DNA from: Candidatus Gastranaerophilales bacterium
GTDB taxonomy: Bacteria > Cyanobacteriota > Vampirovibrionia > Gastranaerophilales > Gastranaerophilaceae
Reading direction: 5' to 3'
Length of the DNA stretch: 55,871 nt
Assembly (NCBI GenBank): GCA_944326585.1
Contig: CALVEN010000008.1
Coordinates: forward strand, 1 to 55,871
In this document: piece by piece, positions 1-55,871 of the stretch
Layout: every line of letters starts with the position of its first letter
Position numbering within the stretch: the first letter of the stretch is position 1
The notes under the pieces: generated by a model
Database searches by the model: none
Told to the model about the DNA's origin: nothing
Seen by the model: only the letters and a program-made list of their open reading frames with translations
Program-made: the position numbers and the translations under genes

Positions 1-2
1 AT

Positions 3-59
3 AGGTTGTGGTAAATTTTAATTTACCGCAACAAAAATGTTTCTGTAATCAAAGATTAC
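3..59 (-). terminator. Two hairpins at the 3' end of the HxlR gene
   Basis: Two inverted repeats lie just beyond the stop of the minus-strand regulator gene. One is GTAATC/GATTAC around AAA (45-59). The other is GTTGTGGTAAA/TTTACCGCAAC (about 5-31), with one G-T pair. On the minus strand they follow the stop codon directly, so they could end that transcript. No clean U-run follows, so the call is tentative. Confidence 0.35.
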
Positions 60-74
60 CAAAACCTACTAATA

Positions 75-401
75 TTAATAACATTCCTCTTTGTATTTTA
101 ATCCCCATTCTTCCATTGACATTAATACAGATTTTAAACTTAAGCCGGTTTCTGTTAACGAATATTCAACTTTTGGAGGTACTTGTGCATATACTTTTCT
201 TTTAATTAATCCGTCATTTTCCATAGACCTTAAATTTGCAGTCAATACTTTTTGGGAAACATTCCCGACAGATTTTCTTAACTCTCCGAATCTTTTTGTA
301 CCATTTAATAAATCTCTTATTATTAACACTTTCCAGCGGTCTGAAATTAAAGAAAGTGTCACCTCTACTGGGCATTTAGGTAATTCGTTTTTGTTTTTCA
401 T
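75..401 (-). CDS. HxlR-family winged-helix transcriptional regulator
   Basis: The 108-residue product matches the HxlR/MarR-like family in length and motif order. It has the CPVEVTLSLISDRWKVLII helix near the N-terminus, then FGELRK and a recognition-helix region with VLTANLRSMENDGLI, then the wing with YSLTETG. Cys10 sits where HxlR/HypR regulators often carry a redox-sensing cysteine. An AAAGGA ribosome site precedes the start. It is divergent from a cupin gene, and a 9-bp inverted repeat lies between them. By family precedent it would control itself and the cupin in response to oxidants or electrophiles, which is inference. The family call is firm; the ligand is unknown. Confidence 0.9.
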   Translation of the reverse strand: MKNKNELPKCPVEVTLSLISDRWKVLIIRDLLNGTKRFGELRKSVGNVSQKVLTANLRSMENDGLIKRKVYAQVPPKVEYSLTETGLSLKSVLMSMEEWGLKYKEECY

Positions 402-475
402 ATAAAATCCTTTATTTAAGCAATAGTTTCAAAAAGGTAACTATAGAACATTAAAGTGCTTACTTTACATAAGTT

Positions 476-504
476 ACTTACATGTTTATTATATCCATGT
501 AAGT
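476..504. promoter_or_regulatory. Probable HxlR operator in the divergent promoter region
   Basis: A perfect inverted repeat, ACTTACATG (476-484) and CATGTAAGT (496-504), is separated by 11 bases. Its centre lies between the divergent HxlR and cupin genes. HxlR proteins bind dyads of this size as dimers, so this is the natural operator candidate. A half-site-like stretch (CTTACTTTACATAAG) lies just upstream. Confidence 0.55.
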
Positions 505-538
505 AAAAGTGTCAATACAAATTAAAAGGAGAACATTT

Positions 539-913
539 ATGACAAATTTTAGAATTTTAAAAATTGGAAAGTTAGATGAAGTTAGTAAAAACTATGAAAA
601 CGGTAAAGTATTTTTACACGATTTATTAGATTTAACAAGTTGCGAAATCTCAGTAAACTCTATGAGTGCCGGTGTAAAACTTCCATTTAATCATAAACAC
701 AAGCAAAATGAAGAAATTTATATTTTCTTAAAAGGCTATGGTTCAATGACTCTTGATAACGAAATAATAGACGTAAAAGAAGGAGATTGTATAAAAGTCT
801 TGCCGCAGGCTGTCAGAACAATGGAAGCCAAAAATGATTTGCAATATATTTGTATTCAGGCAAAAACTAATTCACTTGAACAATTTGGATTAGGCGATGC
901 CGAACTCTGTTAA
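539..913 (+). CDS. Small single-domain cupin protein
   Basis: The 124-residue product is one conserved beta-barrel cupin. Motif 1 has His52, His54 and Glu58/59 in HKHKQNEEIYIFLKG, a normal metal site. Motif 2 (EGDCIKVLPQAVRTME) has Arg93 where the fourth metal ligand His is usual, so metal binding may be by three ligands. I chose this start because AAAAGGAGAAC lies directly upstream; an in-frame ATG 30 bases earlier lacks a site. It is divergent from the HxlR gene and is probably its target. Cupins beside HxlR regulators are often linked to quinone or electrophile stress; the substrate here cannot be read. Confidence 0.8.
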   Translation: MTNFRILKIGKLDEVSKNYENGKVFLHDLLDLTSCEISVNSMSAGVKLPFNHKHKQNEEIYIFLKGYGSMTLDNEIIDVKEGDCIKVLPQAVRTMEAKNDLQYICIQAKTNSLEQFGLGDAELC

Positions 914-943
914 AATTTTATGTTATTATAAGACTATTTCTTT

Positions 944-972
944 GAGGTACTATGTTTGCAAGTACCTCTTTT
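944..972 (+). terminator. Rho-independent terminator after the cupin gene
   Basis: Perfect 8-bp stem GAGGTACT (944-951) and AGTACCTC (961-968) with a 9-base loop, followed by TTTTACTATTT. It lies 30 bases beyond the cupin stop. Confidence 0.7.
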
Positions 973-1058
973 ACTATTTCAGACATTGTTTATTTAAAAA
1001 CTATCTTTTAAGATAAATAACGGTGAGTATTGATAAAGTTTGGGCTTCAATTTGCCGA

Positions 1059-1096
1059 AAATAATCAAACCATGTGGAACAAATAATCAAACCATG
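1059..1096. repeat. 16-bp direct repeat at the 5' break of the zeta-like gene
   Basis: AAATAATCAAACCATG occurs at 1059-1074 and again at 1081-1096. The second copy runs into the truncated end of the zeta-like reading frame, so the duplication may mark the rearrangement that removed the gene's start. Confidence 0.6.
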
Positions 1097-1650
1097 CGTT
1101 CTTTTACAGCGGCAAAAGTACTTTGGCTAGCGAACTCTTACCTTCTGAAAATTTAGAATTCTTAAATGCAGATGAAGTTGCAAAAGAAATTTGTCCTCAA
1201 AGAATAGAAAGTGTAAAAATTAAAGCAGGTAAAATGGTTTTAGTTCGGCTTGAAAATTTACTAAATGCAGGAAAATCTTTTGCGATTGAAACGACCTTGT
1301 CAGGCAAAAATCATATAAAAACTATTGAAAAAGCCCGAAAATTAGGTTATCAAATTGTTGTAATATATTCTTATCTTGATAATCCTGTGTTATGTGAAAA
1401 CAGGATTAAAATAAGAGTATTGAACGGAGGACATAACATCCCGAAAGAAGATATTATCAGGCGTTTTTATCGTAGCAAAGAAAACTTTTGGAATATATAT
1501 AAAGATTTAGCAGATGAATGGAATTTATTCTACAATGGAGCTTCTGAATATATTTTAGTCGCTCAATGTAATAATAATGAGATTGAAATATTTAACGAAA
1601 ATTTGTATAATGAATTTATAAAGGATTTTAATAATGACAAAATTATCTGA
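1087..1650 (+). pseudogene. 5'-truncated zeta-toxin-like P-loop kinase
   Basis: The frame opens after a stop at 1084-1086 and reads through SGKSTLASELL (from 1108), the end of a Walker A motif. It continues with FLNADEVAKE, then AIETTLSG and a lid-like RRFYRSKENFWNIYKDLADEW. These are hallmarks of the zeta-toxin/AAA kinase family, which in characterised members phosphorylates UDP-sugars. The first glycines of the P-loop and the initial strand are missing, and no good start is visible; the nearest is a TTG at 1123 without a ribosome site. Without a full P-loop it should be inactive. It overlaps a small downstream ORF by 17 bases, as in toxin-antitoxin pairs. Confidence 0.7.
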
Positions 1651-1798
1651 AAAACTGTTAAAACTTGGCAATAGAGCAATAAAAAAAGCTCAGGAAAATA
1701 ATCGTAAAAACGGCATTCCAAATGTTTACTGCATAAATGGCAAGATAATTTTTGAATTACCTAATGGCGAGTTGACTACTCAATATAATTTTCCCTAA
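1634..1798 (+). CDS. Small protein (54 aa) coupled to the zeta-like gene, possible antitoxin
   Basis: An intact ATG frame overlaps the end of the zeta-like frame by 17 bases. The product starts MTKLSEKLLKLGNRAIKKAQ, an amphipathic helix, followed by NGIPNVYCINGKIIFELPNG, a likely short beta hairpin. Small proteins with a helix then a G-x-P-x-x-x-x-x-G-K segment commonly follow zeta-like kinases, so an antitoxin role is plausible; this is inference from position and layout. It is preserved although its partner is broken. Confidence 0.55.
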   Translation: MTKLSEKLLKLGNRAIKKAQENNRKNGIPNVYCINGKIIFELPNGELTTQYNFP

Positions 1799-1805
1799 AG
1801 TATAT

Positions 1806-3476
1806 TTATAAATCCATTTCATTTATCCCATTAAAAAATTCTATAAATTTTTCTTTTGGCACTGTAATTTCTTTTGAAAAACTTTCTTGAGGATCCAATA
1901 TATATACGTTTTTACTATCAGATCTTTTAACTGCATATTCGTGCATAGGTATTAAAGTAGTTTCATCGTCAAGTTTTAGAATTTCGTCACGATTATTTGA
2001 CACGGTTACTACATGATTTTCTTTATTAAAATCTCTTATTTGTTTTTCTGTTATTGTATTACCAAAATAACGTTCCTTAATTGATGAAATCAGATTAGCC
2101 GTATATGTTCTGCCATTTTTACCGGTTAAAATTTGAAATGCAAGGTGAGAATCATTCCCGTCAATGTCTAATTTTGTATTTATTCCTCTTTCTTTATAAA
2201 AATAGTTATCAATAGCCATTTCAATGGCTCTCACATCCGGATCGCCGTGACTCAGGTTATTATTACCGTTAATTTCTGCTGAACTAAAAGTATATGATTT
2301 ATTCACTCCTTTTAATGTTACTGTAACACTGCCATCTTCATGAGTTTGTATTGAATCTTCTAAGATTTTTTTCCCTTTAGGTTGCAACGACAAAGCCATA
2401 ATAGAAGAAATTAGCCAGCAATCGCCAATATTTCCTTGTTTAAAATCCTCATCAATTTTACCGTTTGCCGTGTCTGAATTTTTTGAATCAAAAGGTTTTC
2501 TTTTATTCAATTTGGATAAAAATAATTCAATATAATCTGTATTTACAAATCCGATTTTATTAAGTTGATATTCAGCTTCCCGGTTAATTTTTTGAGCAAT
2601 GTCTTTACAATAGACATCGTCTACATCCGATAAAGCCTTGGTAATGATTTTGACATATTCCAGCCGCTGTTCTTTGGAAAGACCTATTTCACATAGGATT
2701 GATGATATCAAAGATTCATTCATCTTCTTCTCATAATCTTTTAAAACGTCAAGTACAATGTCCTTATCAATCATATTAAGATGCTTGGCAAATTCTTTGC
2801 CGGTACCTAAGCCTTTTATATCATCGTATAACATATTTGCAAATAAATTTTCATGTGAATATTTACGATTTTTGTTATCTCTTTGAGATATTTCATACAA
2901 AACGCCGTTATGAAATATCTTATGAGTACCTGATTCAGAATCCTTTTCTTCTAAAATAATTCCATTTTTATCTTTTACAACCTCGTGAATAACTTCACCT
3001 AATGAATTGTATTTCAATTCGGCAGTTGTTTCATCAGTATAGTTGTATCTTAAACCTACACCGGTATTATCCTCATTCAATTGTTTGTTTTCCACATATT
3101 CAATATCGCCGGAAGAATTGATATGGGTTATTTTTCTCGTTCTTGTTTTATTATCAGATTCAGTTATTGTGATTGAATTATCACGTTTCCAAAATTGATA
3201 TATTATACTCTGCTGTTTTTGTGCAGAAGTCGCAACAAAAGTATGCCGCCCTTGTTCATCGTGTTCGATGTATTTGTATATACCTTCGGGATATTTTTTC
3301 TTTATATTTTCCAAACTATATTGTTCTTTCGGGTTTGTATCTTTATGTTCAATGCATAAGCCCTCATTATTATTTTGAATACCAAAATCAAAGATTTTTT
3401 CTGTCTGGCAAGCATCTGTGCCTTTACTATTAATTGGCATTTTATTATGTATACCGTTTACTTTATCTACATGCAT
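1806..3476 (-). CDS. Calpain-like (family C2) cysteine protease with N-terminal YD-type repeats
   Basis: The 556-residue protein has a C-terminal papain-fold domain. Its QGNIGDCWLISSIMALS motif matches the calpain QGxLGDCW signature, with catalytic Cys353; His512 in MHEYAVKRS follows. The third catalytic position, usually Asn in calpains, appears to be Asp528 in ILDPQES. Residues about 60-200 carry D/N-G-rich strand repeats (YNSLGEVIHEVV, DKNGIILEEK) like YD/RHS repeats. No signal peptide is visible. AGAAGGA precedes the ATG by a normal distance; an overlapping earlier ATG hits a stop at once. Bacterial calpain-like proteins are often secreted or host-directed, but the target here is unknown. 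Confidence 0.8.
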   Translation of the reverse strand: MHVDKVNGIHNKMPINSKGTDACQTEKIFDFGIQNNNEGLCIEHKDTNPKEQYSLENIKKKYPEGIYKYIEHDEQGRHTFVATSAQKQQSIIYQFWKRDNSITITESDNKTRTRKITHINSSGDIEYVENKQLNEDNTGVGLRYNYTDETTAELKYNSLGEVIHEVVKDKNGIILEEKDSESGTHKIFHNGVLYEISQRDNKNRKYSHENLFANMLYDDIKGLGTGKEFAKHLNMIDKDIVLDVLKDYEKKMNESLISSILCEIGLSKEQRLEYVKIITKALSDVDDVYCKDIAQKINREAEYQLNKIGFVNTDYIELFLSKLNKRKPFDSKNSDTANGKIDEDFKQGNIGDCWLISSIMALSLQPKGKKILEDSIQTHEDGSVTVTLKGVNKSYTFSSAEINGNNNLSHGDPDVRAIEMAIDNYFYKERGINTKLDIDGNDSHLAFQILTGKNGRTYTANLISSIKERYFGNTITEKQIRDFNKENHVVTVSNNRDEILKLDDETTLIPMHEYAVKRSDSKNVYILDPQESFSKEITVPKEKFIEFFNGINEMDL

Positions 3477-3710
3477 ACCATCAATCCTTCTAACAAAACG
3501 TTAATATCTGTTACTTTATATATCGGTATATTAAAAAAAAACTTTTGCCTTTATTAAAAAATCTTTACTAATTGTTATGAATTAGTAAGTTTAATTTGCA
3601 TTAAAACATACACGGCATATCTGTCAATTATAAATCTTCAACAAAAAAGTTTGAATTTTGTCCAACACGGGGAGTTTTAGTATAAGGAGGGGGTATTAAG
3701 TCTTTTATGT

Positions 3711-4167
3711 TTAATTTTCTTTTTTCATGTTTGATAGTATAGTTTTCTTTAATTTATCAATTTTTTTAGCTGCGTTTTGTTCTGCTTTTTGTGCATCAGT
3801 CTTGAAGTTCGGGTTATATTTGCTGAAAAGTTTTTCAAAAACTTTTTTTGCGGCGTCTTTATATTCCGTATAAACTTCGTTATCATGTTCGTCGAAGTAG
3901 GCTTCCGCTTTAACCTCGCTAATTATAGGTTCGCCGTTTTCATACATAACTGCCCGAACTCTTTCAACGCGATCCGTATCATAGGTTACGTTAATCTTAT
4001 AAAGATATTCTTTCCCGTCATTAACACTTTCCATAAGCGTTTGATTTTTTTTTGAATAATTTTAAATCGGTTTTGCCCAAATTATTAACATAATCATTTA
4101 TGGCTTTAGATGTCTGAAATTTGCCTCGAAATGAAATATTCGGATTGTTGTTGAAGATTGGTTTCAT
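3711..4167 (-). pseudogene. Small SFxG-motif protein, frameshifted at an A9 tract
   Basis: AAGGAG precedes an ATG at 4167. The frame starts MKPIFNNNPNISFRGKFQTS and runs into a stop after a tract of nine A on the coding strand (plus strand 4045-4053). With eight A it would read on as KLFKKNQTLMESVNDGKEYLYK and continue to 3711, giving about 151 residues. The repaired protein resembles the intact gene at 39372-39764 along its N-terminal half (SFSGKF, FKLFKRN, QQVNDGKVY) and again near KYNPN. The distance from 4167 to the downstream frame is one base over a multiple of three, which fits a single-base shift. Function unknown; it may be a decayed gene, slippage-corrected, or an assembly error. 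Confidence 0.75.
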
Positions 4168-4365
4168 TTGCTAAACTCCTTATATTATACAGGATGTGTG
4201 TTCCGGAAGAATCTGCCGTGCAATATTAAAAGTATTTTTATTAATAATCCGGCATTTCATATTTTGTCCTCCGGTTATGATATATTAAATCTTAAAAAAA
4301 ATAAATTTGTTAATTTAATGAGATAATATTAAGGTATATTAATTTTTGGTGTATAATAAGAGTAT

Positions 4366-4452
4366 GGAGAGGTGTCCGAGTGGTTTAAGGTGCGGATCTC
4401 GAAAGTCTGTGAAGGGTAACACCTTCCGTGGGTTCAAATCCCACCCTCTCCG
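4366..4452 (+). tRNA. tRNA-Ser (anticodon CGA)
   Basis: A full cloverleaf with a long class II variable arm is present. Acceptor GGAGAGG pairs with CCTCTCC, with discriminator G as usual for serine. The anticodon loop is CTCGAAA, and the T-loop is TTCAAAT. CCA is not encoded. Confidence 0.93.
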
Positions 4453-4453
4453 A

Positions 4454-4490
4454 ATAAAACGGAATGACAAAAGTCATTCCGTTTTATTTT
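4454..4490. terminator. Strong bidirectional terminator after tRNA-Ser
   Basis: A perfect 15-bp stem (4454-4468 with 4473-4487), core CGGAATGAC/GTCATTCCG, closes on AAAA and ends in TTTATTTT. A-runs and T-runs on both sides let it serve tRNA-Ser and the convergent gene ending at 4521. Confidence 0.85.
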
Positions 4491-4520
4491 GAACTTCAAC
4501 AAAAAATGATTTTGGGTTAA

Positions 4521-6344
4521 TTAATCTATGTTCCCGTTTTCGTCAAATGTGATCTTTTTGACCTGATTACCATCGTATATGTATTGCACTCCTGCGAAGA
4601 ATGCGAAGCCATCCGTTGCAGGCTTAAAGCGTTCTTCCCTCAACAGCCTGCCGTTTTCGTCATGTTCACATTCCACAAAGTATTCTATATTCCCTTGAGG
4701 GGTATATATTATTTGCCGTCCGAAATTATAATTGATTACGTCAGTGTCAATATCTTCATTTTTTGCAAAATGATTCAAATAACCGTTAGAATTGTAGACA
4801 TCTTGCTGTAATAAATTTCCTTTGGCATCGTAATGATTATATTGGCAGGATTCCAAACTTCCGTCGTCCTTGTATGAATAAATTACGGAAGGAAGAGAAT
4901 AATAATCTGACTGATTGTCATATATCTTTATTATTCTGCCGTTGCTGTCATAACTGTATGTTTGACCGTTGTCCTGAACATAACTCTTATTCGCTCTTTC
5001 GGGATTTGCCGTAATATGTTCATTGGCAGGAAGCGATATTTGTTTCGGCGGTAAGTCGCTTTCAGCTACCGGTTGCGGTAAGTTTTCTGGTACTTCCGGA
5101 ACGTCAATTTTAGTATCTGCAGCAGGTGTTTCGTTAACAGTTGCGTCAATATTTTTAAGTGAAATTGTGCTGCCGTTTTTCAGGGTTATAGAAGGCGGAA
5201 GCTCAATTTCCGACGGCATCAGTGATGAACGATAGTCTACTCCCGCATTATCTTTCAGCTGATGAACAATTTCCATTATTGTTTTATGGTCGGATACGCC
5301 GTATTTATTTTGGACAATTACATACCAGTATTCGCCCTTTTGTACTGTATGTTTATAGCTGACGGGATTTCCGTTTTCATCTATATTAACCTTGCTTGTT
5401 ATATTACCGTCTTTATCTTTTTCGGTTTTTACTCTTTGTCCGTTCAGGGTTGTAATTTCAGTCGTAGAACCGTCTTGATTTTGAGTTATTGTTTTTAGTG
5501 TTTGTCCTGTGGAATCTTTGTGGACTTCGGTTTTGATTCCGTTTTCGGTTTTGGTTTCAATTACGGAACCGTCATCGTTATAGGTAAAGTCTACGGTTTC
5601 GGTTATTCCGTCGCCTTTAGTTGTTATTTTTTTCGTAACTCTGTTGTTTTCATCCAAAAACTCTTTTACGGTACCCTTTTCTCTGTATTTTTCGGTTATT
5701 TCACCATTTTCGCCATATTCCGTTGTAACAACCGTATTATTATTTGTTTCAATTGTTTTAGTCAGGTTGCCATCGGCGTCATATTGAGATACGGTCGTTT
5801 TGCCGTCGTTTGTTTCGGTAACGGTTTTGCCGTTTTCGTCATAAGAAGTTGTCTTTTTATAATTTTCGCCTTCTTCGTTTTCTTCAATAAGCGTTTTATT
5901 ACCGTCACTGTCCATTGTGTAGCGTTCTGTTTTTGTAATATTGTTTGCATCGGGCTTGTATACAACCGTGGTTTCCCCGTTTTCGCCGGTAACCGCGCTT
6001 GATACGGAATCCGTATCCGCCTGTATGGTTTGTAAAAAGTCATATAAATCTTTTTGTTTTAATTCATGACCTTTTTCAAGCCCGAGACTTTTGAAGAATT
6101 TTTTTGTCTCCAGCTTATCTAAATTGTCATTTTGGGCAAATTTTTCTATGTCTTGTTGCATTGCTTTGAGTTCGGCTTCGTCAAGAATATTGTCGTTATT
6201 TTTATCGTATTTTGAAAATACGGAATCCGTCAGCTTTTGAGATACTTTAGTGCCAAAGTCGTTTTTTTGGATGCCGTTAAAGTTCTCAAAATCCATTTTT
6301 TGTTTTCTGCCGATGGAAAAACCGTTATTTTCTATGCCGCTCAT
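4521..6344 (-). CDS. EF-hand / YD-repeat protein with LysM-like segment
   Basis: The 607-residue protein starts at MSGIENN, directly after AAAAAGGAG; a longer in-frame start has no ribosome site. Near residue 40 is an EF-hand loop, DKNNDNILDEAE, with acidic Ca-binding positions, and a second helical pair follows. Residues about 95-310 are a run of short antiparallel repeats of the DENGN / YDADGNLTKT type, as in YD/RHS and MORN-like sheets. A YKHTVQKGEYWYVIVQNKYG segment resembles LysM, which binds peptidoglycan glycans. A proline-rich linker and more YD-type strands end the protein. No N-terminal signal peptide is seen. A wall-associated or exported calcium-binding role is inference. Confidence 0.7.
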   Translation of the reverse strand: MSGIENNGFSIGRKQKMDFENFNGIQKNDFGTKVSQKLTDSVFSKYDKNNDNILDEAELKAMQQDIEKFAQNDNLDKLETKKFFKSLGLEKGHELKQKDLYDFLQTIQADTDSVSSAVTGENGETTVVYKPDANNITKTERYTMDSDGNKTLIEENEEGENYKKTTSYDENGKTVTETNDGKTTVSQYDADGNLTKTIETNNNTVVTTEYGENGEITEKYREKGTVKEFLDENNRVTKKITTKGDGITETVDFTYNDDGSVIETKTENGIKTEVHKDSTGQTLKTITQNQDGSTTEITTLNGQRVKTEKDKDGNITSKVNIDENGNPVSYKHTVQKGEYWYVIVQNKYGVSDHKTIMEIVHQLKDNAGVDYRSSLMPSEIELPPSITLKNGSTISLKNIDATVNETPAADTKIDVPEVPENLPQPVAESDLPPKQISLPANEHITANPERANKSYVQDNGQTYSYDSNGRIIKIYDNQSDYYSLPSVIYSYKDDGSLESCQYNHYDAKGNLLQQDVYNSNGYLNHFAKNEDIDTDVINYNFGRQIIYTPQGNIEYFVECEHDENGRLLREERFKPATDGFAFFAGVQYIYDGNQVKKITFDENGNID

Positions 6345-6458
6345 TAAAATTTGCTCCTTTTTATGAATATATACGGTCAGTTTCACCAAAAACTTTAAGA
6401 ATAAAAATTTTATTTAACATTTAGTTACACGATTTTTATTATATAAAAATTCCGCATT

Positions 6459-6488
6459 AAAAAAGACCGGTTTTTGCCGGTCTTTTTT
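6459..6488 (-). terminator. Terminator after gap
   Basis: Perfect 12-bp stem AAAAAAGACCGG (6459-6470) with CCGGTCTTTTTT (6477-6488), six-base loop, 18 bases beyond the gap stop. The U-run is present when read on the minus strand. Confidence 0.8.
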
Positions 6489-6505
6489 GAGCTTTTGGTG
6501 TCAGG

Positions 6506-7696
6506 TTATTTGATTTGAGCACCGTATTCGCTTACCAGTGTAGCAAGGCTTCTTGTATAACCGAATTCGTTATCGTACCAAACTTTCATACCGATGTGGT
6601 TGCCGTTTACTACTTTAATTGCTTCCGGTATATATAAGCCGCTTTCTACCTGTCCTTGAGCATCTCTTGAAGTTGATCCTTTAGGAGCTTTTTTGATTAA
6701 GTTTGCATATCTCGGATCATTTTCAGCTTCTTTAAGAGCTTCTTTTAATTCAGCTTCGGTTACAGGTTTTTTAGTAACGATTGAAAGTACTGCCATTGAA
6801 ACTGCAGAGGTCGGAACTCTTGTAGCAAATCCGTCCATCATACCGTTCAAGTGCGGAATTACTTTACCTGTAGCTTTTGCTGCGCCTGTTGTGGTCGGAA
6901 TCATTACATCCAATACACCTCTGTTTTTAGCGTCAGCTTTTGATTTAGCTTTGTCTGTTACTGATTGAGAACCTGTTGCTGCGTGAGTTGTATCAACAAT
7001 TACGCTTTCAATACCGAATTTTTCATCAATCAATTTGATGTACGGTGAAATACAGGTTGTTGTGCAGCTTGCTGCTGAAACAACGTTGCCGTTTGCAGCA
7101 ATTTCAGGAATCTTTTCAGAGTTTACACCCGGAATGATTGTCAGCATGCCGTCTTTTGCAGGTGCTGAAAGTACTGCACCTTTAACTGTTCCGCCAAGGT
7201 GTTTTTGCATTTTGTCAATAGTAGTATTAGCACCGGTTGTGTCAACAACGATTTCTGTGTTGTTTTCTGACCAGTCTACCGGATTTCTTGTTGCGACAAC
7301 TTCAATTGTTTCTTTGCCGCCGCGTTTTGATTTAACTTCTAAGAATGTTTTATCATTTTCTCTTTTTACATCCAATTTAATATTGTCAGGCATTGCACCC
7401 AATACGTTTGAATGAGTGATTTGTGCGATAAGATCTTCTTCCGGAACATCATTGATTGTTTTGCCGTCTTTAAGACCCATTGAACCCATGTTAAGCATTA
7501 CAAGGTTTTGTTTAGCGTAAACATTGCTTAATTTATCCCATGATGTATAAACACCCGGTGTGCCGTGTTTTGCTAAAATGTATTGACGGCCGTAATTTTT
7601 ACCGATACCGCTGCCTGCCCCGTTAACACCTACTTGAACTAACTTTTTGTCGTTCTTCTTTTCAATCCCTGTGAAACTAATTTTTTGTACTTGCAT
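6506..7696 (-). CDS. gap: Divergent glyceraldehyde-3-phosphate dehydrogenase
   Basis: This 396-residue GAPDH makes 1,3-bisphosphoglycerate in glycolysis. The catalytic pair is clear: Cys211 in SAASCTTTC and His238 in DTTHAATGSQS, with the canonical 27-residue spacing. Several family constants are altered. The usual SCTTNC reads SCTTTC. The nucleotide-binding loop is VNGAGSGIGKNYG, with an extra residue compared with INGFGRIGR. The acidic residue normally ending strand 2 is not evident, so coenzyme preference may differ. The N-terminus adds about 20 residues, including ISFTG. AAAGGAG precedes the ATG, and a terminator follows the stop. It is monocistronic. Confidence 0.88.
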   Translation of the reverse strand: MQVQKISFTGIEKKNDKKLVQVGVNGAGSGIGKNYGRQYILAKHGTPGVYTSWDKLSNVYAKQNLVMLNMGSMGLKDGKTINDVPEEDLIAQITHSNVLGAMPDNIKLDVKRENDKTFLEVKSKRGGKETIEVVATRNPVDWSENNTEIVVDTTGANTTIDKMQKHLGGTVKGAVLSAPAKDGMLTIIPGVNSEKIPEIAANGNVVSAASCTTTCISPYIKLIDEKFGIESVIVDTTHAATGSQSVTDKAKSKADAKNRGVLDVMIPTTTGAAKATGKVIPHLNGMMDGFATRVPTSAVSMAVLSIVTKKPVTEAELKEALKEAENDPRYANLIKKAPKGSTSRDAQGQVESGLYIPEAIKVVNGNHIGMKVWYDNEFGYTRSLATLVSEYGAQIK

Positions 7697-7934
7697 TTTT
7701 ACTCCTTTACTTTATAAAAAAAATAGTATGTGTATATGGATTTAACTCCCGTAAAAATAAATTTTGCTAGTTGGCAAATTACACTGTTACAAAACTAAAC
7801 ATTGATGCAGCTGTGTTATTTATTATACTTCAAACAAAAGACAGTAAACACTTTGTTAAATTATGTAAATTCACAAAGTTTTTACCCTTAACAATTTTGG
7901 AGCCGTTTTGTAAGATGTATAAAAAGGAGGATTC

Positions 7935-8329
7935 ATGAAGAAAAAATTTTTAGCATTGTTACTGTCGGGTGTCATGTTAATAGGCTCTTGCTTTAGTCTT
8001 GATTGTTTTGCAGCACCGCATCACAAAAACAAGCCTGCCGTCCACAAAGTCTCCCGCCATGATACGTCAGTAAAACCTAAAAAAGTAAAAAAACACCATG
8101 TAAAGAAGAAACCTTCCAAAAAAAATGGTTCTGCAGCCACAAAAACAAATCCGGTGTTAAAAAACATGAAACAAAGAAATTCAAATGGTTTAAAAAAGAC
8201 AAAAAACAAACAGTAAAAAAGCATGAAACAAAGAAATTCAAATGGTTCAAAAAAAAGAAAAAACAAACAGTTAAGAGCCAACAAAAAAGACAAAGAAAAT
8301 TCTTCAAATTCTGGCGAAAACGTCATTAA
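7935..8329 (+). pseudogene. Secreted Lys/His-rich repeat protein, frameshifted at an A8 tract
   Basis: GGAGG precedes an ATG whose product starts with a signal peptide (MKKKFLALLLSGVMLIGSCFS, cut near CFA-APHH). As written the frame stops at 8216. With one more A in the A8 tract at 8118-8125, reading continues to the stop at 8327-8329, giving about 131 residues. In that frame a 57-bp (19-codon) tandem repeat encodes HETKKFKWFKK twice, and a third KWF precedes it, which argues that this is the true frame. The mature protein would be extremely basic (Lys, His, Trp, Phe). A terminator starts at the stop. Function unknown; an IGSC lipobox-like site is possible. Confidence 0.7.
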
Positions 8330-8357
8330 AAAAAGCGGTTTTAAAACCGCTTTTTTT
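8328..8357. terminator. Terminator after the Lys-rich secreted protein gene
   Basis: AAAAAAAGCGG (8328-8338) pairs with CCGCTTTTTTT (8347-8357) around TTTTAAAA. It overlaps the repaired stop codon, which supports the repaired reading frame, and can also serve the convergent gene ending at 8382. Confidence 0.85.
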
Positions 8358-8381
8358 AATCTGTGGAATTTGCTATATAAA

Positions 8382-9410
8382 TTAATAGTTTAAATCGTAT
8401 TTGTTTTTGCGTAAAATTGTTTGCTTCAGCAATATTTTTAAAATGTGATTTGATTTTATCCACCAAAGCGTCCTTAGAATTTTTTTATGATTTTTTTTAA
8501 TTAACTTGAGAAGTTCCAACTCGGGCACAATATTTTCGTCAAGCAAAGATTGTTCATTATTAAATCCTGTAAATTCAGAACATTTTTCAATAAGCTTATG
8601 CCGCAAATCCAGATATAGAGAGGGATTGCGGGGGGGGGTGGCTATATCATAGCTATTCTTATCCGACATAAAATCATTTTCTTTTACGGTATTGCAAAGA
8701 TCCATTAAACCCGTATATCTGCCGTCATTATGTAAAATTTCGTCATTTGAATCCAGAAGTAATACGGGTGTCTCAAGCGCAAGACAGGGCATTGCGGCAT
8801 GCAGTCTTGAAGTTATTACGCAGTGAGCGCTTTGATATAAGTATAATACGATTTTGGCGATTTGAAATCTTTCTTCCTGTGTAAAATAAGGCGAAATCAC
8901 TCTTGAAATATTATAGACAGGTCTTGTCGTCCGTTTTTTTATTTCTTGTTCAACCTCGTGCGGGATATCAACGGCTATTATGTAATCTTTGCGTTTGATA
9001 AGCGGGTTTCTTTGAAGTGTAAGCGTAAGACAGCCTGAAAAATAGGCAGGAATATTATTGGACTTTAACCATTCTTCTGTATCACGGTCGCGGCATCCTA
9101 CAGGACCGTGATCTATAAGATACTGTTTTGTATCCGGTTTAAGAAAATTTTTTCGGATGTGTCTGGAGATATGCATTGAAATAAGTAATGGTTCAATATC
9201 CTTTGACGGCGGGAAATTTTTAGGTTTCCACATCCACCATGCATTCATTATTAATTTGGTTTTAATGCCGGAAGTGAATTTTTTAATTTTATCTCTTGGC
9301 ACCAGACAATCTATGCGCGGCAAAAATCTTGATGCCGCTATACTTTGAATTTCATCGCCTATGTTTACGGATGAATATCTTAATAAGCCGAACTGAAAAT
9401 TATGTGTCAT
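8382..9410 (-). CDS. Polysaccharide pyruvyl transferase family protein with a C9 tract
   Basis: The 342-residue protein has the family order: NIGDEIQS near the N-terminus, GPVGCRDRDTEEWL, FSGCLTLTL, and SRLHAAMPCLALETPVLLLDS, the GT-B-like C-terminal substrate site. Members transfer pyruvyl groups from phosphoenolpyruvate to sugars of cell-surface glycans, but many are uncharacterised. The coding strand carries nine C in a row (plus strand 8630-8638), in frame near residue 258 (ATPPRNP). That is a very unusual run in such AT-rich DNA. The last 50 residues are rich in Lys and Ile. No strong ribosome site is visible before the ATG. The exact substrate is unknown. Confidence 0.75.
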   Translation of the reverse strand: MTHNFQFGLLRYSSVNIGDEIQSIAASRFLPRIDCLVPRDKIKKFTSGIKTKLIMNAWWMWKPKNFPPSKDIEPLLISMHISRHIRKNFLKPDTKQYLIDHGPVGCRDRDTEEWLKSNNIPAYFSGCLTLTLQRNPLIKRKDYIIAVDIPHEVEQEIKKRTTRPVYNISRVISPYFTQEERFQIAKIVLYLYQSAHCVITSRLHAAMPCLALETPVLLLDSNDEILHNDGRYTGLMDLCNTVKENDFMSDKNSYDIATPPRNPSLYLDLRHKLIEKCSEFTGFNNEQSLLDENIVPELELLKLIKKNHKKILRTLWWIKSNHILKILLKQTILRKNKYDLNY

Positions 9411-9530
9411 TTTGATTTCTCTTAATCCCTTTAATAAATGATAAATTTTTTTTATTATAACGTAATAATTTTCAATTTGTCAAAAGAGTACGGACAATGC
9501 CGGCGGATTTATTGAAATTTAAAAATTCTA

Positions 9531-11222
9531 TCAAAAATCTTTATTTTCGGGAACAATGATGACTTTTCCTTTTACGTAGCCGTTACCCAGAAGTTTTTTG
9601 AAATCGTCTTTTACATCGACATTAAACAGAACGTTATCAAGGGTATGATCTTTTACTGCCTGTTTAAGCGGCTTGGGAATGTTTACGAAACAGTCGTCCC
9701 TGCCGACGTTTTTAATGGTTTTGTAATAAGAATCGTATTCGCCGACATCCGACCAATCAGCGTCCAGAGCTTCGTAGGTAAGAATTTTCAGGTCATTGCC
9801 GTTTTTGTCTTTTAATTCGCCGTTTTTGCTTTTCTCAACAAGCTGCGGAATGATTTCTCTGTCCCAGAAGCTTTCGATTATATCGAGATAATCTTCTTTT
9901 GTCATGGATGGGTATTTGTGGGTGTCGATAAATTCCTTATAAGAATTTCTGATTTTATTACGATAAATTTCTGTTATGTCGTCAAGAATATCAGGATTAA
10001 TGATATAAATAAATGCGTTGCCTAAAGATGTCGGCATGCCGTTGCCGTCTTTAAGGACTTTTTCGCGTCCTTTTTTATCAATATATTTAATCCGTCCCAG
10101 TCCTGTATCAAGCAATTCTGCCGAGGGTTTGGTAATAAATTGTTCTATTTCGTTATTTTTGTTATGGAGAATAAGTCCGCCGTAACATCTGTAATCCGGC
10201 ACTCCGACAACCATCATGCCGGCATTTTCATGTTTCAGATAATCATCAAGAACTTCCGAAAGATTAACATCGGTTATGTTATCCGACGGCATGATTATAA
10301 TATTTTTGTCAGGCGGGACAATTGATTTTCCGTCTTCTACAAGATCAAGCCCGCGGGGTGTCATGTCAATTTTGTAGCCGAGTGTCGTCACAAAACAGCC
10401 GACCGCGCTGTTGGCTTCGTGCTGAACGCAAAAATCAACGTCTGTATCTTGCTTTAGAAGATTTGCCTGATAAAGGTTCATAAGATTAAAATCTATCAAA
10501 TTCCATCTGGGGATAGGAGTTGAGGTTGAGGGTTTGTTGTCATCTCTGAAATGACTTACCGCCTCAAGTCTTGATCCGAAACCGCCGGCCAAGATATACG
10601 GATGAAAATATTCGGAATAATCTTTGTCGTTTTTTTGTATTGCTTTTGAAAATTCCGGATATTCGGTCATTTTAAGAAAATCGTTAATGCTCTCAATAGT
10701 TTTTTCCGGTTTGTAAAAAGCGTTGACCGTGCAGGTGGAGCCTGTGAAGCTTACACTTTTTTTAACGTTTACGGATAATCCGTCCTCTGTTTTCATTTTT
10801 GAACCGGCTGGCATGATTACAAGATAATTTTCTTTGCCGCCTTTTACGTTTAATGTGGCGTAAGTTCCGGTTTTGCCCAGTATAAAACCGGGGGTTATGT
10901 TGTCATGGTTGTTATTTTTTTCTATGTGTATAACTTCTTCGCCGTTTTTTAAAACAGAATAAATCTTGCTGTTATTTTTGCCTTGTTTTATGTCAACATC
11001 GACATTTTGAACGGTATTAGCAAGTTTTTTGCTGAAATTTACGGTTTTGTAATTATTAATATCAAAATTCTCTATATCCGGAACAATCAAATTTTCAATG
11101 ACTTTTACCCCGCTGAAATGCACGGTATCGGTTGCATTGTTTTTGTTTACATAATACTTTGGGGCTTGTTGAAGGTTATGAGGTCTCAGCCCGTAATAAT
11201 CCCCTACTCTTAAAACTCGCAT
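9531..11222 (-). CDS. Sugar-phosphate nucleotidyltransferase family protein with a lineage-specific N-terminal region
   Basis: Residues 211-230 (LAGGFGSRLE, then DDNKPS) are the nucleotide-binding loop and lysine of the NTP-transferase fold that makes ADP-, GDP- or UDP-sugars. Supporting motifs are NIIIMPSDNITDVNL, GNAFIYIINPDIL and DADWSDVGEYDSYYK. The preceding 200 residues match nothing I recognise. They contain VHFSGVKV at 34-41, like the SFxG motif of other proteins here, and a beta-rich section. A strong AAAGGAGT precedes the ATG. At 563 residues it is well above the usual 300-430. The base and sugar used cannot be told. It may serve glycan synthesis with the neighbouring pyruvyl transferase. 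Confidence 0.75.
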   Translation of the reverse strand: MRVLRVGDYYGLRPHNLQQAPKYYVNKNNATDTVHFSGVKVIENLIVPDIENFDINNYKTVNFSKKLANTVQNVDVDIKQGKNNSKIYSVLKNGEEVIHIEKNNNHDNITPGFILGKTGTYATLNVKGGKENYLVIMPAGSKMKTEDGLSVNVKKSVSFTGSTCTVNAFYKPEKTIESINDFLKMTEYPEFSKAIQKNDKDYSEYFHPYILAGGFGSRLEAVSHFRDDNKPSTSTPIPRWNLIDFNLMNLYQANLLKQDTDVDFCVQHEANSAVGCFVTTLGYKIDMTPRGLDLVEDGKSIVPPDKNIIIMPSDNITDVNLSEVLDDYLKHENAGMMVVGVPDYRCYGGLILHNKNNEIEQFITKPSAELLDTGLGRIKYIDKKGREKVLKDGNGMPTSLGNAFIYIINPDILDDITEIYRNKIRNSYKEFIDTHKYPSMTKEDYLDIIESFWDREIIPQLVEKSKNGELKDKNGNDLKILTYEALDADWSDVGEYDSYYKTIKNVGRDDCFVNIPKPLKQAVKDHTLDNVLFNVDVKDDFKKLLGNGYVKGKVIIVPENKDF

Positions 11223-11392
11223 ACACTACTCCTTTTGTCTATATAATAATATAAAAACAAAGATAAATTTTTTTGCTGTTTTTTTTTGTAATGTTAATAA
11301 AACATTACAAATCTGTTAAAAATTTCATATCAGCCCCGCGAAAATTACTGTTGCTTTTGTGCTTTTACAATACTTAATATAAGACGGCCAAA

Positions 11393-11420
11393 TTGACATG
11401 TACCGGAAAGATAATATAAA
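11393..11420 (+). promoter_or_regulatory. Sigma-70 type promoter of the RND efflux operon
   Basis: TTGACA (11393-11398) and TATAAA (11415-11420) are spaced by 16 bases, 31 bases upstream of the first gene. No clear operator dyad or adjacent regulator gene is visible. Confidence 0.65.
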
Positions 11421-11451
11421 ATAATATTAGTTTAAATAGTTGGAGCGGGAT

Positions 11452-12630
11452 ATGAAATTAAAAGTAACGCGTAAGAGAGTTGCGATAGTTATCTTGCTGG
11501 TGATTATCGTGCCGATAATATACAACAAAATAAGCGGAAAAATAGCCGCAGTAATTCAGGCAAAGTTAAACAGCATACCGAAAGAGGTTGTTGTTGATAA
11601 TCCTCATGTTCAGGATGTGTTTATAAATGCGGAAGCAACGGGAAGGGTTGAGGCAAAATATTCCGTTGACGTTATAGCGCGGGTTCCGGGATTTTTGATT
11701 AAAAAATTCTTCAAAGAAGGCGATTTTGTAAAAAAAGGTCAGATGCTTTTTCAGATTGACCCGAGGGAGTATCAAATCGAGGTTAACAACGCGCGTGCAA
11801 CGGTTAATCAATACAGTGCGCTTTTAACCAATGCCCAGCAGGAATTGGACAGAGCAAACGCGCTTATCAAAGAAGATTTGATAAGCCGGTCGGACGTTGA
11901 CCAGAGTCTTGCAACAAGAAACCAGAACAGAGCGCTTCTTGAGGCGGCAAGACAGCAGTATGAACTTGCAAAAGTGAATTTGAGCTATACAAATATAAAA
12001 TCTCCGATTGACGGCAGAATAGGCAAAGTTAATATTACCGAAGGCAATTACGTCACGGCGACTTCGGGGTCTTTAGTTAATATTTCCAGCACAAACCCTG
12101 TGTATATTGCATTCAGCCTGAAAGGCGATGATTTTGTCAAGCTTTTGCAAGCCAGCAACCGCTATAAAGATGTTCAGGTTCAGGCACAGTTTGACGGCGG
12201 CGAATGGTATGACAAAACAGGCACGGTTGACTTTGTGGATAACCAGATTGATAAAGATTCCGGCTCTATCAGCATGAGAGCGGTTTTTGAAAACGAAAAA
12301 GGCTGGCTTGTCCCCGGAAATTACATGAAAGTTAAATTAATTGCTCCGAAAATGGTTAAATATATGACAATTCCTCAAGCCTGTACAAAAGGCGACCCGA
12401 TGAGCGGATATTACGTGTGGGTTGTTCAGGATAATAAAGCCGTAAGACGCGATATAAAAGTCGCTGACAGTATAAACAATAACTGGATTGTAACGGACGG
12501 CTTGAATTTTGATGACGTTGTCGTTGTGTCAGGTATCCAGAATATTGCAGCGGAAGGGCAAAAATTGAAAATTATTGATAACGAAGAATACCAGAAAACC
12601 TTAAAGGCTGAGAATGAAAAAAATATTTGA
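11452..12630 (+). CDS. RND efflux periplasmic adaptor subunit
   Basis: This membrane-fusion protein (392 aa from the ATG after GGAGCGGG) links the inner-membrane pump to the outer-membrane channel. Residues about 6-26 form the membrane anchor. The first lipoyl half ([30 protein letters not shown]-like), an alpha-hairpin ([10 protein letters not shown] to [10 protein letters not shown]) and the second lipoyl half ([18 protein letters not shown]) follow in order, then beta-barrel and membrane-proximal domains. It is the first gene of a three-gene operon and overlaps the pump gene by 17 bases. It resembles AcrA/MexA; the substrate range is unknown. Confidence 0.93.
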
Positions 12631-15600
12631 TAAAGCAAAATTATACTTTTTCATACAAAAACCGCGTTTTGCACTGGTAATTTCAGTGTGTATCGTGATA
12701 ATGGGCTTGATTTCCATGTCAACATTAAAACAGGAAAACTACCCTGATGTAACCCCGCCGCAAGTAAGGGTTTCGGCATCATACGCGGGTGCTAACGCAG
12801 AGGTTATTGAATCTTCTATCGCAACGGTTCTTGAAAATAAATTGAACGGTGTCGAGGATTTGTCATATATGACGTCAACATCCTCTGACGGTTCTTATTC
12901 ACTCACTATGTATTTTAAAGTCGGCTCTGACCGGAACATAAACCTTATGAACGTCCAAAACAGAATTCAGCAGGTTCTGTCGCAATTGCCGGAAGAAGTT
13001 CAAAGAACCGGTGTCACGGCGCTCAGCAGAACATCGGGTTCCGGCGCCATAATTTTGAATATAAAACCTGTTGAGGGCAACTGGTCACAGCTTGATATGA
13101 CAAATTACGGCTCAATTTACATAAAAGACGAATTGAAACGTGTTGAAGGGGTTGCGGACATTGACGTTTACGGCTCGGGCGATTATTCAATGAGAATATG
13201 GCTTGATCCTCAGAAAATGGCGGGATTGAACATTTCGACAACCGAGGTAAAAAATGCAATTACGGCTCAGAATAATCAGGTAACGGCAGGTTCTTTAGGC
13301 GCTTTGCCGACGGACGACAAGCAGGCGCTTCAATTGACATTGAAGTCAAAAGGGCGTTTGTCAGAGGTTAAAGAGTTTGAAAATATTATAATCCGTTCAA
13401 ATATGGACGGAAGTAAAGTCCGTCTCAAAGATATTGCGCGGGTTGAACTCGGTGCGGATTCTTATTCAAGGCTCGGTAAGGTTAACGGAAAACCCGCCGC
13501 GCTTATTATGGTTTCTCAATTGTCCGACGCAAATATTTTGAATTTGTCAAAAGCGGTCAAGCAAAAAATTGCTGATTTGAATTCAAGGCTTGACAACGGG
13601 CTTCAAATTCAGGTTATAAAAGACGATTCGGATTATATTCACGAATCAATGAAAGAAGTGGAATTTACGATTCTTTTGACGGGTTTAATCGTAATCGTAA
13701 TCATATTTTTATTCCTAGGGGATGCAATGGCGACGCTTGTGCCGTGTGTTACAATCCCTGTGTCGCTTATCGGTACGTTTATAGCGCTTAAAGCTTTGAA
13801 TATGAGTATAAACCTTTTGTCATTGTTTGCGCTGGTACTTGCGGTAGGTGTTGTTGTTGACGATGCTATTGTTGTTATAGAAAACGTAAAACGGCATCTT
13901 GAAGAAGGCAAATCTGCCGTTATAGCAACACAATTAACCATGCAGGAGGTAGGTTCCGCACTTGTTGCGATGGCGTTGGTTTTGATGGCTGTATTTGTCC
14001 CGATTATATTTATGGGCGGCATGACGGGAGTTATGTATAAGCAGTTTGCGGTATGTATTGCCGTATCTATCGCAATTTCGGCGATTTGCGCACTAACTCT
14101 TTCTCCTGCCATGTGTTCGCATTTCCTCGGTCAGGAAAAATCCGATAAGCCCAAAATTTCAAAATCCGAATTGGTAAATCACATCAGACATATTATCGGC
14201 AGAATTAATGAAAAAACAGCGGTTGTTGTGGAAGATTTCAACAAATTTTTTGCAAAAGCCGAAGATTTTTATATTGAATACGTAAACAAATTTGTTCACG
14301 ACAAAAAAGGTACGATAATTTTGTATCTGTCGCTGGTTGTATTGACTCTTGTATCTTTCAAACTGGTGCCGACGGGATTTATACCTGACGAAGATCAGGG
14401 GATATTGCTTGCAAGTATAACGCTGCCTGACGGTGCTTCACTTTCAAGAACTGAAGAAGTAGGGCAGAGATTTATAGAACAGATAAGAGATTTTGACGGA
14501 ATTGACGAAGAAAGACTTATGGTGTTCGGAGGCGGCGGAACAACAAACAGTGCGACGGCAATTATTTCGCTGGATGACTATGCGGACAGAAAAGTTACGG
14601 CAATTGACTGGATTAAGCGTAAAATTCAGGGGCGTCCGACGGATTTGTCGCACACGGCAATATTAAGTCAAGTCAGAGGAGTTGCCGCAAATATTAAGGA
14701 AGCCTCAATTGTTGTATTTTCTCCGCCGGCGATTATGGGTATGAGTATGATGGGCGGTTTTGAATTCCAGATGCTCTCCCGCGGCGAATATTCTCCGCAA
14801 GAGTTGGAAGCCTGGGCAAATAAACTTATTGCCGCCGCAAATCAGGATCCTGATTTGTCAAGTGTTTATACGACTTTTCAGGCAAACGTTCCGCAATATA
14901 CCCTTGAAATTGATTACGAAAAAGCAATGGCGCAGAGTGTTGATTTGCAGGAATTATACTCGACACTTTCTTCAATGCTCGGAAGTTATTACGTAAACGA
15001 TTTTAATAAATACGACAGGGTATTTAAAGTCCAAATGCAGGCAGAAAGCGATTTTAGAAACAGAGCGTCGGATTTGTCCGGAATTTATGTAAAAAATACA
15101 AACGGAGTTATGGTTCCGATACTTTCGCTTGTAAAATTGAAACAAACAATCGGTACGGCATCAATTACAAGGTATAACCTTTATCAATCCGTGCAAATCC
15201 AAGGTCAGGAAGCCCCAGGTAAAAGTTCCGGCGAAGCCATGAATGCGATGGAAAATGTTGCACGGCGCGTTTTGCCGTCGGATATTACTTTTGACTGGTC
15301 GGGAACATCCGCTCAGGAAAGAGAAGCCTCAGGTCAGACAGCGGTTATCGTTGCTATGGCGCTTATATTTGTGTATTTGTTCCTTGTCGCGCTGTATGAA
15401 AGTTATTCAATCCCTGTTGCGGTATTGTTGATTTCACCGATTGCGGCACTGGGCGCCCTGATATTCCAGATGATGATTAACCAGTCATTTGATATTTATT
15501 CACAGGTCGGGATGATTACACTTATTGGTCTTGCGGCAAAACAGTCTATTTTGATTGTTGAATTTGCCAAAGAAGAACACGAAAAATACGGTTTGCCGGT

Positions 15601-15877
15601 AAAAGAAGCTGCGGTTAAGGCTGCAAAATTAAGGTTCCGTGCGATTATGATGACGGAAATCGCGTTTATCCTCGGCGTTTTGCCGATGCTTTTTGCCTCC
15701 GGTGCGGGTGCAAATTCAAGAATTTCGGTCGGATCAACAGTATTCGGCGGTATGGTTGCGGCAGCAACTATCGGTGCGGTGTTAACACCTGCGTTTTACG
15801 TTATTATTCAGGAATTCGTCGACAAGTTCCCGCATAAAGAAATTACCGAAAAAGATTTGGAGTATGTGGAAAAATGA
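12614..15877 (+). CDS. RND multidrug efflux pump, HAE1/AcrB type
   Basis: The 1087-residue proton antiporter has two repeats of a membrane helix plus a large periplasmic loop, then six helices. TM4 carries the proton-relay pair in [13 protein letters not shown], and the second half carries the relay lysine in [33 protein letters not shown] and the porter-domain motifs are typical of AcrB/MexB rather than of metal pumps. Its length is slightly above the usual 1030-1050, with extra charged residues after TM6 ([11 protein letters not shown]). It overlaps the genes on both sides, so it is translated with them. Likely exports hydrophobic compounds or bile-type detergents, which is inference. Confidence 0.94.
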
Positions 15878-17466
15878 AAAAGATTTTCAGCATAATTTTA
15901 ATAATAATGTTTGTCACGGCAAATTCGGCAAGTGCATGGTCGTTTAAGAAAAAAGCCAAAGCTCCGGCGCCTGTACAAACTCAAGCCGTTCAGACAAATA
16001 CAACGACCGAGCCTGACAATTCAAAGGTTGCTTTTTTCAAAAAGAAAAAACAGAAAAAAATTCAAATCGTTGAACCGGAAACCAAAAAGGTTAACTGGCG
16101 TCATGAACGCAAAAAAAATGCCGACAATGCCAAAACCAAAAAGGAAACTTCAAAAGAAGCCGAGGGCATGTACGAATCTAAATTTCCGGTAATTGACAGC
16201 AGAATTGAATACACGGATATGAACGGCGAAGTTACCCTTGCTGACTGCATCAAGCTTGCAATTACCCATAACCCGACTATTATGTCCGCAATTAGCAATG
16301 CTGAAATCTATAAAACCCGCATCGGTCAAGCGTGGTCAAATTATTTCCCGACACTCGGCGCCGGCGTCAGCTATTCAAGAAATGACATGCTGATGACCAT
16401 GAACAGAGGCGGTGCATTCTCCGGCATGATGAACAGACGCTATGATTTGTATTATACTCCAACGCTTTCAGCTAATATGCTGTTGTTTGATTTCGGAAAA
16501 ACAAAGGCAAGCGCTGATATGGCAACCAGAAGCTACGAAGCCTCCAGATATGATGCGGAAACAAGCATTGAGCAGGTAATTTATAATGTGAAAGTGGCTT
16601 ATTATAACGTTGTATTTGCCGAAATTCAAAAAACGGTTTACGAGGACACGGTTCAGGACTATGAATTGCAGTTGAAACAGGCTCGTGCATACTATGAAAT
16701 CGGTAAAAAAGCCAAAATCGACGTCACAACTGCCGAATACAACCTCGGAAACGCGAAAGTCAACCTGATTAAAGCAAAAAACACTCTTGAACTTGCAGGT
16801 GTTCAGCTCGCAAACGCCGTTGGGATTCCTGAATTGGAACAGGTTGTTTTGAAAGATAAATTGAATACCAAGGTTTATGACGTTAATTTTGAAGATTTGT
16901 TGAAAACCGCCGAAGAATCGCGTCCTGCACTTCTTGCAGCTAAAAAATTAATGGATGCGGCTGAGATGAGTATTCGTGCGGTTAAAAGGTCTTTCACGCC
17001 TGATTTGACGGCTTTCGGCTCTTATCAGAACGGCGGTGCTAAAATGGATATGGATTACGGGTATCAACTGGGCGTCCAGCTTAATTATACCAACCTCAAC
17101 CTTATGCTGTTGAAAAAACAGGTGGACGAGGCTAAAGCAACTTACAAAAAATACGTTGCGGATTACGAACAGCAAAAGCAAAATGTTTATCTTGAAGTCA
17201 AAAGCGCTTTCATAAGCCTTTTGAACTCCCGCGACAGCCTTGATGTTGCAAAACTCGCTCTCCAGCAGGCAAAAGAACAACAGTATCAAGCTTTCAGACG
17301 TTATCAGGTCGGTTTGGGCAACGCTATTGAATTTAAAGATGCCGAAAATACTTATCTGAACGCTCAATTGAGCTACTATTCAAACCTTCTGGAATATAAC
17401 GTAAATGCTGCCGAGCTTGAACGTGTTGTCGGCGCGCCCGTTAAAGAATCCGAAGTCGAATTGTAG
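15874..17466 (+). CDS. TolC-like outer-membrane efflux channel
   Basis: The 530-residue outer-membrane factor starts with a signal peptide ([21 protein letters not shown]). A basic, low-complexity linker of about 80 residues (KKKK, Ala/Pro/Thr) follows and is unusual for the family. Two TolC repeats come next, each with long coiled-coil helices; [14 protein letters not shown] begins the first and [17 protein letters not shown] the second. Its ATG overlaps the pump stop (ATGA). It completes the trimeric tripartite efflux machine and shows that the cell has an outer membrane. No terminator is seen before tRNA-Gln. Confidence 0.92.
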
Positions 17467-17468
17467 GT

Positions 17469-17498
17469 TTGACATTTAATTTTTTGTGATAAAATATA
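17469..17498 (+). promoter_or_regulatory. Promoter of tRNA-Gln
   Basis: TTGACA (17469-17474) lies upstream of an AT-rich -10 region (TAAAATATATAT, from 17490), ending 11 bases before the mature tRNA. The exact -10 hexamer is ambiguous. Confidence 0.5.
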
Positions 17499-17508
17499 TA
17501 TGTAATAT

Positions 17509-17579
17509 TCCCGGATCGTCTAGCGGCAGGACTGAAGATTCTGGCTCTTCCAACGGTGGTTCGAATCCATCTCCGGGAA
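17509..17579 (+). tRNA. tRNA-Gln (anticodon CTG)
   Basis: Acceptor TCCCGGA pairs with TCCGGGA and the discriminator is A. The anticodon stem GAAGA/TCTTC encloses TTCTGGC, which gives CTG. The T-loop is TTCGAAT. CCA is not encoded. Its last 13 bases begin a tandem repeat array. Confidence 0.93.
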
Positions 17580-17919
17580 ATTTTTTATTGGTTGTTTTTT
17601 ATGTTTAAGCGCCCGATTTCCCGGAGAGTCTTCTCACCGGACAAGTTTTCGCGCTGCTCAAACTTGCGGGGTTCTACTTTTCAAGTACCCTCATCTGCAA
17701 GGCTCGTGCTGCTCGCCTGCATCTGAGCTGGCTCCATCTCCGGGAAATTTTTTATTGGTTGTTTTTTATGTTTAAGCGCCCGATTTCCCGGAGAGTCTTC
17801 TCACCGGACAAGTTTTCGCGCTGCTCAAACTTGCGGGGTTCTACTTTTCAAGTACCCTCATCTGCAAGGCTCGTGCTGCTCGCCTGCATCTGAGCTGGCT
17901 CCATCTCCGGGAAATTTTT
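17567..17919 (+). repeat. 167-bp tandem repeat that includes the tRNA-Gln 3' end
   Basis: Two complete 167-bp units start at 17567 and 17734, and a partial third copy (19 bases) starts at 17901. Each begins with the tRNA 3' end (CCATCTCCGGGAAA). Each also carries an inverted copy of the acceptor end (ATTTCCCGGAG), so the unit can fold with a long closing stem. Inside are more hairpins, such as AAGTTT/AAACTT, TACTT/AAGTA and GCAAGGC/GCCTGC. The unit looks more GC-rich than its neighbours. A 41-codon frame (ATG TTT AAG ...) is present in each unit but lacks a ribosome site. This may be a structured RNA or the scar of an element that targets the tRNA end. Confidence 0.85.
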
Positions 17920-17951
17920 AGTGTTTATATTTGTGTCCTCTTTTCTATCTT

Positions 17952-18839
17952 TTACAGTCCGGCGTTTTTTTTGCGGGTAATTACAATCATGACGCCGAAA
18001 AGCACAAAGCATACTCCTGCTGCAATTCTGAAAGTCATTTCTTCATGGAAGAATATTATTCCGAAAAATATTGCGGTTAAAGGTTCCAGCGCGCCCAATA
18101 TTGCGGTTTTGGTCGAGCCGATTAATTTTATGGCGATATTTATGGTTTCTATGGAAATTACGGTCGGAAATATTGCAAGTCCTGCCGCGCACAGCCACAT
18201 ATAAGGCTCCGTCAAAATCTGCAGTTCGGTGCAGAATTTCAGGTTGCAAATATACACAAAAAGCCCGAAAAGCATTACGTAAAAATTCAATTTGTCAGGC
18301 TTTACGTGCCGGATGGATTTGAGGTTTTTGACGCCTACTATATAAAGCGCATACAATAACGCCGACAAAAGCACCACGCCTACGCCTTTGAGGTTCAGGG
18401 GGATGCCTGATTTGCCGCTGTAGAGAAGAAATATTCCCAGAAATGTCAATAATATTGCATAAATAATCCTAAGGGTTATTTTTTCTTTGTAAAAAATCGC
18501 CATAATTACAGCCACAATTGTCGGATAGATAAAAAGTATTGTGCAGGCAATTCCCGCATCAATGTACTTAAATGCTTCAAAAAGCGTCAGGCTTGAAAAC
18601 GAAAACATTAACCCGAGCGCCAGAAGTGTTATAAATTCCGCAAAATTCACCCTTAAATCGATTTTTTTGACAAGTTTTATCCACAATCCGTAAATCAAAA
18701 CCGCCGCGGCATATCTGTAAAAAAGTATTGAGTTAACCCCGATTCCGTTATGGAGAAGCGGCAGCCCGAATAAAGGGTTAGTCCCGTAGCTTGTTGATGC
18801 AATTATTCCGTTTAAAATTCCGGCAGTGTGCCTTTTCAT
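17952..18839 (-). CDS. EamA/DMT-family membrane transporter
   Basis: The 295-residue protein has ten predicted membrane helices in two EamA halves, starting TAGILNGIIASTSYGTNPLFG and repeating near PLNLKGVGVVLLSALLYALY. The second half ends with IGSTKTAILGALEPLTAIFFG, the typical family motif, and a basic tail (TRKKNAGL). Members export or import small metabolites such as amino acids or nucleotide precursors; the substrate cannot be predicted here. It is followed on the same strand by nothing before tRNA-Gln and is preceded by the carbonic anhydrase gene, 36 bases away, so the two may be cotranscribed. Confidence 0.88.
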   Translation of the reverse strand: MKRHTAGILNGIIASTSYGTNPLFGLPLLHNGIGVNSILFYRYAAAVLIYGLWIKLVKKIDLRVNFAEFITLLALGLMFSFSSLTLFEAFKYIDAGIACTILFIYPTIVAVIMAIFYKEKITLRIIYAILLTFLGIFLLYSGKSGIPLNLKGVGVVLLSALLYALYIVGVKNLKSIRHVKPDKLNFYVMLFGLFVYICNLKFCTELQILTEPYMWLCAAGLAIFPTVISIETINIAIKLIGSTKTAILGALEPLTAIFFGIIFFHEEMTFRIAAGVCFVLFGVMIVITRKKNAGL

Positions 18840-18875
18840 ACTCTCTCCGTTATCACAGATTTGTTCTTATAAGCC

Positions 18876-19505
18876 TTACGCAAAATTTGTCATGTAGTAA
18901 TTTGCAGGATATGAGTGCGCGAGTTCTTTATTAACCTCTACGACTTCTTCATTCATGTGTTTATTTGCGTAATTTTCGTCTATAACCGGAAGTTTGTCCG
19001 CCTGCTCCTGAGTTTTTATTACTTCTCCAGCCGGAACATAGCGGTTCGGGGCTATTTTTACGCCGATAACTTTTGCGGTCGGTTCAATTACAACGTTGTC
19101 GCCGATTTCGGATTTGTAAACAAAAGACTGCATGCCCGCAAACACGTTGTTGCCGATTTTAGCGGGACCGTGAACCTGTGCCTGATGCGCAAGGCTTGTG
19201 TTTTCGCCGATATAAACCGAAAATTCCCTGTTGTCGTGGGTTACTCTGCCATGTTTCAGCCCGTGGATTACAACGCCGTCTTGAACATTTGTTCCTCTGC
19301 CTATGTAAATAGGGGTGCCTTCGTCCCCTCTGATTGACGCAAAAGGCGCAACGTTAACGTCGGGTGAGATTATAACCTGTCCGATTACGCTTGCCTGCGG
19401 ATGGATTGCCGTGTTTGGCATGATATTGGGCATACGCTTTTGCGGGGTGAAGCTTGTCGCCGGGTTCGGCATTATATTTTTCGGGTACATTAATACTGGC
19501 TGCAT
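18876..19505 (-). CDS. Gamma-class carbonic anhydrase, Cam-like
   Basis: The 209-residue left-handed beta-helix protein interconverts CO2 and bicarbonate. The three zinc ligands are visible: His81 in VVIHGLKHG, and His107 and His112 in LAHQAQVHGP. Arg59, Asp61, Glu62 (SIRGDEGTP) and Gln75 match active-site positions of the Methanosarcina enzyme Cam. The C-terminal QEQADKLPV and NKHMNEEVVEVNKELAHSYP also follow Cam. The acidic loop after His81 that holds Cam's proton-shuttle glutamate is shortened, so the enzyme may be slower or may need Glu62. GAAAGGAG sets the start at MQPV. No signal peptide is seen. The N-terminal 25 residues are Pro/Met-rich. Confidence 0.87.
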   Translation of the reverse strand: MQPVLMYPKNIMPNPATSFTPQKRMPNIMPNTAIHPQASVIGQVIISPDVNVAPFASIRGDEGTPIYIGRGTNVQDGVVIHGLKHGRVTHDNREFSVYIGENTSLAHQAQVHGPAKIGNNVFAGMQSFVYKSEIGDNVVIEPTAKVIGVKIAPNRYVPAGEVIKTQEQADKLPVIDENYANKHMNEEVVEVNKELAHSYPANYYMTNFA

Positions 19506-19574
19506 GGTTCTCCTTTCGTTGTACATTTATATTAATTCCATAAATTTTATTTTTTGTTAATTCGTTTACAAAAA

Positions 19575-21458
19575 TTAACTGTTTTTGATAGTGTGTCTTT
19601 CGAGCATAACCATAAGAACGGATATGTCTGCCGGTTTAACCCCGCCGATACGTGAGGCTTGCGCAAGATCTTTCGGGCGGATTTTTGAGAGTTTGTCTTT
19701 GGTTTCCGATGATATGTGGTCGATTTTTGAATAATCTATATCGTCGGGAATTTTGTATTTTTCAAGTTTTGTTGCCTGTTCTATCTGAAATTCCTGACGT
19801 TTCAGGTATCCGTCATATTTTATAAGAATTTCCGCCTGCTCGTAAACATCTCTCGGAAGATTGAGTTCCGCCGTATTCGGGTCGATTTCTTTTAAAATTT
19901 TGTAATCAATATTCGGGCGTTTTAAAAGCTCTGCAAGCTTCATACCGCGTTCCATGTTTTCGCCGTATCGGGAAAGAATTTCGTTCACCTCCGGCGATGC
20001 GGAAACTTTTGTTTCGGAAAGCCTTACGAGTTCACAGGCTATGGCATCTTGCTTGTCTTTGAATATTTTATACTGCGCATTGTCAATTAATCCGATTTTA
20101 TGTCCTGTTTCCGTAAGTCTTGCATCAGCGTTATCCTGACGCAGAAGAAGTCTGTATTCGGAGCGGGATGTAAGCATTCTGTAAGGGTCTTCAATATCTT
20201 TTGTTACAAGATCGTCAATCAAAGTCCCGATATAAGAGGAACTTCTTGAAAGTTCAAGCATGTCGCTGTTATTCAGATAATTAACCGCGTTAATTCCTGC
20301 GACAAGCCCCTGTGCGGCAGCTTCTTCGTAGCCGCTTGTCCCGTTAATTTGTCCGCCGAGGAAAAGACCTTTAATCTTTTTGGACATTAAAGAATGTGTT
20401 GTCTGGACAGCCGGAACATAGTCGTATTCAACCGCATAAGCGGGTTTTATTACATGCGCATTCTCAAGTCCGGGGAGCGTCCTGAGCATTTGTATCTGAA
20501 CATCCGCCGGCAGACTGCTTGAAAACCCTTGTATATATACCTCATACGTCCCTAATCCTTCGGGTTCTATAAAAATATGGTGTGACGGATTTTCGGAAAA
20601 TCTTACGATTTTATCTTCAATAGAAGGGCAATAGCGCGGTCCTACACCGTGGATTAATCCCTGAAACATCGGCGATTTATCAAGGTTCGCACGGATAATT
20701 TCGTGGGTTTTTTCGTTCGTACGGGTTAAATAGCACGGGTATTGCGGGCGTATCGGGCGGTTTGGCTTGAAAGAATAAAAATTTAATTCGCTGTCGCCGG
20801 GCTGGATTGTCATTTTTGAGTAATCTATTGTTCGTTTGTCCACGCGTGACGGGGTTCCGGTTTTTAATTTTTTCGTTTCAATCCCTAATTTATGCAAAGA
20901 ATCCGAAAGCCCTATTGCAGCCTTTTCACCAAGTCTTCCGGCACTGTATGACCTTAACCCTACCCAGATTTTGCCTTCAAGCGATGTTCCTGTTGTTAAA
21001 ACTATTGCCCGCGCCGTATATTCTATCCCGAACTCATCGACCGCGCCGCATACTTCTCCGTCCTTGGTCAAAATTTCGGTTATGCAGCACTGTTTGAGGT
21101 AAATATTATCGGTGGTTTCAATAATATTTCTCATATATGCCATGTATTCTTTTTTGTCGGATTGTGCGCGTAATGCTCTGACTGCAGGACCTTTTGATGA
21201 ATTAAGCATTTTCATCTGGAGATATGTGGCGTCCGCAGCTTCTCCCATAACCCCGCCCAGTGCATCAATTTCCCGTACAAGTGTTGATTTTGCCGGACCT
21301 CCTATTGCGGGGTTGCAAGGCATAAGCGCTATGTTATCTACATTCAGCGTGCAAAGCAAAACCTTACACCCGAGCCTTGCAGCAGCTATTGCAGCTTCGC
21401 ATCCCGCGTGTCCCGCACCTACTACTATTATGTCAAATTTGTTCTTCAGGTAGTCCAT
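19575..21458 (-). CDS. mnmG: tRNA uridine-5-carboxymethylaminomethyl modification enzyme MnmG (GidA)
   Basis: The 627-residue FAD protein works with MnmE to modify the wobble uridine of certain tRNAs. VVGAGHAGCEAAIAAARLG is the FAD site. CNPAIGGPAKSTLVREIDALGG, LTTGTSLEGKIWVG and GLFLGGQINGTSGYEEAAAQG are diagnostic. The C-terminal helical domain ends near IGGVKPADISVLMV. I set the start at MDYLKNKF. The frame stays open for 66 codons upstream, but that stretch is intergenic repeat sequence. A TATAAT lies six bases before the ATG and no ribosome site is present, so the message may be leaderless. Confidence 0.95.
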   Translation of the reverse strand: MDYLKNKFDIIVVGAGHAGCEAAIAAARLGCKVLLCTLNVDNIALMPCNPAIGGPAKSTLVREIDALGGVMGEAADATYLQMKMLNSSKGPAVRALRAQSDKKEYMAYMRNIIETTDNIYLKQCCITEILTKDGEVCGAVDEFGIEYTARAIVLTTGTSLEGKIWVGLRSYSAGRLGEKAAIGLSDSLHKLGIETKKLKTGTPSRVDKRTIDYSKMTIQPGDSELNFYSFKPNRPIRPQYPCYLTRTNEKTHEIIRANLDKSPMFQGLIHGVGPRYCPSIEDKIVRFSENPSHHIFIEPEGLGTYEVYIQGFSSSLPADVQIQMLRTLPGLENAHVIKPAYAVEYDYVPAVQTTHSLMSKKIKGLFLGGQINGTSGYEEAAAQGLVAGINAVNYLNNSDMLELSRSSSYIGTLIDDLVTKDIEDPYRMLTSRSEYRLLLRQDNADARLTETGHKIGLIDNAQYKIFKDKQDAIACELVRLSETKVSASPEVNEILSRYGENMERGMKLAELLKRPNIDYKILKEIDPNTAELNLPRDVYEQAEILIKYDGYLKRQEFQIEQATKLEKYKIPDDIDYSKIDHISSETKDKLSKIRPKDLAQASRIGGVKPADISVLMVMLERHTIKNS

Positions 21459-21464
21459 AGGGGT

Positions 21465-21473
21465 ATTATAGCA
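21465..21473 (-). promoter_or_regulatory. Extended -10 promoter of mnmG, probably giving a leaderless mRNA
   Basis: On the minus strand ATGCTATAAT (21465-21474) is followed by six bases and then the mnmG ATG. Transcription would start at or next to the A of ATG. The same TTTCATGCTATAAT occurs before the P-loop kinase gene near 28945, in both cases at the edge of the GTGAGT repeat. Confidence 0.5.
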
Positions 21474-21478
21474 TGAAA

Positions 21479-21643
21479 GTGAGTAAAGTGAGTAACGTGA
21501 GTAAAGTGAGTGAAGTGAGTATTGTCTCTCCCCTCGCCCCCTAGGGGAGAGGGTGTCACGCAGTGACGGGAGAGGGGCTTTATAATCACAGTAACATTTC
21601 TGTCGGCATAGTAATGCAGACCTACAAATTTTCCTCACTCCAC
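21479..21643. repeat. 9-bp tandem repeat plus CTCTCCCC-family mosaic upstream of mnmG
   Basis: Five 9-bp units of GTGAGTAAA type (21479-21523) are followed by a palindrome of CTCTCCCC...AGGGGAGAGG type and GTGTCACGCAGTGAC. A conserved tail follows, TTTCTGTCGGCATAGTAATG and CAGACCTACAAATTTT, ending near 21630. The tail and palindrome recur near 23490-23655 and 33480-33610. The copy here lacks the insertion seen at 23510-23568 and serves as the empty site. The 315-base spacer holds nothing else. Confidence 0.85.
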
Positions 21644-21773
21644 TCACTGTACTCACGTAAAAAAGCCGACTTTACCTTCCTGTCTAATACATCCGTAGGA
21701 TATTTTGATTAATTAATAAAGTTAAATAATTTATGTCCGACGAAATCCGTATACACATTTATTGGAGCTCGAA

Positions 21774-23438
21774 ATGTCAGAACAAATTTTAATGCCGATA
21801 TCAGCCGCAAACAGCGACAATGCGAAAAAAGCACAGTATTCATTGGAAAAAGCCAGACAAGCACACGAAAGATACTTAATCAGACAGCAAAACAGTGATC
21901 TTCAGGAAGCCATTGAGCACTATGTCGATGCCGTAAAGCTTGACCCGACAATTCCGGAAAGCTACTACAGGCTTGCAAGCCTTATGTGGGAACAGGGGCA
22001 AATAAGCCTTAATACCGCAATTGAACAGTGCAAAACCGCCTGCTCTCTTGCGCCCTCTAATATGAATGCCCACATGTATACCGGATTTTTCATGAAGCTT
22101 GCGCAGGACTATAAATCTGCTGAGGAAGAGTTCAAGTCCGCAATCAAAATGAGTAAGCTGAAATCAGCCCGTCCGCGCCTTATTCTTGCTCAATCCATTT
22201 TGCAGAAGATTAATGCAAAAGACGGTAATGCAGGTGATTTTGCGGGATTTTTGTATTATTTTCTCACAGGCAGCATGATGCTTGCGTGGGACAAGCCGGC
22301 TCTCAAAATGTTCTATAAAAATCTTGCGGATGACATCTCTGTTTTTAAATTCAATACAATCGGAAAATTTTTTGAAAAATTCCGTATGCTCCCCGCTGCC
22401 GAAAACCTTTATAAAAAAGCGGTATCTGAAACCGAGCACGATGAAATTTTTTATAACCGCATGGGCGATATTGCTCTTAAAAATAAAGAATACGAAATTG
22501 CGGTAGACAGTTATAAAAAAGTCCTTGACGCAAACCCCTTGAACCGTGATGTCCTGGCTAAGCTGGCTACCGTTTTACAGACGTTTTTTCCTGATATGAA
22601 GGACGAAACCATCGACTGCTACGAAAAACTTCTTGAATTAGACGACAATAAAGCTCCGATTTATTACGAGCTCGGACACCTTTATATGGCAAAAGACGAC
22701 AGGATTAATTCAATTTCAGCATTCAAACTCGCCTGCGACCTTGAGCCGGAGAATCCTTTCTACAACAATTCTCTTGCTTTTGCCTATTCTAAAGCGGAAT
22801 TATATGAAGATGCAATTCAGCACTATCAAAAAGCAATTGATTTAAACCCCGACAAAGAATGGACATCAATTGTCTGTCAGGCACTCGGTGCTTTGTATGC
22901 GGAGGTTAACGGTAATGTTGAAGCCGCAGTCGCGACTTATCAGGCAGGTTTGATTTTGGATCCGAATAATTACGATTTATACCTTGCGCTCGGCGATATT
23001 CACATGGCAGAATACGATCTGGATAAGGCAATCAGAGCTTATTGCGACGCCATTACTCTCAATCCCGCCGACTACAGAGGTTATTCAAAAGCCGGAATTG
23101 CCCTCTGGGAAAAGGATTACCTTGAAGAAGCTCTTGTGGCTTATCATAAAGCAGTTGAACTTAACCCCGAAAACGAATTCGCGCGTAATAATCTCGGAAT
23201 TCTTTACCTCGACGGGCTTATGGATGCCGAAGAAGCGCTTGAATATTTTGAACAGGCAATTGAGCTTAACCCCAGCTACACGCTCGCTTATTTCAATGCT
23301 GCACGTGCCTCCGAAAAAATGGGATTTACAAACGATGCCGCAAACTATTACCAGATGGCAATTGATTTGAATAAAATTACCAATGACCTTGATGAGGACG
23401 ACATCAGAACAAGACTTCATAAGTTGTTTGAGTTGTAG
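21774..23438 (+). CDS. TPR-repeat protein
   Basis: The 554-residue protein is almost entirely tetratricopeptide repeats, for instance EAIEHYVDAVKLDPTIPESY, EIAVDSYKKVLDANPLNRDV and EALEYFEQAIELNPSYTLAY. About twelve repeats can be counted, with a less regular section near residues 150-210. There is no signal peptide or membrane helix, so it is probably a cytoplasmic scaffold. TTGGAGCTCG precedes the ATG I chose; a start 12 bases earlier has no better site. It stands alone between repeat-filled spacers. The partner proteins are unknown. Confidence 0.85.
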   Translation: MSEQILMPISAANSDNAKKAQYSLEKARQAHERYLIRQQNSDLQEAIEHYVDAVKLDPTIPESYYRLASLMWEQGQISLNTAIEQCKTACSLAPSNMNAHMYTGFFMKLAQDYKSAEEEFKSAIKMSKLKSARPRLILAQSILQKINAKDGNAGDFAGFLYYFLTGSMMLAWDKPALKMFYKNLADDISVFKFNTIGKFFEKFRMLPAAENLYKKAVSETEHDEIFYNRMGDIALKNKEYEIAVDSYKKVLDANPLNRDVLAKLATVLQTFFPDMKDETIDCYEKLLELDDNKAPIYYELGHLYMAKDDRINSISAFKLACDLEPENPFYNNSLAFAYSKAELYEDAIQHYQKAIDLNPDKEWTSIVCQALGALYAEVNGNVEAAVATYQAGLILDPNNYDLYLALGDIHMAEYDLDKAIRAYCDAITLNPADYRGYSKAGIALWEKDYLEEALVAYHKAVELNPENEFARNNLGILYLDGLMDAEEALEYFEQAIELNPSYTLAYFNAARASEKMGFTNDAANYYQMAIDLNKITNDLDEDDIRTRLHKLFEL

Positions 23439-23940
23439 ATAATATAAGTTTAAAGTGAGTGAAGTGTTTGGAGTGTGTAAAGTGAGTATTGTCGCTCCCC
23501 TCGCCCCCTGGAAAACAAAGCGAACCAACGAGGCACGAGTTGTGTGAGCCTGTTTCCGAAGCGTAGGTGAGGGTGTCACGCAGTGACGGGAGATGGGCAT
23601 TATAATCACAGTAACATTTCTGTCGGCATAGTAATGCCGACCTACAAATTTTACTCACCAGCGCTCAAAATGACACTATAGAGATCCTGAAACAAGTTCA
23701 GGATGACAAAGATATTCCCCTCGCCCTGCGGGAGAGGGTTAGGGAGAGGGGGCAGCAATAAGATCCCGGAACAAGTCCGGGATGACGTTTAAAGTTATTG
23801 TAGGTCGGATTTACTAATCCGACAGTAAATTCTTAGTATCTTACTGCCTTAGTATCTTAGTATCTTTTATCTGAGCTCCTTCGGCTTCGCCTCAGGATGA
23901 CAAAAAACATCACTCCACTCACTTTATTTAACTTTTCTTA
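23439..23940. repeat. Repeat-mosaic intergenic region
   Basis: The spacer between the TPR gene and rplS is almost all repeat. In order it holds degenerate GTGAGT units, a CTCGCCCCCT copy split by an ACGAG-family element (23510-23568), the GTCGGCATAGTAATGCC tail, and an AGATCCTG...CAGGATGAC palindrome (23682-23707). Next come a second CTCGCCC...GGGAGAGGG piece, an AGATCCCGG...CCGGGATGACG palindrome (23761-23787), a GTCGGATTTACTAATCCGAC dyad, ACTTAGTATCTT repeats, and a GCTCCTTCGGCTTCGCC palindrome (about 23875-23902). No coding capacity is evident. Confidence 0.88.
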
Positions 23941-23995
23941 ATCCCCCCTTGAAATTAAATTTTCTTTAATATAACATTGGAAATACGAACGTGCG

Positions 23996-24035
23996 TCGGT
24001 GGATTTTTGTGTGGAAAAAATCATTTCAACACCGA
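23996..24035 (+). promoter_or_regulatory. Structured leader of rplS, candidate autoregulatory hairpin
   Basis: TCGGTG (23996-24001) and CACCGA (24030-24035) close a hairpin. Its inner stem is GATTTTT (24002-24008) with AAAAATC (24016-24022). A TTGAAA/TATAAC pair upstream (23949-23975, spacing only 15) could start a leader of about 105 bases. L19 leaders are regulated in several bacteria, but I cannot match this one to a named motif. Confidence 0.4.
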
Positions 24036-24087
24036 TTTAAGGAATTTATTTAATAGTACTGGTACAAATTATAAAGGAAAACGAAAA

Positions 24088-24441
24088 ATGAACCCTATTA
24101 TTCAAGAATTGGAAAAACCATATTTGGAAAAAGAATTACCGGAAATGAACCCCGGAGATACCGTTAAAGTTTTCGTAAGAATTATTGAAGGAAACAAAGA
24201 AAGAACCCAGGCTTTTGAAGGCACAATTATCAAAGAACACGGTTCAGGTATCAACAAAACAATTACGGTAAGAAAAGTATTTCAAGGCGTAGGCGTTGAA
24301 AGAGTATTTCTTGTACACTCACCGAGAATCGAAAAAATTAATGTTTTAAGACGCGGTGATGTCAGACGTTCAAAATTGTATTATTTGAGAGAACGTTCAG
24401 GCAAAGCAACACGTATTAAGGAAAAAATTGAAAAAAGATAA
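24088..24441 (+). CDS. rplS: 50S ribosomal protein L19
   Basis: The 117-residue protein has the full L19 pattern: PGDTVKVFVRIIEGNKERTQ, FEGTIIKEHGSGIN, TVRKVFQGVGVERVF, and the C-terminal RSKLYYLRERSGKATRIKEK. L19 sits at the subunit interface. AAAGGAAAACGAAAA precedes the ATG; the frame is open further upstream but without a site. It overlaps rbgA by 14 bases, so a ribosomal protein and a ribosome-assembly GTPase are made together. In many bacteria trmD precedes rplS; here it does not. Confidence 0.97.
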   Translation: MNPIIQELEKPYLEKELPEMNPGDTVKVFVRIIEGNKERTQAFEGTIIKEHGSGINKTITVRKVFQGVGVERVFLVHSPRIEKINVLRRGDVRRSKLYYLRERSGKATRIKEKIEKR

Positions 24442-25279
24442 ACTTCATATACACTGGTATCCGGGGCATATTGCAAAAGCCGAACGTAAGTTGAAAGAAC
24501 AGCTTACGCTTGTGGATGCGGTGATAGAAGTTATCGACGCAAGACTGCCGTTTTCAAGCGGCTATGACAATATTGCGGGGCTGTTACAAGATAAGCCCCG
24601 CTTAATTTTGCTGAATAAATCAGACCTGACCGAAAAATCCGAGCTTGCACCGTGGATTAAACGGCTTGAGGCGGAAACCGGCTTCCCCGTTATTCCGACT
24701 GATGCGAAAAATTCCAAAGATTTGTCAGTAATTGTTAAAAAAGCGGTTGAGCTTTCAGAACCCAGAATTCAGGCTTTGATGAAAAAAGGTCTGCTGCGCC
24801 GCCCTGCACGGGTTATGGTGGTCGGAATGCCGAATGTCGGGAAATCAAGCATAATTAATAAATTAACCCGTTCCTCGAAAACCAAAACCGGTGCCAAAGC
24901 AGGCGTAACCCGTCAGCAGCAGTGGGTAAGGATTAATCCTCAGCTTGATTTGCTTGATACTCCGGGGATTATCCCCATGAAACAGGAAAACCAAACAGTT
25001 GCAAGAAAACTCGCGTTTGTAAATTCGGTTTCCGAAAACGCTTATTCCAACGAGCTTGCGGCGGATGCACTTCTTGAACTTTTGGAGGAAAAATACCCTG
25101 ACGCGGTTAAAAATTACTACAAAGTTGATGAAATTTCGCTTGAAAATATTGCGCTGTCGCGGAATTGGATTATCACGGGCGGCAAACCCGATATTGAGCG
25201 CACGAGCGTTTATGTTTTGAGAGATTTCAGGGAAGGCAAAATAGGAAAGTTTATTCTGGACGATGTTAGTGAAAAGTGA
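24428..25279 (+). CDS. rbgA: Ribosome biogenesis GTPase RbgA/YlqF
   Basis: This is a circularly permuted GTPase for late 50S assembly. G4 (NKSD, 63-66) comes before G1 (GMPNVGKSS, 133-141) and G3 (DTPG, 177-180), as in YlqF. The N-terminal HWYPGHIAKAERKL is the family signature. The start is a TTG inside rplS, eight bases after AAGGA; no ATG is available nearby. At 283 residues it has normal length, with the C-terminal ANTAR-like helical domain. It sits in an operon with rplS and rnhB and overlaps both. Confidence 0.94.
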   Translation: MKKDKLHIHWYPGHIAKAERKLKEQLTLVDAVIEVIDARLPFSSGYDNIAGLLQDKPRLILLNKSDLTEKSELAPWIKRLEAETGFPVIPTDAKNSKDLSVIVKKAVELSEPRIQALMKKGLLRRPARVMVVGMPNVGKSSIINKLTRSSKTKTGAKAGVTRQQQWVRINPQLDLLDTPGIIPMKQENQTVARKLAFVNSVSENAYSNELAADALLELLEEKYPDAVKNYYKVDEISLENIALSRNWIITGGKPDIERTSVYVLRDFREGKIGKFILDDVSEK

Positions 25280-26057
25280 AAAAATTAAAAAATACACTGA
25301 TAAAGAACGGATGGAAAACCGTACGGCAGAAGAAAAAGAGCGGATTAACCGTCAGGTAAGCCGCCGGCTTAATACGGAACTTACTGCGGATTCTCCGATA
25401 ATTAAGCTTTTTGCCTTTGATATGCAGGATGACAGGACTGTAATCGGCACGGACGAAGCGGGCAGAGGTCCTGCAGCGGGCGGAGTTTTTGCAAGCGCCG
25501 TGTGTTTCAGGGAAAAAAGCCGCAAGTTAATCGAAGAATTAATGGTTTTGAACGACAGCAAGCAGCTTACTAAGAAAAAGCGCGAAAGCATCTATGACGT
25601 TATTTTGAATAACACAATTAACGCAACCGCGTGCGTTGAGGTGGACGAAATTGAAGAAATTAACATCCTGAATGCTTCTTTAAAAGCCATGAAAACCGCC
25701 TGCGATGAAGTTTACGCAAGACTTCACGGAGAATTCGAAATTCCGCGTCACAAGCTAATTGTTTTTGTCGACGGAAACAGATACATAAAATATTTGAATT
25801 ATTCCCAAAAATTTATAATAAAAGGCGATGCACAATCCGCCTCAATTGCTGCCGCAAGCGTGCTTGCAAAGGTTACCCGCGACAGATATATGGAAAAGCT
25901 TGATGCGGAATTCCCCGAGTATGGCTGGGCGCACAATGCTGGCTACCTTACAAAAGACCACCTCGATGCAATCGACAAATACGGGCTTTGCAAATACCAC
26001 AGAAAATCCTTCCTCAATAAGCATTTTGCAAAAGAAGAACAATTAAAATTGTTTTAA
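25263..26057 (+). CDS. rnhB: Ribonuclease HII
   Basis: RNase HII cuts the RNA strand of RNA-DNA hybrids and removes misincorporated ribonucleotides. Asp64 and Glu65 lie in GTDEAGRGPAAGGV, and further acidic residues lie in VFVDGNRYI and the AKVTRDRYM region. The helix KGDAQSASIAAASVLAKV is diagnostic. The N-terminus carries about 55 extra charged residues (TAEEKERINRQVSRRLN); an internal ATG at 25311 would shorten this. The first start overlaps rbgA by 17 bases and suggests coupling. It is the last gene of the rplS operon. Confidence 0.93.
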   Translation: MLVKSEKIKKYTDKERMENRTAEEKERINRQVSRRLNTELTADSPIIKLFAFDMQDDRTVIGTDEAGRGPAAGGVFASAVCFREKSRKLIEELMVLNDSKQLTKKKRESIYDVILNNTINATACVEVDEIEEINILNASLKAMKTACDEVYARLHGEFEIPRHKLIVFVDGNRYIKYLNYSQKFIIKGDAQSASIAAASVLAKVTRDRYMEKLDAEFPEYGWAHNAGYLTKDHLDAIDKYGLCKYHRKSFLNKHFAKEEQLKLF

Positions 26058-26149
26058 GTGCGATTTTTTTGTTACGTATAGCTAACAAAAAGAAATGTAA
26101 AAATGTGTGGGAAAATTTGGATTTATATGGCGAACCAAGAATTTTCAGC

Positions 26150-26218
26150 GTCATACTGAGCGTTAGCGAAGTATCTTAATAAATGAGATTCTTCGGGCTA
26201 AAGCCCTCAGAATGACAG
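26150..26218. repeat. Palindromic repeat of the GTCAT...ATCT type
   Basis: GTCATACTGAGCGTTAGCGA followed by AGTATCTT forms one hairpin unit, and GATTCTTCGGGCTAAAGCCC followed by TCAGAATGAC forms a second. Their cores differ from other copies, but the GTCAT/ATCT ends are shared. The rest of this spacer shows only a TTTTTGTTA/TAACAAAAA dyad (26065-26096). Confidence 0.7.
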
Positions 26219-26261
26219 TTTTTATCGTGTCTGTGAAATTTGCTGTATTAATTCGGGATAA

Positions 26262-26594
26262 TTACGTCAAAATTATTGCCTTGACGACTTTGTAGATGTT
26301 TTCGATTTTGTCGCGGTCATCTTTGACCGAGTTTATTATTGCGTCAATTTCCGTTATCAAATCTTCAGTGGGCTTTAGATGTTCTGCCGTAAACAGTTCG
26401 TCAACCGTAATTCCGAGGCATTCCAGAATTTTTTCCATTGTCTGTGCGGTCATAAAATTTTCGCCCGTCTCTATCCCCGCAAGCGACCGCGTCGAAATCT
26501 CCGCCATCTCCGCAAGCTGCTCCTGCGTCATTCCGCGTTTTTGCCGCAATCTCTTTATCTTGTATCCCAGCTGTCTTTTTATGTCCATAATCAT
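26262..26594 (-). CDS. XRE-family helix-turn-helix regulator
   Basis: The product (110 aa from the ATG at 26594) starts with a classic Cro/CI domain: LGYKIKRLRQKRGMTQEQLA, MAEISTRSLAGIETGEN and QTMEKILECLGITVDELFT. A C-terminal charged helix (DAIINSVKDDRDKIENIYKV) could mediate dimers. The start is uncertain: ATG at 26594, 26588 and 26639 are all in frame and none has a clear ribosome site. It stands alone on its strand, so its targets are unknown. Similar short XRE proteins act as housekeeping or phage-like repressors. Confidence 0.82.
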   Translation of the reverse strand: MIMDIKRQLGYKIKRLRQKRGMTQEQLAEMAEISTRSLAGIETGENFMTAQTMEKILECLGITVDELFTAEHLKPTEDLITEIDAIINSVKDDRDKIENIYKVVKAIILT

Positions 26595-26854
26595 AGGATA
26601 CCAGCTTTTTTGAAAAAGAAAAATGAGAATATTCTGCATTATTTTTTGTATTAATGAAGTTTTATTTCAAAAATTGTTAAGAAATATGAACCTGAAAAGC
26701 ATTGTTATTTCGCGTTTTTTAAAAATTATGCAGTTTAATTTCATTTTTAATGGCAATTTTAAAAAAGTCAAATTTTTTATGTAGGAGTAAGGGAAATCGA
26801 TTTCACACAAGGGTACACACAAAAATTTTAAGGGAAAAAAGAAAGGAATTAGTT

Positions 26855-27568
26855 ATGTCAATTGCATCAGTAGCAAAATTAATGGGTCCGAAAATTTTCG
26901 GATTAAAAACGGAAACAGTTTTGAAAACAGTTATGACAAAAGGGTTTGCAAGCAAAAATAATGCATTGCCGAAGTCAGTGGTAAATGCTTTAAGAAAAGA
27001 AATTAAACCTTTGGATGAGTTTGTGAACGTTGCAGAACAAATGGGTTACAAAAATATCCACTTTAAATACGGTCTGAAAGGTGACAAAAATACCGTAACA
27101 GGATTGGTTAATGCATATTCCGGCAAAACTCATATAGGCTATCTTGCAGGCGGGCTCGACGCTAATGCCGCAAAACCGCTGGTACAGCTCAGAGGTAAAA
27201 TAAGCCCTCAACGCGGTATGGATAAAGTAAATTTTAATTTCTTCGGAGATTATAATAAACCCATCAATACAATTGATTCGGTAACAAATATAGCATATAA
27301 TAAAGGAAAAACTGCAATTGATTTTGATGCCGGTGCCATAAAGGGGCATTTGTCAGGTGATTTGAAACAAGTGATGGCTATAACTGAAGATTCAGTTCAA
27401 GCGGCTGTCAAAAAATTACAAACGAAAATCGGAAAGTTGGAATACGGTTGGAATAATAAATTTGAGCCTGGATTTAAAATATTGGATACTAACACGCGCA
27501 TTGTGAAACCGACAAACTTAGATGATATATTACCTAAAGCAAAAAGGATAAAAGAAGCGCACAAATAA
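26855..27568 (+). CDS. Hypothetical protein, 237 aa
   Basis: I do not recognise this protein. It starts MSIASVAKLMGPKIFGLKTE after GAAAGGAATT; the upstream open frame has no site. The N-terminus is Lys-rich with a helix that includes KSVVNALRKEIKPLDEFVNV. The middle and end have alternating beta-like segments: VNFNFFGDYNKPINTIDSVTNIA and GKTAIDFDAGAIKGHLSG. No signal peptide, membrane helix or cysteines are seen. Its codon use resembles its neighbours. A terminator-like stem follows at 27632. It stands alone between repeats. Confidence 0.65.
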   Translation: MSIASVAKLMGPKIFGLKTETVLKTVMTKGFASKNNALPKSVVNALRKEIKPLDEFVNVAEQMGYKNIHFKYGLKGDKNTVTGLVNAYSGKTHIGYLAGGLDANAAKPLVQLRGKISPQRGMDKVNFNFFGDYNKPINTIDSVTNIAYNKGKTAIDFDAGAIKGHLSGDLKQVMAITEDSVQAAVKKLQTKIGKLEYGWNNKFEPGFKILDTNTRIVKPTNLDDILPKAKRIKEAHK

Positions 27569-27631
27569 TAAAATGACCAAGAATTATAAACATCAATAAC
27601 TTTTTATTAATACGGAATCTAACATAAAACC

Positions 27632-27654
27632 AAAGCCCGCATATTGCGGGCTTT
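27632..27654 (+). terminator. Stem after the hypothetical gene
   Basis: AAAGCCCGC (27632-27640) pairs with GCGGGCTTT (27646-27654), loop ATATT. It ends in GTGCTG rather than a long U-run, so termination may be weak. It lies 63 bases past the stop. Confidence 0.6.
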
Positions 27655-27679
27655 GTGCTGTGTCTAAAGCCACTTACCC

Positions 27680-28215
27680 TCACCCGAATTTTTAAACTCG
27701 CAAATGCTCGTTAAGAAATTCTACCCTCTCCCCCGGGGGAGAGGGTGTCACGTAGTGACAGGAGAGGGGCAATAGAGATTCTTCGCTGTCGCAATGACGT
27801 CAATTATTCAGGCTATTGCGAGGGGTGCCAAAGGCACGACATCATGTGTGACAAGTTTGGTGTACCTATTCATGTCTTTGTGAAAGCTGCCAAAGGCACG
27901 ATACCCCTCAGTCATCCTGAGGGCGAAGCCCGAAGGATCTCAAGAAAAAAGATACTAAGATACTAAGACAGTAAGATACTAAGAATTTACTTAATTCGTC
28001 ATCCCGCATTTTGCAAAGCGAACCAACGAGGAACGAGTTGTGTGAGCCTGCATCCGTCTGCGTAGCCGGTAGGTATTGCGGGATCTAAAAATAAGATCCC
28101 GGAACAAGTCCGGGATGACGGTACTATTGTCATCCTGAACTTGTTTGAATTCTACCCTCTCCCCCGGGGGAGAGGGTGGCACGTAGTGCCAGGAGAGGGA
28201 CAATAGAGATCCTTC
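27680..28215. repeat. Repeat-mosaic intergenic region with a solo relative of the DUF559 cassette end
   Basis: Positions 27686-27745 (GAATTTTTAAACTCG ... ATGCTCGTTAAGAAATTCT ... CTCTCCCCCGGGGGAGAG) clearly resemble the 70-bp ends of the DUF559 cassette, but without a gene. GTGTCACGTAGTGACAGGAG follows. Next are a GTCATCCTGAGGGCGAAGCC palindrome (about 27912-27937), ATACTAAG repeats, and a CGTCATCCCGC...GCGGGATCT palindrome (27997-28086) split by an ACGAG-family element. An AGATCCCGG...CGGGATGACGG palindrome (28094-28120) and another CTCTCCCCCGGGGGAGAGGG copy (about 28155-28190) close the region. No gene is seen between 27569 and 28267. Confidence 0.88.
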
Positions 28216-28267
28216 GGCTAAAGCCTAAGGATGTGACAAGTTGCGGTTTTCGGCGGAAAAATAATAT

Positions 28268-28408
28268 TTATCGCATTTTGTCGGGGTGGGCGGAGTTCGA
28301 CAAAACTATTTCGTAGAATTCGTTTTTATCAATATTGACGCCCATGGTTTTCGGGTCGCAGTATTTTTTCTTCTTTTTCTTCAAAAGTTTTTTGTAATCC
28401 CCTGCCAC
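28268..28408 (-). CDS. Small basic protein (46 aa) overlapping the P-loop kinase gene
   Basis: A GTG shares one base with the TAG stop of the kinase gene upstream on the same strand, a usual layout for translational coupling. The product begins MAGDYKKLLKKKKKKYCDPK, then an ordinary mixed sequence, MGVNIDKNEFYEIVLSNSAH, ending DKMR. It has no recognisable domain. The codon composition looks gene-like and the frame is fully open, but the short length leaves doubt. If real it may work with the kinase. Confidence 0.5.
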   Translation of the reverse strand: MAGDYKKLLKKKKKKYCDPKTMGVNIDKNEFYEIVLSNSAHPDKMR

Positions 28409-28920
28409 TATCGGATTTCCTCAATAATTTTGTTAACCTGAGCCTCAAGCGCCGCGTAGTCGGAATTATTATCTATCACGTAATCCCAGTCTTTAACGTT
28501 ATCCAGCCCTGTTTCCGTAACATCGTTTTCGCCGACCAGATTGCCGCGGGACATACGGATTTCTCGTCTGGCTTCAACACGGATTGCAATTGCGCCTGCG
28601 GATTTGAAAACTTCATATTCGTGCGGCACGCGCACATCCGTTACAATAATATTTCCGGGCTGTTCAAGAATCTTTTTCAGCCAGTAATCAGGATCCTGCG
28701 CGCGTCCCCAATTGCCTAAATTTATCAAATCCTGACGGTATTCGGCTTTGTTTTTTTCGATTTCATCGTATGTCAAACCTTTTTCCCTGCCGTAGGTTAA
28801 TTTTATAATGTCGCCCATTGCGCAGCGTTTGTAATCCGGCATTTTATCAAGCATAATCTTTGCTGCTGTGTCTTTTCCCGAATACTGTTTGCCTGAAAAT
28901 ATTATTATTTTTTCTGCCAT
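28408..28920 (-). CDS. P-loop nucleotide or phosphomevalonate-kinase-like protein
   Basis: The 170-residue protein has a Walker A loop, GKQYSGKDTAA (residues 10-20), where Asp follows the usual Lys. TDVRVPHEYEVFKSAGAIAI is a core strand with a nearby acidic residue, and RVEARREIRMSRGN resembles the lid of nucleoside monophosphate kinases. It looks most like the deoxynucleotide-monophosphate kinase / dephospho-CoA-kinase-like superfamily; the substrate cannot be set. GGAGG precedes the ATG, and a TGCTATAAT promoter lies just upstream (28936-28950 region), next to a GTGAGT repeat. The stop overlaps a small ORF by one base. Confidence 0.7.
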   Translation of the reverse strand: MAEKIIIFSGKQYSGKDTAAKIMLDKMPDYKRCAMGDIIKLTYGREKGLTYDEIEKNKAEYRQDLINLGNWGRAQDPDYWLKKILEQPGNIIVTDVRVPHEYEVFKSAGAIAIRVEARREIRMSRGNLVGENDVTETGLDNVKDWDYVIDNNSDYAALEAQVNKIIEEIR

Positions 28921-28950
28921 AATTTTGCCTCCGGTTTTATTATAGCATGA

Positions 28951-29215
28951 AAGTGAGTGGAGTGAGGTTTTTTGTCATCCTGAGAGCGAAGCCCGAAGGA
29001 GCTCAGATAAAAGATACTAAGATACTAAGGCAGTAAGATACTAAGAATTTACTTAATTCGTCATCCCGCATTTATTGCGGGATCAAAATAGAAAATAAGA
29101 TCCCGGAACAAGTTCGGGATGACGGTAGTATCTGTCACCCTGAACTTTGCAATGCGAACAGAAACGACTTGTGTGAGGCTGCATCCGTTGGCGAAACCAT
29201 TAGCTTTTTCAGAAT
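28951..29215. repeat. Repeat-mosaic intergenic region
   Basis: In order: GTGAGTGGAGTGAGG, a GTCATCCTGAGAGCGAAGCCC palindrome (about 28973-29002), ATACTAAG repeats (29009-29047), a CGTCATCCCGCATT/GCGGGATC palindrome (29059-29084), an AGATCCCGG/CGGGATGACG palindrome (29098-29124), and a GTCACCCTGAAC...TTCAGAATCT palindrome (about 29133-29216) whose loop holds an ACGAG-family element. The remaining bases up to glyQ (29217-29364) show only a possible promoter (TATTATAAA near 29323). Confidence 0.85.
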
Positions 29216-29364
29216 CTCTTTAGATTGTCGGTTGTGCTTTTACCCAAATTTCAGGGCTAACCTCTTATCGTCTTTAATTAATAGTTTTTAACATAACATT
29301 TGCAATTTTACTATGTCCGTCGTATTATAAACGAGTGTATTTTTTACAATAAAGGTGCGGTTAT

Positions 29365-30237
29365 ATGGCATTAAACTTTCAGGAACTGGTATTCAACTTA
29401 CAAAAATTCTGGTCGGATTACGGATGTATAATCCAGCAGCCTTATGATATAGAAAAAGGCGCGTCAACAATGAATCCGGCAACATTTTTGCGTGCATTGG
29501 GACCGGAACCTTGGAATACAGCCATGATAGAACCCTGCAGACGCCCGACTGACGCAAGATACGGCGAAAATCCGAATCGCCTCGGACATTATTTTCAGTT
29601 TCAGGTTATTCTGAAACCCTCGCCGGATAACGCTCAGGAGCTTTATTTGAAAAGTCTTGAGGCTATGGGAATTGACTTAAAAGAGCATGACGTGCGCTTT
29701 GTTGAGGATAACTGGGAATCTCCGACCCTCGGTGCCGCAGGTGTGGGCTGGGAAGTCTGGCTTGACGGAATGGAAATTACACAGTTTACGTATTTTCAGC
29801 AGGTCGGCGGATTGGAAGTTAAGCCGGTTGCGCTTGAATTGACCTACGGGCTTGAACGTATTGCAATGTATTTGCAAAACAAAGAATCGGTTTACGATAT
29901 TATGTGGAACGATACGCTCAAATACGGCGACATTTACCTCCAGAACGAAATCGAGCAGTCTAAGTATAATTTTGAAGTTTCCGATGCAAAATCTTTGTTT
30001 ACAATGTTTGATTTGTATCAAAAAGAAGTGGATAATTGTGTTGGGGCAAAACTTGTTTTGCCGGCTTATGATTATGTTTTGAAATGCTCTCATACCTTTA
30101 ATCTGCTTGATGCAAGAGGGGTTATAAGCAAAGACGAACGAATTAATTTTATAAACAGAGTCAGAACAATGGCGTCAGCTGTTGCAAAATTGTATGTAGA
30201 ACAAAGAGAAGAAATGGGATTTCCTCTTTGCAAGTAA
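29365..30237 (+). CDS. glyQ: Glycine--tRNA ligase alpha subunit
   Basis: This is the class II catalytic subunit of the tetrameric glycyl-tRNA synthetase. [55 protein letters not shown] and [16 protein letters not shown] are near-invariant family stretches. The 290-residue length is normal. The beta subunit gene glyS is not downstream, unlike in most bacteria; two permease genes follow instead. Such separation also occurs in Cyanobacteria. AAAGGTGCGG precedes the ATG. Confidence 0.97.
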
Positions 30238-30248
30238 AAGGAATATAG

Positions 30249-31838
30249 ATGGCAGAAAAGTATAGTCGCGCGACTTTAACCCGCAATTTTTTGAAAACGA
30301 TTACGAGAATTAAAAACCCCGATGAAATGCTTGCCGACGCAGGCAAAGGCGGGCTTGAAAAAACGCTCGGCGTCTGGGATTTGATAATTTTAGGCGTAGG
30401 TGCGATAATAGGCTCGGGAATTTTCGCGATAGTAGGGATTGCCGCGGCGGGCGGTGATTCGTCGCTCGGGGCAGGTCCTGCGCTGATGGTTTCAATGGTA
30501 ATTGCGGCGATTGCGTGTATATTTTCCGCGCTTTGCTATTCTGAATTTGCCACAATGATACCTGTTGCGGGCGGTGCTTATACGTATACGTTTGCAACGC
30601 TGGGTGAGTTTGCGGCGTGGATGGTCGGCTGGGTTTTGATGCTTGAATACGCAATCGGGTTTATTGCCGTTGCATGTGCGTGGAGCAACCATCTGGTGCA
30701 GTTTTTGAGCGGTTTTGAAAGGTTTTTGCCTGCATGGCTTGCTAATCCGCCGGTCTGGCTTGTTAATGACCCGTTTTCAGCCGCAAAAATAGTTTCGGCA
30801 AATCCTGATATTTTTGTGCCGAAATTGTTCGGCGTGCCGATTTGTATTAATCTTCCGGCTATATTAATTGTTTTATTGATTACTGCAATTCTTGTAAAAG
30901 GTACAAAAGATTCCGCAAAAATGGCAGGGATTATGGTTTTTGTGAAACTGGCTGTTATAGCGTTGTTTGTAATTGCCGGAGCGTTTTACGTAAGACCGGA
31001 AAACTGGACGCCTTTTGCCCCGAACGGTGTTGAGGGAATTTTTGCGGGTGCGTTTATAATTTTCTTTGCGTATATTGGATTTGACGCGCTTGCAACCGCG
31101 GCTGAAGAATGCAAAAATCCGCAGAAAGATTTGCCGGTCGGGATTATCGGTTCGTTAATCGTGACGACAATTGTTTATGTCCTTGTAGCGCTGATTTTAA
31201 CCGGTATGCAGGATACCTCAAGTGCTGTTCCTGCGGGATTTTTGAAAGCTCCGATGGCTTATTGCATGATGACAATTGCTCATCAAAATTGGGCTGCAGG
31301 ATTGATTTCTATCGGTTCTCTTGCCGGTTTGACATCAGTTTTACTGGTTCTTGAGATGGCTGCAACAAGAATTTTGTACGCAATGAGCAGGGATCATTTT
31401 ATTTCAAAAAGATTTCAAAAAATCCACCCGAAATTTAAAACTCCGGCGCTTTTGACGTGGACGGTCGGACTTTTGGCGGTTGTCGGAATTTTGACGCTTA
31501 ACCTTGATGTGGCTGCTGAATTGTGCAATTACGGAACATTTACATCATTTATAATCGTTTGTGTTGCGGTATTGATTTTGAGAAAAACAGATCCAGACCG
31601 CCCAAGACCCTTCAAAGTGCCGTTTTCACCGGTTGTGCCGTCACTCGGCATAATTACATGCGGCGGACTTATGGTGTACAAATCAATGCAGCCTTCAAGC
31701 TCTGCGCTTTTATTTCCCGTATGGCTCGGTGTGGGCGCTATGATTTACCTTTTGTACGGGTTTGTTAAAAACAGATTGAACGAAAACAAAATCCATAATG
31801 AAAAAGTTCACAATAAAAGACAGGAATTACTGAAATAG
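30249..31838 (+). CDS. APC-family amino acid permease (first of two)
   Basis: The 529-residue protein has about twelve membrane helices. It carries the APC motif GVGAIIGSGIFAIVGIAAA in TM1, then PALMVSMVIAAIACIFSALCYSE. Other cues are GAYTYTFATLGEFAAWMVGW and FFAYIGFDALATAAEECKNPQKDLP, the CAT/YfnA-type cationic or general amino acid permease pattern. It starts 11 bases after glyQ, so glyQ and the permeases may form one transcript. The next gene is a paralogue. The actual amino acid is unknown. Confidence 0.9.
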   Translation: MAEKYSRATLTRNFLKTITRIKNPDEMLADAGKGGLEKTLGVWDLIILGVGAIIGSGIFAIVGIAAAGGDSSLGAGPALMVSMVIAAIACIFSALCYSEFATMIPVAGGAYTYTFATLGEFAAWMVGWVLMLEYAIGFIAVACAWSNHLVQFLSGFERFLPAWLANPPVWLVNDPFSAAKIVSANPDIFVPKLFGVPICINLPAILIVLLITAILVKGTKDSAKMAGIMVFVKLAVIALFVIAGAFYVRPENWTPFAPNGVEGIFAGAFIIFFAYIGFDALATAAEECKNPQKDLPVGIIGSLIVTTIVYVLVALILTGMQDTSSAVPAGFLKAPMAYCMMTIAHQNWAAGLISIGSLAGLTSVLLVLEMAATRILYAMSRDHFISKRFQKIHPKFKTPALLTWTVGLLAVVGILTLNLDVAAELCNYGTFTSFIIVCVAVLILRKTDPDRPRPFKVPFSPVVPSLGIITCGGLMVYKSMQPSSSALLFPVWLGVGAMIYLLYGFVKNRLNENKIHNEKVHNKRQELLK

Positions 31839-33404
31839 ATGGCAATTAAAAATATTTTATCCAACATGTTAATTAAAAAAAGCCCCGATGAATTGATTGC
31901 GGTAAGCAAAAAATCGGAGCTGAAAAAAACTTTGAACGTTTTTGACCTTATTGTAATCGGTATCGGCGCGGTTGTCGGTACGGGAATTTTTACGATAATC
32001 GGAAGCGCTATTCAAGGCGGTCCCGAAGGTGTCGGTGCAGGTCCCGCGATTATAATTTCTATGGTATTGGCAGCTATTGCGTGCGTGTTTTCGGCGTTAT
32101 GTTATTCCGAAATTGCCGCAATGATTCCTGTTGCGGGCAGTGCTTATACCTACACTTATGCTACAATGGGCGAATTTATGGCGTGGATGGTCGGCTGGAT
32201 TTTGATGCTGGAGTACGCTATCGGTAATATTACTGTTGCAAGCGCGTGGACAGGGTATTTTGCCCAGTTTTTGAAGGGTTTTAAACATATTCTGCCGCAT
32301 TTTGTAACGAATTTTCCGCTGTGGCTCAGAAACGATTACCGTTATATGTTTGCATTCTGCGACAAATACGGGCTTGATCCGCATACGCAGATGCCGTTTA
32401 TTTTTGATAAAATCCCCGTGGCTATTAATCTTCCGGCGATATTCATAGTGCTTGTTTTGACTATGCTTTTAATCAGAGGGGTTAAAGAATCAACCCGCGT
32501 GGCAAGTATTATGGTCGGAATTAATATGTTTATGATTACGTCATTTATTGTGGTCGGAGCTTTTTATGTGAAGCCGGAAAACTGGACGCCTTTTGCCCCG
32601 AACGGGTTTGAGGGAATTTTTATGGGCGCGTTTTTAATTTTCTTTGCTTATATCGGATTTGACGCGATTTCGACTACTGCAGAAGAAACAGAAAATCCGC
32701 AGAGAGATTTGCCGATTGCGATTTTGGGTACATTGATTTTTTGTACTGTTCTGTATGTGCTTGTTGCACTCGTTTTGACCGGAACCGTGCCTTTGCATCT
32801 GATTGATACTCAGGCGCCTATTGCGCACGCTATGAGAATGATAGGCAAAGACTGGTTCGCGGGGCTTTTATCCGTCGGTGCGTTGTGTGCTTTGACATCT
32901 GTTCTTTTGATTTACCAGTTGGGTACTACAAGAATTTTGTACGCTATGAGCAGGGACAGATTTTTGCCCAAATCTTTAAGATTAATCCATAGAAAATACA
33001 GAACTCCGCACGTTTTAACGTGGATTTCCGGAATTGTGGTTATAATTTGCGCGTTGTTTATGGATTTGAGCATATCCGCGGAATTGTGTAATTTTGGTAC
33101 GTTTACGTCATTTATTATAATCTGTATTGCGGTATTGATTTTGAGAAAAACAGATCCCGACCGCCCAAGACCGTTTAAAGTGCCTTTGTCACCGTTATTT
33201 CCGATTCTCGGGATTGTTACCTGCGGCGGTTTGATGTTTTATTCCATGAAATTTTTGACCACATCGTCTTTGTATTTCCCGCTGTGGCTGATTATTGGTC
33301 TTTTGATTTACGTTGCATACGGTTACAAACAAAAACGTCTTGAAGAAAAAACAAGGCTTATGCGTTCCGCTAAAGTCGCCAGACTCGATAAGGCGGAAAA
33401 GTAG
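31839..33404 (+). CDS. APC-family amino acid permease (second of two)
   Basis: The 521-residue paralogue of the previous gene starts on the base after its TAG stop. The same motifs are present: GIGAVVGTGIFTIIGSAIQ, AIACVFSALCYSEIAAMIPVAG, FFAYIGFDAISTTAEETENPQRDLP and ILRKTDPDRPRPFKVP. Shared identity is high along the whole length, with most change in the loop after TM4 and in the region after DAISTTAEE. This indicates an old tandem duplication, perhaps with diverged substrate or pairing. The C-terminal tail is basic and cytoplasmic. Confidence 0.9.
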   Translation: MAIKNILSNMLIKKSPDELIAVSKKSELKKTLNVFDLIVIGIGAVVGTGIFTIIGSAIQGGPEGVGAGPAIIISMVLAAIACVFSALCYSEIAAMIPVAGSAYTYTYATMGEFMAWMVGWILMLEYAIGNITVASAWTGYFAQFLKGFKHILPHFVTNFPLWLRNDYRYMFAFCDKYGLDPHTQMPFIFDKIPVAINLPAIFIVLVLTMLLIRGVKESTRVASIMVGINMFMITSFIVVGAFYVKPENWTPFAPNGFEGIFMGAFLIFFAYIGFDAISTTAEETENPQRDLPIAILGTLIFCTVLYVLVALVLTGTVPLHLIDTQAPIAHAMRMIGKDWFAGLLSVGALCALTSVLLIYQLGTTRILYAMSRDRFLPKSLRLIHRKYRTPHVLTWISGIVVIICALFMDLSISAELCNFGTFTSFIIICIAVLILRKTDPDRPRPFKVPLSPLFPILGIVTCGGLMFYSMKFLTTSSLYFPLWLIIGLLIYVAYGYKQKRLEEKTRLMRSAKVARLDKAEK

Positions 33405-33640
33405 TATAGAAGTGAGGAAAGTGAGTTTTTTTGTCATCCTGAATTTATTTCAGGATCTCATGTTTAACGTGGGTGGAGTGAGGAAAATTTGTAGGTCGGC
33501 ATTACTATGCCGACAGAATTGTTATTAATTGTTTCTGAAGCCCCTCTCCCGTCACTACGTGACACCCTCCCCCAGGGGGAGGGGTTGGTAGCGCTCAGGA
33601 TGACAAAATATTGTCGTGCCTTTGGCACTTGCATTTTGAC
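33405..33640. repeat. Repeat-mosaic spacer upstream of pgi
   Basis: GTGAGGAAAGTGAG units precede a TGTCATCCTGAA/TTCAGGATCT palindrome (33431-33458). Then comes GTAGGTCGGCATTACTATGC, the reverse of the tail seen near 21610 and 23640. A CTCTCCCGTCACTACGTGAC and CTCCCCCAGGGGGAGGGG piece (33543-33583) follows, and last GTCGTGCCTTTGGCAC (33613-33628). This last piece donates part of the pgi promoter. Confidence 0.82.
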
Positions 33641-33656
33641 CTTGAGCGGGTATAAT
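33629..33656 (+). promoter_or_regulatory. Promoter of pgi, partly inside a repeat
   Basis: TTGCAT (33629-33634) and TATAAT (33651-33656) are 16 bases apart. The -35 sits directly at the end of a GTCGTGCCTTTGGCAC repeat. The start codon is 19 bases past the -10, with AAGGGAG in between. Confidence 0.55.
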
Positions 33657-33674
33657 CAAATTAAGGGAGCGCGT

Positions 33675-35063
33675 ATGATTGAGCTGAATTATAAATATGC
33701 CGATTCCTCGCTTATAGGTGAAGAAAACGGGCTGAATATTCAACAAAAATTCGACGAGTATAAAAATACTATTGCAAATATTATTCTTGATTTGAATAAA
33801 AGAAAAGATAAACCCGGTCAGTGGCTCAGGTGGATGAATCTTGGCTATAGCGAAGAAACCGTCTGGTATGTTAAAGAATATGCCGCTCTTGTTGAAAACA
33901 GGTTTGAAAATATTCTTGTCCTCGGAATCGGCGGCTCCGCACTCGGCGGTATGGCGGTGACTGAGGCGCTTTTGAAACCTTACTGGAATTTGCTCTCACC
34001 CGAACAGCGCAATGGATTCCCGAGAATATTTTTCCTCGATAATATTGATCCCGATACTATTGAAGGTATGCTCGATGTTCTAAATTTGTCTAAAACTCTT
34101 GTCAATGTGATTACAAAATCCGGCTCAACGGCTGAGACCATGTCACAGTTTATGATTATAAAAGACAGACTGGAAGCGGAACTCGGCGATGATTACAGAA
34201 AAAATATCGTTGCAACAACAGACCAAAATATCGGCGTGCTTAAGCAAATTGCAGATCAGGAAGGGTACAAAACTTTTATTATCCCCGATGATGTCGGCGG
34301 AAGATTTTCCGTGTTTTCGGCAGTCGGGTTATTGCCTTTTGCCCTTGTCGGGCTTGATATTGACGAAATTATTAACGGCGTCAAAGATATGGATTTAATC
34401 CTTAAAAATACCGATATCCGCGAAAATATTGCAGCGCAAAACGCTTTGATACATTTTCTTATGGATACCCAAAAAGGCAAAAATATATCTGTTATGATGC
34501 CGTATTCAAGCCGTTTAAGATATGTTGCGGACTGGTATGCGCAATTGTGGGCGGAATCTCTCGGAAAAGAAAAAAATCTTCAAGGCGACACGGTGCACAT
34601 CGGACCCACTCCCGTCAAAGCTCTCGGTGCAACTGACCAGCACTCCCAAATTCAATTGTATAACGAAGGTCCTAATGACAAAATTATTAATTTCATCAGA
34701 GTTAAAAAGTTTGACAATAACCTTGAAATCCCGAAAATTTTCGAATACACGGGGATAGGTTATCTCGGCGGAAAAACAATAAACGATTTATTGAATGCGG
34801 AGGCTGATGCGACAAGGGTTACTCTAACGGATTACAACAAGCCGACGGTCACGATTACACTCCCCAAAATCAACGGCTATTATATCGGTCAGCTTTTGTA
34901 TATGTTTGAAATTCAAACTGCAATTGCAGGCGCTTTGTATAACATTAATGCGTTTGATCAGCCGGGAGTTGAACAGGCTAAAAATTATACGTATGCTCTT
35001 ATGGGACGTGTGGGGTATGAAGAATCCGCCAATATTCTTCACGAAAAAATGGCGTTGGGGTAA
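33675..35063 (+). CDS. pgi: Glucose-6-phosphate isomerase
   Basis: The 462-residue enzyme interconverts glucose-6-phosphate and fructose-6-phosphate. LGIGGSALGGMAVTEAL and VITKSGSTAETMSQFMII are its sugar-phosphate (SIS) loops, and VGGRFSVFSAVGLLPFAL, GATDQHSQIQLYNEGP and the C-terminal FDQPGVEQAKNYTYALMG hold catalytic residues. It belongs to the shorter bacterial type. AAGGGAG sets the ATG at MIELNYK; the upstream open frame is repeat sequence. The next gene follows after 14 bases. Confidence 0.95.
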   Translation: MIELNYKYADSSLIGEENGLNIQQKFDEYKNTIANIILDLNKRKDKPGQWLRWMNLGYSEETVWYVKEYAALVENRFENILVLGIGGSALGGMAVTEALLKPYWNLLSPEQRNGFPRIFFLDNIDPDTIEGMLDVLNLSKTLVNVITKSGSTAETMSQFMIIKDRLEAELGDDYRKNIVATTDQNIGVLKQIADQEGYKTFIIPDDVGGRFSVFSAVGLLPFALVGLDIDEIINGVKDMDLILKNTDIRENIAAQNALIHFLMDTQKGKNISVMMPYSSRLRYVADWYAQLWAESLGKEKNLQGDTVHIGPTPVKALGATDQHSQIQLYNEGPNDKIINFIRVKKFDNNLEIPKIFEYTGIGYLGGKTINDLLNAEADATRVTLTDYNKPTVTITLPKINGYYIGQLLYMFEIQTAIAGALYNINAFDQPGVEQAKNYTYALMGRVGYEESANILHEKMALG

Positions 35064-35077
35064 TATCTGGGGTAATA

Positions 35078-35593
35078 ATGTTTCGTAAAATCTTAAAACT
35101 TTTTATATTGCCGCTTTTTGTAATTATTTTATCCGTTAATTTCGGAAACTGTGACGGGTATAATGGAGAGGTGTTAAAGGCGGGAATTTCATTACAGGAA
35201 CAGCTTCCGAAAAGTTTTTACGGAACGTGGCGGGTAAAGTCGGTTTTGACGGAAACCAACAGTCCCGCGAATTTTAGAAAAGAAAATACGGATATATGGA
35301 ACTTATCAAAGTCCGGCAGCGTCATTAATCTCAGCAACCCTTTTACGGGCGCATCAGCTTCCATAACCCTGAGTTATGTGGGCGATGATGCAATCAGATT
35401 TACCAAAAAAGGCAATTATGACGGAAAAATTTTGACGGATACAGTTGAGATTAAATTGACCGGCGATAAGTTTTCGGGTACAAATACTCTTGTGCTCGAA
35501 ACTCTTTCCGATGTCGATAATTCCGTTATAAAAACGGCAAAAGCGGTTTATTCGCTTAAAGGTGAAAAAATAGCAGGTACAAGTATAGAGTGA
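35078..35593 (+). CDS. Secreted hypothetical protein
   Basis: A 171-residue product with a hydrophobic signal segment (residues about 7-22, LFILPLFVIILSVNFGNC). The mature part has FYGTWRVKSVLTETNSPANF, then beta-rich stretches (NLSKSGSVINLSNPF, GASASITLSYVGDDAIRF, FSGTNTLVLETL), resembling small lipocalin-like or DUF-type beta barrels. Cys at the end of the signal could be lipidated (FGNC), though the lipobox is weak. It lies between pgi and trxB, 7 bases before trxB, so it is probably in one operon. Function unknown. Confidence 0.75.
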   Translation: MFRKILKLFILPLFVIILSVNFGNCDGYNGEVLKAGISLQEQLPKSFYGTWRVKSVLTETNSPANFRKENTDIWNLSKSGSVINLSNPFTGASASITLSYVGDDAIRFTKKGNYDGKILTDTVEIKLTGDKFSGTNTLVLETLSDVDNSVIKTAKAVYSLKGEKIAGTSIE

Positions 35594-35600
35594 GGATTGT

Positions 35601-36542
35601 ATGCAGGTAAAAGAATTTGATACGGTAATATTAGGGGGCGGTCCGGCAGGCTTTTCTGCAGGAATTTATGCGGCACGCGGCGCTGTTTCAACCGCAATTG
35701 TCGATATTAACATGATGGGCGGTCAGCCGTCAAATTACCTTGAGCTTGAAAATTATCCCGGTTTCGGCACTGTGGGCGGCTTTGATTTGATGGAAAAATT
35801 TGAAGAACACGCCGACAAATTCGGTGTTGAAAAGTTTCCGATGCAGGAAATCGAGCGCGTTGATTTGATTTCCAATCCTAAAATAATTTTAACAAATGAA
35901 TACGAGTTCAGGGCAAAATCCGTAATTATCGCAACAGGCGCCCAGCCTATGAAATTGGGTATTCCGGGCGAAAAAGAATTCGTAGGACGTGGAGTCAGCT
36001 ATTGTGCGGTTTGTGACGGTGCGTTTTATAAAAATAAAATTGTTGCTGTCGTAGGCGGCGGTAACGCAGCGGTGGAAGAAGCAATGTATTTGACTAAATT
36101 CGCCGATAAGGTTTACGTAATCCACAGACGCGATGCCTTAAGAGCGGACAAAATCGTTCAGGAGCGCGCATTCAAAAATGAAAAAATCGAATTTGTCTGG
36201 GATAGCGTTGTGAAAGAAATTAAGGGCGAAGATCTGGTTAATACTGTCGTTATTGAAAACGTTAAGTCGGGTTCAAGGTCTGAACTTGCCGTCAACGGTG
36301 TTTTCCCGTATATCGGCATGGTTCCGAATATTGAACTTTTTAACGGTCAAATAGAGCAGGATAAAGGCGGTTTTATCCTGACTGACGAAACCATGAAAAC
36401 CTCTGTTGACGGTGTTTTTGCGGTGGGTGATGTCAGACACACTCCGTTGCGTCAGGTTATTACGGCAGCCTCTGACGGCGCTGTCGGCGCGGTTTATGCG
36501 GTAAAATACCTCGAAACCCTTGCTCCTGTCGGCGTTGAATGA
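35601..36542 (+). CDS. trxB: Thioredoxin-disulfide reductase
   Basis: The 313-residue flavoenzyme passes electrons from NADPH to thioredoxin. Residues 11-18 (LGGGPAGF) bind FAD, Cys135 and Cys138 (CAVCDG) form the redox pair, VVGGGNAAVEEA plus HRRD bind NADPH, and FAVGDVRHTPLRQV closes the flavin site. GTGAGGATTGT precedes the ATG. No thioredoxin gene is adjacent. A repeat array begins 12 bases after the stop. Confidence 0.95.
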   Translation: MQVKEFDTVILGGGPAGFSAGIYAARGAVSTAIVDINMMGGQPSNYLELENYPGFGTVGGFDLMEKFEEHADKFGVEKFPMQEIERVDLISNPKIILTNEYEFRAKSVIIATGAQPMKLGIPGEKEFVGRGVSYCAVCDGAFYKNKIVAVVGGGNAAVEEAMYLTKFADKVYVIHRRDALRADKIVQERAFKNEKIEFVWDSVVKEIKGEDLVNTVVIENVKSGSRSELAVNGVFPYIGMVPNIELFNGQIEQDKGGFILTDETMKTSVDGVFAVGDVRHTPLRQVITAASDGAVGAVYAVKYLETLAPVGVE

Positions 36543-36554
36543 TAGCTTTAATGT

Positions 36555-36890
36555 GTCATCCTGAGGCGAAGCCGAAGGATCTAGATAAAAGATACTAAGA
36601 TACTAAGGCAGTAAGATACTAAGAATTTACTGTCGATAATCCAACCTACAATATGTCATCCTGAGGCGAAGCCGAAGGATCTCAGATAAAAGATACTAAG
36701 ATACTAAGGCAGTAAGATACTAAGGATTTACTGTCGGATAATCCGACCTACAAGATGTCATCCTGAGGCGAAGCCGAAGGATCTCAGATAAAAGATACTA
36801 AGATACTAAGGCAGTAAGATACTAAGGATTTACTGTCGGATAATCCGACCTACAAGATGTCATCCTGAGGCGAAGCCGAAGGATCTTAAA
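36555..36890. repeat. Tandem array of about 101-bp composite repeats after trxB
   Basis: Four units start at 36555, 36655, 36757 and 36859, with periods of 100, 102 and 102. A full unit is a GTCATCCTGAGGCGAAGCCG palindrome, then AGATACTAAGATACTAAGGC and AGTAAGATACTAAG, then a TGTCGGATAATCCGACCTAC dyad. The last unit is partial. From 36891 to 37350 I see a GATTCTTCGCTGGCGCAATG piece, the ends of other repeats, an AGTTGCC...GGCAAC dyad (37062-37080) and AT-rich DNA. No gene is visible in 36543-37516. Confidence 0.9.
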
Positions 36891-37353
36891 TAAGCAAGAG
36901 ATTCTTCGCTGGCGCAATGACGTCAATTATTCATGTCATTGCGTACCGTCCTCGCAATAAACGGTAACGCTCACAGCACCAACGAAAACTCAACGTTTCC
37001 GTTGAGTGCTGTTCGCCTCTCGCTTCGCTCGTGCCTCTGCTCGGACGTAAAAAAAAGTTGCCAAAGATTATTCGGCAACATTAAATAAACACGAGGATAT
37101 TAAGAGAGAGAGTATAAAAAAACTTTTTTCTTTTTTCTGTTCTTATAATTTCAAGAACTGAAATTTTGCATCATTTAATATCCAATTATTAACTTTTTTG
37201 ATTTCCCTTACATTTATATAAAAAATTTTTTCATTTAATAATTGCCTTTTTTAAGTTTATTGTAACGATATTTTAACAAAATCCTAAAAGGCACATTATA
37301 CGGGCATTTCGCAAATTCATAATAAAGGGTTGGCAAAGGGTTAGGTAACTGTT

Positions 37354-37413
37354 AAAAATAAGAATAAAAATAAGAATAAAAATAAAGATAAAAATAAGGA
37401 TAAAAATAAATAA
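37354..37413. repeat. 12-bp purine-rich tandem repeat
   Basis: Five 12-bp units (AAAAATAAGAAT twice, then AAAAATAAAGAT, AAAAATAAGGAT, AAAAATAAATAA) lie upstream of the pilT promoter. All purine-rich bases are on one strand. Such DNA is often curved or easily melted. Confidence 0.85.
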
Positions 37414-37430
37414 CGAAAAAATTTTTCAAC

Positions 37431-37499
37431 CAACTCACACCAATTCACACCAACTCACACCAATTTACACTTGTCATAACCTTGACAAAATGGTATAAT
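37431..37499 (+). promoter_or_regulatory. pilT promoter preceded by four phased 10-bp direct repeats
   Basis: TTGTCA (37471-37476) and TATAAT (37494-37499) are 17 bases apart. Four direct repeats of CAACTCACAC / CAATTCACAC type fill 37431-37470, spaced exactly 10 bp and ending at the base before the -35. Helically phased repeats in this position are a classic layout for an activator, or for several copies of a response regulator. TTGACA at 37482 is too near the -10 to be the -35. Confidence 0.6.
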
Positions 37500-37516
37500 T
37501 AAAATCGGGAGGCAAT

Positions 37517-38608
37517 ATGGCAGATTTTGATGTAGTAGAATTTTTGAAACAGGCAGTATCAATAGGGGCATCCGATATTCATTTGCATGCAGGTGAACAT
37601 CCGTCAGTGAGGCGTGACGGCAAAATTATTAAAATTGACATGCCGCTTTTGACTGATTCGGACGTAATAAAAGCGAGTGTGGAATTGGCGCCTTTGCATT
37701 TGAAAGACAGTATTTCCAACATGCTGGATGTTGATTTTGCGTATGAAATCAAGGGTATTGCGCGTTTTCGTGTAAATGTTTCAAGACAGCTTGCAAAATA
37801 CGCGGTAGTAATAAGGACAATCCCTTATGCGATAAAAAAGATGCAGGACTTGTATCTGCCCGAGACCATAAATCAGTTTACAGAGCTTGATAACGGGCTT
37901 GTTCTTGTGACAGGGCCGACCGGTTCCGGAAAATCTACTACAATGGCATCTTTGCTTGAACATATCAATACCCATTATCAAAAGCACATCATAACAATTG
38001 AAGATCCTGTGGAATTTATTTTTAACAATAAAAAATCAATAATTTCCCAGCGTCAATTGCTTGTTGACACTCCCTCATATTCGGACGGTATAAAATATGC
38101 CCTGAGGCAGGATCCGGATGTAATCTTCATAGGCGAGATAAGGGATAAAGATACCGTAAGCAATGCTTTGAAAGCAGCGGAAACCGGCCACCTTGTGTTT
38201 GCTACAATCCATACGAATAACGCAATTCAGACAGTTAACAGGATTATCAACATGTTTACGCCTGCGGACAGACCTTTTGTGAGAAATCAGCTTGCGGAAA
38301 TTCTCAGAGGGACGATTTCGCAAAAGCTTGTGCCTCTTGCAAGCGGTGTAGGACGTCATCCGGCATGCGAAATTCTTGTCGTAACCTCTACCATCAAGGA
38401 TTTCATTGAGAAAAATGAACTTGAACAGATTTATGACCTTGTTAAAAAAGGCTCTTTCAATAACATGATTACTTTGAATATGTCGCTTTACGGCATGCTT
38501 CAAAGAGGTGAAATCACCGAAGATGCAGCTCTTATTGCCTCAAGTAATAAAAACGAGCTTAAGCAGATGATGAGAGGCGTATTCCACGGAACAGGCATGG
38601 ACAAATAA
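37517..38608 (+). CDS. pilT: Type IV pilus retraction ATPase PilT
   Basis: The 363-residue hexameric ATPase powers pilus retraction. IGASDIHLHAG is the PilT N-terminal motif. Walker A is GPTGSGKST (133-141), the Asp box TIEDPVE (160-166), Walker B DVIFIGEIRD (201-210), then AETGHLVFATIHTN (His box). The C-terminus is about normal, but AIRNLIRE, the usual PilT motif, is replaced by NNMITLNMSLYGMLQRG, closer to PilU or to divergent PilT proteins. GGGAGG precedes the ATG. Its stop overlaps the recO start by one base. No other pilus genes are in the window. Confidence 0.9.
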   Translation: MADFDVVEFLKQAVSIGASDIHLHAGEHPSVRRDGKIIKIDMPLLTDSDVIKASVELAPLHLKDSISNMLDVDFAYEIKGIARFRVNVSRQLAKYAVVIRTIPYAIKKMQDLYLPETINQFTELDNGLVLVTGPTGSGKSTTMASLLEHINTHYQKHIITIEDPVEFIFNNKKSIISQRQLLVDTPSYSDGIKYALRQDPDVIFIGEIRDKDTVSNALKAAETGHLVFATIHTNNAIQTVNRIINMFTPADRPFVRNQLAEILRGTISQKLVPLASGVGRHPACEILVVTSTIKDFIEKNELEQIYDLVKKGSFNNMITLNMSLYGMLQRGEITEDAALIASSNKNELKQMMRGVFHGTGMDK

Positions 38609-39366
38609 TGAATAATTTCGTAACCGATGCTATTAATTTGAAATCTTACAATTTGTCCGAATCAGACAAAATAATTGTCATGTATTCAAAAGATAAAGGC
38701 TTGATAAAAGGGGTTGCAAAAGGGGTTAAAAAGCCTAAAAGCAAGCTCGGCGCAAGAATGGATTTGCTTGTTGCAAATAAGCTTATGCTCTATAAAGGTA
38801 AATCTCTTGACAGGATTTGTCAGGCGGATGTTTTGAATACTTTCAACAAAACCCGCCGCGATATGGATAAGATTTTTTACTCGTTTTATATAACAGAGGT
38901 AGTGAGTAATTTCGGGGTGGAAGATGACCCCTGCTCATGCGAGGTTTATGAGCTTTTGTATAAGGCGCTGGAAAAGATTTCAGATGCCGAAAACAAGGTA
39001 GGAATTTTAATTGCGGTTATTAAGTTCCAGTTGAAAATGATGCAGATATCGGGTTTCGGGATAGAATTTGAAACATGCCTGGGATGCGGATGTCATTTGG
39101 ATGAGGGAAATATGTATTTTTCAGCGCAAACGGGCGGTGTTGTTTGCGCAAAATGTAATCAAACCCTGCATTTAAAGACTGTTATGCACTATAAAATCCG
39201 CGATTTTTTGAATGCTTTAGTGCAGTTTGATTTTGATTATAAATCGGAATATGAAGATAAGGCGACGGAAAAGGTCTGTACGGTTTGTTTTGACCTTTTG
39301 AAGGAATACATAAATTTGCATTCCTCCAAAAAATTCAAATCAACAGGGGTTTTAGAAGAAGTGTGA
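38608..39366 (+). CDS. recO: DNA repair protein RecO
   Basis: The 252-residue protein has the OB-fold start (VTDAINLKSYNLSESDKIIVMYSKDKGLIKGVAKGVKK) and a helical C-terminal domain with a zinc site formed by two CxxC-like pairs, CLGCGC and CAKC, plus CTVC. RecO helps RecR load RecA on gapped DNA. It starts on the last base of the pilT stop, so the two are coupled. A convergent small gene ends five bases later, with no terminator visible. Confidence 0.9.
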   Translation: MNNFVTDAINLKSYNLSESDKIIVMYSKDKGLIKGVAKGVKKPKSKLGARMDLLVANKLMLYKGKSLDRICQADVLNTFNKTRRDMDKIFYSFYITEVVSNFGVEDDPCSCEVYELLYKALEKISDAENKVGILIAVIKFQLKMMQISGFGIEFETCLGCGCHLDEGNMYFSAQTGGVVCAKCNQTLHLKTVMHYKIRDFLNALVQFDFDYKSEYEDKATEKVCTVCFDLLKEYINLHSSKKFKSTGVLEEV

Positions 39367-39371
39367 AAAAT

Positions 39372-39764
39372 TTATTTTTTCAGCTCTGACAAAAATTCCT
39401 TTTTGAGATTGAACAGTTTAATTTGTTCGGCGCTTTCCTCAGCAAAACGATTCGGGTTGTATTTGTCAAAAATTTTATTGAACATATGTTTCATATCGGA
39501 CAGGTTTCCGGAGCTTTGCATGATTTTCCTGCCGTTTGCATATAAAACGTGAAAAGCTCGGCTTATGTGTTTTTCTGTTTTGTGTGCCGTTTTAACTGTG
39601 TATACCTTGCCGTCATTGACCTGCTGCATTAATTCCGTATTTCTTTTAAAAAGTTTAAATTCAACAGGGTTAAGAGTATGAATATATTGTTCAAGTTCTC
39701 CGGTATATTTGAATTTACCTGAGAAAGATGTTTTTTGTGCGTGGTTAACGGGTGATATTTGCAT
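39372..39764 (-). CDS. Small SFxG-motif protein, intact paralogue of the frameshifted gene at 3.7-4.2 kb
   Basis: The 130-residue product starts MQISPVNHAQKTSFSGKFKY, then has VEFKLFKRNTELMQQVNDGKV and KYNPNRFAEE. These three blocks align with the repaired product of 3711-4167. Secondary structure looks mixed, with beta strands in the middle and a charged helix at the end (QIKLFNLKKEFLSELKK). No signal peptide is apparent; the SFSG motif may mark the end of a processed or targeting segment, which is speculation. AAAGGAG precedes the ATG. Function unknown. Confidence 0.75.
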   Translation of the reverse strand: MQISPVNHAQKTSFSGKFKYTGELEQYIHTLNPVEFKLFKRNTELMQQVNDGKVYTVKTAHKTEKHISRAFHVLYANGRKIMQSSGNLSDMKHMFNKIFDKYNPNRFAEESAEQIKLFNLKKEFLSELKK

Positions 39765-39856
39765 AGTAATTCTCCTTTGTAGAGTTTTATAAAACCTGTA
39801 AATATTTTTTTTTTTGCTGCGCTGCCGGCGGGGCTTTATAATTGTTTACAAAGTAT

Positions 39857-39879
39857 GAATTTCTCTGAGAGAGAATTTC
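39857..39879 (+). promoter_or_regulatory. Near-perfect dyad upstream of clpB
   Basis: GAATTTCTCT (39857-39866) and AGAGAATTTC (39870-39879) form 10-bp arms with one mismatch and a 3-bp centre, about 90 bases before clpB. It is not a CIRCE element (no TTAGCACTC), so heat control by HrcA is not indicated. It could be an operator for another regulator. Confidence 0.4.
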
Positions 39880-39969
39880 CTAAAAATATTAATTAAAAAT
39901 TAAAAAAATCTGATTTTTTTAAAATAAACGTTAAAATAAAATTATAAAGTAAAAAAGGAGTGGATTTTA

Positions 39970-42573
39970 ATGGTTGATATAAACAGATTTACGAATTATT
40001 CGCAGGAGCTTTTGTCAAGTGCAAACGCGCTTGTAAATTCCAATAAAAACACTGAAATGCAGCCGGAACACATTATGCTTGCGATGATAAAGGACAACGG
40101 GATAATCAAGGATTATCTGACGGAATTGAAACTTTTGACGCAATCCTTTATTGACCGTGTGGTTGCGGCAGTCAAATCGTTCCCGACCATATCGGGTCTG
40201 CAGAATTCACAGCAGCTCTTTTTGTCGCAGGAAACCAACAGACTTCTGGATTTATCCGGCGAAATTGCCGATGAATTAAAAGACGAATTTATCAGTGTTG
40301 AAGATATTTTGCTTGCTATGACAAGATTGGATAATTCAAATATTCAAAAACTATTGAATGATTTCAGGGTAAATCCCAACACTGTTTTGAACGCAATGAA
40401 AAAGATCAGAGGTAATAAAAAAGTGGACAATAAAAACGCAGAAGAAAATATGAAAGCGCTGGAAAAATACTCAACGGATTTGACGGCGCTTGCAAGAAAA
40501 GGTAAATTAGACCCCGTAATCGGTCGTGACGAAGAAGTCAGACGGATTATACAGGTTTTGAACAGACGTACCAAAAATAACCCTGTGCTTATCGGTGAAC
40601 CCGGTGTCGGGAAAACCGCAATTGTGGAAGGGCTTGCACAGCGTATTGTAAGAGGCGATGTGCCGGAAAGCTTGAAAGAGGTTAAATTAATCTCCCTTGA
40701 TATGGGCGCACTTGTAGCAGGTGCAAAATACAGAGGCGAATTTGAAGAACGTCTGAAAGCCGTTTTGAAAGAAGTTGAAGAGTCAAACGGCGAGATTGTA
40801 ATGTTTATTGATGAACTTCATACGGTTGTCGGCGCAGGCGCAACCGAAGGCTCAATGGATGCAGGAAACCTCTTAAAGCCGATGCTTGCGCGCGGTGTTT
40901 TGAGAACAATCGGCGCAACAACGATTAACGAATACAGAAAATACATTGAAAAAGATCCCGCACTGGAACGCCGTTTTCAGCCGGTTATGGTGAATGAGCC
41001 GAGCGTTGAAGATACAATAAGTATCTTAAGAGGTTTGAAAGAAAAATATGAAGTTCACCACGGGGTCAGAATTCTCGACAGCGCATTGATTGCTGCCGCA
41101 AAGCTTTCCGACCGATATATTACGGACAGATTTTTGCCTGATAAAGCTATTGACCTTATTGATGAGGCGGCATCTTCTCTGCGTATTGAAATTGATTCAA
41201 TGCCCGAGGAAATTGATTCCATGATGCGTCAGAAAATTCAGTTTGAAATAGAACGCGAAGCCTTGAAAAAAGAGGACAGCGATGAGGCTAAAGCTAAAGT
41301 CGATGATTTGACAAAACAGATTAATGAACTTGAAGAAAAAATTAATAAAATGAAAGTTCAGTGGGAGCAGGAAAAATCCTCAATAATCGGTGAAGCCGCA
41401 ATTAAGGATGAAATCGACAAGGTTAAAAAACAAATTGAAGAAGCTGAACGCAATACTGATTTGCAGCTTGCTGCAGAACTTAAATACGGCAGACTGCTTG
41501 AGCTGGAAAAACAGCTTAAGGCCTGCGAAAACCGCGACAAAAAAGATAATCAGCTTTTAAAAGAACAGATTGACGAAGGTGATATCGCGGAAGTTGTCAG
41601 CAAATGGACGGGAATTCCGGTTACCAAACTTGTTGAAAGCGAAATGCAGAAACTGATTAATATGGAAGAAATTCTTCATAAACGTTTAATCGGTCAGGAT
41701 GAAGCCGTAACAACGGTTTCCGACGCAATCCGCCGTGCCCGTTCCGGCTTAAAAGACCCGAAAAGACCTATCGGAACCTTCTTGTTCTTAGGTCCGACAG
41801 GTGTTGGTAAAACAGAATTGGCAAAAGCGCTTGCGGAATTTATGTTCAACGATGAAGATGCGCTTATACGTATTGATATGTCCGAATATATGGAAAAACA
41901 TAATGTTGCAAGACTTGTCGGCGCACCTCCGGGGTATGTCGGCTATGAAGAAGGCGGACAGTTAACCGAAGCCGTCAGAAGAAAACCGTATTCCGTTGTG
42001 CTTTTTGATGAAATTGAAAAAGCACATCCGGATGTGTTCAATATTATGCTCCAAATCTTTGATGACGGGCGTTTGACGGATTCCAAAGGCCGTGTTGTTG
42101 ATTTCAAAAATACTTTGATAATTATGACAAGCAACCTCGGAAGCGACATTATCCTTGAAAAAACGCTTGACTCAATGCTTAATCAGAGCGATTTTGACAA
42201 AACAAAAGAGGAAGTTCTCGCACTTTTGAGAACAAAATTCAAACCTGAATTTTTAAACAGAATTGATGAGATAATTTTCTTCAAAGCCCTGACATTACAG
42301 CAATTGAGTTCAATCGTGGATATTCAGACGGATTACTTGAGAAAACTTCTTGCAGATCAGGAAATCGAACTTGACATCACGGAAGAAGCCAAAGAGTTCC
42401 TCGCAACCCGCGGTTTCAACCCCGTTTACGGCGCAAGACCGCTGAAAAGGGTTATAAGACAAATGGTCGAAAATCCGTTATCAAAACAAATTCTTGAACA
42501 GAAGTTCAAACGCGGCGATAAAATTATTATCGACGTTGATAACGACGAAATCCGGTTTATAAAAGAGGAATAA
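39970..42573 (+). CDS. clpB: ATP-dependent chaperone ClpB
   Basis: This hexameric disaggregase works with DnaK to rescue aggregated proteins. The N domain (about 1-150) has two Clp-N repeats. The first AAA+ module has Walker [10 protein letters not shown] from residue 209 and [15 protein letters not shown] long coiled-coil middle domain (about 400-530, [16 protein letters not shown]) separates it from the second module, Walker [17 protein letters not shown] from 608. The coiled coil distinguishes ClpB from ClpA and ClpC. AAGGAG precedes the ATG. The last base of its TAA is the first base of the DUF559 cassette, so the cassette inserted right at the gene's end. Confidence 0.97.
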
Positions 42574-43091
42574 GCCCCTCTCTTGAATTTGTAAACTCAT
42601 TCCATTCGTTAACAAATTCTTTTCTCTCCCCTATGGGGAGAGACTGTGCTATTATAATATTATGACAGGTACACATAATAAAAAATATTTTGATTGTGCA
42701 CTTAACAACGCAAAAAAATTACGTTCTGATATGACAATATTTGAACGCAAATTGTGGACACGATTAAGGGCTAAAAGGTTTATGAATGCCAAGTTCAAAC
42801 GACAGGTTCCTATTGGGTTATACATTGCTGATTTTGTGTGTAAAGATAAAAAATTAATAATAGAACTTGATGGCTCCGGTCATCTTGAAGCCTCACAGCA
42901 TGAACATGATGTGAATAGAGATAGTTATCTTAAAAGTCAAGGATATGAAATCTTAAGATTTTATAATAATGATATTGAAAATAATTTGGAAGAAGTGCTG
43001 GAGATTATCAGACAAAAAATTCTCGCCCCCTAGGGGAGAGAAAAGAATTTGTCAGCGAATGAAATGAGCTTACAAATTCAAGAGAGGGGCT
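42573..43091. mobile_element. DUF559 nuclease cassette bounded by 70-bp inverted repeats
   Basis: The left end (42573-42642) and right end (43022-43091) are inverted repeats of 70 bases with 64 matching positions by eye. Each end has AGCCCCTCTCTTGAATTTGT outermost, a central TTCATTCG/CATTCGTTAAC part and CTCTCCCCTA...GGGGAGAG innermost. Between them is only one gene, a DUF559 endonuclease-like protein. Its stop codon (TAG) lies in the right-hand palindrome (CCCCCTAGGGG). A diverged copy of the end without the gene sits near 27686-27745. I read this as a compact mobile unit; there is no transposase of a known family, and no obvious target duplication. Confidence 0.75.
42662..43033 (+). CDS. 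DUF559 (Vsr-like) endonuclease-domain protein
   Basis: The 123-residue single-domain protein has the DUF559 pattern: LRSDMTIFERKLWTRLRAKR, FKRQVPIGLYIADFVC, KKLIIELDGSGH and YLKSQGYEILRF. Glu29, Asp57 and Glu69 are the likely metal-binding catalytic acids of the PD-(D/E)XK/Vsr-type nuclease fold. Function of the family is not settled; a DNA nicking or repair role is expected. The ATG is only three bases from a TATAAT, suggesting a leaderless message. The last codons (LAP-stop) are encoded by the right inverted repeat of the cassette. Confidence 0.85.
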   Translation: MTGTHNKKYFDCALNNAKKLRSDMTIFERKLWTRLRAKRFMNAKFKRQVPIGLYIADFVCKDKKLIIELDGSGHLEASQHEHDVNRDSYLKSQGYEILRFYNNDIENNLEEVLEIIRQKILAP

Positions 43092-43170
43092 TTCCATGTA
43101 AAACTTTTATAAAAATATTTTAAAAAGATTTTTTTAATGCTAAAATATTTTTTATAGAGGAGAAAATTTT

Positions 43171-45015
43171 ATGTGCGGAATAGTAGGATATGTGGGCTTT
43201 AGATCTGTCGCAGATATATTACTCGACGGATTGGAGCAGCTTGAATACAGAGGATATGATTCATCAGGCATCGCAGTCAAATGCGACAATGATATAAAAG
43301 TTTATAAGGCAGTGGGCAAGCTTAAGAATTTGCGTGAAGAATTAAAGTCACACGTCAAAGAGTTTGAAAAGTCCACAATGGGCATCGGACATATTCGCTG
43401 GGCAACCCACGGTGCGCCGACGGTTTTGAATGCCCACCCGCACACCTGCACACACGGGAACCTTGTGCTCGTGCATAACGGGATTATAGAGAATTATAAG
43501 GAACTCAGGGCAGAGCTTGAAAAAGAAGGCTGTGTGTTCAAATCTCAAACAGATACCGAGGTCGCGGCTCATTTTATTGCCAAAAAATACGACGAAACCC
43601 ATGACCTGACGGAAGCCGTAAGACTTGCTTCAAAAGAAATTGAAGGCGCTTACGCACTTTGCGTTATGCATAACGATTACAAAGACACAATTGTTGCAAC
43701 AAAGCGCAATGCTCCGCTTCTGGTCGGTATTGGCGAAGGTGAATACTTAATCGCCTCCGATGTTCCCGCGATTATTAAATACACCAAAAAAGCAATGTAT
43801 TTGTCTGAAAACCAGATAGTGACAGTCACACCGGATTCCATGAAATTGATTGACAAAGAAGGTAATGAAGTTCAGCCCAAAATTGAACTTTTGCCGTGGG
43901 AACCCGTTGCATTGAGCAAAATGGGCTACAAACACTTTATGCTCAAGGAAATTCACGAGCAGCCCGATGTAATCCGTAATATTCTTGTCGGAAAACTCCA
44001 TACGGCAGCAGAGCCGGTAATCCTTGACGAGGTTAAGCTTACCAGGGACACGTTGAAAAAATTAACGCGAATTCAGATTATAGCGTGCGGAACATCCTTG
44101 CACGCCGCAATGGTCGGAAAGTATTTACTGGAAACGTTTTGCGGAATTGCGGTAGATGTTGAGGCATCCAGCGAATACATCTACAGACGCACCGTAACCG
44201 ATGAACATACGCTTGTTATCGGGGTTTCCCAGTCAGGTGAAACTGCTGACACCTTGACTGCAATTAAGCAGGCAAAAGCACGCGGGTCGCATATTTTGAT
44301 TATCACGAACCGTCCGGATTCTTCCATGGCGCGCGAGGCGGACAGTTTGCTTTCTGTAAACGCTGGTATTGAGGTTTCCGTGGCCGCTACAAAATCTTAT
44401 ATTGCGCAATTGATGGCGTTTTATCTTTTGTCTTTGTATATGGCGGAAATCAAAGACAGTACTGATAAATCAATTATTCAATCTATTAAAAACGAATTAA
44501 TGATTTTGCCGCAAAAGATTGAACAGGTGCTTGCAAATACCGACGAAATTCAAAAATGTGCGCGAAAATATTCAAACACAAAAGATTTTATTTATATAGC
44601 CCGCGGAATTAATCTTCCGACATCATTAGAGGGCGCTTTGAAGCTTAAGGAAATAAGCTACATCAATGCAACGGGTTATGCGGCAGGTGAATTGAAGCAC
44701 GGTCCGATTGCCATGCTTGATGACACAATGCCTGTTTTATCTATCTTGATGAAAGGTATTGTTTATGATAAACTTTTGTCAAACAGTGAAGAAGCAAAAG
44801 CCCGCAACGCGAGAATGATTGCTCTCACAAATTCAAATGATCCGAAGTTAGAGGATTTGTTTGAATGTATAATAAGGGTTCCCGAGGTTCAGGAATTCCT
44901 GTCACCGATAATTGCCGTGATTCCGCTGCAATTAATCGCATATTATATAGCGGAATTTTTAGGAAAAGACGTTGACCAGCCGCGAAATCTCGCCAAATCC
45001 GTCACCGTTGAATAG
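43171..45015 (+). CDS. glmS: Glutamine--fructose-6-phosphate aminotransferase
   Basis: The 614-residue enzyme makes glucosamine-6-phosphate for peptidoglycan and lipopolysaccharide. Cys2 of MCGIVGYVG is the glutaminase nucleophile, followed by LEQLEYRGYDSSGIAV and IGHIRWATHGAPT. The C-terminal half has two SIS domains, with SQSGETADTLTAIKQAKARG and ARGINLPTSLEGALKLKEISYI, and ends LAKSVTVE as expected. GGAG precedes the ATG. I see no glmS ribozyme in the short upstream region, which is occupied by the DUF559 cassette end. Confidence 0.97.
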   Translation: MCGIVGYVGFRSVADILLDGLEQLEYRGYDSSGIAVKCDNDIKVYKAVGKLKNLREELKSHVKEFEKSTMGIGHIRWATHGAPTVLNAHPHTCTHGNLVLVHNGIIENYKELRAELEKEGCVFKSQTDTEVAAHFIAKKYDETHDLTEAVRLASKEIEGAYALCVMHNDYKDTIVATKRNAPLLVGIGEGEYLIASDVPAIIKYTKKAMYLSENQIVTVTPDSMKLIDKEGNEVQPKIELLPWEPVALSKMGYKHFMLKEIHEQPDVIRNILVGKLHTAAEPVILDEVKLTRDTLKKLTRIQIIACGTSLHAAMVGKYLLETFCGIAVDVEASSEYIYRRTVTDEHTLVIGVSQSGETADTLTAIKQAKARGSHILIITNRPDSSMAREADSLLSVNAGIEVSVAATKSYIAQLMAFYLLSLYMAEIKDSTDKSIIQSIKNELMILPQKIEQVLANTDEIQKCARKYSNTKDFIYIARGINLPTSLEGALKLKEISYINATGYAAGELKHGPIAMLDDTMPVLSILMKGIVYDKLLSNSEEAKARNARMIALTNSNDPKLEDLFECIIRVPEVQEFLSPIIAVIPLQLIAYYIAEFLGKDVDQPRNLAKSVTVE

Positions 45016-45031
45016 TACATTGATAATTGAA

Positions 45032-45162
45032 GACGATAAGTCGTTAAGACGTTATGACGATAAGTCCTTTACCTTTACTATGAGCTATTTTGGTAATATC
45101 TCGCTAAGACTGATTAATGAAACGCACTTAACGTCCTATCGTCTTAATAACTTAACGACTTA
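45032..45162. repeat. Long interrupted inverted repeat between glmS and tRNA-Thr
   Basis: The left arm (about 45032-45064) has GACGATAAGTCGTTAAGACG; the right arm (about 45130-45162) has the reverse complement in part, with CTATCGTC and CTTAACGACTTA. The 65-base centre shows no coding signal. This is another short palindromic element, different from the main family. Confidence 0.65.
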
Positions 45163-45169
45163 AAAAAAT

Positions 45170-45223
<54 letters not shown>

Positions 45224-45242
<19 letters not shown>

Positions 45243-45400
45243 TTTCCAATGCCGTGAGAGATGTCGTGCCTTGGCACTTCGAGTCTCGCTATCGGCTGAC
45301 TTAATATCGGGAGAGGTGAGGCGGCTCAGCCGCTTCGAATCCCTTTATCGGCTTTTCCAATGCCGTGAGAGATGTCGTGCCTTTGGCAGCGCGGGATGAC
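45224..45400 (+). repeat. Repeated copies of the tRNA-Thr 3' end
   Basis: The tRNA 3' end with its T-loop (TTCAAGTCCCTTTATCGGCT) is followed by two more similar pieces, TTCGAGTCTCGCTATCGGCT near 45278 and TTCGAATCCCTTTATCGGCT near 45335. The stretch CCCTTTATCGG plus the next 30 bases (TTTTCCAATGCCGTGAGAGA, then TGTCGTGCC) is duplicated exactly at a distance of 111 bp (45230 and 45341). A GCGGCTCAGCCGC hairpin lies between. The pattern parallels the tRNA-Gln array at 17.6 kb. Confidence 0.8.
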
Positions 45401-45453
45401 GTGCAAGGTGTGTGTCTTTAGGTGGTTCCGATGACGTATTTATGGAACATTTC

Positions 45454-45826
45454 CGTCATCCCGGACTTGTTCCGGGATCTTATGAGGGTTTATGAAAGAA
45501 AAACTTAGCTACGTATATATACTGTCTAATTTCAGCAAAACGGTGTTTTATACAGGTGTTACTTCTGATTTGACAAAAAGGATGTATGAACATGTAAACA
45601 AACTGGCAGATGGATTTACATCAAAGTATAATATAAATCAATTATTATATTATGAAGTACATACCGAAATCTTAAGTGCAATTCAGCGTGAAAAAACAAT
45701 AAAGCGTTGGCGTCGGGATTGGAAATGGAATTTAATTGACAGTGTAAATCCTGAGAGAAAAAATCTTTATAAAAACGGCGTTATTTCAAGTTTGCCAAAA
45801 GATCCCGCAACAAGTGCGGGATGACG
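45454..45826. mobile_element. GIY-YIG nuclease cassette bounded by inverted palindromes
   Basis: The left boundary (45454-45480) reads CGTCATCCCGGACTTGTT then CCGGGATCT; the right boundary (45801-45826) reads AGATCCCGCAACAAGTG then CGGGATGACG, so they are inverted copies that differ only by two compensating core bases. Only the GIY-YIG gene lies between them. Its start is 11 bases from the left palindrome, and its stop (TGA) is inside the right one. Another CGTCATCCCGGACTTGTT copy with the same preceding ACATTTC lies at 45985-46011. Further GTCGTGCC...GGCAGTRCGGGAT units fill 45827-45984. Confidence 0.7.
45492..45824 (+). CDS. Single-domain GIY-YIG endonuclease-like protein
   Basis: The 110-residue protein matches the UvrC/YhbQ-like GIY-YIG fold: YVYILSN, VFYTGVTSDLTKRMYEHVN and SAIQREKTIKRWRRDWKWNLI. 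Tyr7, Tyr20, Arg30, His34 and Glu67 match expected active-site positions. Such small proteins are predicted nickases or endonucleases, but their roles are mostly unknown. The C-terminal KDPATSAG is encoded by the palindromic repeat AAAGATCCCGCAACAAGTGC, which also supplies the stop. AGGGTTT before the ATG is a weak ribosome site. Confidence 0.88.
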   Translation: MKEKLSYVYILSNFSKTVFYTGVTSDLTKRMYEHVNKLADGFTSKYNINQLLYYEVHTEILSAIQREKTIKRWRRDWKWNLIDSVNPERKNLYKNGVISSLPKDPATSAG

Positions 45827-45984
45827 TTCAGGGTGTAACCAAAGCAAAGAGTAGTGTCGTGCCTCAGGCAGTGCGGGATGACGTTTGGGGATTGACCAAT
45901 GTTAAGAGTAGTGTCCTGCCTTTGGCAGTACGGGATAACGTGCAGGGTGTGTGTTGCCTTATTTCCGTATTGGTGTAACATTTC

Positions 45985-46011
45985 CGTCATCCCGGACTTG
46001 TTCCGGGATCT
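45985..46011. repeat. Palindromic repeat upstream of the 50-aa gene
   Basis: CGTCATCCCGGACTTGTT plus CCGGGATCT, identical over 27 bases to the left boundary of the GIY-YIG cassette at 45454, including the preceding ACATTTC. The two copies are direct repeats 531 bp apart. Confidence 0.85.
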
Positions 46012-46024
46012 ATAGGAGAATTTT

Positions 46025-46177
46025 ATGATAACAACAGATTTTGTAAAAATTAGATATACGGACGATGACATTTTGATTGAGCGTGAGCTTCAAAATCTCG
46101 GTATTGAACCTTTAAGGTGGTCAGTTGCTGAGGTTTTGGCGGACGGACTTTTGATAAGTGTTTCATATATTAAGTAA
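46025..46177 (+). CDS. Small hypothetical protein (50 aa)
   Basis: ATAGGAGAATTTT precedes an ATG frame whose product reads MITTDFVKIRYTDDDILIER, then ELQNLGIEPLRWSVAEVLAD, ending LLISVSYIK. It has a balanced, globular-looking composition and a good ribosome site, so I think it is a real gene. No domain is recognised. It precedes metK by 115 bases, with a separate metK promoter between. Confidence 0.6.
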   Translation: MITTDFVKIRYTDDDILIERELQNLGIEPLRWSVAEVLADGLLISVSYIK

Positions 46178-46191
46178 AATCACGGAATTAT

Positions 46192-46266
46192 TTGATTTTA
46201 AAAATTTACGGGATTATAATGTAATTCAAACGGATAGGCCGGGTTGGAATTAAAAGACTTACCGGC
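46192..46266 (+). promoter_or_regulatory. metK promoter and leader with a hairpin
   Basis: TTGATT (46192-46197) and TATAAT (46215-46220) are 17 bases apart, giving a leader of about 65 bases. The leader has a GCCGG (46238-46242) / CCGGC (46262-46266) stem around a 19-base loop, then AAGGAG. Leaders of metK often hold SAM riboswitches. I cannot match this to SAM-I, SAM-II or the SMK box, so only the promoter and hairpin are claimed. Confidence 0.5.
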
Positions 46267-46292
46267 GGTAAAAGAATTAAGGAGAAATAGAA

Positions 46293-47561
46293 ATGACACC
46301 AAGAAATTTTTTATTTACTTCCGAATCTGTAACGGAAGGACACCCCGACAAAGTTTGCGATCAGATATCAGACGCAATTTTGGATGAATTTTTGACAAAG
46401 TACCCGCAGGCACGTGTTGCGGCGGAAACTACTGTTACGACAGGCATGGCGCTAGTGTGCGGTGAAATTACCGCGGATTGCTATGTTGATATTCCGTCTG
46501 TTGTCAGAAATACGATTAAAAATATCGGTTATCAGGGCCGTGAAGGCGGCGGTTTTGACTATAAAACCTGCGCTGTTTTGACAAGCATTGATGAGCAATC
46601 TTGTGATATTGCAGGCGGTGTTAATAAGGCGCTCGAAACCCGTTCTGACAACGCTGACACCTCAAGTTCCGAAACCGAAAACATCGGTGCCGGCGATCAG
46701 GGCATTATGTTCGGTTATGCGTGCAACGAAACACCTGAATTGATGCCTTTGCCTATCAGTTTAGCTCACAAGCTTTCTCACAGGCTTGCAAAAGTCAGAA
46801 AAGAAGGCGTTCTGGATTATTTAAGACCGGACGGCAAATCACAGGTTACTGTTGAATACGTTGACGGAAAACCTGCAAGAATTCACACAGTTCTTATCTC
46901 AACCCAGCACGATCCTGAAATTCTCGGCGAAACTGATAACTATAAAGTTCAGGAAATTATAAGACGCGATATTACAAAATACGTTATTGACGAGGTTTTC
47001 TCACATGAATCAATAAAATTGGATGACAAAACAATAATTCTTGTGAATCCGTCAGGACGTTTTGTAGTAGGCGGACCCCAGGGTGACGCGGGTTTGACAG
47101 GCAGAAAAATTATCGTTGACACCTATGGCGGTTATTCACGCCACGGCGGCGGTGCTTTTTCGGGCAAAGATCCTACAAAAGTTGACAGATCTGCTGCTTA
47201 TGCCGCAAGATATGTTGCCAAAAACATTGTTGCCGCAGGTCTGGCTGAAAAATGCGAAATCGAATTGGCTTATGCAATCGGTGTTGCGGAACCTGTTTCG
47301 ATTATGGTTGACACTTTCGGTACAGGCAGAATTTCGGATGATGAAATTTCAGATTTGGTCTACAAAAACTTTGATTTAAGACCTGCCGCAATTATTAAGC
47401 AGTTTGATTTGCGCGGTTTGCCTGCTAAAAACGGCGGTAAATTCTATCAATTGCTTGCAGCATACGGTCATATGGGCAGAACTGATATTGATGTTCCGTG
47501 GGAAAGAGTTGATAAGGCTGATACCTTGAAATCTCAGGCGCTTTCCTGTGCAAGCTGCTAA
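46293..47561 (+). CDS. metK: S-adenosylmethionine synthetase
   Basis: The 422-residue enzyme makes S-adenosylmethionine from methionine and [63 protein letters not shown] and [20 protein letters not shown] are the invariant motifs. The length is slightly above the usual 380-400. A Cys-rich tail (ALSCASC) ends it. AAGGAG precedes the ATG and a terminator follows. Confidence 0.97.
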
Positions 47562-47585
47562 GATAAAAATGTTAGATATTGACCC

Positions 47586-47614
47586 AAAAAGACACCCTGA
47601 GGGTGTCTTTTTTT
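47586..47614 (+). terminator. Terminator after metK
   Basis: Perfect 12-bp stem AAAAAGACACCC (47586-47597) with GGGTGTCTTTTT (47601-47612), loop TGA, U-run to 47614. Confidence 0.9.
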
Positions 47615-47684
47615 GTGAATTTACAGGTGTATTTCCACCATACCCTCACCCTCAAGAGGGGTGCATGAGTCAAGACAATCCTCT

Positions 47685-47986
47685 GTCATCCTGAGGCGAA
47701 GCCGAAGGAGCTTAGATAAAAGATACTAAGATACTAAGACAGTAAGATACTAAGAATTTACTACAATATGTCATCCTGAGGCGAAGCCGAAAGAGCTCAG
47801 ATAAAAGATACTAAGATACTAAGACAGTAAGATACTAAGAATTTACTACACTCTGTCATCCTGAGGCGAAGCCGAAAGAGCTCAGATAAAAGATACTAAG
47901 ATACTAAGGCAGTAAGATACTAAGAATTTACTGTTGGGCAAGTTTGGTATGCCTATAACCGTCATCCCGCATTTATTGCGGGATCT
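47685..47986. repeat. Tandem array of 85-bp composite repeats after metK
   Basis: Three units start at 47685, 47770 and 47855, exactly 85 bp apart. Each has the GTCATCCTGAGGCGAAGCCG palindrome, AGATACTAAGATACTAAGRC, AGTAAGATACTAAGAATTTA and CT. Compared with the array at 36.5 kb, the units lack the TGTCGGATAATCCGAC dyad. A CGTCATCCCGCATT/GCGGGATCT palindrome (47960-47986) follows. Confidence 0.9.
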
Positions 47987-47993
47987 TTTTGAA

Positions 47994-48127
47994 AAAGTAA
48001 ATAAGGGAATAAGTAAATAAGGGAATAAGTGTTATATAAAAATGGATATTAGAAAAACTCCGCTCAGATTGATTTTTGATACAACTTATTTACATATTAC
48101 CTTATTTACTTATTCCCTTATTCCCTA
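47994..48127. repeat. Imperfect long inverted repeat at the 3' end of the YibE/F-like gene
   Basis: AAGTAAATAAGGGAATAAGT (twice in a row from about 47994) is complementary to TTATTTACTTATTCCCTTAT near 48100-48127. The left arm is itself a direct repeat. It could act as a terminator for the minus-strand gene ending at 48125, or be another dispersed element. Confidence 0.55.
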
Positions 48128-49234
48128 CATTTCAAATTCTTCTTTGTGTTTTGTTTTAATCAAGTAGGCGCTGATTATTGCGGTGACCGGCACGCAGGCA
48201 AGGATTGCAATGCTTCCGATAAGCGCGGATGTGATTTCTGTTGCAACCTGATTAAGGTTGAAAAATTTATTCAGGTCAATATTATTTGATAAAAGTACAA
48301 GCGGCAAAGAGCTTCCCAGATACACCAGAATAAGCGTGTTTGACATTGTGCCGATTATATCGCGTCCGACGTTCATGCCGGATTTGAAAAGGTCTTTTAT
48401 TGTCAGGTTTTTGTCTGTCAGGTAGATTTCGTTAATGGTGCTTGCAATTGAAACAGCAGTGTCCATAACCGCTCCGAGTGCCGCAAGCATCATTGAGGCG
48501 GACAAAATCCCCGTAAAATCCAGATCGGGTCTTGCGGTATACAAAAACATCGGCTCTTCTCCCGCAAATCCCGTGAGTGTCGCAAGTTTTATGCTTAATA
48601 TTGAAAGCGCCGCCGCAAATCCGACACTTACGATTGAGCCTAAAATCGCCGAGGTGCTTTTGAAGTTTAACCCGCCGACTAAGTATATTGTAATTACGGT
48701 CGATAATATACAGACGATAAGCGATGCCAGAATCGGCGACACTTCATGCAAAATCATCGGCGTCAGCGCAAAAAAGATTAATGCAACCGTCGCGACGATT
48801 GATATAAAGCTTAAAATCCCTTTCTTACGCCCAATTAAAAGCAGCATCAGGAAAAATATCCCTGTAAAAATGTATATCGCGTTTACTCTTTCAATATCTG
48901 ATATGAAAAATTCAACATCCTCGATGTCTTCAATAAATTCAACTCTCGGTTCTACGTGCAGAACAACCCTGTCGCCTTTTGAAAGCATTATGTCATACGC
49001 GGGGTTCCCTGTCAGCATGTTATCAAGTTCGACCGTTTCGCCTTTAAACTTGCCTGTCAGAATTTTGACGGTCACATCCTGCTTTATTTGATTTTGGTCA
49101 CCGCCTTGAATGTTATCAATGTATTCAATATTTTCCACAAGCCCTTTTTCCGCAGGCAGAACTTTATCTCCCTCAGCAAGTGCCGGTATTGAAAGACCTA
49201 TAAACATTAAAATAATTATTAATAATTTTCTCAT
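48125..49234 (-). CDS. YibE/F-family membrane protein
   Basis: The 369-residue protein starts with a signal-like segment (MRKLLIIILMFIGLSIPALA). A soluble domain of about 110 residues with DVTVKILTGKFKGETVELDNML and GDRVVLHVEP follows, then about seven to eight membrane helices. LFALTPM-type helices, GGLNFKSTSAILGSIVSVG and ALGAVMDTAVSIASTINEI are typical YibE/F stretches. The family is thought to be a transporter or export component, but the substrate is unproven. GAGGGATATT precedes the ATG. It is divergent from argS, 73 bases away. Confidence 0.88.
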   Translation of the reverse strand: MRKLLIIILMFIGLSIPALAEGDKVLPAEKGLVENIEYIDNIQGGDQNQIKQDVTVKILTGKFKGETVELDNMLTGNPAYDIMLSKGDRVVLHVEPRVEFIEDIEDVEFFISDIERVNAIYIFTGIFFLMLLLIGRKKGILSFISIVATVALIFFALTPMILHEVSPILASLIVCILSTVITIYLVGGLNFKSTSAILGSIVSVGFAAALSILSIKLATLTGFAGEEPMFLYTARPDLDFTGILSASMMLAALGAVMDTAVSIASTINEIYLTDKNLTIKDLFKSGMNVGRDIIGTMSNTLILVYLGSSLPLVLLSNNIDLNKFFNLNQVATEITSALIGSIAILACVPVTAIISAYLIKTKHKEEFEM

Positions 49235-49307
49235 AATATCCCTCGTATTTAGTTTAGCATAAAAAACTAACTTTGTTTATGGTATTATTGTCTTACAGGA
49301 GAGAATT

Positions 49308-51110
49308 ATGATAAAAGATTATTTTTTGAATAAAGTTGAAGATGCAATAGAAAAAGCGGTAAAATCAGGTAAATTAGGTCAGATGACGGAATATGAAAAA
49401 GGAACGCTGGCTGTTGAACGTCCTAAAAATGTTGATTTTGGCGATTATGCTGTGAATGTCTCATGTCTTGCCCGCACGGCAAGGATTGCTCCGCCTTTGA
49501 TTGCGCAGAATATTCTTGAGTTTATTGAAAAAGAAGATAACGAATATACCGTAATTGCCGGGTTTATCAACTTTAAGGCGGGAAATAATCTTTTGTGCAA
49601 CCTTATTGACGAAATTATCAAGAAAAAATCGCTTTTCGGCAAGCCCGAAAAAATTGATAAGGAAAAAATTATTCTTGAATATGTTTCCGCAAACCCCACA
49701 GGACCTTTCCACATCGGTCACGGACGCTGGGCGGCTATGGGTTCGGTGCTTGCAAATCTGCTGAAATTCTACGGACACGAGGTCTATCAGGAATTTTACA
49801 TTAATGATGCAGGCTCCCAAATCCAAAAACTCGGCAATTCTCTAGCTATAAGAATTCGTCAGGAACTCGGCGAAAAGGTCGATTTTCCGACGGATGAAAC
49901 CGAACGCAAAAATTACTATCCGGGCGATTATTTAATCCCTGTTGCAAAAGAATTTATTGAACGCAACGCAGAAATTCTGAAACACCTAACGGCTTCGCCG
50001 ACGGATGCAGGCTCACACAACTCGTTCCTCGTTGGTTCGCTTTGCAAAGTTCAGAATGACATTAGTCTTATTCCTTTACAGACATTGTGCGACTTTGCAA
50101 AGGATTATGAAGAAAAAGTTCAGCGCGATTTGCTGGAAAAATTCAGGGTGCATTTTGATAATTTTTATTCCGAACTAACCCTCCATAAATCAGGCAAAGT
50201 TGATGAGTGTGTGAATAAATTAAAAGCAAGCGGAAAAATTTATAAAAAAGACGGCGCGGATTGGTTCAAATCCTCCGACTTTGGCGATGATCAAGACAGA
50301 GTCATCAAAAAAGCCGACGGCGCAAATACTTATCTGACGGCAGATATTGCTTACCATATTGATAAATTGAACCGCGGATTTGACAGAATGATTGATATCT
50401 GGGGCGCTGACCACCACGGCTATGTTGCGCGCGTAAAAGCTTCTCTTGCGGCGCTCGGACGCGACCCCGATAAACTCGAAATTCTCCTCGGGCAGCTGGT
50501 TAACCTTGTTGTTAACGGTGAGGAAGTCCGTATGGGCAAACGTAAAAATATGGTTACCCTTGAAGATTTGATTGATGAAGTCGGGGTTGATGCAACCCGT
50601 TTCTGGATGACAATGAGAAATATCGACACTACCCTTGATTTCGATATTGACCTTGCAAAGAAAAATTCCGACGAAAATCCCGTATTCTACGTCCAATATG
50701 CCCATGCAAGAGCCTGCTCAATTATCCGTAATGTTATAAATGATAAAATTGATACCGAATCAGGCAAAACAGTTCCTGCGGTTTTGTCGGAGGCCGAATA
50801 CAAAGATTTGACGGAAAATTTCGACAAATCAATACTTTTAGGAAATATTCAAGACGCAAGACAGCTTGTTTTAAAGCTTGAAGAATATAAATCCATGATT
50901 GAAAATTCGGCAAAAACACGTCAGGTCTATACGATTTGCCGTTATGTTCAGGAGCTTGCAAGCGAATTTCATTCATTTTATAATGCGGTGCGCGTTATTA
51001 ATGACGACAAACAGCTTACAAAAGCACGGCTCGCGCTTGTGTATTCAGTTAAAACCGTTTTGAATAACGCGTTAGAGCTTCTTGCTGTTACGGCACCTGA
51101 GAGAATGTAA
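49308..51110 (+). CDS. argS: Arginine--tRNA ligase with an in-frame repeat insertion
   Basis: The 600-residue class I enzyme charges tRNA-Arg. Its class I signature is VSANPTGPFHIGHGRWAAMG. The usual KMSKR-type loop reads VRMGKRKNMVTLEDLIDEVG, with Gly for Ser. WGADHHGYVARVKASLAALG and QYAHARACSIIRN are also family motifs. Residues about 222-252 do not belong to ArgRS: they are encoded by a palindromic repeat also found in spacers of this window. It lies between PGDYLIPVAKEFIERNA and PLQTLCDFAKDYEEK, a surface region, and the frame is kept. AGGAGAG precedes the ATG. The gene should remain functional, as no other argS is in view. Confidence 0.95.
   Translation: MIKDYFLNKVEDAIEKAVKSGKLGQMTEYEKGTLAVERPKNVDFGDYAVNVSCLARTARIAPPLIAQNILEFIEKEDNEYTVIAGFINFKAGNNLLCNLIDEIIKKKSLFGKPEKIDKEKIILEYVSANPTGPFHIGHGRWAAMGSVLANLLKFYGHEVYQEFYINDAGSQIQKLGNSLAIRIRQELGEKVDFPTDETERKNYYPGDYLIPVAKEFIERNAEILKHLTASPTDAGSHNSFLVGSLCKVQNDISLIPLQTLCDFAKDYEEKVQRDLLEKFRVHFDNFYSELTLHKSGKVDECVNKLKASGKIYKKDGADWFKSSDFGDDQDRVIKKADGANTYLTADIAYHIDKLNRGFDRMIDIWGADHHGYVARVKASLAALGRDPDKLEILLGQLVNLVVNGEEVRMGKRKNMVTLEDLIDEVGVDATRFWMTMRNIDTTLDFDIDLAKKNSDENPVFYVQYAHARACSIIRNVINDKIDTESGKTVPAVLSEAEYKDLTENFDKSILLGNIQDARQLVLKLEEYKSMIENSAKTRQVYTICRYVQELASEFHSFYNAVRVINDDKQLTKARLALVYSVKTVLNNALELLAVTAPERM
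49973..50061 (+). repeat. Composite palindromic repeat inside argS
   Basis: Half a palindrome (ATTCTGAAACA) lies at the left and the other half (GTTCAGAATGACA) at the right. Between them is an ACGAG-family element including GGCTCACACAACTCGTTCCT and CGTTGGTTCGCTTTGCAAAG. The same element, on the other strand, is at 28.0, 29.1 and 23.5 kb. Here it adds about 30 codons (SPTDAGSHNSFLVGSLCKVQ in its centre) without stop or frameshift. Confidence 0.9.
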
Positions 51111-51112
51111 AA

Positions 51113-51484
51113 TTATACACCTTTGAAAAAATCTTTGTCGATATGTTCAATTGCGCTTTTTATGCTGTCAATTGCTTTGTCAATAACTTGATTTTTTTTG
51201 TGGTCGCGCAGGTCTTTGAACATTACTTTTTTTATGTTGTTGTTTTTGTCCTTGTATACCTGCACTCCGGCATATGGAGTCTGGTAAAGCTCAAATGTGT
51301 CGCCGTTTTGCATGTGTTTTATGTCGTATGAAGCTAACTGCTTATGTGCTTCCGTTATCCTGCGGGTTTCAATATAAGGTTTGTAATTCTTTTTGTCGAA
51401 CCAAACTACATCTTCTATAGTTGTGTCAGAATATCGTACTCTTGAATTAATGATAAAATCCCTTATAAGTGTGTTAACTTTCAT
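51113..51484 (-). CDS. Small hypothetical protein (123 aa)
   Basis: The product starts MKVNTLIRDFIINSRVRYSD after AAGGAGAAAAA and is rich in Lys, Asp and Asn. It carries YDIKHMQNGDTFELYQTPYA, VQVYKDKNNNIKKVMFKDLR and a final helix (QVIDKAIDSIKSAIEHIDKD). The central NGDTFELY recalls the NDGKEYLY block of the SFxG-motif proteins (3.7 and 39.4 kb), a weak likeness that I do not press. No signal peptide or known domain. It ends two bases from the convergent argS stop. Confidence 0.7.
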   Translation of the reverse strand: MKVNTLIRDFIINSRVRYSDTTIEDVVWFDKKNYKPYIETRRITEAHKQLASYDIKHMQNGDTFELYQTPYAGVQVYKDKNNNIKKVMFKDLRDHKKNQVIDKAIDSIKSAIEHIDKDFFKGV

Positions 51485-51530
51485 TTTTTCTCCTTTTTTT
51501 ATTAAATAAATCCGAAAATAAAAAAATTTG

Positions 51531-52487
51531 CTACCTTATATTGTTAAGAATTGTAATTATTTTATCATAATTTTCTTCAAGGACAAGCTCGGTGCGGAGC
51601 TGTTTTGCGTGCTGAAATCCCGATAAATAATAAGGATAAAATTTTCGCATGAATTTTATACCTGTATTTTCTCCGCGGAGTTTGATTTCTTCTTCGACGT
51701 GAAATCTGAGCATTTCGATTCGTTCATTAATCGGCGGCTGCGGAAGTTTTTCGCCTGTTTTCAGGTAATGTTCAATTCTTTTTATAAGTGTCGGGTCGCC
51801 GAGTGCGCCTCTGCCTATTGCAACTCCGTCGGCTCCGGATTCATTAAGCGCCTCAATTGCTGTTTCAATTGACACTATATCTCCGTTTGCAAAAACAGGA
51901 ATATCAACGTTTTCTTTTAATTTTCGTATAAGTTTCCAGTCAGCTTTCCCCGAATACATCTGAGAGCGCGTCCTGCCGTGCAGGGTTATGAATTCAGCAC
52001 CCGCTTTTTGCATTTTTTGACCGAATTCTACAAAATTAAGCTCATCCATTGTATAGCCCAGCCGGAATTTTACGCTTACTGGCTTATCTGTACCTGATTT
52101 GACTGCCTTTACAAGATCTGATGCCAAATCTGGGTTCCGCATCAAAGAACACCCGTCCTGTCCGCCTACAACTTTTTTTACCGGACAACCCATATTTATG
52201 TCTATCATATCCGCTACAGGCGACAGGGTTTTTGCTGCAAGCTCCATTAAGTGCGGCTTGTGTCCGCTTATCTGGTAAGATATGGGGCTGTGATTGTCAT
52301 CGCGTTTTAAAATTTCCGTACCTGATCTGCCGTTAAGTGTTTGCGCCAAAAATTCCGAGCTTATCATTTCCGTTGTTAAAAGACATTCTTTTGAATATTT
52401 TCTGATTAAGCTTCTCAATACGTAATCGGTTATTCCCGCCATCGGCGCTAATGACACCCTGCTTTTTATGAGTTCCTTAATTTCCAT
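51531..52487 (-). CDS. dusB: tRNA-dihydrouridine synthase, DusB-like
   Basis: The 318-residue FMN-dependent TIM barrel reduces uridines in the tRNA D-loop. APMAGITDYVLRSLIRKY, the catalytic Cys in IDINMGCPVKKVVGG, VSVKFRLGYTMDE, EFITLHGRTRSQMYSG and VFANGDIVS... ADGVAIGRGALGDP are in the family order. Dus members are hard to separate by eye; DusB is the common single copy in such genomes. The start overlaps the TPR gene on the same strand by 11 bases. Confidence 0.92.
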   Translation of the reverse strand: MEIKELIKSRVSLAPMAGITDYVLRSLIRKYSKECLLTTEMISSEFLAQTLNGRSGTEILKRDDNHSPISYQISGHKPHLMELAAKTLSPVADMIDINMGCPVKKVVGGQDGCSLMRNPDLASDLVKAVKSGTDKPVSVKFRLGYTMDELNFVEFGQKMQKAGAEFITLHGRTRSQMYSGKADWKLIRKLKENVDIPVFANGDIVSIETAIEALNESGADGVAIGRGALGDPTLIKRIEHYLKTGEKLPQPPINERIEMLRFHVEEEIKLRGENTGIKFMRKFYPYYLSGFQHAKQLRTELVLEENYDKIITILNNIR

Positions 52488-54588
52488 TTTGTTTTAATTC
52501 TTCAATCCGTGATTTTGCGTATTGTTTGTATTCATCATCTTCGGCATTTGAATTTGCGTATTCGGTGTAATATTTCAGCGCCTCTTTCGTGTTGCCGAGA
52601 GCGTCATAATCCGCCGCTATCATGTAATTCAGTATTGCAAATTCTTTATTTAGTGCGTATGCTTTTTTAAAATCGTCTATTGCCTGCTGTCTTTGTTCTT
52701 TTACATCATAAATCATGCCTCTGTAGTAATAGGCATAGGCGTTTGAGATGTCTGTCAAAAGAATTTTATTCAACAGTTTTAAGCTTTCGTCGTATTTTTC
52801 GGATTCGTAAAGCGATATTGCTTGATTCAAGCTCTTCAAGCTCAGCTGCTCATTTACGCTTTGCAAAAAGTCAATTGATTTTTCGTTGTTTTTATTTATT
52901 GCAAGTGATTTATCAAGGTAAACTTTGGCATTATGCCAATCTTCTCCGCCGGCATATAAAACAGCGATATAATACGGTATATCAGAATCCTGCGGATTTA
53001 ATTGCATTGCCTTTTGATAATATGCAATAGCGTTCGGGTAATCCTCCATTGCCTGATAGCTTGAGGCTATCCCGAGCATTGAATCCACTGTCGGCGGATT
53101 GATTTTTGAGAATTCGTTTATTGCGTTTTGGTAATCCTTTACGTCATAGTATGATGCCGCTTTTGCAAGCCTGTTGTTTATTGCGTCTTTTGTAATTGAA
53201 TTTATGGCATCTTTTATCTGTGTGTTTGACGGAAATGCCTGAGAGACGGTTTTTAATGTTGTAAGAGCTTCCTCCGGTGTTCCTGCCTGATTTTGCGCAA
53301 TTGCAAGGTTCAGGTAGACTTCCGGGTTTTTGGTGTTGATTTTCAAAGCCTCATTGTACATTATAATTGCGTCTGCCAGTTTGTTTTGTTTGTGCAAATC
53401 AAGTGCGTATGCGTAGAAAAGTTCCGCAGGATTTGAGGCTGCCATGTTCTTTTTGACGTAATCTATAAATTGCGTTGTTGTCATGGAACCTTTTATAAGA
53501 TTAAGCATTTGCGCCTGAGCATCAGTATTTGCAGGGTCAAGCGAAAGAACTTTTTGATACCCCGCAATCGCTGCTTTTGTGTCGCCTAAGGCAGCATTTG
53601 CCTGTGCCTTATAAAGGTTTGCGTTTACGTTATCCGGATACAGTATCAAAACCGAATCGTATGCCTTTATTGCCGTTTTCGGGTCGCCTTTTTGCTGGTA
53701 AAGCGTCCCTACATTTAATCTTGTATTTATATTCGACGGGTTAAGGTATTCGGATTTCTGGTAATACATTAACGCATCGTCAAATTTGCCCTGTTTTTGC
53801 ATTATGGCGCCTAAGTTTGCCGTTATATCCGCATCGCTCGGTGAATTGTCAAGCTTTTTCTTGTAAATCCTCTCCAGTGCGTACAAAACTTCTTTGTTAT
53901 CGGTTGTTTTCGACAATATATAATTGTATTCCACAACCGCGGCATCTTCGTTTCCCAGATTGTCAAGCATTTTGGCATAATCAAGCCTTAATTCAATATC
54001 GGTCGGTGCAACGGCAATTGCTTTTCTGTAAAATTCCGCTGCTTTCTGGTTGTTGCCGAGAAGCTTCATGACATCTCCGACCTGCTCAAAGCTCTCTTTT
54101 TGCAAACTCCTGTCCGCAAGTGTCTGGTTAAATTCGTACGCTGCTGCCGAAAAATTCCCCTCCGCTCTTAATTGTTTTGCAGTGTTAAATCTGTTCTGAG
54201 GCGACATGTCATATCCCGTGGCATTCAAACATCTGTTTAAAATCCCCGTTACCTGTGAAACAGTCTGTGGTGATGAGTTGTTTTTTGTCGGGTAATATAC
54301 CATGTAAAATAATGCGCTTCTGTAATCGTCCGCAGCTTTTTCGTAATTCTTCTCCTCTTTGCCGTAATACATTCCGCGCGCAAGATATGAATTTATCAGC
54401 CCTATTCTTGCGGAATTGTCCATAAAGTTTATCCTTAGGGCATTTTTAAATTCCGTAATCGCACTTGAATACTGGTAGTTCGCTAAGTATTGCTGACCTA
54501 AGTCAAAATGTTCTTTAAAGTCTGCAAATGCACAATTCGTCAGCAGCATGGCTATCAGTGAAAGCTTCAGAAGATTATTAAGACGCAT
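52477..54588 (-). CDS. Large exported TPR protein
   Basis: The 703-residue protein starts with a signal peptide (MRLNNLLKLSLIAMLLTNCA, cut near FA-DFK), then about seventeen TPR repeats, for example SAITEFKNALRINFMDNSAR, DDALMYYQKSEYLNPSNINT, AIIMYNEALKINTKNPEVYL and QAIDDFKKAYALNKEFAILN. It is thus a periplasmic or envelope scaffold. LTNC could be a poor lipobox. GGGGGATATTAT is a weak ribosome site. It is the first gene of an operon with dusB. Partners are unknown; similar proteins act in pilus or outer-membrane assembly. Confidence 0.85.
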   Translation of the reverse strand: MRLNNLLKLSLIAMLLTNCAFADFKEHFDLGQQYLANYQYSSAITEFKNALRINFMDNSARIGLINSYLARGMYYGKEEKNYEKAADDYRSALFYMVYYPTKNNSSPQTVSQVTGILNRCLNATGYDMSPQNRFNTAKQLRAEGNFSAAAYEFNQTLADRSLQKESFEQVGDVMKLLGNNQKAAEFYRKAIAVAPTDIELRLDYAKMLDNLGNEDAAVVEYNYILSKTTDNKEVLYALERIYKKKLDNSPSDADITANLGAIMQKQGKFDDALMYYQKSEYLNPSNINTRLNVGTLYQQKGDPKTAIKAYDSVLILYPDNVNANLYKAQANAALGDTKAAIAGYQKVLSLDPANTDAQAQMLNLIKGSMTTTQFIDYVKKNMAASNPAELFYAYALDLHKQNKLADAIIMYNEALKINTKNPEVYLNLAIAQNQAGTPEEALTTLKTVSQAFPSNTQIKDAINSITKDAINNRLAKAASYYDVKDYQNAINEFSKINPPTVDSMLGIASSYQAMEDYPNAIAYYQKAMQLNPQDSDIPYYIAVLYAGGEDWHNAKVYLDKSLAINKNNEKSIDFLQSVNEQLSLKSLNQAISLYESEKYDESLKLLNKILLTDISNAYAYYYRGMIYDVKEQRQQAIDDFKKAYALNKEFAILNYMIAADYDALGNTKEALKYYTEYANSNAEDDEYKQYAKSRIEELKQNGN

Positions 54589-54654
54589 ATAATATCCCCC
54601 TTTTTTCTCTATTCTAATACAAATCCTTTTTTATGTATATAGCCGTACGCAATA

Positions 54655-54684
54655 AAAAAGGATAAACTTTCGTTTATCCTTTTT
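54655..54684. terminator. Bidirectional terminator
   Basis: AAAAAGGATAAAC (54655-54667) with GTTTATCCTTTTT (54672-54684), loop TTTC. It lies just past the small minus-strand gene at 54704 and upstream of the TPR gene. Confidence 0.85.
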
Positions 54685-54703
54685 GAATTTGGGGGTTTTA
54701 ACT

Positions 54704-54826
54704 TTATTCAAAGCTTGCTGTTGAAATAAAGTTAAGACATTCGTCAAACAATTTTTGTATCGGTAACGACATGTCAATCTCTTCTGTGTTGCTCATCCCT
54801 AACAATTCAGCTTGTGCTTCAATCAT
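54704..54826 (-). CDS. Small acidic protein (40 aa)
   Basis: AGGAGTATAAGTATT precedes an ATG frame ending just before a terminator. The product reads MIEAQAELLGMSNTEEIDMS then LPIQKLFDECLNFISTASFE. It is acidic, with an amphipathic helix at the end. The ribosome site and terminator support a real gene; no domain is recognised. Confidence 0.5.
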   Translation of the reverse strand: MIEAQAELLGMSNTEEIDMSLPIQKLFDECLNFISTASFE

Positions 54827-55059
54827 AATACTTATACTCCTATATTGTTCGTTTGACATATTATGTATCGGTTTGAAAATTTAAAATCTTTAATCATTGT
54901 TTTGATGCCTTTTCCCGAAAAACACCGTGAAATCCGGTTTTTAGCCATAAAAAAATGTTTTTACATTTTGTTACAAAAAAGTTTTTTTAAGATATATGGC
55001 ATTTTTTGCCATGTTGTGCTATTATTATCAAGGTAATATTAATATAAGGAGACAGGACA
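54827..55059 (+). promoter_or_regulatory. infC upstream region
   Basis: The spacer is AT-rich. It holds an ATGGCA/TGCCAT hairpin (about 54996-55012) and an extended -10-like TGCTATTAT (55018-55025) that would start a leader of about 30 bases before AAGGAG (55046-55051). Nothing else is seen between the small minus-strand gene and infC. Confidence 0.4.
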
Positions 55060-55581
55060 ATAGCTAACTACAATAAGGATCAGGCAATTATGAACGAGCG
55101 AATTCGCTCCAAAGAGGTCAGATTAATTGACGATAAAGGTACTAATCACGGAGTCGTTCCGACTTCAAAAGCTTTACAAATGGCATACGATGCAGATCTC
55201 GATCTGGTTCTTATCAGCCCCAATCAGGAGCCTCCTGTAGCCAAAATTCTGAATTACGGAAAATATAAGTACGAGCTTGAAAAACGCGCTAAAGAAGCTA
55301 AGAAAAAACAGCATGTCGTCGAGGTTAAAGAAATTAAGGTCAGATATAAAATCGATACCCATGACTACAATGTGCGTATTAATAATATCAAAAAATTTAT
55401 TTCTCAAGGTAATAAGGTTAAAATCGTTATCATGCTCAGAGGCCGTGAAATGCAGCATAGCGAACTTGCATTCGACCTCGCTAACCGCTTTATTGAGGAT
55501 TTGAAAGAAGAACCCCTGCAAATTGAGAAAAAACCTATGCTCGAAGGCCGTAACGTTACTTTGTACATCGGACCTCAATAA
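55060..55581 (+). CDS. infC: Translation initiation factor IF-3, probable non-AUG start
   Basis: IF-3 binds the 30S subunit and checks start codons. NERIRSKEVRLIDDKGTNHG, ISPNQEPPVAKILNYGKYKYE and VKIVIMLRGREMQHSELAFDL identify both domains. An ATG at 55090 would begin right at NERIR. In frame upstream, an ATA at 55060 lies eight bases after a perfect AAGGAG and adds ten residues (codons for ANYNKDQAI after the start), like the SKDQ-type extension of other IF-3 proteins. infC is known for rare start codons that allow IF-3 to repress its own translation, so I favour the ATA. The ATG has only AAGGAT at ten bases. No rpmI or rplT is in view before tRNA-Phe. Confidence 0.9.
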   Translation: MANYNKDQAIMNERIRSKEVRLIDDKGTNHGVVPTSKALQMAYDADLDLVLISPNQEPPVAKILNYGKYKYELEKRAKEAKKKQHVVEVKEIKVRYKIDTHDYNVRINNIKKFISQGNKVKIVIMLRGREMQHSELAFDLANRFIEDLKEEPLQIEKKPMLEGRNVTLYIGPQ

Positions 55582-55634
55582 AAGTTCTTGACGTTTTAAA
55601 TTCAGCAGATAAAATAAAATGTGTGACCAAAATC

Positions 55635-55661
55635 GGTCATCCCGAACTTGTTTCGGGATCT
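55635..55661. repeat. Palindromic repeat between infC and tRNA-Phe
   Basis: GGTCATCCCGAACTTGTTTC plus GGGATCT, a member of the AGATCC...GGATGAC family. It lies 21 bases before the tRNA and may act as a processing or stop structure for infC. Confidence 0.85.
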
Positions 55662-55682
55662 CATGAAAATTAAATAAAATGT

Positions 55683-55758
55683 GCCGCGTTAGCTCAGTTG
55701 GTAGAGCAAGGGACTGAAAATCCCTGTGTCCTTGGTTCGATTCCGAGACGCGGCACCA
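55683..55758 (+). tRNA. tRNA-Phe (anticodon GAA)
   Basis: Acceptor GCCGCGT pairs with ACGCGGC; discriminator A, and CCA is encoded (55756-55758), unlike in the other tRNAs of the window. The anticodon stem GGGA/TCCC encloses CTGAAAA, which gives GAA. The T-loop is TTCGATT. Confidence 0.95.
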
Positions 55759-55871
55759 TTTTTTTTAAGGTGATAATTATTTAAAAAAATAAGGTTTTCG
55801 ACAAAAAAAATGAGCCTTGTCCCGGAGCAAGGTCAAGCCTTGCCCTCTCGCAAAACGATAATCAATCGTTT
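55759..55871. other. Window end with partial repeats
   Basis: After an eight-T stretch the end holds GAGCCTTGTCCCGGAGCAAG with a following GTCAAGCCTTG direct repeat, and an AAACGAT/ATCGTTT dyad at the very edge (55854-55871). No coding frame with a start is evident. Confidence 0.4.

Follow-up and report, generated by a model that had tools for sequence, protein, structure and literature searches.

The window analysed here, a stretch of 55,871 nucleotides, carries a tRNA-Gln(CTG) gene at 17508-17580 on the forward strand (ARAGORN; Rfam RF00005, 52.4 bits), followed by a tandem array that occupies the gap ahead of a convergent transporter gene (17952-18839, minus strand). An earlier note on this DNA had described two full 167-bp units and a partial third, framed so that the first begins within the tRNA, and this layout was borne out. 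Tandem Repeats Finder reported 17566-17919 with a period of 167, 2.1 copies, 100% match and a score of 708; unit 1 (17567-17733) is identical to unit 2 (17734-17900), and the partial third copy (17901-17919), which consists of the tRNA 3′ end and a T run, agrees over its 19 nt. The reported recurrence of the tRNA 3′ end in every unit was likewise found, with CCATCTCCGGGAAA at 17567 (within the tRNA gene, the source of the copied end), 17734 and 17901. The two Gln copies are in principle a lower bound, because assemblies break in such arrays, and in another genome (G014) both contigs terminate within the Gln unit. A consensus scan for a promoter or terminator near tRNA-Gln returned none above chance.

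All parts of the Gln unit lie on the forward strand, and its folded part begins 37 nt past tRNA-Gln, at 17617. The inverted acceptor end that had been claimed for each unit, TTTCCCGGAGA, is present at 17617-17627 in unit 1 and at 17784-17794 in unit 2. In unit 1 this inverted copy of the tRNA 3′ end is the 5′ strand of a predicted basal stem of 11 bp, P1, whose 3′ strand is the direct copy of the tRNA-Gln 3′ end, TCCATCTCCGGGAAA, that closes the unit (17733-17747, with the corresponding copy closing unit 2 at 17900-17914); P1 shows compensatory changes in relatives. Enclosed by this stem are an altered inverted T-arm, GTCTTCTCACC (17628-17638), at the place where several other genera have GTCTTCGAACC; a hairpin, P2 (17641-17666), that is paired in all relatives with compensatory changes; a degenerate copy of the T-arm 5′ strand (GGGGTTC, 17667-17674), which reads GTGGTTT in other genera; a small hairpin (TACTT...AAGTA, 17675-17688), represented there by CCC-TTC-GGG; and a long hairpin, P3, CTCATCTGCAAGGC...GCCTGCATCTGAG (17690-17727), with 97.4% of cells paired across 15 sequences. 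The internal hairpins and higher GC content remarked on earlier are both present, with a GC of 0.55 in the core of the Gln unit compared to 0.395 in the window. Thermodynamic folding, a check that the earlier note had proposed, gave -57.7 kcal/mol for the unit with its flank, a modest advantage over dinucleotide shuffles (z = -2.7).

The Gln unit in other genomes

The array is not a peculiarity of a single assembly, a case for which the earlier note had allowed. The sequence used from relatives consisted of tRNA neighbourhoods and model hits, and the 116-bp Gln core was found in 26 of 288 family genomes, distributed over 11 genera. At most of the 15 loci fetched from other genera, the core lies 28-56 nt past tRNA-Gln(CTG) on the same strand, and at most of them the unit is closed by a tRNA-end copy. 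Copy number, whose comparison had also been suggested earlier, is two here, one in G010, G005 and G015, four in G038, and at least two in G101 and G227. The inverted arm is GGAGAGTCTTCGAACCAC in several genera, which plainly reads as an inverted T-arm, and has been worn to GTCTTCTCACC in the window.

An alignment of 15 Gln sequences contained double changes in 17 of 33 pairs, and its covariation was 0.283, compared to 0.148 ± 0.012 for shuffled and at most 0.098 for slid alignments; the signal was not significant with four Gln sequences only and became significant at 15. In G015, the copied end has diverged from the tRNA (TCTTCGGAAAA), and one P1 pair is altered on both sides while most of P1 is still paired. 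Between the window's own genome (G000; 1.70 Mb, 16 contigs) and G005/G015, identity was 92-93% in the core, 78-83% in adjacent genes and 36-38% in the spacer between tRNA and unit, values that place the Gln unit, loops included, above the flanking coding genes in conservation. No Gln unit was present in G003, whose flanks are 87-89% identical, and gain or loss of the unit therefore occurs; the patchy distribution of the core and its absence from this fairly close genome argue against an essential role.

Sister units and the E1 hairpin

Copies of a gene's own 3′ end were also found behind other tRNAs. In G000, 10 of 43 tRNA genes are followed within 600 nt by a copy of at least 14 nt of their own 3′ end, compared to 0 of 1730 mismatched controls in which tails were paired with the flanks of other tRNAs. 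Copies of at least 12 nt were found for 6 of 43 tRNAs in G010 (1 of 1726 mismatched controls) and for 8 of 42 in G115 (2 of 1648), and the upstream side of tRNAs had no own-3′-end copy in any of these three genomes. A chance origin of the copies is excluded.

Behind many other tRNAs, the core of the unit is a different long hairpin, E1, and these sister units follow one plan: the tRNA is followed by a hairpin that is usually terminator-like, an inverted T-arm copy in which the T-loop TCG is usually represented by GAG, a small hairpin, the T-arm 5′ strand (GGTTCGA), E1, the motif AAGACA and, finally, the tRNA 3′ end beginning at the T-loop. An E1 model (R1) built from 13 copies detected 24 copies in G000 and was matched in 16 of 16 genomes of the genus. 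Across a 292-genome phylum sample, E1 was present in 118 genomes of the same family and, outside it, in a single genome from a different family of the order, with one weak hit elsewhere. Pattern matches bearing organism titles were mostly gut or rumen assemblies, many of them labelled Candidatus Gastranaerophilales, which NCBI taxonomy places within Candidatus Melainabacteria. Among E1 placements with enough flank, 78 of 105 had a same-strand tRNA no more than 420 nt upstream and none had one on the opposite strand, a tRNA share that is biased upward because these are mostly top-scoring hits. Across Candidatus Gastranaerophilales, the sister units follow 28 tRNA types. The first E1 begins 57-103 nt past the tRNA, and E1 is followed by a copy of at least 10 nt of the tRNA's own 3′ end in 84% of cases, compared to 0.3% for mismatched tRNAs.

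The E1 hairpin covaries (0.379 versus 0.130 shuffled, 113 distinct sequences). When pairing was scored by duplex energies, the upstream arm paired more strongly with the end of its own tRNA than with other tRNA ends (p = 8e-6, 12 of 15 isotypes; the sequences are not independent of one another), and an earlier exact-match test of the inverted arm had given a weak result. For the P2 arm, the duplex-energy test gave a marginal result (p = 0.01) that was lost when the crop was tighter.

A second array in the window, behind tRNA-Thr(CGT), contains two tRNA 3′-end copies (45229-45388, forward strand). Its second copy has an uninterrupted T-loop, TTCGAATCCC, and is without the long hairpin, which looks as though the T-loop of the copied arm can take up E1 or do without it. 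A third array starts behind tRNA-Phe (55838-55871, forward strand) and is cut by the contig end; positions 55843-55871 match the hairpin of the tRNA-His unit at 93%, and two near-identical units lie behind tRNA-Phe in G010.

About 9 of the 24 E1 copies in G000 are at tRNAs, and the others are dispersed within other inverted repeats. Several of the dispersed loci (L100, L103-L108) belong to a larger repeat family with several near-identical copies, in which E1 lies between CCGCGCC and GGCGCGG arms. Within the window, the E1 model also hits weakly (14 bits, E = 0.05) at 36940-37056 on the minus strand, with no adjoining tRNA. The second unit behind one tRNA-Arg(ACG) gene (L166) has an Arg-ACG-like upstream arm and ends in a tRNA-Arg(TCT)-like 3′ end, which suggests a chimera whose core plus tail moved between tRNA loci. 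A third type of insert, GGATTTGCGGACGGA...GCAAATCCAAGACA, was seen downstream of tRNA-Lys(TTT) in G000 and of tRNA-Arg(TCT) in G010 (L009, L202); in G010 it lies directly 5′ of E1 and AAGACA ends both, in the manner of stacked cassettes.

Relation to the tRNA-linked repeats of E. coli

Small elements known as tRNA-linked repeats (TLRs) have been known from E. coli since 1978, with loci that include rtT at tyrT, serX, lysV, argQ and rrnB. The K-12 genome has 22 TLRs at ten loci, and their hallmark is that 18-19 bp repeat exactly the end of the tRNA or rRNA that precedes them (PMC8144298). Judged by sequence, the Gln units and their sisters, which are folded and non-coding, are TLRs, because this hallmark, a copy of the upstream tRNA 3′ end, is present: 19 nt are common when the T run is included (TCCATCTCCGGGAAATTTT), 15 nt of them strictly in the tRNA gene, and the same identity test gave 18-19 for the E. 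coli elements. TLRs directly follow a tRNA or rRNA gene, in one to five copies per locus, and the Gln unit agrees with them in site and in number (two here, 1-4 in relatives).

The resemblance extends to the internal plan. As with the E. coli TLRs at tyrT-tyrV (rtT/RttR, RF00391) and serX, the units lie directly 3′ of a tRNA gene on the same strand, have a 3′ end that repeats that of the tRNA, starting at the T-loop, and occur in tandem copies, with a unit length of 167 bp here and 178 bp in E. coli. The fetched sequences of the tyrT/tyrV TLR (GGGGAAGGAT-GAG-AAGCTT...AAGGTTCGA-core-AATCCTTCCCC) and the serX TLR (GGGGGGAT-GAG-AAGCCCC...GGGGTTCGA-core-AATCCCCCC) have in common with most E1-type units a GAG in the inverted T-loop (GGAT-GAG-AAGC) and an order that runs from a hairpin through GGTTCGA and a structured core to AATCC.... 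Unlike the E. coli elements, the units described here belong to another phylum, have other core sequences and follow many more tRNA types, compared to ten TLR loci in K-12 (PMC8144298). Rfam searches of the Gln unit at gathering and permissive thresholds returned nothing, and the RtT model RF00391 had no match in the window and none above the gathering cut-off in the family genomes (0 of 117); its one sub-threshold match among these 117 (E = 0.0115) falls exactly on a tRNA-Tyr-type unit of G176 (compare locus L157). By this comparison, the units are not members of the RtT sequence family.

E. coli TLRs are without established function, an early claim for rtT having been retracted, and those linked to 5S rRNA are transcribed by read-through of a terminator and processed, and they bind both Hfq and CsrA (PMC8144298). 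These 5S-linked RNAs, RrA, RrB and RrF, are documented as read-through sRNAs (PMC8144298) and resemble the present units in lying between two terminators and in repeating, at their close, the 3′ end of the RNA upstream, but differ from the Gln units in their linkage to 5S rRNA. REP/BIME palindromic repeats are likewise dispersed hairpins, and rtT resembles BIME-related elements in Enterobacteria (PMC2965389); unlike REP/BIME, the units here have tRNA-specific end copies at fixed distances from tRNA genes. Two other readings were tried and dropped. Simple insertion of E1 into palindromes in a REP- or IS200-like manner, an idea that came from the dispersed copies, leaves the tRNA-tailored arms unexplained, and a hammerhead-like reading of GATGAG...CGA failed as the conserved core was not found.

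The TLR class is already known, and what appears to be new is its presence in this phylum, the variety of tRNA types, the conserved core found across the family and the GAG plan in common with E. coli; a limited literature search found no description of TLRs in this phylum with such a tRNA range, core and GAG plan. A wider generalization, that TLRs are widespread small elements in which one common core is re-tailored, directly and inverted, to many tRNA ends, is offered tentatively and may well not hold. If true, the plan common to Enterobacterales and Gastranaerophilales would have been inherited from a distant ancestor, transferred, or produced more than once by a single templated mechanism. 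A second distant lineage with hundreds of sequences provides covariation, boundary and presence/absence data beyond E. coli alone, and makes it possible to test whether these elements are processed RNAs or templated repeats.

A proposed processed RNA and its alternatives

Three readings had been offered for the array in the earlier note, namely att-like scars, a tRNA-linked structured RNA and a regulatory decoy; the structured RNA is the one favoured here, and the att scar fits poorly. With moderate confidence, we propose that the Gln units and their sisters give rise to a structured RNA processed from a read-through tRNA transcript. Read-through from the tRNA-Gln gene would carry the units into RNA, in which the copied tRNA 3′ end would pair with the upstream inverted copy to form a basal stem that encloses two or three more hairpins. 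The copied end could then act as a 3′ processing signal, much as the 3′ end of E. coli RrB is marked by the copied 5S end (PMC8144298), and a structured RNA of ~130-170 nt would be released that may act in trans or by titration. Units in tandem, which may arise via recombination or slippage between the copied ends, would raise the RNA dose. This model is favoured because the Gln unit is conserved above the coding level with its loops conserved as well, and because G-U is more frequent than A-C when E1 is read on the tRNA-sense strand (76 versus 31), as expected for RNA. It is also consistent with the compensatory changes in the helices, with the constant strand and place at tRNA-Gln across genera, with the own-3′-end copies and the better pairing of the upstream arm with its own tRNA, with the plan in common with the tyrT and serX TLRs, and with the documented transcripts of E. 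coli TLRs (PMC8144298). Read-through may be rare, because many sister units follow an apparent strong terminator.

A lower but still considerable probability is given to the units being non-functional repeats, selfish or merely mutational, an explanation that requires no RNA function. Replication forks stalled by tRNA or hairpin structures would undergo template switching and slippage, which would copy the tRNA end both directly and inverted, the same process would keep stems paired and multiply the unit, and the hairpin core would spread between tRNA loci. Template switching is a documented maker and maintainer of hairpins (PMC8794818), and it would give the same pattern as that seen in the inner E1 helices, where both sides change with few G-U intermediates. 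Also in keeping with such repeats, the inverted and direct copies match the local tRNA, E1 cores mix among tRNAs (the nearest neighbour was at a different tRNA in 26 of 32), a unit at tRNA-Leu(TAG) is cleanly present or absent between G000 and G010, dispersed E1 copies lie within unrelated inverted repeats, and apparent terminators follow many of the tRNAs. Against this explanation stand the conservation of the Gln unit, loops included, above its flanking coding genes, its persistence at the same tRNA across genera, and the recurrence of the plan in E. coli. The structured-RNA model and template switching are compatible, as a templated origin with later function.

It is very unlikely that the units are att scars or minimal remnants of integrative elements that use tRNA 3′ ends, even though such integration leaves the tRNA 3′ end directly repeated, starting at the T-loop, and empty sites exist in G003 (Gln) and G010 (Leu-TAG). 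The insert is folded, conserved in its inner structure, small and near-constant in length without integrase-sized cargo; it includes a tailored inverted tRNA copy, and the spacing from tRNA to first E1 varies little. The two junctions, judged by eye, have no common overlap of the 6-8 bp that tyrosine recombinases need, and neither the identical att overlap nor the cargo or phage/ICE relatives that mark tRNA-targeting integrative elements were found. BLAST against phage records gave no match to the Gln unit, a pattern scan of viral contigs did not find E1, and a viral scan that used the transporter next to the array also returned nothing. Similarly improbable is a regulatory decoy, in which an acceptor/T-arm mimic titrates tRNA-processing or charging enzymes or the inverted arm folds against the tRNA. 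In its favour, the basal stem combines a copy of the acceptor/T-stem 3′ strand with its complement (11 bp in the window). Close tRNA mimicry is nevertheless not kept, because the stem of other units often spans the T-stem part only and the G015 end has drifted with the stem mostly paired.

Arrays of this kind break assemblies, and several contigs of G000 (C9 end, C13, C15 end, C1 start) terminate within them; tRNA-His and tRNA-Arg arrays stand at contig ends, as does the tRNA-Phe array where the window contig stops. The ends of C9 and C15 have an 81-bp stretch in common at 100%, and these two contigs may be neighbours. Tandem repeats of 102 bp and 85 bp, each beginning TGTCATCCTGAGGCGAAGCCGAAGGATCTCA, were also observed in the window at 36554-36893 and 47684-47932, respectively; the two are mutually related and are dispersed elsewhere in the window as well.
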